A stretch of DNA of 32,806 nt. It comes from an uncultured Clostridia bacterium. GTDB taxonomy: Bacteria; Bacillota; Clostridia; Oscillospirales; Ruminococcaceae. Of the stretch, positions 1-32,806 are shown piece after piece; positions within the stretch are counted from its first letter, which is position 1; every line of letters starts with the position of its first letter. The translations under genes were made by a program, and so were the position numbers. The stretch spans positions 1 to 32,806 of the forward strand of contig CANRZX010000005.1 in assembly GCA_947644575.1 (NCBI GenBank), written 5' to 3'. The notes beneath the pieces were generated by a model, which was not told the origin of the DNA, did no database searches, and worked only from the letters and a program-made list of their open reading frames with translations.

Positions 1-49
1 TTCCCCTCGAGGGGAAGGTGGTTGAGCGCAGCGAAACCGGATGAGGTGG
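1..49. repeat. Dispersed intergenic repeat, copy 1 (edge of window)
   Basis: It begins with the palindrome TTCCCCTCGAGGGGAA (1-16) followed by an AGGTGG...CCGGATGAGGTGG segment. The reverse complement matches the repeat at 6595-6641: a CCTCATCCG end, a short variable C/G-rich hairpin middle, then CACCTTCCCC and CTCGAGG. Repeats of this form are common between genes in gut Clostridia (general knowledge, not checked here). The copy may continue left of the window. Confidence 0.6.
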
Positions 50-185
50 AATACCAATATCGCAAACTTTCTTTATAAAATTGGAGTCATCAACGCGCAG
101 CGTTGCACCATCACTCCTCATTTCTCACTCAAAACGCTCCCCATCATAAAAAAGTGAAAAACCCCTACCCCTTCGCGCGGCGTTG

Positions 186-194
186 TGCTATACT
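186..194 (+). promoter_or_regulatory. Extended -10 promoter candidate for the YhcH-type gene
   Basis: TGCTATACT has a TGn extension and a near-consensus -10 hexamer (TATACT). No good -35 lies 17 bases upstream. It is about 120 bases before the start codon of the next gene. The same extended -10 string recurs at 12581-12589. Confidence 0.4.
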
Positions 195-315
195 ATGAAA
201 AGCGCGAAAGGCGGGTGTGCCAAAAACCTTTTCCCGCCGCACGCGCCGGGCGGCGCGGCGAGGGTGTTTGGCCCGGCGCTGAAAAAGGAGAAAAAGGCGA
301 AGAGGGGTGCGCGCC

Positions 316-765
316 ATGCTGTATGACACATTGGAAAACTTGAACCAATATACCGGCCTGTTTGAGAATTTGGACACCGCCATTGCCTTCATCGAGGGCG
401 GCGGGCTGGAGGGCTTGCCCGAGGGCCGTACCGACGTCGACGGCGACGCGGTGTACATCATGATCTCCGAGGCCGAGCCCACGCCCGGCGAGGGCCGCCC
501 GTTTGAGACGCATTCGCGCTATATGGATTTGCAGATCGACCTTGAAGGGGCGGAGCTGTGCGAGGTTGCCCTCGGCGACCTGCGGGAGGAAACGTCCTAC
601 GACGAGGCGTCCGACGCGGCGCTGTGGCAGGGCGATACCAGCGCCGCACTGGTGTTAGGGGAAGGGCGCTTCGCCGTGTTCATGGTGGAGGAGGCGCACA
701 AGCCCCTCATCAAGGCGCGGGGCTTCGACCGTGTGAAAAAGGCCGTGTTCAAGATCGCGTACTGA
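316..765 (+). CDS. YhcH/YjgK/YiaL (DUF386) family protein
   Basis: This 149-residue protein belongs to the YhcH/YjgK/YiaL beta-sandwich family. Members open sugar rings or assist sialic acid or other sugar catabolism; E. coli NanQ (YhcH) is described as an N-acetylneuraminate anomerase. Family marks seen are the MLYDTLENL start, the central THSRYMDLQ segment (normally H.kyiDiq), which carries metal- and substrate-binding residues, and the C-terminal VFMVEEAHKP...VKKAVFKI strand, where the His is typical. I chose ATG 316 over GTG 307 because AGAGGGG lies about eight bases upstream. No sialic acid genes are nearby, so the substrate is unknown. The gene lies 46 bases ahead of the uridine kinase and may be co-transcribed with it. 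Confidence 0.8.
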   Translation: MLYDTLENLNQYTGLFENLDTAIAFIEGGGLEGLPEGRTDVDGDAVYIMISEAEPTPGEGRPFETHSRYMDLQIDLEGAELCEVALGDLREETSYDEASDAALWQGDTSAALVLGEGRFAVFMVEEAHKPLIKARGFDRVKKAVFKIAY

Positions 766-811
766 CCGGCGCTGGCCCTGCGGCCCGCCGCAGAAGGAAA
801 GGAGCGGACGG

Positions 812-1444
812 ATGAACAGCTTTATCATCGGCATCGCGGGCGGCACGGGCAGCGGCAAAACGACGCTGACACGCCGTCTGAAGGAGCGCTTCGGCGAGGA
901 CGTCGCCGTCGTCAGCCATGACAACTATTATAAGCGCCATGACGAGCTGCCCTATGAGGCGCGCTGCCGCCTGAATTACGACCATCCGGACGCGTTCGAC
1001 ACCGATCTGATGGTCGCGCAGGTCGAGGCGCTGCGCCGGGGCGAGGCGATTGCCTGCCCGGTGTATGATTTCACGGTCCACAACCGTTCGGGCGAGACGC
1101 TGCGCATCGAGCCCACCAGCGTCATCATTTTAGAGGGGATTCTTCTTTTCGCGGACGCGCGCCTGCGTGAGCTGATGGACGTGCGCATCTTTGTCGACAC
1201 CGACGCGGACGTGCGCATCCTGCGCCGCGTCGTGCGGGACGTGAACAAGCGTGGCCGCACGCTTGAAAGTGTCGTGCAGCAGTACTTAACCACCGTGAAG
1301 CCGATGCACGAGCAGTTTGTCGAGCCCAGCAAGCGCTACGCGCACATCATCGTGCCCGAAGGCGGCAAAAACCTTGTCGCGCTGGATATGATCGTCCAGC
1401 GCGTGGAGTACCATCTGCGGGCGGACCGGCAGCCCCTTCCATGA
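812..1444 (+). CDS. udk: Uridine kinase
   Basis: Phosphorylates uridine and cytidine to UMP and CMP with ATP or GTP, the first step of pyrimidine ribonucleoside salvage, in the cytosol. The 210-residue length is normal for bacterial Udk. The Walker A loop GGTGSGKTT is at residues 10-18. It is followed by the family segment VSHDNYYK and by YDHPDAFD, which carries nucleoside-binding residues; VYDF and FVDTDADVRILRRVVRD (lid and base region) also match. The start is ATG 812 behind AAGGAAAGGAG. It is flanked by a YhcH-type gene and a DUF4180 gene on the same strand. I see no pyrimidine-responsive attenuator. Confidence 0.95.
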   Translation: MNSFIIGIAGGTGSGKTTLTRRLKERFGEDVAVVSHDNYYKRHDELPYEARCRLNYDHPDAFDTDLMVAQVEALRRGEAIACPVYDFTVHNRSGETLRIEPTSVIILEGILLFADARLRELMDVRIFVDTDADVRILRRVVRDVNKRGRTLESVVQQYLTTVKPMHEQFVEPSKRYAHIIVPEGGKNLVALDMIVQRVEYHLRADRQPLP

Positions 1445-1527
1445 AGCATGGGCTCTGTTTGACTTAGCCGCGGGCGCGCCTGACGGCGGCCCAAGGCTTT
1501 TGGCAAGGACAGAAAGGAAGCAACGCA

Positions 1528-1887
1528 ATGAAACTTATCACAATCGAGCGGAACGGGAGCCTCTGCGCGCTTGCGGACGACGGCTGCCGGATTACGGACG
1601 TATCGTCCGCGCTGGAGCTGCTCATGACCGCGGCCCATGAGGCCGGAACCAAAAACATCGCGATCCGTAAGGAGCTCATCACCGAGGATTTTTTCCGGCT
1701 TGGCACGGGCCTTGCGGGGGAGATTCTGCAGAAGTATGTCAATTACGGCGGCAGGCTCGCGATTTATGGGGATTACTCGCGCTATACCAGCAAGCCGCTG
1801 AAGGATTTTATTTATGAAAGCAACCATGGGCTGGACGTGTTTTTTACCGCAACAAAGGAAGAGGCGGTCGACCGGTTGACGCGATAG
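1528..1887 (+). CDS. DUF4180 domain protein
   Basis: A 119-residue protein matching the DUF4180 family, recognised from the string GEILQKYVNYGGRLAIYGD followed by YTSKPLKDFIYESN. Members are small alpha/beta proteins of unknown function, and I assign none. There is no signal peptide or membrane segment. The start ATG is behind AGAAAGGAAG. It sits 83 bases after the uridine kinase stop and could be the last gene of that transcript, because a GC-rich hairpin with four T residues follows. Confidence 0.85.
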   Translation: MKLITIERNGSLCALADDGCRITDVSSALELLMTAAHEAGTKNIAIRKELITEDFFRLGTGLAGEILQKYVNYGGRLAIYGDYSRYTSKPLKDFIYESNHGLDVFFTATKEEAVDRLTR

Positions 1888-1916
1888 CCGCTTTTTCCAC
1901 CCATTTTTTGCCCTTC

Positions 1917-1957
1917 CGCGCGGCGGCGCCGTTACCCCGCCGCGCGTGGGCGTTTTC
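1917..1957 (+). terminator. Possible terminator after the DUF4180 gene
   Basis: CGCGCGGCGG at 1917-1926 pairs with CCGCCGCGCG at 1937-1946, and TGGGCGTTTT follows. The U tract is short and offset, so this is only a candidate. Confidence 0.4.
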
Positions 1958-2249
1958 CCGCGCGGCGCGCGCCGTACCGGGAAAACGGATAGATCCGACC
2001 ATCCGCCGGGCGTGCGGCTGCGCCCCCGCGGTCCCCGCGAATGACCCGCCGCGGGGGCCGGCGACGCTGAAGAAAACCCGTCAACAGCGTCCGGAAAAGA
2101 ACCTCCGCTTCGCCGTGAAACGCGGAAAGGCTTTTCCTCTTCTCACCATGCTGTCCAAGGCACTTCGGCAAACGTTTCCGTTTTGCGCCCGGGCAGCTTT
2201 CACAGGCCGTGCCCGCGCCTTGCGAAGGAGCGGGCGTAAAAACGCTTTT
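1958..2249. other. GC-rich spacer without a supported gene
   Basis: I see no ribosome binding site plus start, no protein family match and no RNA gene here. The short open frames lack family features and have proline/arginine-rich composition typical of non-coding GC-rich DNA. The palindromic repeat begins at its end. Confidence 0.5.
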
Positions 2250-2476
2250 CTAAGGAGCCTCTGAGCAAATCGCCGCGCACATCTCGGCGGCAGATTTCCC
2301 GTCCCTCTTTGCGCTGAAAACTTGAAATATTGCAAAATTCTTAGCGGCTATGCCGCTTTAGAATTTTGGTATCCCCCTTGCGGGGACATCAAGTATTCCC
2401 GCGTTTTCAGCGCTTCAATGGGCAAGAAATCTACTCGCCGATCTAACACGTCGATTTGTTCAGAGACTCCCTAAGC
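2250..2476. repeat. Large palindromic element, copy 1 (upstream of ABC exporter)
   Basis: The outer arms are GGAGCCTCTGAGCAAATCG (2254-2272) and CGATTTGTTCAGAGACTCC (2452-2470), with pairing continuing outward (CTAAGG / CCTAAG). Inside, ATCTCGGCGGCAGATTTC pairs with GAAATCTACTCGCCGAT, then GCGCTGAAAAC with GTTTTCAGCGC. The tip carries a separate hairpin, CAAAATTCT ... AGAATTTTG. The whole is therefore one long branched or interrupted hairpin. It shares AAATCGCCGCGCACATCTCG and the C(G)ATCT.ACACGTCGATTT end with the copy at 23337-23567. Its last base is about 20 bases before the exporter's ATG. Confidence 0.85.
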
Positions 2477-2496
2477 ATGACTTCAAGGAGAAAGCT

Positions 2497-4347
2497 ATGC
2501 CATCCCAAGTACAAAACACAAGGCCCCGCGGCTTCCGGCGAAGGCTGCTGGGCGATATTCTGCGCGGCGTGAAGCGCTATTTTGCCGTGGGCGTGCTGGC
2601 GACGCTGTGCGCCACGGCGCTGGCGTATGTCACGCCGCTGATCGTCACCTTTACTGTCGACAGCGTCATCGGCGACAAGCCGCCGGCGCTACCCGCGCCG
2701 CTGGCCGCGCTGTTCGGGCGGCTGGGCGGGCGGGAATACTTCTCGAGCCATCTGCCCGTGGTGGCGTCCCTCGTCGTGGCGGTAACGCTGGCCAACGGTG
2801 CGGCGGCCTATCTGCGCGCGCGGTGCATCGCTTTTGCGGGCGAGGGGCTGGCCAAACGCTTGCGCGACAAGCTGTTCACGCATCTTCAGGCCGTGCCCTA
2901 CCGCTATCATGTCGGCGTGCAGACGGGCGACCTTGTTCAGCGCTGCACCAGCGACGTCGAGACCGTGCGCCGCTTCATCCAGATGCAGGCGATGGAGCTG
3001 GTGCGCACCGCCGCGATGGCCTGCACGGCCTTTTCCATCATGCTGCCCATCAGCGGCACGATGACGGCCGTGTCCACCTGTCTGCTGCCGGTTCTGATCG
3101 TGTTCAGCTTTTTCTACTTCCGCGGCGTTCAGCGGCAGTTTACGCGCTCGGACGAGGCCGAGGGCGCGCTGTCCACGGCGATCCAGGAAAATCTGACGGG
3201 CGTGCGCGTGGTGCGCGCCTTTGCGCAGGAGCGCGCAGAGCTGGACAAGTTCACGCGTCTGAACAAGGCATATCATGATGTCACCCTGCGCCTGACCACG
3301 CTGATGGGCGGCTACTGGGGCCTTTCGGACACGATCGGCTATCTGCAGATCGCGCTCTCGGGCGTGTGCGGCGTGTGGTTCGTGGTGAACGGCACCTTCA
3401 GCCTCGGCAACATGATGCTGTTTACTACTTACACCTCGATGCTCACCTTCCCGATGCGCCAGCTGGGCCGCATTTTGGCCGATCTCGGCAAGGCCGACAT
3501 CTCTCTGTCGCGCCTTGAGGAGATTCTCGCCGCCCCCGCCGAGGATGAGCCGGGCGCGGCGCTCGAGCCGGAGCTCGACGGCAGCGTCGTCTTTGACGAC
3601 GTCTCCTTCGACTACGGCGACGGCGTGCCGGTGCTCTCGCACGTCTCCTTTTCCGCGCGGCCCGGCCAGACGGTCGGCATTCTCGGCAGCACGGGCTCGG
3701 GCAAATCCAGCCTGGTGCTGCTTTTGCAGCGGCTGTATGCCGTCTCGGGCGGCAAAATCACGCTCTCGGGCGTGGACGTGAACGACATCGAGCGCCACCA
3801 CCTGCGGCGCAGCGTGGGCATCGTTTTGCAGGAGCCGTTTTTGTACAGCCGCACCATCGGCGAGAACATCGCCATCGCGCGGCCCGGCGCCGCGCGCGAG
3901 GAGGTCGAGGCCGCCGCGCGCACGGCCAGCGTGCACGACGTGATCGAGAGCTTTGCCGACGGCTACGACACGGTCGTGGGCGAGCGCGGCGTGACGCTCT
4001 CCGGCGGGCAAAAGCAGCGCGTGGCCATCGCCCGGATGCTGCTGCAGAATACGCCGATCCTGATTTTTGACGATTCGCTCTCCGCCGTCGACGCCGAGAC
4101 GGACGCCGCCATCCGCGACGCCCTGCATGGGCGGCGGCACGGCACGATGTTCCTCATCAGCCACCGTATCGCCACGCTGCGGCAGGCGGATCTGATCCTT
4201 GTGATGGACAAGGGCCGCGTGGTGCAGATGGGCACGCACGCCGAGCTGTGCGCCGCCGACGGCCTCTACCGCCGGGTATGCGCCATCCAGAACGAGCTGG
4301 ACGCGCCCGGGCCGGACGCGCCCACATCGGAAGGGGGTGCGGCATAA
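2497..4347 (+). CDS. ABC exporter half-transporter, subunit with degenerate Walker B
   Basis: A type IV ABC half-transporter of 616 residues (MsbA/BmrCD/TM287-288 class): six transmembrane helices over roughly residues 25-325, then an ATPase domain. Walker A GSTGSGKSS is at 397-405, a canonical LSGGQ signature at 501-505, and a switch His at 556 (ISHR). The residue after the Walker B Asp525 is Asp526 instead of the catalytic Glu, so its own ATP site should be non-hydrolytic. That is the mark of one half of a heterodimeric exporter. The start ATG follows CAAGGAG. The stop overlaps the next ATG (TAATG), so the partner is translationally coupled. Substrate unknown; drug, lipid or peptide efflux are possible. 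Confidence 0.92.
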   Translation: MPSQVQNTRPRGFRRRLLGDILRGVKRYFAVGVLATLCATALAYVTPLIVTFTVDSVIGDKPPALPAPLAALFGRLGGREYFSSHLPVVASLVVAVTLANGAAAYLRARCIAFAGEGLAKRLRDKLFTHLQAVPYRYHVGVQTGDLVQRCTSDVETVRRFIQMQAMELVRTAAMACTAFSIMLPISGTMTAVSTCLLPVLIVFSFFYFRGVQRQFTRSDEAEGALSTAIQENLTGVRVVRAFAQERAELDKFTRLNKAYHDVTLRLTTLMGGYWGLSDTIGYLQIALSGVCGVWFVVNGTFSLGNMMLFTTYTSMLTFPMRQLGRILADLGKADISLSRLEEILAAPAEDEPGAALEPELDGSVVFDDVSFDYGDGVPVLSHVSFSARPGQTVGILGSTGSGKSSLVLLLQRLYAVSGGKITLSGVDVNDIERHHLRRSVGIVLQEPFLYSRTIGENIAIARPGAAREEVEAAARTASVHDVIESFADGYDTVVGERGVTLSGGQKQRVAIARMLLQNTPILIFDDSLSAVDAETDAAIRDALHGRRHGTMFLISHRIATLRQADLILVMDKGRVVQMGTHAELCAADGLYRRVCAIQNELDAPGPDAPTSEGGAA

Positions 4348-6179
4348 TGGCGAATTCGTTTGAGGACCGCCGTGACGACGCCGATCAGAAGATCGACCTG
4401 CGCCTGTGGAAGCGGCTCGTCGCCTACGCGATGCGCCACCGCCGCATCGTGTGCTATATGATCCCCGTGCTGCTCGTGGTGGCCGGGATCGACCTTGTTT
4501 ATCCGCAGCTGACGCGCTACGCCATCGACCATTTCATCGCCGAAGGCACCACCGAGGGGCTCGCGGGCTACGGCCTTCTGTACGCGGCGCTCGTCGTGCT
4601 GCAGGGCGTGGGCGTGTTCCTCTTTGTGCGCGGCTCCGGGCATTTGGAGATGAACATCAGCTACGACATCCGGCAGGACGCCTTTGCGAAGCTGCAGCAG
4701 CTTTCGTTCAGCTTTTACGACACCACCTCGGTCGGCTGGCTGATGGCGCGCATGGTCAGCGACATCGCCCGCCTTTCGGACATGATCGCGTGGAGCCTTG
4801 TCGATCTGGTCTGGTCGGGTGTGTTCATCGTGGGCATCGTGGCGGTGCTCCTCTCGATGAACTGGCAGCTCGGGCTGCTCGTGCTGTGCATCACGCCGGC
4901 GCTGGCAGTAATCTGTGCGTTTTTCCAAAAGCGCATCCTGAAGCAGCAGCGCATTGTCCGCAAGACGAACAGCCGCATCACCGGCGCGTTCAACGAAGGC
5001 ATTATGGGCGCGATGACGACGAAAACGCTCGTGCGCGAGCAGGCCAGCGCCGATGAATTCGAGGCGCTCACCGGTACGATGCGCACAGCCAGCATCCGCG
5101 CGGCGCTGCTCAGCGCGCTGTTCATGCCCATCGTCTTGACGCTGGGCAGTATCTCCACCGCCATCGCGCTGGCGCGCGGCGGCAGCTTGGTGTTTGCCGG
5201 CGCGATGGGCTTCGGCACGCTGTCGGCGTTCATCAGCTATACGACGCAGCTCTTTGACCCGATCCAGAACCTCGCGCGCATTTTGGCGGAGATGCAGTCC
5301 GCGCAGGCCAGCGCCGAGCGCGTGATCGATCTGCTCGACACCGAGCCGGACGTGGTCGACACGCCCGAGGTCGAGGCCGAGTACGGCACCTCCCTCGCGC
5401 CCAAACGGGAAAACTGGCCACCCGTCACGGGGCGCGTGGAGTTCCGCGATGTCAGCTTCTCCTACAAAACGGGCGAGACGGTGCTGCGCGATTTCAGCCT
5501 GACGGTCGAACCCGGCCAGACCATCGCCCTTGTGGGCGAGACAGGCGCGGGCAAGAGCACCATCGTCAATCTGGTGTGCCGCTTTTATGAGCCGACCGCC
5601 GGGCGGGTGCTGATCGACGGCGTCGATTACCGCGAGCGCAGCCAGCTGTGGCTGCATTCGGCGCTGGGCTATGTGCTGCAGACGCCGCACCTGTTCAGCG
5701 GCACGATTGCGGACAACATCCGCTACGGCCGCAAGGGGGCGACGCTCGAGGAGGTGAAGCGCGCCGCCGCGATGGTGCACGCTGACGCCTTTATTGAGGC
5801 GATGCCCAACGGCTACGACACCGAGGTGGGCGAGGGCGGCGGACGCCTTTCCACCGGGCAAAAGCAGCTTGTCTGCTTCGCGCGCGTGATTTTGGCCGAC
5901 CCGCGCATCTTTGTGCTGGACGAGGCCACGAGCAGCATCGACACCGAGGCCGAGCAGCTGATCCAGAGCGCGATCCAGACGGTGCTCGAGGGCCGCACCA
6001 GCTTCATCGTGGCGCACCGTCTGTCCACTATCCGCGGCGCGGACCGCATTCTCGTCATCCGCGGCGGGCGCATCACCGAGGCCGGCACGCACGACGAGCT
6101 GCTGGCGCTGGGCGGCTACTATTACAGCCTGTACACGCACCAGTACCGCGCCGAGGCCACGCGCGGCGCGCTCGCGTAA
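4347..6179 (+). CDS. ABC exporter half-transporter, subunit with catalytic Glu and degenerate signature
   Basis: The 610-residue partner of the preceding gene, with the same fold: six membrane helices over roughly residues 25-320 and a C-terminal ATPase. Walker A GETGAGKST is at 397-405, Walker B ends LDEATSS with catalytic Glu526, and the switch His is about 557. Its signature is LSTGQ (501-505) instead of LSGGQ. Combined with Asp526 in the partner, this gives one consensus ATP site (this Walker B with the partner's LSGGQ) and one degenerate site, as in BmrC/BmrD and TM287/288. I chose ATG 4347 because of AAGGGGG eight bases upstream and the TAATG overlap; an upstream in-frame extension is arginine/proline-rich and overlaps the first gene. 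A strong terminator follows. Confidence 0.92.
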   Translation: MANSFEDRRDDADQKIDLRLWKRLVAYAMRHRRIVCYMIPVLLVVAGIDLVYPQLTRYAIDHFIAEGTTEGLAGYGLLYAALVVLQGVGVFLFVRGSGHLEMNISYDIRQDAFAKLQQLSFSFYDTTSVGWLMARMVSDIARLSDMIAWSLVDLVWSGVFIVGIVAVLLSMNWQLGLLVLCITPALAVICAFFQKRILKQQRIVRKTNSRITGAFNEGIMGAMTTKTLVREQASADEFEALTGTMRTASIRAALLSALFMPIVLTLGSISTAIALARGGSLVFAGAMGFGTLSAFISYTTQLFDPIQNLARILAEMQSAQASAERVIDLLDTEPDVVDTPEVEAEYGTSLAPKRENWPPVTGRVEFRDVSFSYKTGETVLRDFSLTVEPGQTIALVGETGAGKSTIVNLVCRFYEPTAGRVLIDGVDYRERSQLWLHSALGYVLQTPHLFSGTIADNIRYGRKGATLEEVKRAAAMVHADAFIEAMPNGYDTEVGEGGGRLSTGQKQLVCFARVILADPRIFVLDEATSSIDTEAEQLIQSAIQTVLEGRTSFIVAHRLSTIRGADRILVIRGGRITEAGTHDELLALGGYYYSLYTHQYRAEATRGALA

Positions 6180-6203
6180 ATTTCCGTCTCAAGGACGCAA
6201 AGC

Positions 6204-6240
6204 GGCCCGCGCGGGAACGTGCCTTTCCGCGCGGGCCTTT
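6204..6240 (+). terminator. Rho-independent terminator of the ABC exporter pair
   Basis: GGCCCGCGCGG (6204-6214) pairs perfectly with CCGCGCGGGCC (6227-6237) and is followed by TTTGT. Confidence 0.75.
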
Positions 6241-6284
6241 GTCAAGGGATGTAAATCAAATAGAAGAAAAAGGAGAGAGTCATT

Positions 6285-6566
6285 ATGGTAAAGCACATTG
6301 TTCTGTGGAAGCTGGCCGACCGGGAGAAGGCGGCCGAAAACGCCGCCGAGATGAAGCGCCTGCTCGAAGGGCTCGTGGGCGTCGTGCCCGGCCTACTGCG
6401 CGCCGAGGTGGGCGCGGGCTTCGCGGGCTGGGACGTCGCGCTCTATTCCGAGCTGGCCGACCGAGCCGCGTTGGACGTCTACGCCACGCACCCCGCGCAT
6501 ATGGAGGTCAAGAAGTTTGTGCACAGCGTCATCTGCGAGCGTGCAAACTGCGACTACGAGGTTTGA
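6285..6566 (+). CDS. Dabb (stress-responsive A/B barrel) family protein
   Basis: A 93-residue ferredoxin-like protein of the Dabb family. It has the typical opening MVKHIVLWKL, then a helix, then PGLLRAEVG, and ends YATHPAHMEVKKFV, where HP.H is the family's best conserved site. Bacterial members form dimeric alpha+beta barrels and their roles are mostly unknown. The start ATG is behind AAGGAGAGAG. It has its own unit: a terminator lies upstream and a strong bidirectional one downstream. Nothing in the context points to a substrate. Confidence 0.88.
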   Translation: MVKHIVLWKLADREKAAENAAEMKRLLEGLVGVVPGLLRAEVGAGFAGWDVALYSELADRAALDVYATHPAHMEVKKFVHSVICERANCDYEV

Positions 6567-6594
6567 TTTTCTTCTGAAAATTGTGCGTACAGAA

Positions 6595-6641
6595 GCTTCC
6601 CCTCATCCGTCGGCTTCGCCGGCACCTTCCCCCTCGAGGAA
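6595..6641. repeat. Dispersed intergenic repeat, copy 2
   Basis: The core CCCCTCATCCG, a small hairpin (CGGCTTCGCCGG) and CACCTTCCCCCTCGAGG. In reverse complement it matches the repeat at 1-49. Confidence 0.6.
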
Positions 6642-6651
6642 TCGAAAACAG

Positions 6652-6691
6652 AGGAACCGGGCGGTACGCGTCAGCGTGCCGCCCGGTTCCT
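6652..6691. terminator. Bidirectional terminator between the Dabb gene and secA
   Basis: An 18-bp stem, AGGAACCGGGCGGTACGC (6652-6669) with GCGTGCCGCCCGGTTCCT (6674-6691), has a four-base loop. It is followed by GGTTTGC on the plus strand and TGTTTTCGAT on the minus strand. The convergent genes end on either side. Confidence 0.8.
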
Positions 6692-6725
6692 GGTTTGCCT
6701 GATAAGGCGCTCTCTCTTTAGGCGC

Positions 6726-9479
<2,754 letters not shown>

Positions 9480-9518
9480 GCGTTCCACACACCTTTCTTT
9501 CCATGCATGCATAATTGT

Positions 9519-9548
9519 ATCATACTACGCAGAGCGGGGCGGTGTCAA
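9519..9548 (-). promoter_or_regulatory. SigA-type promoter of secA
   Basis: On the minus strand, TTGACA (9543-9548), an 18-base spacer and TATGAT (9519-9524). The predicted transcription start is near 9512, leaving a leader of about 33 bases to the TTG start. Confidence 0.75.
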
Positions 9549-9606
9549 ACGAAAAAACTGTGAACGGGAAAGGGCCCGGTGTTAAATAAAAAACCGCGAA
9601 CAGGAA

Positions 9607-9633
9607 AGGGCCCGGGGCAACGCCCCGGGCCCT
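9607..9633 (-). terminator. Terminator-like hairpin downstream of adhE
   Basis: AGGGCCCGGGGC / GCCCCGGGCCCT forms a 12-bp stem with a three-base loop. On the minus strand TTTCC follows directly and a TTTTTT run comes about a dozen bases later. Left of it, part of the stem is duplicated (GAACGGGAAAGGGCCCGG at 9559-9576 resembles GAACAGGAAAGGGCCCGG at 9598-9615). Confidence 0.55.
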
Positions 9634-9840
9634 CAGACTGTCGAAAAAAGGGAAAACTTGTTTGCCTGCACGGACATGCGCCGGGCAGGCAAACACCGCT
9701 ACAGCAAAAAGGGGATTTTGAGTGTACAAAGTGCATGAAAAATTCCCTTTTTGCGCCGGAAAAGAGAACTGAGGGAAACCAATAAGCGACTGCGCAGCGA
9801 AGCGGAGCACAAAGCGTTTGGTGTCCCTCAGAGACTGTCG
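9634..9840. repeat. Second intergenic repeat family, copy A
   Basis: Flanked by direct AGACTGTCG motifs (about 9634-9642 and 9831-9839). It contains three inverted pairs: TTGTTTGCCTGC / GCAGGCAAACA, GCAAAAAGGGGATTTT / AAAATTCCCTTTTTGC, and CTGAGGGAAACCA / TGGTGTCCCTCAG. The CTTGTTTGC.TGCACGGACAT block and the GCGTTTGGTGTCCCTCA end recur in the copy at 22286-22473. There is no supported gene in the 300-base gap between secA and adhE. Confidence 0.65.
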
Positions 9841-9843
9841 GCC

Positions 9844-12474
9844 TTATTCGCCGTAGTACGCCTTCGTGTACAGCTCCTTGATCTCGGACACCAGCGGGTA
9901 CACCGGGTTCGCGGTGGTGCACTGGTCCTCGAACGCGCGGTAGGACAGCTCCTCCACGCGGCTCATGAACTCGGCCTCGTTCACGCCGCAGTCCTTGATG
10001 GAGAGCGGGCGCTCGGTGGCGGCCATCAGCCTGCGGACGGCCGCGATCAGCGCGTCCACGGCCTCGGGCACGGGCGTGTCCTGATTGCACAGGCCGATGC
10101 GGCGGGCGATCTTCGCGTAACGCTCGTCGGCCACATATTCCTTATACTTCGGGAAGGACGCGAACTTTGTGGGTCTCGTGGCGTTGTATTGGATGACATA
10201 CGGCAGCAGAATCGCGTTCGCGCGGCCGTGGGGGATGTGGCACTCCGCGCCCAGCTTATGCGCCATCGAGTGGTTCAGCCCGAGGAACGCGTTCGTGAAC
10301 GCCATGCCCGCGATGCACGACGCGTTGTGCATCTTTTCGCGCGCGAGCGTGTCGCCGTGGTACGATTTTTCCAAATACTCAAACACCATTTCGATGGCCT
10401 GCATCGCGAGGCCGTCGGTGTAGTCGCTGGCCATGACGGAGACATACGCCTCGATGGCGTGCGTCAGCACGTCGAGGCCCGTGTCGGCCACGATGCTCTT
10501 GGGCATCGACGCGGTGAACTGCGGGTCGATGATCGCGACGTCGGGCGTCAGGCTGTAGTCGGCCAGCGGGTACTTGATGTTGCCGTTCTGCTTATCCGTG
10601 ATGACGGAGAAGCTCGTCACCTCGCTGCCCGTGCCGGACGTGGTCGGGATGGCCACCAGCTGCGCCTTGTGGCCGAGGCGCGGGAACTTGAACGCGCGCT
10701 TGCGGATGTCGAGGAAGCGCTGGCGCAGGCCGTCGAAGCTGGTGTCCGGATGCTCGTAGAACAGCCACATGCCCTTGGCCGCGTCGATGGCGCTGCCACC
10801 GCCGATGGCGATGATGACGTCCGGCTGGAAGGTTTTCATCGCCTCGACGCCGCGCATGATGCACTCGACGGACGGGTCGCTCTCGACGTCGGAATAAATC
10901 TCGCTGTGGCAGTACGTCTCGCGCTTGCGCAGGTAGTACAGCACCTTATCCACGTTGCCCAGCTTCACCATCATCGGGTCGGTGACGATGAACGCGCGGG
11001 AGATGCCCTCCATCTTTTCCAGATACTGAATGGAATCCTCCTCAAAGTAAATGCGGCGCGGCACCTTGAACCACTGCATGTTGACCCTCCTCTTGGCGAT
11101 GCGCTTCTTGTTGATGAGGTTCACGGTCGTGACATTCTGCGACACGCTGTTCTTGCCGTAGGAGCCGCAGCCCAGCGTCAGCGAGGGCGTGTTGGTGTTG
11201 TAGATGTCGCCGATCGCGCCCTGCGAGGACGGGCTGTTCACGATGATGCGGCCCACGCGCATGGCGACGCCGTAATCGTCGGCGATCTTCATGTCGCCCG
11301 TATGGATGACGGCCGAGTGGCCCAGGCCCCCCAGCTCCAGCATGCGGTTCGCGCAGTCGAAGCCCTGCTGCAGGCTGTCCACTACAAAGTAGGCCAGCAC
11401 CGGGGAAAGCTTCTCCTTGGCCAGCGGGTGCTCGGCGTCCGGGGAATCCATCGGCGCGATTAAAATCTTCGTCTTTTCCGGCACCTTCAGACCGGCCTGC
11501 TCGGCGATCCAGTTCGCGGATTTGCCCACCAGCGGGCCGTAGACGCCCTTGGCCGGGTCTGGGAACATGAATTTCGTCAGCGTCTCGGTCTCCTCTGCGC
11601 TGAGGAAATAGCAGTTGTTTTCCTTCATATAGCGCTCGAATTCCGCCGCAATCTCGCGGTCGACGATCACGGCCTGCTCGGACGCGCAGATCATGCCGTT
11701 GTCGAACGTCTTGGACATCATCAGGTCGGTGCACGCGCGGTGCAGGTCGGCCGATTTCTCGATATAGCACGGCACGTTGCCCGGGCCCACGCCCAAAGCG
11801 GGCTTGCCGCAGCTGTACGCCGCCTTCACCATGCCGGGGCCGCCCGTCGCGAGGATCGTGGCCACGCCCGGATGGTTCATCAACAGGCCCGTCGCCTCGA
11901 TGGACGGCGTGTCGATCCACTGGATGCAGTCTTTCGGCGCGCCGGCCTTGACGGCGGCCTCGTAGACGATGCGCGCGGCCTCGGCCGAGCACTTCTGCGC
12001 GGACGGATGGAAGCCGAAGATGATGGGGTTGCGCGTCTTGACGGCGATCAGGCTCTTGAACAGCGTGGTGGAGGTGGGGTTCGTCGTCGGGGTAACGCCC
12101 GCGATGACGCCCACGGGCTCGGCCACCTCGACATAGCCCTCCATCTCGTTCTCGTCCAGCACGCCGACGGTCTTTTCCTTCTTGATGTCGTGCCAGATAT
12201 ATTCGGTGGCGAACATATTCTTGATGACCTTGTCCTCATACACGCCGCGGCCCGTCTCCTCCACGGCCATGCGTGCCAATTCCTGGTGCTTGTCAAGGCC
12301 GGCCAGCGCCATCTCGTGCACAATGTGGTCGATCTGCTCCTGATCGAGCTCGAGGAACGCGGCCAGCGCGGCCTGCGCCCGCTCCACCAGCGTGTCGATC
12401 ATTTTCGCGACGGGGCTTTCCACCGTTTCAATCTCGGCGGCCGGGGCCTTGGCGGCCTGCTTTTTCTCTGCCAT
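9844..12474 (-). CDS. adhE: Bifunctional acetaldehyde-CoA / alcohol dehydrogenase AdhE
   Basis: Reduces acetyl-CoA to acetaldehyde and then ethanol using two NADH, the redox sink of mixed fermentation; the family assembles into spirosomes. The 876 residues carry an N-terminal CoA-acylating aldehyde dehydrogenase domain with catalytic Cys at about residue 263 in the GMICASEQ motif. A C-terminal iron-dependent alcohol dehydrogenase follows, with AIGGGSAIDAAKG nucleotide binding and the iron-ligand region HSMAHKLGAECHIPHG. The linker near MQWFKVP is typical. Length agrees with E. coli AdhE (891). The start ATG is behind a perfect AGGAGG. It is a single-gene unit with its own promoter, and a Rex-like site sits within that promoter, implying induction at high NADH/NAD+. 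Confidence 0.97.
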   Translation of the reverse strand: MAEKKQAAKAPAAEIETVESPVAKMIDTLVERAQAALAAFLELDQEQIDHIVHEMALAGLDKHQELARMAVEETGRGVYEDKVIKNMFATEYIWHDIKKEKTVGVLDENEMEGYVEVAEPVGVIAGVTPTTNPTSTTLFKSLIAVKTRNPIIFGFHPSAQKCSAEAARIVYEAAVKAGAPKDCIQWIDTPSIEATGLLMNHPGVATILATGGPGMVKAAYSCGKPALGVGPGNVPCYIEKSADLHRACTDLMMSKTFDNGMICASEQAVIVDREIAAEFERYMKENNCYFLSAEETETLTKFMFPDPAKGVYGPLVGKSANWIAEQAGLKVPEKTKILIAPMDSPDAEHPLAKEKLSPVLAYFVVDSLQQGFDCANRMLELGGLGHSAVIHTGDMKIADDYGVAMRVGRIIVNSPSSQGAIGDIYNTNTPSLTLGCGSYGKNSVSQNVTTVNLINKKRIAKRRVNMQWFKVPRRIYFEEDSIQYLEKMEGISRAFIVTDPMMVKLGNVDKVLYYLRKRETYCHSEIYSDVESDPSVECIMRGVEAMKTFQPDVIIAIGGGSAIDAAKGMWLFYEHPDTSFDGLRQRFLDIRKRAFKFPRLGHKAQLVAIPTTSGTGSEVTSFSVITDKQNGNIKYPLADYSLTPDVAIIDPQFTASMPKSIVADTGLDVLTHAIEAYVSVMASDYTDGLAMQAIEMVFEYLEKSYHGDTLAREKMHNASCIAGMAFTNAFLGLNHSMAHKLGAECHIPHGRANAILLPYVIQYNATRPTKFASFPKYKEYVADERYAKIARRIGLCNQDTPVPEAVDALIAAVRRLMAATERPLSIKDCGVNEAEFMSRVEELSYRAFEDQCTTANPVYPLVSEIKELYTKAYYGE

Positions 12475-12533
12475 ACGGATAACCTCCTATAGAATGAATG
12501 GGCTTTTGGTTAGGATGCTCCTTCGATACTTTT

Positions 12534-12562
12534 ATCATACCAGATTGTTAAAAGATTATCAA
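12534..12562 (-). promoter_or_regulatory. SigA-type promoter of adhE
   Basis: On the minus strand, TTGATA (12557-12562), a 17-base spacer and TATGAT (12534-12539). The leader to the ATG is about 50 bases. Confidence 0.8.
12545..12562. promoter_or_regulatory. Rex-type operator overlapping the adhE promoter
   Basis: TTGTTAAAAGATTATCAA matches the clostridial Rex consensus TTGTTAANNNNTTAACAA at 13 of 14 defined positions. It covers the -35 box and most of the spacer, so a bound repressor would block RNA polymerase. Rex releases DNA when NADH is high, which is when ethanol formation is needed. No rex gene is in the window. Confidence 0.75.
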
Positions 12563-12580
12563 TATTTAAGACGACGAATG

Positions 12581-12589
12581 TGCTATACT
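12581..12589 (+). promoter_or_regulatory. Extended -10 promoter candidate pointing towards the cupin gene
   Basis: TGCTATACT is an extended -10 on the plus strand, 20 bases from the Rex-like site. No clear -35 is present, and the cupin start is about 220 bases downstream. Confidence 0.35.
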
Positions 12590-12660
12590 TATTCATTTGT
12601 TTTTGTGCATTTTGTCTAAACCAAACCTCCATGAGAAATACCTCGCCGCGCTTTCCCGTG

Positions 12661-12687
12661 GAGTAAGCATTAAATAAATCGCCGCGC
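12661..12687. repeat. Solitary arm of the large palindromic element
   Basis: GAGTAAGCATTAAATAAATC followed by GCCGCGC resembles the left arms at 23341 and 30704 (GTAAACGCTGAATAAATCG, GTAAGTACTGAATAAATCG). No matching right arm is found nearby, so this is a fragment. Apart from this and a short TACCGC / GCGGTA hairpin at about 12732-12755, the adhE-cupin gap holds nothing I can name. Confidence 0.5.
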
Positions 12688-12809
12688 CGTTTGAGCGCTT
12701 TCGGCTTGGAGGATAGAAAGCAATTTTGTACAATACCGCCGCCCTTTTTTGCGGTAGCATAAAGCGGGGGCCAAGGAGCGCCCCAAGCAACAGAAAGGAG
12801 CAAAATGAT

Positions 12810-13205
12810 ATGGAGTATCAAAAGCTGTTTGAAGCATTCGACACAAAGGGGCGGCTGCGCCTGCCGGACACAGAGGTTTCCTTCGGCGCGCTCGCGTGGA
12901 ACGAGCACCCGGCCTTTAAGGGCGTGGCGCTTAAGCATCTCGTGACGGCCAAGGACACCGGCGGGCAGTTCAGCTGTCATCTTGTGCGCGTCGCGCCCGG
13001 CAAGGCCATCGGCGAACATGTCCACAAGGCACAGACAGAGACGCACGAGGTCATCGCCGGCGGCGGCGTGTGTGTGAACGGCGGTGTCCGGCTCGCCTAT
13101 GAGCCGGGCGTCATTTCCATCCTGCCGATGGGGTCGCCCCATTCCGTCACGGCAGGGCCGGACGGCCTTTATTTGTTCGCGAAGTTCATTCCGGCGCTCA
13201 CGTAA
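12810..13205 (+). CDS. Small single-domain cupin protein
   Basis: A 131-residue cupin. Motif 1 is VAPGKAIGEHVHKAQTETHEVIAG (residues roughly 65-90), with metal-ligand His-His-Glu-His spacing (H.H....E.HE). Motif 2 is PGVISILPMGSPHSVTA, with the second His. The length and single barrel fit sugar- or metabolite-binding cupins, but the substrate cannot be told. I chose ATG 12810 over ATG 12805, which is out of frame, because AGAAAGGAG ends nine bases upstream. It is a single gene, convergent with rplA, sharing a terminator. Confidence 0.8.
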   Translation: MEYQKLFEAFDTKGRLRLPDTEVSFGALAWNEHPAFKGVALKHLVTAKDTGGQFSCHLVRVAPGKAIGEHVHKAQTETHEVIAGGGVCVNGGVRLAYEPGVISILPMGSPHSVTAGPDGLYLFAKFIPALT

Positions 13206-13265
13206 TGCGCGCCGCCTGTCCGGTAAAACGCTGAGACATTCACTGGAGGAAGCATGCCGAGGGAC

Positions 13266-13297
13266 AAAAAAGACGCAGCCGATGCCGCGTCTTTTTT
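13266..13297. terminator. Bidirectional terminator between the cupin gene and rplA
   Basis: AAAAAAGACGC (13266-13276) pairs with GCGTCTTTTTT (13287-13297). It has a U run on both strands and serves the cupin gene from the left and the rplA operon from the right. It lies about 25 bases after the rplA stop. Confidence 0.85.
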
Positions 13298-13321
13298 AAT
13301 CAATATTTTTCAGGCCGCCGA

Positions 13322-14017
13322 TCAGCCGCCAAAACGAGCGCTGTTCAATTTGATGCCCGGGCCCATTGTGGAGGCCACCGTGGCGCTGCGGATATACTGT
13401 CCCTTGGCCGCGGCGGGCTTCGCCTTGACAATCGCCTCCATAACAACCGTCAGGTTCTGCTCTAACTTCTCGGCGCCGAAGGACGCCTTGCCGATGGGCA
13501 CATGGATGATGTTCGCCTTGTCCAAACGGTACTCAATCTTACCGGCCTTGGCCTCGCTGACGGCGCGGCCGAGGTCGGGCGTGACCGTGCCGGCCTTGGG
13601 GTTCGGCATCAGGCCACGCGGGCCAAGAATTTTACCGAGACGGCCCACCTGGCCCATCATGTCGGGCGTGGTGACGAGCACGTCAAAATCGATGAAGCCC
13701 TCGTTCTGGATCTTCGCGATCAGGTCGGCGTCACCGACCATCATCGCGCCCGCCTCCTCGGCGGCCTTGGCGGCGTCGCCCTTGGCGATGGCGATCACGC
13801 GCACGTCCTTGCCGGTGCCGTTGGGCAGCACGACCGCGCCGCGCACCTGCTGATCGGCATGGCGGCTGTCGACGCCCAGGCGCACATGCAGCTCAACCGT
13901 CTCGTCAAACTTTGCTCGGGCCGTCTGGCAGCACAGCGTCAGCGCCTCTTCTGTATCGTACAGCTTGGTACGGTCGACAAGCTTTTTGCTGTCGACATAA
14001 TGTTTCCCGTGATTCAT
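13322..14017 (-). CDS. rplA: 50S ribosomal protein L1
   Basis: Builds the L1 stalk of the large subunit, which helps release deacylated tRNA, and in many bacteria represses its own operon by binding the mRNA. The 231 residues match the family throughout: [15 protein letters not shown] at the N terminus, [42 protein letters not shown] and the end [23 protein letters not shown]. The start ATG is behind AGGAGG. It follows rplK by 63 bases and is the last gene of the cluster: a terminator follows directly and rplJ and rplL are absent. Confidence 0.97.
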
Positions 14018-14080
14018 ACTATCCTCCTGTGGTAATACGGAATGATCCTCCCACTTCGGGCAGGGTTGTTATGCGGATAA

Positions 14081-14506
14081 TCAGTCTGCGACGGTGACGC
14101 CCATGCTGCGGCAGGTACCGGCGATCATGCTGACGGCCGATTCCAAATTCGCGGCGTTCAGGTCGGGCATCTTCGTGGCGGCAATCTCCTCCAGCTGCTT
14201 CTTGGTGATGGACGCGACCTTCGTCTTGTTCGGCACGCCCGAGCCGCTCTCGATGCCGACTGCCTTCTTGATGAGCACAGCCGCCGGAGGGGTCTTTGTG
14301 ATGAAGCTGAAGGATCGGTCCGCATAGACCGTAATCACGACAGGGATCAAATAACCAATGTCCTTTTGGGTACGCTCATTGAATTCCTTCGTGAACGCCA
14401 TGATGTTCACGCCGTGCTGGCCGAGCGCCGGGCCGACGGGGGGCGCCGGAGTCGCTTTGCCGGCCGGGATTTGCAGCTTGATATACCCCGTTACTTTCTG
14501 AGCCAT
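14081..14506 (-). CDS. rplK: 50S ribosomal protein L11
   Basis: Binds the GTPase-associated region of 23S rRNA and is part of the stalk base contacted by elongation factors and by RelA. The 141 residues are exactly the usual size: [20 protein letters not shown] with the proline-rich [17 protein letters not shown] hinge, then the C-terminal RNA-binding domain ending AGTCRSMGV. The start is ATG 14506 behind TTGGAGGTG; an in-frame extension upstream has no homology to L11. It is separated from nusG by about 230 bases containing a UUCG hairpin. Confidence 0.98.
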
Positions 14507-14739
14507 TTTTGTGCACCTCCAAAAATTGTGGTTCGTTGCGGGCGGCGGCCGGATGCCGGCGCCCTCCCACGAGCACGGGAAACGCGCCCGCACTCTGCAA
14601 AGCGCTTTGGCGGGAAAGCACCCGCAAAAAACGCCTTTTATAAGAATCGCGCGCCGCAGGGGCGAAAACGCGTCTCTTATCGGGAACCGATTGGCCCGGA
14701 GCGGTTTCCGGGCGGGAAAGGAACGCCCCGAAGGGCGTC
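14507..14739 (-). terminator. nusG-rplK spacer with UUCG-loop hairpin
   Basis: Immediately after the nusG stop the transcript can form ACGCCC-UUCG-GGGCGU (plus-strand 14723-14738), followed by UCCUUUCC. It is an attenuator, terminator or mRNA-end-stabilising hairpin. The rest of the 230-base spacer has no gene. In other bacteria the L1 feedback site lies in the rplK leader, so one could be here, but I cannot pinpoint it. Confidence 0.45.
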
Positions 14740-15270
14740 TTACAAGGGCTTTACCTGGGCGAAATCCAGCTCCGCCGGCGTCTCGCGGCCAAACATGGAA
14801 ACCTTCACGCTGACCTTGCGCGCGTCGGTGTCGATGCCCTCGACGATGCCAATGAAGCCCTCGAGCGGGCCGCCGATGATCTGGACGTTGTCGCCCACGG
14901 CGTAGTCGAGCGTTACCTCGTGTACGTCCACGCCAAGCTTATCCACCTCTTCGTTCGTCAGGGGGATGGGCTTTGACGACGGGCCGACAAAGCCCGTGAC
15001 GCCGCGCGTGTTGCGCACAATATACCAGCTGTCGTCCGTCATGACCATTTTGACGAGCACGTAGCCGGGGAACAGCTTGCGTTCCACCTCGCGCTCCTTG
15101 CCGTCCTTAATGTCGGGCACCAGTTCGACGGGAACCCGCACCTCCTGGATCAGATCCTGCAAGCGGCGGTTCTCGATGATGGTCTCCAAATTCTGAGCGA
15201 CCTTGTTTTCATAGCCGGAATAGGTATGCACCACGTACCAGCGCGCTTCGGTGTCTCTGTCCTGTGCCAT
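14740..15270 (-). CDS. nusG: Transcription termination/antitermination factor NusG
   Basis: Binds RNA polymerase, affects pausing and Rho-dependent termination, and links transcription to translation. The 176 residues hold an N-terminal NGN domain ([19 protein letters not shown], then [31 protein letters not shown]). A C-terminal KOW domain follows ([22 protein letters not shown]) ending [14 protein letters not shown]. Size and both domains are normal. It follows secE by about 98 bases in the usual secE-nusG-rplK-rplA order. The ribosome binding site AAGAAAGCGGGG is weaker than those of its neighbours. Confidence 0.98.
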
Positions 15271-15368
15271 GCTTCAAAACCCCGCTTTCTTAAGAATTCC
15301 GCCCACAGGCGGCGGGCCGCGCCGAAAGCCGCCGTTTCGCAAGCGGCAGGGCGCTTCGCCCCGGCCTG

Positions 15369-15614
15369 TTACCCGATCCGGAGCAGCAGGTTCAGCCCTA
15401 AGTGGAACACCGCGTCGAGCACCATGATGATCACGGCGGCCACCACAACGACGACCAGCACCACGAGGGTGTTGTTCAGCGTCTGCTTTTTCGACGGCCA
15501 TACGACCTTCTTCATCTCGCTGACGGTGTCGCGGAAGAACTTGCCGATGCGCTCGAAGAAGCTTTTGATTTTGGCGAAAAAGCCCTTGGACTTTTTCTCG
15601 GTCTTATCAGCCAT
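15369..15614 (-). CDS. secE: Preprotein translocase subunit SecE
   Basis: The essential small subunit of the SecYEG channel. The 81 residues are of the short single-span Firmicute type. A charged amphipathic part (FFERIGKFFRDTVSEMKKVVWPSKKQT, in which the VVWPS motif is diagnostic) is followed by one hydrophobic span, about residues 48-70. The start ATG is behind AAGGCGG, 18 bases after rpmG, so the two are co-transcribed. No tRNA gene lies between rpmG and secE. Confidence 0.96.
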   Translation of the reverse strand: MADKTEKKSKGFFAKIKSFFERIGKFFRDTVSEMKKVVWPSKKQTLNNTLVVLVVVVVAAVIIMVLDAVFHLGLNLLLRIG

Positions 15615-15632
15615 GTTGCTTGTCCGCCTTTC

Positions 15633-15782
15633 TTACTTCGTCTCGCGGTGGACCGTATGCTTTTTGCAGAAGCGGCAGTACTTCTTCATCTCGATCCGGT
15701 CCGGGCTGTTCTTCTTGTTCTTCTTGGTGTTGTAGTTGCGCTGTTTGCACTCCGTGCAGGCAAGAACGATTTTTACACGCAT
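15633..15782 (-). CDS. rpmG: 50S ribosomal protein L33
   Basis: A 49-residue ribosomal protein, first gene of the rpmG-secE-nusG-rplK-rplA unit. It begins [17 protein letters not shown] and has CTEC near the N terminus and CRFC near the C terminus. It is therefore the zinc-binding (C+) form, as opposed to the cysteine-free form used under zinc limitation. I chose ATG 15782 because GGAGGTG lies about ten bases upstream and the homology begins exactly there. The leader from the predicted start point is about 90 bases. Confidence 0.97.
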
Positions 15783-15877
15783 TGTTTCGGCACCTCCATC
15801 CAATAGCCTCCCTCTTGCGGCAGGCGGCGCATCGAAAAATGCGCACAAAAAAATAGACCTGCAAAAGAGGTGTTCTT

Positions 15878-15906
15878 ATCATAGCACACCCCGTGCGCCG
15901 CGTCAA
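15878..15906 (-). promoter_or_regulatory. SigA-type promoter of the rpmG-secE-nusG-rplKA operon
   Basis: On the minus strand, TTGACG (15901-15906), a 17-base spacer and an extended TGC-TATGAT -10 (15878-15883). Confidence 0.8.
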
Positions 15907-16166
15907 GCAAATCTTTCGCTTTGGGCACAGCGCGGCAAAAACCGCGCGGGGACGTCCAAAGCGCCCGTTTCCCAAGGAGCGGAAAAGGCGCCGACCGACG
16001 TTCCTTCGGTATGAGATAACCCGCGCGGCACGGGCGCCCGACCGGCGGCGGGAAGCGGGCGTGCGGGGCGGGCGTTTATTTCCCGCCATTTTCTTGTGAA
16101 TTTGCGCAAAAGCGGAGCGGCGGTTTCGTCACATCGCCAAAATTGCACCGAAACGTCAAAATTCAC
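15907..16166. other. Spacer between divergent operons, nothing recognised
   Basis: GC-rich and without a plausible gene, repeat or RNA. It separates the minus-strand ribosomal operon promoter from the plus-strand sugar operon promoter. Confidence 0.5.
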
Positions 16167-16195
16167 TTGATTTTTGGAAAAAAATAGGCTACTAT
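16167..16195 (+). promoter_or_regulatory. SigA-type promoter of the maltodextrin operon
   Basis: TTGATT (16167-16172), a 17-base spacer and TACTAT (16190-16195). The predicted start is near 16202, at the edge of the operator. Confidence 0.65.
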
Positions 16196-16203
16196 GGCAT
16201 TGT

Positions 16204-16235
16204 AAACGTTTCCGGTAACACTTCCGGTAACGTTT
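16204..16235 (+). promoter_or_regulatory. Twin operator for a LacI-family regulator
   Basis: AAACGTTT at 16204-16211 and AACGTTT at 16229-16235 flank two direct TTCCGGTAAC repeats. The 32-base unit is also an imperfect palindrome. The AACGTT core is typical of LacI/MalR/CcpA-type sites. The site covers the predicted transcription start, and a LacI-family gene lies downstream in the same cluster, so repression by that protein is likely (inference). Confidence 0.65.
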
Positions 16236-16272
16236 GTGGCCCGAATGAACTGAATTATTAGGAGGAGAAAAA

Positions 16273-17626
16273 ATGAGCAAAAAGTTTTGGGCACTTGCGC
16301 TTTGCGTCGTGATGGCGCTGTCCCTGCTGGCCGGCTGCTCGAGCAGCGGCAGCAGCACACCCATCAGCACCCCGGGGGGGGGGCTCTTCTGTTGCTGATA
16401 ATGGCGGCAGCGAACCCGCCGCGCCCGCCGCGTCCGGCTCAGTCTACTGGCTGAACTTCAAGCCGGAGTCCGATACGGTCCTGCAGGAGATCGCCGAAAT
16501 GTACACAGCGGAAACCGGCGTTCCTGTCAAGGTCGTCACCGCCTCGGCGGGCACTTACAACCAGCAGCTGACCGCCGAGATGGATAAGGCCGCGCCGCCG
16601 ACGCTGTTCGTCATCGGCAATACCGCCGCCGCGCGCGATTGGGCGGATTATGCGCTGGACCTGACCGGCACGCCTATCGAGGCCGAGCTGAACACCGACG
16701 CGTACAATATTTATGATGAGAGCGGCAAGCTTGTCTCCATCGGCTACTGCTACGAGTGCTACGGCATCATTGTGAACCCGACGCTGGTTGAAAAGGCCGG
16801 CCACAAGGTGGAGGATATCAAGGACTTTGAGAGCCTGAAAACGGTTGTGGAGGACATCCACGCCCGTGCCGCCGAGCTGGGCTTTGACGCGTTCACCTCC
16901 TGCGATATGGATTCGTCCAGCAGCTGGCGCTTCACGGGCCACATGGCGAACCTTGAGTACTATTACGAGCAGGAGGGCAAGACGTGGACCGAGTGCCCGC
17001 CCGAGCTCACCGGCAAGTATATGGAAAACTTCAAAAATCTGTACGACCTCGCCATCAACAACAGCCTCACCGCGCCCACCGCGCTGGCCAACGGCGGCCA
17101 TGACGCTTCGGAGGAATTCCGCTCCGGCAAGGCCGCGTTCCAGGTACAGGGCTCCTGGGAATACGAGGGGCTGAAGGAACAGGTTCCGAACGCCGTGATG
17201 ATCCCCTACTACTGCGGCGTGGAAGGCGAAGAGAAGGCCGGCTTGAACTGCGGCACCGAGAACTGCTGGGCCGTCAACGCCAAGGCTTCCGCCGAGGATC
17301 AGCAGGCCACGATGGATTTCATGGTCTGGTGCGTCACCAACCCTGAGGCCTCCCGCAAGCTGGTGGATTCCTTCGGCGTCATGCCCTATAAGAGTGCCGC
17401 GGAGTCCACAAACACCTTCCTTGCGAACGCCAACCAGTATGCCGCTGACGGCTGCTATGTTATGAACTGGGCCACCAACTTCCAGCCGAACGTGGATGAG
17501 TACCGCGCCACGCTCGTGAGCGCGCTGAACGCGTACAACGCCGATCAGTCCGACGCCAACTGGGAGACGGTCAAGACCGCGTTTGTACAGGGCTGGGCCG
17601 TGCAGTACAAGGCGGTAAACGGTTAA
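16273..17626 (+). CDS. Sugar ABC transporter substrate-binding lipoprotein, frame broken at a G10 run
   Basis: A family 1 extracellular solute-binding protein (maltose/maltodextrin type). The signal MSKKFWALALCVVMALSLLAGC gives lipidation at Cys22, followed by a Ser/Gly/Pro/Ala linker. The mature domain begins SVYWLNFKPESDTVLQEIAEMY and ends FVQGWAVQYKAVNG. The start ATG has AGGAGG about 12 bases upstream. Read as given, the frame ends at a TGA 17 bases after a G10 tract (16374-16383). With nine G the frame is continuous for about 450 residues, the normal family length. Either a sequencing or assembly slip or true slippage-based switching would explain this. The rest of the gene is intact, so it is probably functional in at least part of the population. 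It is the first gene of the operon. Confidence 0.85.
16374..16383 (+). repeat. G10 homopolymer inside the lipoprotein linker
   Basis: Ten consecutive G follow CCCC, so the tract could also fold back. It lies about 12 codons after the lipidation Cys, in the flexible linker, where changes in residue number would be tolerated. Loss of one G restores the reading frame. Confidence 0.9.
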
Positions 17627-17660
17627 GGCATTTATAGAAATTCACAGGAATTCTCTGCGC

Positions 17661-17700
17661 GACGGGGCAGGCTATGGTCCGCCCCGTCGTCTTCTTTTCT
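17661..17700 (+). terminator. Intra-operon terminator/attenuator after the binding-protein gene
   Basis: GACGGGGC (17661-17668) pairs with GCCCCGTC (17681-17688), then GTCTTCTTTTCT. Partial readthrough here would give more binding protein than permease, as in many ABC sugar operons. Confidence 0.65.
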
Positions 17701-17777
17701 CAAATTTTCAAAAAGGCGGAGGGCATTTGCCGAACGTCCCGCCCGCAGACAGGAAACCACAGAGGAGGATGCGCAGC

Positions 17778-18683
17778 TTGAAAAAGAATAAACAGATCGG
17801 CGGCAGTACCATTCACGTCGCCACACGCCGCTGGTGGCCGCTGTTCCTCGGCCCCGTTGTCGCGGCGTTCATCATTGGCTTTGTGTGGCCCTTCTTCCAG
17901 GGCATCTACCTTTCGTTCTGCTCTTTCAAGACGGTCTCGAACGCGACGTTTGTCGGCCTTCAAAACTACATCAAGGCGTTTTCGGACGTCAGCTTCCGGC
18001 ACGCGTTCTGGTACACGGCGCTGTTTGCCGTCACAAGCCTTGTCATCATCAACATCGCCGCTTTCGCGGTGGCCTACGCGCTGACAAAGGGGATCAGAGG
18101 CAGCAATCTGTTCCGCACCGTCTTCTTCATGCCGAACCTGATCGGCGGCATCGTGCTGGGCTATATCTGGTCGATGATTTTCGACGGCATCCTCAGCCGC
18201 TTCAATACCTCGATCATGGTCAACGCGAAGTTCGGGTTCTGGGGTTTGATCATTCTGGTCGCGTGGCAGCAGATCGGCTATATGATGATCATTTACATCG
18301 CGGGCCTGCAGGCTGTGCCGGGAGATATTTTGGAGGCTGCGGACATCGACGGCGCAACGGGCTGGCAGACGCTGTTCCGCGTCATCATCCCGAACGTGAT
18401 GCCCTCGATCACGATCTGTATGTTCCTTTCGCTGACAAACGGCTTCAAGCTCTTTGACCAGAACCTCGCGCTCACGGCGGGCCAGCCTTTCATGATTCAG
18501 CCGGACGGCACGACCGTCAAGCAGACGGAAATGCTTGCGCTGAACATCTATAACACATTCTATACCTCAAGCGTCGCCTCTCAGGGCACCGCACAGGCAA
18601 AGGCCGTGATCTTCTTTATCCTTGTGGCGGGCCTGAGCCTGCTCCAGCTTTCTTTCACACGCAAAAAGGAGGTGCAGCAATAA
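17778..18683 (+). CDS. Sugar ABC transporter permease, MalF/UgpA type
   Basis: A 301-residue inner-membrane permease with about six membrane spans. The cytoplasmic EAA loop is EAADIDGATGWQTLFRVIIPNVMPSI, which docks on the ATPase. FLGPVVAAFIIGFVWPFFQGIYLSF is the first span. I chose TTG 17778 because GGAGG lies nine bases upstream; ATG 17769 touches that site and is too close. The stop overlaps the next ATG (TAATG). Together with the binding protein before and the permease after it forms an oligosaccharide importer. The nearby glucanotransferase suggests maltodextrins. Confidence 0.9.
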   Translation: MKKNKQIGGSTIHVATRRWWPLFLGPVVAAFIIGFVWPFFQGIYLSFCSFKTVSNATFVGLQNYIKAFSDVSFRHAFWYTALFAVTSLVIINIAAFAVAYALTKGIRGSNLFRTVFFMPNLIGGIVLGYIWSMIFDGILSRFNTSIMVNAKFGFWGLIILVAWQQIGYMMIIYIAGLQAVPGDILEAADIDGATGWQTLFRVIIPNVMPSITICMFLSLTNGFKLFDQNLALTAGQPFMIQPDGTTVKQTEMLALNIYNTFYTSSVASQGTAQAKAVIFFILVAGLSLLQLSFTRKKEVQQ

Positions 18684-19537
18684 TGAACGGTACGCTTTCC
18701 AAACAGCGCCGCGGCAAAACGATCCTGTCTGTGGTGATGGGCGTCGTTAGCTTCATCTACGTAATGCCGGTGTTCACGGTACTGCTCAACTCCTTCAAGC
18801 TGAACACCTTCGTCAAGACGAATACGTTCGCATTGCCCACCGGCGAGATGTGGGCCGGCTTTTCCAACTTTGCCAAAGGCATGACCTTCGGTAACTATCC
18901 GTTCGTAAAAAGCGTGCTCTACAGCGTGGTTATTACCATTTTGTCCACCGCGCTCATCCTTATCGGCACTACGATGGCCGCGTGGTATATTACGCGCGTC
19001 GATTCCAAATTCTGCCGGGCGCTGTATTACCTGTGCGTCTTTTCGATGGTGGTGCCCTTCCAGATGGTGATGTTTACACTGTCCAAGACAGCGGACAGCC
19101 TGCGGCTGAACACGCCGTTTACAATTCCCATCGTCTATTTGGGCTTCGGCGCGGGGCTGGCGATCTTTATGTTCGTGGGCTTTGTCAAATCGATTCCGCT
19201 CGAGATCGAAGAGGCCGCCGCGATGGACGGCTGCGGGCCGGTGCGCATCTTCTTTAACGTCGTGCTGCCGATGCTGCAGCCGACGATGATCTCCGTGGCG
19301 ATTCTGGAGATCATGTGGGTCTGGAACGACTATCTGCTGCCGGCGCTCGTGCTGGATATCAACGAGTACCGCACCATCCCCATCCACATCCAGTATTTGA
19401 AGGGCAGCTACGGCACGGTCGACCTCGGCGCGACGATGGCGCTGATCTTCATGAGCATCCTTCCCGTCATCGTCTTCTACCTGACATGCCAGAAATATAT
19501 CATTGAAGGCGTTGCGGCCGGCGCCGTAAAGGGATAA
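18683..19537 (+). CDS. Sugar ABC transporter permease, MalG type
   Basis: The second 284-residue permease of the importer, with six spans and the EAA loop EEAAAMDGCGPVRIFFNVVLPMLQPT. MGVVSFIYVMPVFTVLLNSFK and the C-terminal GVAAGAVKG are typical MalG-like features. The start ATG overlaps the upstream stop and has AAAAAGGAGG in front. No ATP-binding subunit follows; as in many Gram-positive bacteria, a shared MsmX/MsiK-type ATPase elsewhere is expected (inference). Confidence 0.92.
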   Translation: MNGTLSKQRRGKTILSVVMGVVSFIYVMPVFTVLLNSFKLNTFVKTNTFALPTGEMWAGFSNFAKGMTFGNYPFVKSVLYSVVITILSTALILIGTTMAAWYITRVDSKFCRALYYLCVFSMVVPFQMVMFTLSKTADSLRLNTPFTIPIVYLGFGAGLAIFMFVGFVKSIPLEIEEAAAMDGCGPVRIFFNVVLPMLQPTMISVAILEIMWVWNDYLLPALVLDINEYRTIPIHIQYLKGSYGTVDLGATMALIFMSILPVIVFYLTCQKYIIEGVAAGAVKG

Positions 19538-19548
19538 AATAAAGCCAG

Positions 19549-19580
19549 ATGCCGCGCCCGGCAAACGCTGGACGCGGCAT
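19549..19580 (+). terminator. Hairpin after the permease genes
   Basis: ATGCCGCG (19549-19556) pairs with CGCGGCAT (19573-19580). No U tract follows, so it may be a weak terminator or a 3-prime stabilising hairpin. The regulator gene begins about 55 bases later. Confidence 0.4.
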
Positions 19581-19634
19581 ACGCGCAAAAGGGCCCCAAT
19601 ACCTTCGCGGGGTCCAACAAGTGAGGAATGCCAT

Positions 19635-20690
19635 TTGACCATCAAGGATATTGCCCGGCTGTCCGGGTACAGCGTGGCGACGGTGTCCCGCGCGCTGAAC
19701 AGCCATCCGGACATCAGCGAGCAGGCACGCGCGAGGATCCTCGCCGTGGTGGAACAGCAGGATTTCCAGCCCAACAACAACGCGAAGCATCTCAAGCAGC
19801 AGGCCGACGCCGGCGTCGCCATCATCGTCAAGGGCATTATGAACCTGCTGTTTGCCGAGCTGGTCGAGCGCCTGCAGGAGCTTCTGCAGAGCGCCGGGCA
19901 GGAGACGGCCGTCCATTATTTGGACGAGGACGCGAACGAGGTGACCTACGCCTGCCAGCTCTGCCGCGAGCGCAAGCCGCGCGGCATCCTGTTCTTAGGC
20001 GGGGATCTCGAGCTGTTCCGCACAGGCTTTGCGCCGATCACCGTACCCTGCGTGCTGCTGACGAACAGCGCCAGCGAATTGGGCTTTGAGAATCTGTCCT
20101 CGTTTACCACCGACGACGCGGCCGCCGCCGCGCAGGTGATCGAGCTTTTGGCCCAGCGGGGCCACCGGCGTATCGGCGTTTTGGGTGGCAATTTTTCCTG
20201 CTTTCAGATCAGTTTCCGCCGCCTGACGGGCTGCCGCTCCGCGTGCGAGCAATTAGGCATCCCCTTCGACGAAACGCTGCAGTATGAGCCCTGCCGCTAC
20301 TCCATGCGCGAGGCGTACGCCGCGACGTGCCGCCTGCTCGAGCGCTGCCCCGACCTGACGGCCCTTTTCGCTGTCAGTGACGTCACCGCGATGGGAGCGA
20401 TCCGCGCTCTGTACGACCGGGGGCGGCGCGTCCCGGAGGATATTTCTGTGGTGGGCTACGACGGCATCGAGATGAGCCGATACACCATCCCGCGCCTGAC
20501 GACCGTTCGTCAGGACGTGATGCGGCTGGCCGAGTGCGGCGTGGACGATCTGCTGCGCCGCATCGGCTGGAACCGCCCGCCCATCCATGAGGTGATCCCG
20601 TTCCGGCTGATTTCCGGCGAGAGCGTCGCCGCGCCGGCCGGGAAAGCAGCCCCCGGCGAGGGCGGCGCGGCGGTACGGCATGACGGATGA
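19635..20690 (+). CDS. LacI-family transcriptional regulator
   Basis: A 351-residue repressor. The N-terminal helix-turn-helix is TIKDIARLSGYSVATVSRAL with the hinge region around residues 45-60. A periplasmic-binding-protein-like ligand domain follows (AIIVKGIMNLLFAELVERLQ; LTALFAVSDVTAMGAIRALYDRGRRVPEDISVVGYD; IPRLTTVRQD). The start is TTG 19635 with GTGAGGA about eight bases upstream; homology begins right there. It lies between the importer permeases and the glucanotransferase and most likely senses maltodextrin or maltose and controls the promoter at 16167-16235 (inference). Confidence 0.93.
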   Translation: MTIKDIARLSGYSVATVSRALNSHPDISEQARARILAVVEQQDFQPNNNAKHLKQQADAGVAIIVKGIMNLLFAELVERLQELLQSAGQETAVHYLDEDANEVTYACQLCRERKPRGILFLGGDLELFRTGFAPITVPCVLLTNSASELGFENLSSFTTDDAAAAAQVIELLAQRGHRRIGVLGGNFSCFQISFRRLTGCRSACEQLGIPFDETLQYEPCRYSMREAYAATCRLLERCPDLTALFAVSDVTAMGAIRALYDRGRRVPEDISVVGYDGIEMSRYTIPRLTTVRQDVMRLAECGVDDLLRRIGWNRPPIHEVIPFRLISGESVAAPAGKAAPGEGGAAVRHDG

Positions 20691-20759
20691 AACGAAATAT
20701 CCCTATACAGACTGTCTAAAAAATTGCTTATCCAAACCAAAAAGAAAGGAGCGACGCGC

Positions 20760-22268
20760 ATGAGGAAAGCCGGGATTTTGATGCCCGTTTTTTCCCTTCC
20801 GTCTCCCTATGGAATCGGCACATTAGGGGCGCAGGCCCGCGCGTTTGTCGATTTTTTAGACGAGGGCGGGCAGTCCTTCTGGCAGCTTCTGCCCGTGGGC
20901 CCCACCAGCTATGGGGATTCGCCCTATCAGTCGTTTTCATCGTTCGCGGGCAATCCCTATTTCATTGATTTTGACGAGCTGGCCGCCGATGGCCTGCTGC
21001 ACCCATCGGAATACCAATCCGCCGGCTGGGGGGACGATCCCGCCGTCGTGGATTACGGCCGGCTGTACGCGAACCGTTTTCCCGTGCTGCACCGCGCGTG
21101 CCGGCGCCTGCTCGAGCGCGCTCCGTCCGGCTTCGGGGAATTCTGCGCGCGTCAGGCCGATTGGTTAGACGATTACGCGCTCTTTATGGCGCTGAAGGCG
21201 CAGTACGGCGGCGTCTCCTGGTTCGAGTGGCCGCAGCCGCTGCGCCTGCGCGACGCGGCCGCGCTGGCGGAAAACCGCGCGCGGCTTTCCGATGAAGTCG
21301 CGTTCTGGAAGGCCGTACAGTACCTGTTCTTCCGCCAGTGGGGCGCGCTGAAGCGGTACGCGAACGCGAGGGGCGTGTCGATCATCGGGGACCTGCCCAT
21401 TTATGTCTCCGGCGACAGCGCCGACGTCTGGGCGAATCCCGCGCAGTTTCAGCTGGACGAAAACGGACTGCCCACCGAAGTCGCAGGCTGCCCGCCGGAC
21501 GGCTTTGCCGCGGAGGGCCAGCTTTGGGGCAACCCTCTGTTTGACTGGGAGCGGATGAAGCGCGACGGCTACCGCTGGTGGCTGCGGCGCATCGCCTTTC
21601 AGTTCACCATCTACGACACGCTGCGCATCGACCATTTCCGGGGCTTTGATTCCTATTACGCGATCCCCTACGGCGACACGACCGCGAAAAACGGCCGCTG
21701 GCGTCCCGGGCCGGGCATCGACTTTTTTAGCGCCGTGAAACGCGCCGTCGGCGAGAAGGACATTATCGCCGAGGATCTCGGCTTTCTGACGCCCTCTGTC
21801 CACAAGCTGGTCGAGGAAACCGGCTTTCCCGGCATGAAGGTGCTGGAGCTGGGCTTCGACAGCCGCGACGGCGCCAGTGAATATCTGCCCCACCGCTGCG
21901 GCCCGCATTGTGTGATTTACACCGGCACGCATGATAACGACACCGTGCGGGGCTGGCTGGCCGGCGCGCCGCGCGCCGACGCGGCCTACGCCAAAGCGTA
22001 CCTGCGCCTTTCCGCCCGCGAGGGCTATCATTGGGGCATGATGCGCGCCGCCTGGGCGTCCGCCGCCGAGCTAGCAATTATGCAGTTTCAGGATCTGCTC
22101 GGCCTTGGCAGTGAAGCGCGTATCAATACGCCCTCGACGCTGGGCGGAAACTGGAAATGGCGCGCGCTGCCCGGCTCGTTCGACGCGAGGCTGGCCCGCC
22201 GCCTGCGCCGCGAAATGCACGTCTATCAGCGCCTGCCCCTGCCGCAGGAGGAGCCGCGGGCGCGCTGA
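20760..22268 (+). CDS. malQ: 4-alpha-glucanotransferase (amylomaltase, GH77)
   Basis: Transfers alpha-1,4-glucan segments between maltodextrins and releases glucose, handling imported maltooligosaccharides in the cytosol. The 502 residues are the size of Thermus amylomaltase. The GH77 catalytic residues are visible at equivalent positions: nucleophile Asp291 in RIDHFRGFDSYY, acid/base Glu338 in IIAEDLG, and Asp392 in THDNDT. The opening motif (GILMPVFSLPSPYGIGTLG) and FWQLLPVGPTSYGDSPYQSFS are also characteristic. I chose ATG 20760 with AGAAAGGAG upstream. It is the last gene of the maltodextrin cluster, and the hairpin at 22478-22525 probably terminates it. Confidence 0.97.
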   Translation: MRKAGILMPVFSLPSPYGIGTLGAQARAFVDFLDEGGQSFWQLLPVGPTSYGDSPYQSFSSFAGNPYFIDFDELAADGLLHPSEYQSAGWGDDPAVVDYGRLYANRFPVLHRACRRLLERAPSGFGEFCARQADWLDDYALFMALKAQYGGVSWFEWPQPLRLRDAAALAENRARLSDEVAFWKAVQYLFFRQWGALKRYANARGVSIIGDLPIYVSGDSADVWANPAQFQLDENGLPTEVAGCPPDGFAAEGQLWGNPLFDWERMKRDGYRWWLRRIAFQFTIYDTLRIDHFRGFDSYYAIPYGDTTAKNGRWRPGPGIDFFSAVKRAVGEKDIIAEDLGFLTPSVHKLVEETGFPGMKVLELGFDSRDGASEYLPHRCGPHCVIYTGTHDNDTVRGWLAGAPRADAAYAKAYLRLSAREGYHWGMMRAAWASAAELAIMQFQDLLGLGSEARINTPSTLGGNWKWRALPGSFDARLARRLRREMHVYQRLPLPQEEPRAR

Positions 22269-22285
22269 GACTGCCGGGCATTTTT

Positions 22286-22459
22286 GAGGGACACCAGCGT
22301 GGCGGAGCCTGTCGAAAAAAGAAAAATCTTGTTTGCATGCACGGACATATGCAGTAGGCCGCAGCCGTTCACAGTTCGCGGCTGCGGCCTATTGGCATTA
22401 TAAGCTTTGCCCGTTTTGAACGAAGTGAAGTCCGTTCCGACGTGCGTTTGGTGTCCCTC
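22286..22459. repeat. Second intergenic repeat family, copy B
   Basis: The outer inverted ends are GAGGGACACCA (22286-22296) and TGGTGTCCCTC (22449-22459). The inside shares CTTGTTTGCATGCACGGACA with copy A, and there is a strong inner hairpin TAGGCCGCAGCCG / CGGCTGCGGCCTA. The flanks carry the CTGTCGA / ATTGTCGA motif also seen around copy A and as AGACTGTCTAAAAAA at 20708. Confidence 0.65.
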
Positions 22460-22477
22460 AAAGATTGTCGATAATCT

Positions 22478-22525
22478 CTGCCGCGCCGGGTTCCCAAGGG
22501 AAGGGAACCCCGCGCGGCAGCTTTT
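22478..22525 (+). terminator. Terminator between malQ and nrdG
   Basis: CTGCCGCGC-C-GGGTTCCC (22478-22495) pairs with GGGAACCC-C-GCGCGGCAG (22503-22520), one mismatch, followed by CTTTT on the plus strand. It may also protect the nrdG transcript end on the other strand, although that side has no U run. Confidence 0.75.
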
Positions 22526-22562
22526 GGAAAGTACTTTCAGAAATCCCTAAGAAGGAAAGCTT

Positions 22563-23084
22563 TTAAACCACCCAACGCTCGGCCGGGCACCAGACAGCCC
22601 GGCCCTCGGCAAGGCTCTGCGGGACATCGAGAATGCGCTGGTTGCCGCTGCCGCGAAAGCGTAGGTCGAGATCGCGCCGCGCGAGGATAAACTCCCCGTC
22701 AATCAGCACGTCGAGCGCCGCGAGCAGCGCCCTTTGCTCGGGCGTGCCATCCGCTAGCAGCTCCTCAAGCGTATAGCCGGTATAGGCCGCGACCTCATAG
22801 CCCGCCGCCTTGAGCATGCGCCCCAATTCCGCGAACGGCGCGGCTTGGCTGAACGGCTCGCCGCCCGAGAAGGTGACGCCGCGCACAATCGGGTTTTTGC
22901 GGATGTGCGCGAACAATGCGTCTGTTGTCCAGTCCGTTCCCGTGCCGAACGCGTGGCTTTGGGGATTGTGGCAGCCCTCACACCGGCGCGGGCAGCCCTG
23001 CGCGAAAATGGCCGTGCGCAGGCCCGGGCCGTCGACGATGGAATCCTCCATGATCCCCGCGAGGTTGAGTACCGCTTTGCCCAA
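22563..23084 (-). CDS. nrdG: Anaerobic ribonucleotide reductase activating protein
   Basis: A radical SAM activase that uses a 4Fe-4S cluster to place the glycyl radical on class III ribonucleotide reductase. The 173 residues begin with DSIVDGPGLRTAIFAQGC, and the cluster motif is CPRRCEGCHN (CxxxCxxC). GGEPFSQ supplies the SAM-binding GGE motif. The start is TTG 23084, three bases after the stop of the preceding 53-codon gene, with GGAG inside that gene's end nine bases away. The two are therefore translationally coupled. ATG 23051 is a less likely alternative. Confidence 0.95.
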   Translation of the reverse strand: MGKAVLNLAGIMEDSIVDGPGLRTAIFAQGCPRRCEGCHNPQSHAFGTGTDWTTDALFAHIRKNPIVRGVTFSGGEPFSQAAPFAELGRMLKAAGYEVAAYTGYTLEELLADGTPEQRALLAALDVLIDGEFILARRDLDLRFRGSGNQRILDVPQSLAEGRAVWCPAERWVV

Positions 23085-23087
23085 GGC

Positions 23088-23249
23088 TCAGCGCTCCATG
23101 CCGTGCTTTACGCGGTCGTGCTCCTCGGCGCGCTTGGCGTCGTTGAAGCGGTCGAGCGTGCCCACAAGATAGCCGGTGATGCGGCGGATGCGCTCAAAGC
23201 CCACGCCCTTGCCGTTTTTCGCTTCGATATTGGTTTCGATGTGTGCCAT
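23088..23249 (-). CDS. Free-standing glycyl-radical C-terminal segment of class III ribonucleotide reductase
   Basis: A 53-residue protein behind a perfect AGGAGG eight bases from its ATG. Residues about 17-49 (GFERIRRITGYLVGTLDRFN and the following AKRAEEHDRVKH) align by eye with the C-terminal tail of E. coli NrdD (RRVCGYLG, then a stretch with N.GK..E...RVKH). That tail carries the radical glycine; here it would be Gly26 in RITGY. It overlaps no other gene and directly precedes nrdG, whose product makes that radical. The 759-residue NrdD upstream ends in its zinc ribbon with no such segment. It is either a detached, essential radical subunit or a spare part comparable to YfiD/GrcA for pyruvate formate-lyase. 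Such split arrangements may be known in Clostridia; I cannot check. Confidence 0.85.
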   Translation of the reverse strand: MAHIETNIEAKNGKGVGFERIRRITGYLVGTLDRFNDAKRAEEHDRVKHGMER

Positions 23250-23336
23250 AATACTTTCCTCCTGTCAATTGATTGCTTCAAAATACTCTGGATGCGTTTT
23301 TGGATACGGGGAGAGGCCAAAGGCTATCCGCCGCGC

Positions 23337-23567
23337 CTTAGTAAACGCTGAATAAATCGCCGCGCACATCTCGGCGGCATCTTTTCCGCCTGTTTTTGTC
23401 TCAAAATCTTGAAATACATACAGTATTCCTGCGATTTTTCGCCTTCAACAGACAACTGCGCCCGCAGGCGCGTCCAGAGGCCAACCGCCGCACAGCGGCG
23501 GCTCTTAGGCCGTAGGAAAAACCTGCTCGTCGATCTGACACGTCGATTTAATCAGCGTTTACCTTAC
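23337..23567. repeat. Large palindromic element, copy 2 (inside the nrd operon)
   Basis: The outer arms are GTAAACGCTGAATAAATCG (23341-23359) and CGATTTAATCAGCGTTTAC (23544-23562), which pair with one mismatch. The inner left part AAATCGCCGCGCACATCTCG is identical to copy 1, as is most of the right end. The middle differs and holds its own hairpins (GCGCCCGCAGGCGC; CCGCCGCACAGCGGCGG). It lies between the nrdD stop and the 53-codon gene, about 88 bases before the latter, and fills most of that 350-base gap. Confidence 0.85.
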
Positions 23568-23599
23568 GGGAGGTTCCCCGTCAGGCTATGCGGAAAAGA

Positions 23600-25879
23600 T
23601 CATTCGCAGCCGCAGGCGTGGAACGAGCCGGGGTACAGCTTGCGCAGCTCCTTCACGCGCTCGGGCGGGATGGCTTCGCCCTCGCGGCGCCCGCAGCGGG
23701 GGCAAACCTCTCCGATGACGCCGACATAGCCGCAGATCGGGTCGCGGTCGACCGGGTGGTTGATGCTGCCGTAGCCGATGCCACAGTCGTGCATATAGCG
23801 GACAATGCTCTCGAACGCCTCCAAGTTGTTGGCCGTGTCACCGTCCAGCTCCACATAGCTGATGTGCCCGGCGTTCGTCAGCGCGTGGTAGGGCGCCTCC
23901 TTCTCAATCTTCTCGTAGGCCGAGATGCTGTAGTACACCGGAATGTGGAAGGAGTTCGTGTAATATTCCTTGTCCGTCACGCCCGGAATCTCGCCGTAGC
24001 GCGCGCGATCCATGCGGACAAACCGGCCGGAAAGCCCTTCCGCGGGCGTGGCCAGCAGCGTGTAGTTCATATGCGTGCGGCGGCTGCGGGTGTCCAAATA
24101 TTCCCGCATATAGCGCACGATGGCGAGGCCCTTTTCCTGCATTTCGTCGCTCTCGCCATGGTGGTGGCCGTACAGCGCAACCAGCGTCTCCGCAAGGCCG
24201 ATGAAGCCCACGCTCAGCGTGCCGTGCTTGAGCACCTCGCCGACCTCGTCGTACGGCCCGAGCTTCTCGCTGTCAAGCCACACGCCCTGCCCCATCAGGA
24301 ACGGGAAATTCATCACACGCTTTTTGCTCTGGATGGCGTACCGGTCGTCGAGCTGCTGGATGACAAGGTCCATCATGCCCCGGAGCTTTTCATAGAACAC
24401 CGTCTCGCTGCCCTTGCTCTCGATGGCAAGGCGCGGTAAGTTAATCGACGTAAAGCTCAGGTTGCCGCGGCCGTTCGCAATTTCCTGCGAGGGATCGTAG
24501 ATATTGCCCATCACGCGCGTGCGGCAGCCCATATACGAAACCTCCGTCTCGGGGTGGCCGGGCTTGTAGTACTGCAGGTTGAACGGGCTGTCGATGAAGC
24601 TGAAATTGGGGAACAGCCGCTTCGCGCTGACCTTGCACGAAAGCTGGAAGAGGTCGTAGTTCGGGTCGCCGGGGTTGTAGTTGACGCCCTCCTTCACACG
24701 GAAGATCTGGATCGGAAAGATCGGCGTCTCGCCGTGTCCGAGCCCCGCGTCCGTGGCCAGCAGCACGTTGCGCATGACCATGCGCCCCTCGGGGCTTACG
24801 TCGGTGCCGTAGTTGATGGACGAGAACGGCGTCTGCGCGCCCGCGCGGGAGTGCATCGTGTTCAGGTTGTGAATCAGCGCCTCCATCGCCTGATAGGTGG
24901 CCTTTTCCGTCTCCTTTTCCGATTCCTTCAGCGCGAACGCCTGCGCCTTTTTGGCGGCCTCCTCGCCCACGCGGGGCGCGAGCGCGTCCGTCTCGGCGCG
25001 CAGGTAATCGAGGTCGGTGGCCAGCTGCGGCCGCACGCCCTTTTCCCTGCGGATGTTCGCCAGCAGCTCCTTAACCTCGTCCTGCGTCACGCCCGCCTCG
25101 GGCGCGAGCAGCTCGAGCGCCTTATAAAGATTGATTCCGTAGCGCTTGCGGTACGTCTTGGCGACGCCCGGCGCGAGGCCGTAATCAAAATTCACGATGC
25201 TCTGCCCGCCGTGCTGGTCGTTCTGGTTCGACTGGATCGCGATGCACGCCAGCGCGGAATAGCTCTGGATGTCGTTCGGCTCGCGCAGAAAGCCGTGCCC
25301 GGTTGAAAAGCCGTCCGCGAACAGCTTCAGCAGGTCGATCTGGCAGCAGGTAGTCGTCAGCGCGTAGAAATCGAAGTCGTGGATGTGGATCCAGCCCTCG
25401 CGGTGCGCGCGGCTCTGCTCGGGCGTCAGCAGATATTTGTCGTAGTAGTCCTTCGCGGCCTCGCTGCCGTATTGCAGCATCGTGCCCATCGGCGTGTCGC
25501 CGTCGATGTTGGCGTTGCTGCGCTTGATGTCGCTGTCCGTCGCGTCGGCGTGCGTCAGCTCGTCGAACACCTTCATCAGGTGAGTGTTCATTTCGCGCAC
25601 GCGCGTGCGGGACGCGCGGTACAGAATAAACTTCTTCGCCGCCGCGTCGAAGCCCATGTGCATCAGCTGGTTTTCGACTTCGTCCTGAATCTGCTCAATC
25701 TTCGGTGGCTCCTCGCCGCCCCGCCGCTCGAGCGCGGCCTCCACCGCGTTCGCGACGTCGGCGGCTCTGGCGGCGTCGCCCTCCTGCGCGGCCTCCATCG
25801 CCCGCAGGATCGCCGAGGCGATTTTGCTTTCGTCATACAGAACCATGCGCCCGTCGCGCTTGATGATGCTTTTGATCAT
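23600..25879 (-). CDS. nrdD: Anaerobic (class III) ribonucleoside-triphosphate reductase, large chain lacking the radical tail
   Basis: Reduces ribonucleotides to deoxyribonucleotides without oxygen. The 759 residues begin with an ATP-cone regulatory domain (IKRDGRMVLYDESKIASAILRAM, residues about 3-95), followed by the ten-stranded barrel. DFDFYALTTTCCQIDL, HSRAGAQTPFSSINYGTD, NFSFIDSPFN and AGHISYVELDG are family segments. It ends in a zinc-ribbon stretch, HPVDRDPICGYVG and CPRCGRREG, then a short tail FHACGCE. The RxxGY glycyl-radical segment that normally follows is absent and is encoded separately at 23088-23249. The start ATG 25879 is behind GGGGGAAAG; an upstream in-frame extension is unrelated. 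The leader is about 225 bases. Confidence 0.95.
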   Translation of the reverse strand: MIKSIIKRDGRMVLYDESKIASAILRAMEAAQEGDAARAADVANAVEAALERRGGEEPPKIEQIQDEVENQLMHMGFDAAAKKFILYRASRTRVREMNTHLMKVFDELTHADATDSDIKRSNANIDGDTPMGTMLQYGSEAAKDYYDKYLLTPEQSRAHREGWIHIHDFDFYALTTTCCQIDLLKLFADGFSTGHGFLREPNDIQSYSALACIAIQSNQNDQHGGQSIVNFDYGLAPGVAKTYRKRYGINLYKALELLAPEAGVTQDEVKELLANIRREKGVRPQLATDLDYLRAETDALAPRVGEEAAKKAQAFALKESEKETEKATYQAMEALIHNLNTMHSRAGAQTPFSSINYGTDVSPEGRMVMRNVLLATDAGLGHGETPIFPIQIFRVKEGVNYNPGDPNYDLFQLSCKVSAKRLFPNFSFIDSPFNLQYYKPGHPETEVSYMGCRTRVMGNIYDPSQEIANGRGNLSFTSINLPRLAIESKGSETVFYEKLRGMMDLVIQQLDDRYAIQSKKRVMNFPFLMGQGVWLDSEKLGPYDEVGEVLKHGTLSVGFIGLAETLVALYGHHHGESDEMQEKGLAIVRYMREYLDTRSRRTHMNYTLLATPAEGLSGRFVRMDRARYGEIPGVTDKEYYTNSFHIPVYYSISAYEKIEKEAPYHALTNAGHISYVELDGDTANNLEAFESIVRYMHDCGIGYGSINHPVDRDPICGYVGVIGEVCPRCGRREGEAIPPERVKELRKLYPGSFHACGCE

Positions 25880-26082
25880 GACTTTCCCCCGATTTATGAT
25901 TTTGCCTCGCCGCAATGGGATGCCGGGCATGGCAGCAGAAAGGGGCGGTGTGGGAAGGACAAAGCGCGGCACAAAAAGGTGAAATCCCGCGGCTTTGTTT
26001 TCCGTGAAACCGCCCCGACGCGCCGCACGCTCCCGCCGCCCATCCCGCGGCCGCCCCGGCGCCCGTTTCCTTAGTATGTCCG

Positions 26083-26102
26083 AAACCCACAAAATGTGGT
26101 TT
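26083..26102. promoter_or_regulatory. Palindrome just downstream of the nrdD promoter
   Basis: AAACCCACAAAATGTGGTTT has CCACA-AAA-TGTGG arms and lies at about the transcription start. It could be an operator. The arm spacing is shorter than in typical paired NrdR boxes, and only one copy is seen. Confidence 0.45.
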
Positions 26103-26111
26103 GCAGTTATT

Positions 26112-26141
26112 ATTATGCCACTGTATTTTGTATTCTGTCAA
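26112..26141 (-). promoter_or_regulatory. SigA-type promoter of the nrdD operon
   Basis: On the minus strand, TTGACA (26136-26141), an 18-base spacer and CATAAT (26112-26117). The 5-prime leader of about 225 bases (25880-26105) is GC-rich; I recognise no riboswitch in it. Confidence 0.7.
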
Positions 26142-26181
26142 GCAAAAACAAAACGAAAAAAGGCCCCTCTTTTTGGAGGAT

Positions 26182-26210
26182 TTGTCAAATGTACTCCTCT
26201 GTGATACACT
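26182..26210 (+). promoter_or_regulatory. SigA-type promoter of the metallopeptidase gene
   Basis: TTGTCA (26182-26187), a 17-base spacer and TACACT (26205-26210), about 90 bases before the start codon and divergent from the nrdD promoter. Confidence 0.55.
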
Positions 26211-26301
26211 GGGAACGGAGCGGGCGGCTTTTGGCGGGCGGAGCCGTCCCCGCGGGAAAAACAGGCGGGGCCCGCCCTATTGAATGGAAGGGGACGGCCG
26301 T

Positions 26302-26880
26302 ATGGGCACAGACAGTGCGGTACAGCGCCGCGTCGCGGGCGGCGTCTGCTATGAGCTGACGCGCGGGCGCGTCAAGAATATCAATCTGCGTGTACGCCCG
26401 GACGGCAGCGTGGCCGTATCCGCGCCACGCCGCGTGCCGCTTTCGCAGCTCGACGCGTTTGTCGCCGGGCGCGCAGCATGGATCGAGCAGGCGCGGGTAC
26501 AGGCGCTCGCCGCCAAAGAGGAGGATGAGCGTCCCTGCGCCGTCTCCCTCGAGGAGGCGCTGGCGCTGTTCACACAGGTCAGCGAGGAGATATACCCGCT
26601 GTTCGAGCGGGTGCTGGGCGGGCTGCGTCCCGTGCTGAAGGTTCGGCAGATGAAAACGCGCTGGGGAGTGTGCGTCCCGGCCAAGCGCCAGATCACGCTG
26701 AACCTGCGCCTTGCCGAAAAGCCGCGCGCGGCGGTGGAATACGTTGTTCTGCACGAATACGCGCATTTTGTGCGCGGCGACCACAGCCCCGCGTTCTGGG
26801 CGGAGGTAGAGCGCCATATGCCGGACTACAAGGCGCGCCGCGCGCTGCTGCGGGCGCGAGACGGCGAAGCGCAGGGATAA
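26302..26880 (+). CDS. YgjP-type (DUF45/M48-like) zinc metallopeptidase domain protein
   Basis: A 192-residue cytosolic protein of the YgjP/DUF45 family. An N-terminal beta-rich part (NINLRVRPDGSVAVSAPRRV) is followed by MKTRWGVCVPAKRQITLNLRL, the zinc-binding VVLHEYAHFVRGDHSPAFW and the closing PDYKARRALL. The catalytic motif is HEYAH (HExxH), with the third ligand expected in the DHS region. The in-vivo role of the family is poorly known. I chose ATG 26302 over ATG 26284 because AAGGGGA lies about seven bases upstream. It appears to be a single gene with its own promoter. Confidence 0.88.
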   Translation: MGTDSAVQRRVAGGVCYELTRGRVKNINLRVRPDGSVAVSAPRRVPLSQLDAFVAGRAAWIEQARVQALAAKEEDERPCAVSLEEALALFTQVSEEIYPLFERVLGGLRPVLKVRQMKTRWGVCVPAKRQITLNLRLAEKPRAAVEYVVLHEYAHFVRGDHSPAFWAEVERHMPDYKARRALLRARDGEAQG

Positions 26881-27062
26881 AACGGGGCGAAGCCGGGCCC
26901 GCCATTGCCCCGCGCCCGGCGGAGGGCCGGCGGACGGGATGGGCACAAAATCGCACACGGAAATCAATTTTCAAAAAAGAAGAAATAAGAGATACAATAG
27001 AGCATGAAAAAGGCAGGGAGGGTAGAATATTTGGGGAAAGCAGAGACAGAGGCAGCGTATAA
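26881..27062. other. Spacer, no gene recognised
   Basis: Between the peptidase and the transposase remnant I see a switch from GC-rich to AT-richer DNA at about 26950. It includes a short frame beginning at 27004 (MKKAGRVEYLGKAE) that could be a frame-shifted front part of the transposase. Confidence 0.4.
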
Positions 27063-27445
27063 CGAGGATATTATTACAGCGCAGCACAAGCAGTCAGCAT
27101 CACGGTATTGGGAAGCCTGTGTGGGCTGCTGAGTTTGCTGAAACTGGTAAAACCGAAATCCCTGAACAGATGTCTGACGAAATGGGCATAAGCGTATCTT
27201 CCGGAAGGTCGGAACGGGATAACGCTTGCGGCAAACGGAAAAACTGTGCGTTCTACAGAAAAGATGCAAGGGTATGACAGCCCTCTGCACATCATCAGCG
27301 CACAATTCTCAGAGATAGGGATAACGTCTGCCGCCAAAAGAGTATCAGGGAAAAGCAGTGAGATTCCAGCAGTGCAGGAATTGCTGCGGGAGTTAGGCAT
27401 TGGAGGGCGCCTTGCCGCTGCAGATGCATTGAATTGTCAAAAAGG
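27063..27445 (+). pseudogene. ISAs1-family transposase remnant
   Basis: One frame reads VLGSLCGLLSLLKLVKPKSL, then CLTKWA, a TAA stop (27189-27191), LPEGRNGITLAANGKTVRS, SPLHIISAQFSEIGITSAAK, VSGKSSEIPAVQELL and RLAAADALNCQK. GKTVR...LH.VSA and GKSNEIPAV..LL...G.......ADALNCQ are hallmarks of ISAs1 (DDE, H-repeat-associated) transposases. It has an internal stop, has lost its C-terminal catalytic part after DALNCQK, and has no intact start. Base composition is AT-richer than the neighbours. I saw no clear terminal inverted repeats. It sits directly upstream of the methionine transporter promoter. Confidence 0.85.
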
Positions 27446-27474
27446 CCATTTCCGTGCCGCGGCGCAAAAAGTGC

Positions 27475-27502
27475 TTGACAGCCGCGAAAAGATGTGTATA
27501 AT
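27475..27502 (+). promoter_or_regulatory. Consensus SigA promoter of the T-box / methionine transporter operon
   Basis: A perfect TTGACA (27475-27480), a 16-base spacer and a perfect TATAAT (27497-27502). It begins about 30 bases after the end of the transposase homology. Confidence 0.85.
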
Positions 27503-27509
27503 TATCTCA

Positions 27510-27815
27510 TAACATAGAAACAACGCAGAAAATGCGAAAGACGATGACGAGAAGAGTACGCCGCGAAAGCTTTTGGAGAGAGTCCCCGTCCGGTGAAAGG
27601 GGATAAAGCGGGCGCGGCCGAACATGGCCTCTGAGTCGCGCGCGCGAGCCACGGCAAGCGCGCGACGGGCGCACCCGTTACAGTGCCGCGCCGTAAACCC
27701 GTTTTGATGCGGGCGCGGTGGATGAGGCGCTTTTTCGCAAGGAGGGCGCGAAGCAAGGTGGTACCGCGAGCGTTCAGCCCGCCCTTGGCTTTATGGCTAA
27801 GGGCGGGCTTTTTAT
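27510..27815 (+). ncRNA. T-box riboswitch, methionine specific (specifier AUG)
   Basis: A tRNA-sensing leader. Stem I carries GACGATGACGAGAAGAGTA on the 5-prime side and an AG-bulge-like GGAGAGAGT. On the 3-prime side, GAACATGGCCTCTGAG holds the candidate specifier ATG at 27624-27626. The antiterminator bulge is AAGGTGGTACCGCG (27755-27768); its TGGT pairs with an ACCA tRNA end, as expected for tRNA-Met. The terminator AGCCCGCCCTT (27776-27786) / AAGGGCGGGCT (27799-27809) is followed by TTTTTAT. Uncharged tRNA-Met should stabilise the antiterminator and switch on the downstream methionine importer. The specifier was assigned by eye. Confidence 0.92.
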
Positions 27816-27870
27816 ATGGCTCCGCGGCCGCGGCGCGTGAAAGATTACTTTTCCGAGGGAGAGTCCTGAA

Positions 27871-28635
27871 TTGATCACCATATCGCATCTGACCAAAATC
27901 TACGAGGGCGACGGCCAGCGCGTCACGGCGCTGGAGGACGTCAGCCTGCATATTGAGAAGGGCGACGTCTACGGCGTCATCGGCATGTCCGGCGCGGGAA
28001 AATCGACGCTGCTGCGCTGCCTGACGCATTTGGAGCGCCCGACCTCGGGCGAGATCCTGCTCTCCGGCCAAAACCTCGCGGCGCTTTCTGGCGCGCGGCT
28101 GCGCGCGGCGCGGCGCGGCATGGGCGTGGTCTTTCAGGGCTACAACCTGCTGATGCAAAAGACCGTGGCCGAAAACGTCGCGTTCCCACTGAAGCTGGAA
28201 AAGGGCTATGACAAGGCCGCCGTGTCGGCGCGCGTGGCCGAGCTGCTGGAGCTGGTCGGCCTTGGCGGCCGGGCGCGCGCGTATCCGGCGCAGCTCTCCG
28301 GCGGGCAAAAGCAGCGCGTGGCCATCGCCCGCGCGCTGGCCACAAGCCCGGGTATCCTGCTGTGCGACGAGCCGACGAGCGCGCTCGACCCGCTGACGAC
28401 AAAGGCCATGCTGGCGCTGCTGACGAACATTAACCAAAAGCTCGGCGTCACGATCCTCATCATCACGCACGAGCTGTCGGTGGTGCGCGCCGTGTGTACG
28501 CACGTGGCCGTCATCAGCGAGGGGCGCTTGGCCGAGAGCGGCGCGGTGCCGGACGTGTTCGGCCGGCCGCAAAGCGATGTAACGCGGCTTTTGCTGGGCA
28601 GGGAGCCCGTCGACGGCTCGGAAAAGGGGGAATGA
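27871..28635 (+). CDS. metN: Methionine ABC transporter ATP-binding protein, short form
   Basis: The ATPase of a MetNIQ-type methionine importer. In its 254 residues Walker A is GMSGAGKST, the Q-loop is VFQGYNLL, the signature is LSGGQKQR, Walker B is [13 protein letters not shown] and the switch His is in ITHEL. All catalytic residues are intact. Classic MetN (about 340 residues) has a C-terminal NIL domain that binds methionine and inhibits transport; here the protein ends soon after the ATPase domain, so that feedback is absent. The start is TTG 27871 behind GAGGGAG, 56 bases after the T-box terminator. The assignment to methionine rests on the T-box specifier and the MetI/MetQ-type neighbours. 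Confidence 0.88.
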
Positions 28636-28639
28636 CGCG

Positions 28640-29308
28640 ATGGCGGAATTTTGGGAGCAGTACGGCGCGCTGCTGGCCGACAGCACGCTGGAGACCTTAT
28701 ATATGACGTTCGGCTCGACGGTGCTGGCCTATGTGCTCGGCCTGCCGATGGGCGTACTGCTGACAGCCACGCGCAGGGGCGGCATCGCTGAAGCGCCGCG
28801 CTTCAACGCGCTGTTCAGCTGGCTGATCAACATCCTGCGCAGCCTGCCGTTCATCATTCTGATGCTGTTCATCATCCCGTTCACGCGGATGATCGTGGGC
28901 ACGAGCATCGGCGCGACGGCGGCGCTGGTGCCGCTGACGCTCAGCGCCGCGCCGTATATCGCGCGCATGGTGGAGCAGAGCCTCGAGGAGATCGACGCCG
29001 GCGTGTTGGAGGCCGCGCAGTGCATGGGCGCGACGCGCCGGCAGATCGTCACGCGCGTGCTGCTGGCGGAAAGCGTGCCCAGCCTTCTGCGCGGGATGTC
29101 CATCAGCCTGATTACCATCCTCGGCTACACGGCCATCACGGGCAGCGTGGGCGCGGGCGGGCTGGGCAACGTCGCGTTCCGCTTCGGCTACCAGTACTAC
29201 CGCAAGGAGGTCATGTACGCCACGCTGCTGATTATCATCCTGCTGGTGTGCGTTATCCAAAGCATTTTTGACTTTATCTCCCGCAGGGCGGATAAGCGCA
29301 ACCGCTGA
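28640..29308 (+). CDS. metI: Methionine ABC transporter permease
   Basis: A 222-residue MetI-type permease with five or so membrane spans. [23 protein letters not shown] opens the first core helix, [29 protein letters not shown] is characteristic of MetI, and [21 protein letters not shown] is the EAA coupling loop. The end [21 protein letters not shown] also fits. The start ATG lies four bases after the metN stop, with GAAAAGGGGG in front, so the two are co-translated. Confidence 0.93.
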
Positions 29309-29393
29309 CCCGCCCGCGGCCGCGACGGCCGCCGCGCCTGCTGCAGAAGGCATGGCGGACAACGCGCGCTGGGAGTTAGAGATAAAGCGGAAA

Positions 29394-29415
29394 GCCCTGC
29401 GGCAAAACGCAGGGC
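29394..29415 (+). terminator. Hairpin between metI and metQ
   Basis: GCCCTGCG / CGCAGGGC with loop GCAAAA, without a U tract. It is probably an mRNA processing or stability hairpin in the 195-base gap, which has no gene. Confidence 0.35.
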
Positions 29416-29503
29416 CACCGCGAAAAAAGAGGGGCGTTCGCGCGGCTTGGCGCGGGCGCGTCCGGGAAAATCCGATTTTACTTGTAAAGGAGTTTGAAGC
29501 ACT

Positions 29504-30394
29504 ATGAAAAAGACACTTGCCATCCTTTTGGCGCTGGCGCTGTGCGCCGCCCTCGCGGCGTGCGGCAGCGGCGCGTCCTCGTCCGCCCCGGCGCAGAGCG
29601 CGCCCGCGGATTCCGGAACCGGCTCGCAAGCATCCGGGACCGTCACGCTGAAGATCGGCGCGTCGCCCGCGCCGCACGCCGAGATTTTAGGCCATGCCGC
29701 CGAGCTGCTGAAGGAGAAGGGCATCGAGCTGGAGATCGTGCAGTTTGACGACTACGTGATCCCGAACACGGCTCTGGACGAGGGCTCGCTGGACGCGAAC
29801 TACTTTCAGCACCTGCCGTATCTGACGAACTTCAATGCCGAGCGCGGCCTGACGCTCGTGAGCGCAGGCGCGATCCACTACGAGCCGCTGGGCGTCTACG
29901 CGGGCAAATCGAACGACCTTCTCAACGTACCGGACGGCGCGGTGATCGGCATCCCGGACGACGCCACCAACGGCGGCCGCGCGCTGCTGCTTCTTCAGGA
30001 GCAGGGCGTGCTGAAGCTGAAGGACGGCATCGACCTCGACACCTTCCGCAACGCCGAGAGCATCAACTTCACCGAGTACGACGGCATCGCCGAGAACCCG
30101 CACAACGTGAAGATCGAGGCGCTGACGGCGGCCAACCTGCCCGCCTCCCTGCCCGACCTTGACTTCGCCGTTATCAACGGCAACTACGCGCTGCCCGCCG
30201 GGCTCGGCAATTTGCAGCTTGCCGCCGAGGACGCGTCGGGCGAGGCCGCGCAGGTGTTCGCGAACGTCGTCGCGGTGCGCGAGGGCGACGAGAGCCGCCC
30301 GGAGATCCAGACGCTGATCGAGGTGCTCAAAAGCGACGAGATGAAGGATTGGATCACCGAAAACTATCAGGGCAGCGTGTTGCCGGCGGAGTGA
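29504..30394 (+). CDS. metQ: Methionine-binding lipoprotein (NlpA/MetQ family)
   Basis: The substrate-binding protein of the importer, anchored to the outside of the membrane. The signal MKKTLAILLALALCAALAAC gives lipidation at Cys20, followed by a Ser/Ala/Pro-rich linker. The NlpA fold shows LKIGASPAPHAEILGHAAELL, VQFDDYVIPNTALDEGSLDANYFQHLPYL, GAIHYEPLGVYAGK and FAVINGNYALPAGL, the family's ligand-site segments. Its 296 residues are slightly longer than usual because of the linker. The ribosome binding site AAAGGAG is strong. Last gene of the T-box controlled unit; a terminator follows. Confidence 0.95.
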   Translation: MKKTLAILLALALCAALAACGSGASSSAPAQSAPADSGTGSQASGTVTLKIGASPAPHAEILGHAAELLKEKGIELEIVQFDDYVIPNTALDEGSLDANYFQHLPYLTNFNAERGLTLVSAGAIHYEPLGVYAGKSNDLLNVPDGAVIGIPDDATNGGRALLLLQEQGVLKLKDGIDLDTFRNAESINFTEYDGIAENPHNVKIEALTAANLPASLPDLDFAVINGNYALPAGLGNLQLAAEDASGEAAQVFANVVAVREGDESRPEIQTLIEVLKSDEMKDWITENYQGSVLPAE

Positions 30395-30434
30395 TTTTCC
30401 TCCCGGCGTCCCGGCGGGACGCACGGAGAAAAAA

Positions 30435-30475
30435 GCAAAGTAGCGGCTTGCCGGTTTTCCGGCAGGCCGCTTTGC
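30435..30475 (+). terminator. Terminator of the methionine transporter operon
   Basis: GCAAAG-T-AGCGGC-T-TGCCGG, a TTTT loop, then CCGGCA-G-GCCGCT-TTGC: a long stem with two small bulges, a T-rich loop and TTTGC at the end. The downstream stretch to 30703 is AT-richer and contains no gene I can support. Confidence 0.7.
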
Positions 30476-30703
30476 GCGGCTCAGTTTGTGTTTCTTGCTT
30501 TTTCAAACCCGCAAGTTTCGCAATCGAAAAAGTGCGGAACCGTATTGCATTTTGTCCGAACAGGGTGCACAATAGAGTCGGATTGAAATTGTGCAAAACG
30601 CGGAAAATCAAACCGCGCCGGCGCGCGGCTTCGCCGGGTGATCCGGCGGAAACGAGGGGAATTTTGCCGCGGAGACGCGAAAAGAGAAGCAAAAAAGAGG
30701 CAA

Positions 30704-30866
30704 AGTAAGTACTGAATAAATCGGAGTGTGCGAAGCGGCGAGCAAATTTTTCGTCAGACAAAACAAAAAACGCAGGCAATACTTTGTGTATTACCGAGTA
30801 TTTTTGTGAAATCTGACGGAACAATTTGCCGTCGATGCGTGCGCTACGATTTGTTCAGTGCTTACT
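30704..30866. repeat. Large palindromic element, copy 3 (upstream of MATE exporter)
   Basis: The outer arms are AGTAAGTACTGAATAAATCG (30704-30723) and CGATTTGTTCAGTGCTTACT (30847-30866). The inner arms are GGCGAGCAAATTTTTCGTCAGA and TCTGACGGAACAATTTGCCGTCG, with a tip hairpin AATACTTTGTGTATT. It is shorter and AT-richer than copies 1 and 2 but has the same architecture. It ends about six bases before the ribosome binding site of the next gene. Confidence 0.8.
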
Positions 30867-30888
30867 AAAAGAGAAGGGGGAGCCTGCG

Positions 30889-32247
30889 GTGCAATGGAAA
30901 GCGCCCGACCGGCCGATGTTCACGGCGCGGTCGCTCTGGCGGCTGATTCTGCCGCTGATCGTGGAGCAGCTTTTGCTGGTGACGGTGGGCATGGCCGACA
31001 CGGTGATGGTATCCTCGGCGGGCGAGGCGGCGGTGTCGGGCATTTCGCTGGTCGACCAGGTGAATGTGCTGCTGATCCAGATTTTCGCCGCGCTGGCCAC
31101 GGGCGGCGCGGTGGTCTCCAGCCAGTACTTGGGCCGACGCGACCGGGAAAACGCCTGCCGTTCGGCCAAGCAGCTTGTCTGGTCCACCTTCGGCATGGCG
31201 GTGCTGGTGGGCGCGGCGGTGCTTTTGTTCAACCGCCATATTCTGCGGGGCGTGTTCGGCAATGTCGAGCCGGACGTCATGCGCGCCGCCGAAACATATT
31301 TCTGGCTTTCGGCGCTGTCGTACCCGATGCTGGCGCTGTACAACGCGGGCGCGGCGCTGTTCCGCAGTATGGGCAACAGCCGCGTGTCGCTGTTTGCCTC
31401 GGCGATCATGAACGTGATCAACATCAGCGGCAACGCGGCGCTGATCTATGGCCTGCGCTGGGGCGTGGCGGGCGCGGGCACGGCGACGCTGGCCTCACGC
31501 ACGGCGGCGGGCGTGATTATGCTCGTGCTGCTGCACAAGCCCGAGAATCCCATTGTCCTGAGGCGGCTGCTGCGCCCCGAGTGGGACGGCGGCATTTTGC
31601 GCAGCATCCTGCGCGTGGGCGTGCCCAACGGGCTGGAGGGCGGCGTGTTCCAGATCGGCAAGCTGCTGGTGGCCAGCCTGATCACCACCTACGGCACGGC
31701 CGCCATTGCGGCGAACGCCATCGCGAACAATGTCGCCATGATGTCGAACTTAGCGGGCTCGGCCATCGGCCTCGCGATGATCACCGTCGTGGGGCGCTGC
31801 GTCGGCGCGCGCGACATCGCGCAGGCGCGCTATTACACGCGGCTGCTCGTCGCGCTGGTATACGCCTGTTCCCTGGCCACCAACCTTATCCTGTTCCTGC
31901 TGTGCCCGTATTTGGTGCGCTTTTACGCGATGCCGCAGGAGACGTCCGACATGGCGCTGCTGGTGCTGAACGTAAACTTTGTGATGCAGACGCTGGTGTG
32001 GCCGCTTTCCTTCACGACGCCGAACGCCTTGCGCGCGGCAGGCGACGCGAAATTCACCATGATCGTCAGCATTATTTCGATGTGGGTGTTCCGCATCGGA
32101 ATGTCCTATGTGCTCGGCTCGTGGATGCAGCTGGGCCTGCTGGGCGTGTGGGCCGCGATGCAGATCGACTGGGTGGTGCGTGGGATCATCTTCACGCTGC
32201 GCTTCCACGGCCACCGCTGGGAGGCAAAGCACGTGATCGACGGGTAG
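30889..32247 (+). CDS. MATE family efflux transporter
   Basis: A 452-residue, roughly twelve-span cation/drug antiporter of the MATE (NorM/DinF-like) family. It starts with LWRLILPLIVEQLLLVTVGMADTVMVSSAGEAAVSGISLVDQVN, in which the MaDtvmvs.lGe.av..vs segment is diagnostic. AGAALFRSMGNSRVSL and the second-half GVPNGLEGGVFQIGKLLVASLI and TTPNALRAAGDAKFTM repeat the pattern. The start GTG 30889 has AGAAGGGGGAG about seven bases upstream; ATG 30916 is the alternative. No promoter is obvious between the methionine terminator and this gene, unless it lies in or before the palindromic element. Substrate unknown. Converges on an AraC-type gene. Confidence 0.92.
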   Translation: MQWKAPDRPMFTARSLWRLILPLIVEQLLLVTVGMADTVMVSSAGEAAVSGISLVDQVNVLLIQIFAALATGGAVVSSQYLGRRDRENACRSAKQLVWSTFGMAVLVGAAVLLFNRHILRGVFGNVEPDVMRAAETYFWLSALSYPMLALYNAGAALFRSMGNSRVSLFASAIMNVINISGNAALIYGLRWGVAGAGTATLASRTAAGVIMLVLLHKPENPIVLRRLLRPEWDGGILRSILRVGVPNGLEGGVFQIGKLLVASLITTYGTAAIAANAIANNVAMMSNLAGSAIGLAMITVVGRCVGARDIAQARYYTRLLVALVYACSLATNLILFLLCPYLVRFYAMPQETSDMALLVLNVNFVMQTLVWPLSFTTPNALRAAGDAKFTMIVSIISMWVFRIGMSYVLGSWMQLGLLGVWAAMQIDWVVRGIIFTLRFHGHRWEAKHVIDG

Positions 32248-32324
32248 GGCGGCGGAAAAGTGTGCGCCGCGCCCTTGGCGCCGCTTGAAAAAACGCCCGC
32301 GCGAAAAAATCCGGCGGCGGCCCG

Positions 32325-32806
32325 TCAGAAAATCGCGCTGCGGAACCGGAGCGGCGGCATGCCCTCCTGCTTTTTGAAATAATAAATAAAATTGGATTCA
32401 TTCGCAAAGCCTGCCCGAAACGCGATCTCGCCGACGGGCAGGCTTGTATTTTTCAGCAGCTCCTTGGCCTTCGCGAGCCGCACGCCGAGCAGATACGCGT
32501 AGGGCGACGCGCCCGTCTGCCTTTTGAACCGCCGCGAAAACTGCGAGGGGCTCAGGCCGACCTGCCCCGCGAGCTCGTCCACCGTCAGCGGCCGGGCGTA
32601 CTCGCGGCGGATCAACTCGACCGCCTCGGACACGACGCCGCTCTCCGGCGCGGCCGTCTGCTGCGCGCGGAACAGCTCGGCGATCAGGCGGTACACGCGA
32701 AACGACATTTCCATCTCGCCCGCGCCCGCGCCGCGGCGCAGCGCGTCGTCCCGCTCCCGCAGCTGCCGCCCGGCCATCTCGCCCGCGCGGACCACCGGGC
32801 CGAACC
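32325..32806 (-). CDS. AraC-family transcriptional regulator (partial, runs off the window)
   Basis: The C-terminal 160 residues are present. The DNA-binding domain with two helix-turn-helix units is complete: EAVELIRREYARPLTVDELAGQVGLSPSQFSRRFKRQTGASPYAYL and LPVGEIAFRAGFANESNFIYYFKKQEGMPP. The frame stays open to the window edge (residues FGPVV before the GTG at 32795). The missing N terminus, which should carry the effector or cupin domain, is presumably outside, and that GTG is unlikely to be the start. The target genes cannot be told; the MATE gene is convergent, not divergent. Confidence 0.9.
   Translation of the reverse strand, partial: FGPVVRAGEMAGRQLRERDDALRRGAGAGEMEMSFRVYRLIAELFRAQQTAAPESGVVSEAVELIRREYARPLTVDELAGQVGLSPSQFSRRFKRQTGASPYAYLLGVRLAKAKELLKNTSLPVGEIAFRAGFANESNFIYYFKKQEGMPPLRFRSAIF

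Follow-up and report, generated by a model that had tools for sequence, protein, structure and literature searches.

The locus described here raises the question of whether a run of guanines can switch a sugar receptor on and off in a gut Clostridia bacterium. It lies in a 32,806-nucleotide stretch of DNA from an uncultured member of the Ruminococcaceae (assembly GCA_947644575.1, contig CANRZX010000005.1), which is referred to below as the window. The start of the gene encodes a lipoprotein signal peptide, which is followed by a Ser/Pro/Gly linker, and 12 codons past Cys22 this linker runs into ten consecutive G (the surrounding letters are ...agcacccc-G10-ctcttctgttgctgataatgg...). Translation from the ATG at 16273 gives MSKKFWALALCVVMALSLLAGCSSSGSSTPISTPGGGLFCC and then TGA, for a product of 41 residues. 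A second frame, from 16382 to 17626, is open for 414 codons and matches SBP_bac_8 (6.5e-31) as well as SBP_bac_1. No ATG, GTG or TTG start for the 414-residue frame was found 5' of the tract, and the mature domain is therefore not secretable from the DNA as written. With nine G in place of ten, frame analysis predicts a 450-codon lipoprotein ORF that crosses the tract at the junction T-P-G-G-G-S-S-V-A-D.

These results bear out the first-pass annotation, which had claimed that a G10 tract 12 codons after the lipidation Cys breaks the frame, that nine G would give back about 450 residues (a 450-codon ORF on paper), and that the gene is otherwise intact; the 414-residue domain is open, the operon is complete and no other lesion was seen. 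The arrangement is that of a homopolymer locus, with G10 in the 5' part of an ORF, at a single locus, and placed so that its length would set ON or OFF, the tract being presumed hypermutable. Positions of the features are collected in Table 1.

Table 1. Features of the receptor gene and its operon (positions in the window)
Feature	Position	Strand	Remarks and basis
Two LacI-type operator-like sites, GTAAACGTTTCCGGTAAC and GGTAACGTTTGTGG	16202..16239	+	5' of the SBP gene; read from sequence
Ribosome-binding site AGGAGG	16260..16265	+	Sequence
Lipoprotein signal peptide, lipobox LAGC, Cys22	16273..16338	+	Translation
G10 homopolymer	16374..16383	+	Pro-Gly-Gly-Gly linker; mature domain thereby out of frame; sequence, frames, genome run counts
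Solute-binding domain, mature part, 414 aa, SBP_bac_8	16382..17626	+	Intact; frame differs from that of the signal peptide
Premature TGA, met in the signal-peptide frame	16396..16398	+	Sequence, translation
ABC sugar permease 1 (BPD_transp_1)	17727..18683	+	
ABC sugar permease 2 (BPD_transp_1)	18683..19537	+	
LacI-family regulator	19635..20690	+	
4-alpha-glucanotransferase (GH77)	20724..22268	+	

A lipobox peptide and an SBP fold beside two BPD_transp_1 permeases identify the product as the solute-binding lipoprotein of a sugar ABC transporter, its parts lying in different frames at the G10. The window and its closest relative, G007 (L017), share the gene order SBP, permease, permease, LacI, GH77. 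Maltodextrin is a plausible substrate, given the neighbouring GH77 and LacI genes, and the operator-like sites upstream may act as operators in an operon that holds a LacI-family gene. No further copy or G9 variant of the SBP gene was found in the same assembly.

The receptor gene is constrained. Compared with the same-genus ortholog in G007 (81-82% identity), dN/dS was about 0.21 over 406 codons, with values of 0.11-0.16 for the neighbours permG, LacI and GH77 in the same comparison, and the constraint was similar along the full length of the gene. No second lesion was found anywhere in it. Taken together, the constraint and the absence of other lesions imply that any loss is recent, and that the out-of-frame state is young, reversible or not real.

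Run statistics from 1.10 Mb of the window's own genome indicate how unusual such a tract is. Counts of G/C runs at lengths 4 to 7 were 4943, 924, 133 and 14, falling by factors of 0.19, 0.14 and 0.11 per step, and extrapolation of this decay predicts 0.02-0.07 runs of at least ten, where five were observed: the G10 of the window, G15 on contig C7, G10 on contigs C12 and C26, and a C11 run on contig C20. The longest A/T runs in the same sequence were 9. Dinucleotide shuffles of the window gave no excess of runs of G7 or longer (4 vs 4.9 expected), and by that measure the G10 is unremarkable; the actual G/C runs of the genome decay far faster than the dinucleotide model. Long G-runs are a distinct, non-random class in this genome. 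Among 35 lipoprotein starts in the 1.10 Mb, the linker G-run was at most 6 in all but the window's gene.

Additional runs of at least ten occur elsewhere in the genome, on contigs C11, C93, C99, C101 and C119, and several also lie at contig ends, including a C44 run at contig C141 and C14G21 at contig C126. The runs on contigs C20 and C99 are intergenic. The runs on contigs C12 (a serine-dehydratase-like gene) and C93 (a response regulator) fall in the 3' tails of genes, and the G10 on contig C26 keeps the frame of the 688-codon ORF that surrounds it; among clearly coding tracts, only the window's G10 breaks a gene near its start. On contig C119 a LysR-type regulator has a G12 run (L014 2063-2074) immediately 5' of its ribosome-binding region.

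Related genomes do not keep the tract at this position. None of 93 homologous loci (about 90 homologs), including the 81-82% identical same-genus ortholog, had a linker run of at least 9; the longest were C8 and G7, and the SBP was in frame in every homolog. A reciprocal case was found in G007, where another SBP lipoprotein (L268/L286) carries CCCC-G9-TTCTTC at the same linker position, in frame and with near-identical flanks; the window's genome has an 87% identical ortholog of that gene (L287), in which the corresponding residues are ADDGGSVSSG and no run is present. The reciprocal absence of tracts between the SBP lipoproteins of the two genomes implies that tracts come and go in a variable linker, and they seem to arise and vanish where Pro-Gly-Gly-Gly is spelled CCG GGG GGG GGN in low-complexity sequence. 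A search of 398 family genomes for lipoproteins with a lipobox and poly-G yielded no convincing further case, with a gap limit of 30 that is below the window's 34, so that it covered shorter linkers only. An evolved, conserved switch at the SBP locus is thus unsupported, as no homolog has the tract and the reciprocal G007 case is equally unconserved. The pattern resembles that of an accidental mutable tract, not an old contingency locus, and non-conservation favours a lineage-specific, possibly accidental mutable tract over a long-established contingency locus.

There is more support for the broader suggestion that long runs of G are of importance to this lineage: in its closest relatives, runs of G9-G13 occur within surface-protein, methylase, acyltransferase and lipoprotein genes, and promoters have runs of G15-G22. 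In G009 the gene for a secreted protein that has a PMP-like repeat and an Ig-like domain falls into two frames at a G10 (L283, G009:C254). The same happens in G002 to the gene for a C5-cytosine DNA methylase, at a G9 (L279, G002:C28:116734), which makes it a candidate phase-variable methylase. An Acyl_transf_3 protein of G002 (L280) has a G9 in frame, and an AraC-like regulator of G007 (L267) a G12 in frame. For the most part, tracts of at least 9 in genus mates are found in genes of classes in which phase variation is known.

The promoter tracts form a second group. On contig C7 (L002 2001-2033; G000:C7:5500-5532) the G15 is part of TTGACA-AGATAC-G15-TATAAT, which has perfect hexamers and a spacer of 21, and which is located 248 nt 5' of a coiled-coil ORF, the next gene being a probable signal peptidase; no real ortholog of this promoter was found in genus mates. 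The C14G21 at the start of contig C126 (L015 79-230) leads into TATTAT, 5' of a secreted protein beginning MKKRWTRALALMCTLALALTLAAPGFAEGE, and the assembly appears to have broken within a long promoter G tract at this point. Two similar promoters, with G19 and G22 likewise adjoining the -10 box, are present in G001, and a large secreted protein lies 3' of the G22 one.

Across the family, the pattern TTGACA-N(0-10)-G9-N(0-12)-TANNNT was present in 23 of 398 genomes, often with multiple matches in a single genome, and the reversed pattern was almost absent. These elements are of the Sigma70 type, TTGACA-N-G9..11-TATAAT, with the run abutting the -10 box and a spacer of mostly 14-21 (examples are L194, L196, L199, L201, L212, L217, L246-L254 and L260-L264). 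When a looser G5 pattern was applied to eight genomes, tract lengths peaked at G9-G11 and showed no decay. By a simple rule, 27 of the 39 downstream ORFs that were found had a signal peptide, vs 124 of 759 ORFs of the window's own genome (Fisher p about 2e-12, a guide only, as there are paralogs among the 39 ORFs and the baseline comes from another species). These promoters look like a class of contingency promoters for surface proteins, and they are a stronger and more general lead than the SBP tract. A second, promoter-like form, TTGACA-(C)CG9-TATG..., recurs in genera g106 and g59 (L200, L203, L215 and L216), 5' of small lipoproteins and secreted proteins; with hexamers only 11-12 apart, the actual -10 box is probably to be sought a few bases 3' of this point.

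With a probability of roughly 0.5, we favour the explanation that the SBP tract is a real, lineage-specific, slippage-prone run of G that was captured out of frame. The G10 would be a recent arrival in a sugar-binding lipoprotein, in its hypervariable Pro/Gly/Ser linker, and the assembly would have caught it in the OFF state. Slipped-strand mispairing at replication would add or remove G, leaving G9 and G12 in frame and other lengths out, and loss or recovery of the receptor would be frequent among cells. We infer that most cells do have G10, that switching goes both ways and that it is useful. The main rival to such a tract is a homopolymer error of assembly or consensus, which we regard as a serious possibility. 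Nearly all cells would then have G9 and normally make the receptor, the extra G coming from polymerase stutter or miscalling. The assembly is a draft of 262 contigs with obvious poly-G and poly-C artefacts at contig ends, in which homopolymer lengths may be unreliable, and miscounting by a single base is the error most often made at homopolymers; moreover, the constraint on the gene and the in-frame state of every homolog point to the ON form as the normal one. An error is harder to reconcile with the in-frame G10 that the same assembly gives within the 688-codon ORF of contig C26, and with the out-of-frame G9 and G10 of relatives, which occur in typical phase-variable gene classes and not in random genes.

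Two further explanations are less likely than a homopolymer error. Plain recent loss, in which a single +1 slippage was fixed in the strain and left a young pseudogene with no meaningful reversion, seems unlikely: the open frame is constrained and bears no second lesion, and a ten-base G tract is, from what is generally known of slippage, inherently prone to revert, even though the frame is broken without another start codon, the tract is unique to this genome and the genome has no second copy of the gene. It is very improbable that leaky or programmed decoding, through slippage of RNA polymerase or the ribosome on the G10, supplies some full-length receptor at any DNA length. Long homopolymers are in general possible slippage sites for polymerase or ribosome, but the tract is found in no homolog, which argues that no programmed site has been maintained.

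For the favoured slippage-prone tract, an evolved function as a phase switch is plausible, if unproven, on the sequence evidence. A more ambitious proposal, which we consider doubtful, is that poly-G tracts serve the genus and family as phase switches throughout the genome, in the promoter spacers of surface and secreted proteins and in surface, methylase and glycan-modification genes, with the SBP G10 among them, so that nutrient uptake would vary at random among the cells of one gut clone. Should the tract switch, a common lineage of gut bacteria would be turning a nutrient receptor on and off at random, and the poly-G promoters, recurrent as they are, would be signs of a contingency system of broader reach that lends itself to easy testing. 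Should it not, the locus is a reminder to treat homopolymers in draft and metagenome assemblies with care.

G/C tracts of this size are treated as hypermutable in the literature (PMC8355987, PMC11287997). Phase variation by definition entails reversible switching and a minimum rate in the absence of selection (PMC11868660), and for this reason we call the SBP locus a candidate and not a phase-variable gene. In gut and clostridial bacteria phase variation has been described mainly as DNA inversion (PMC11868660), and among open-licence papers we found none that describes switching by poly-G in these gut Clostridia, the matches being pathogens and Gardnerella. Simple sequence repeat (SSR) phase variation is nevertheless already known as a kind, with Gardnerella as a case from a Gram-positive commensal (PMC11287997).

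The closest parallels are the poly-G/C genes of Campylobacter, Helicobacter and Neisseria, such as the meningococcal haemoglobin receptor HmbR (PMC3786947) and the Campylobacter phasome (PMC6321876), in which, as here, about 9-10 G near the 5' end of an ORF for a surface protein or nutrient receptor set the frame by their length. In those organisms reversible switching and conserved tracts are documented, whereas the present case consists of an unconserved tract read from one draft genome. Gardnerella (PMC11287997) is likewise Gram-positive and host-associated, and its G/C tracts of at least 8 lie mostly upstream of or within ORFs for surface proteins, but it is an Actinobacterium in which length variation of one tract was shown by Sanger sequencing, while here a Clostridia-type gut genome presents one assembled length. 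The siaD C7 tract and the C8-to-C7 change in mga (PMC11868660) resemble the SBP locus as chance tracts with revertible loss of function and no sign of evolved switching; they differ in that the G10 described here stands well above the chance tail of its genome and has recurrent counterparts elsewhere in the genus.
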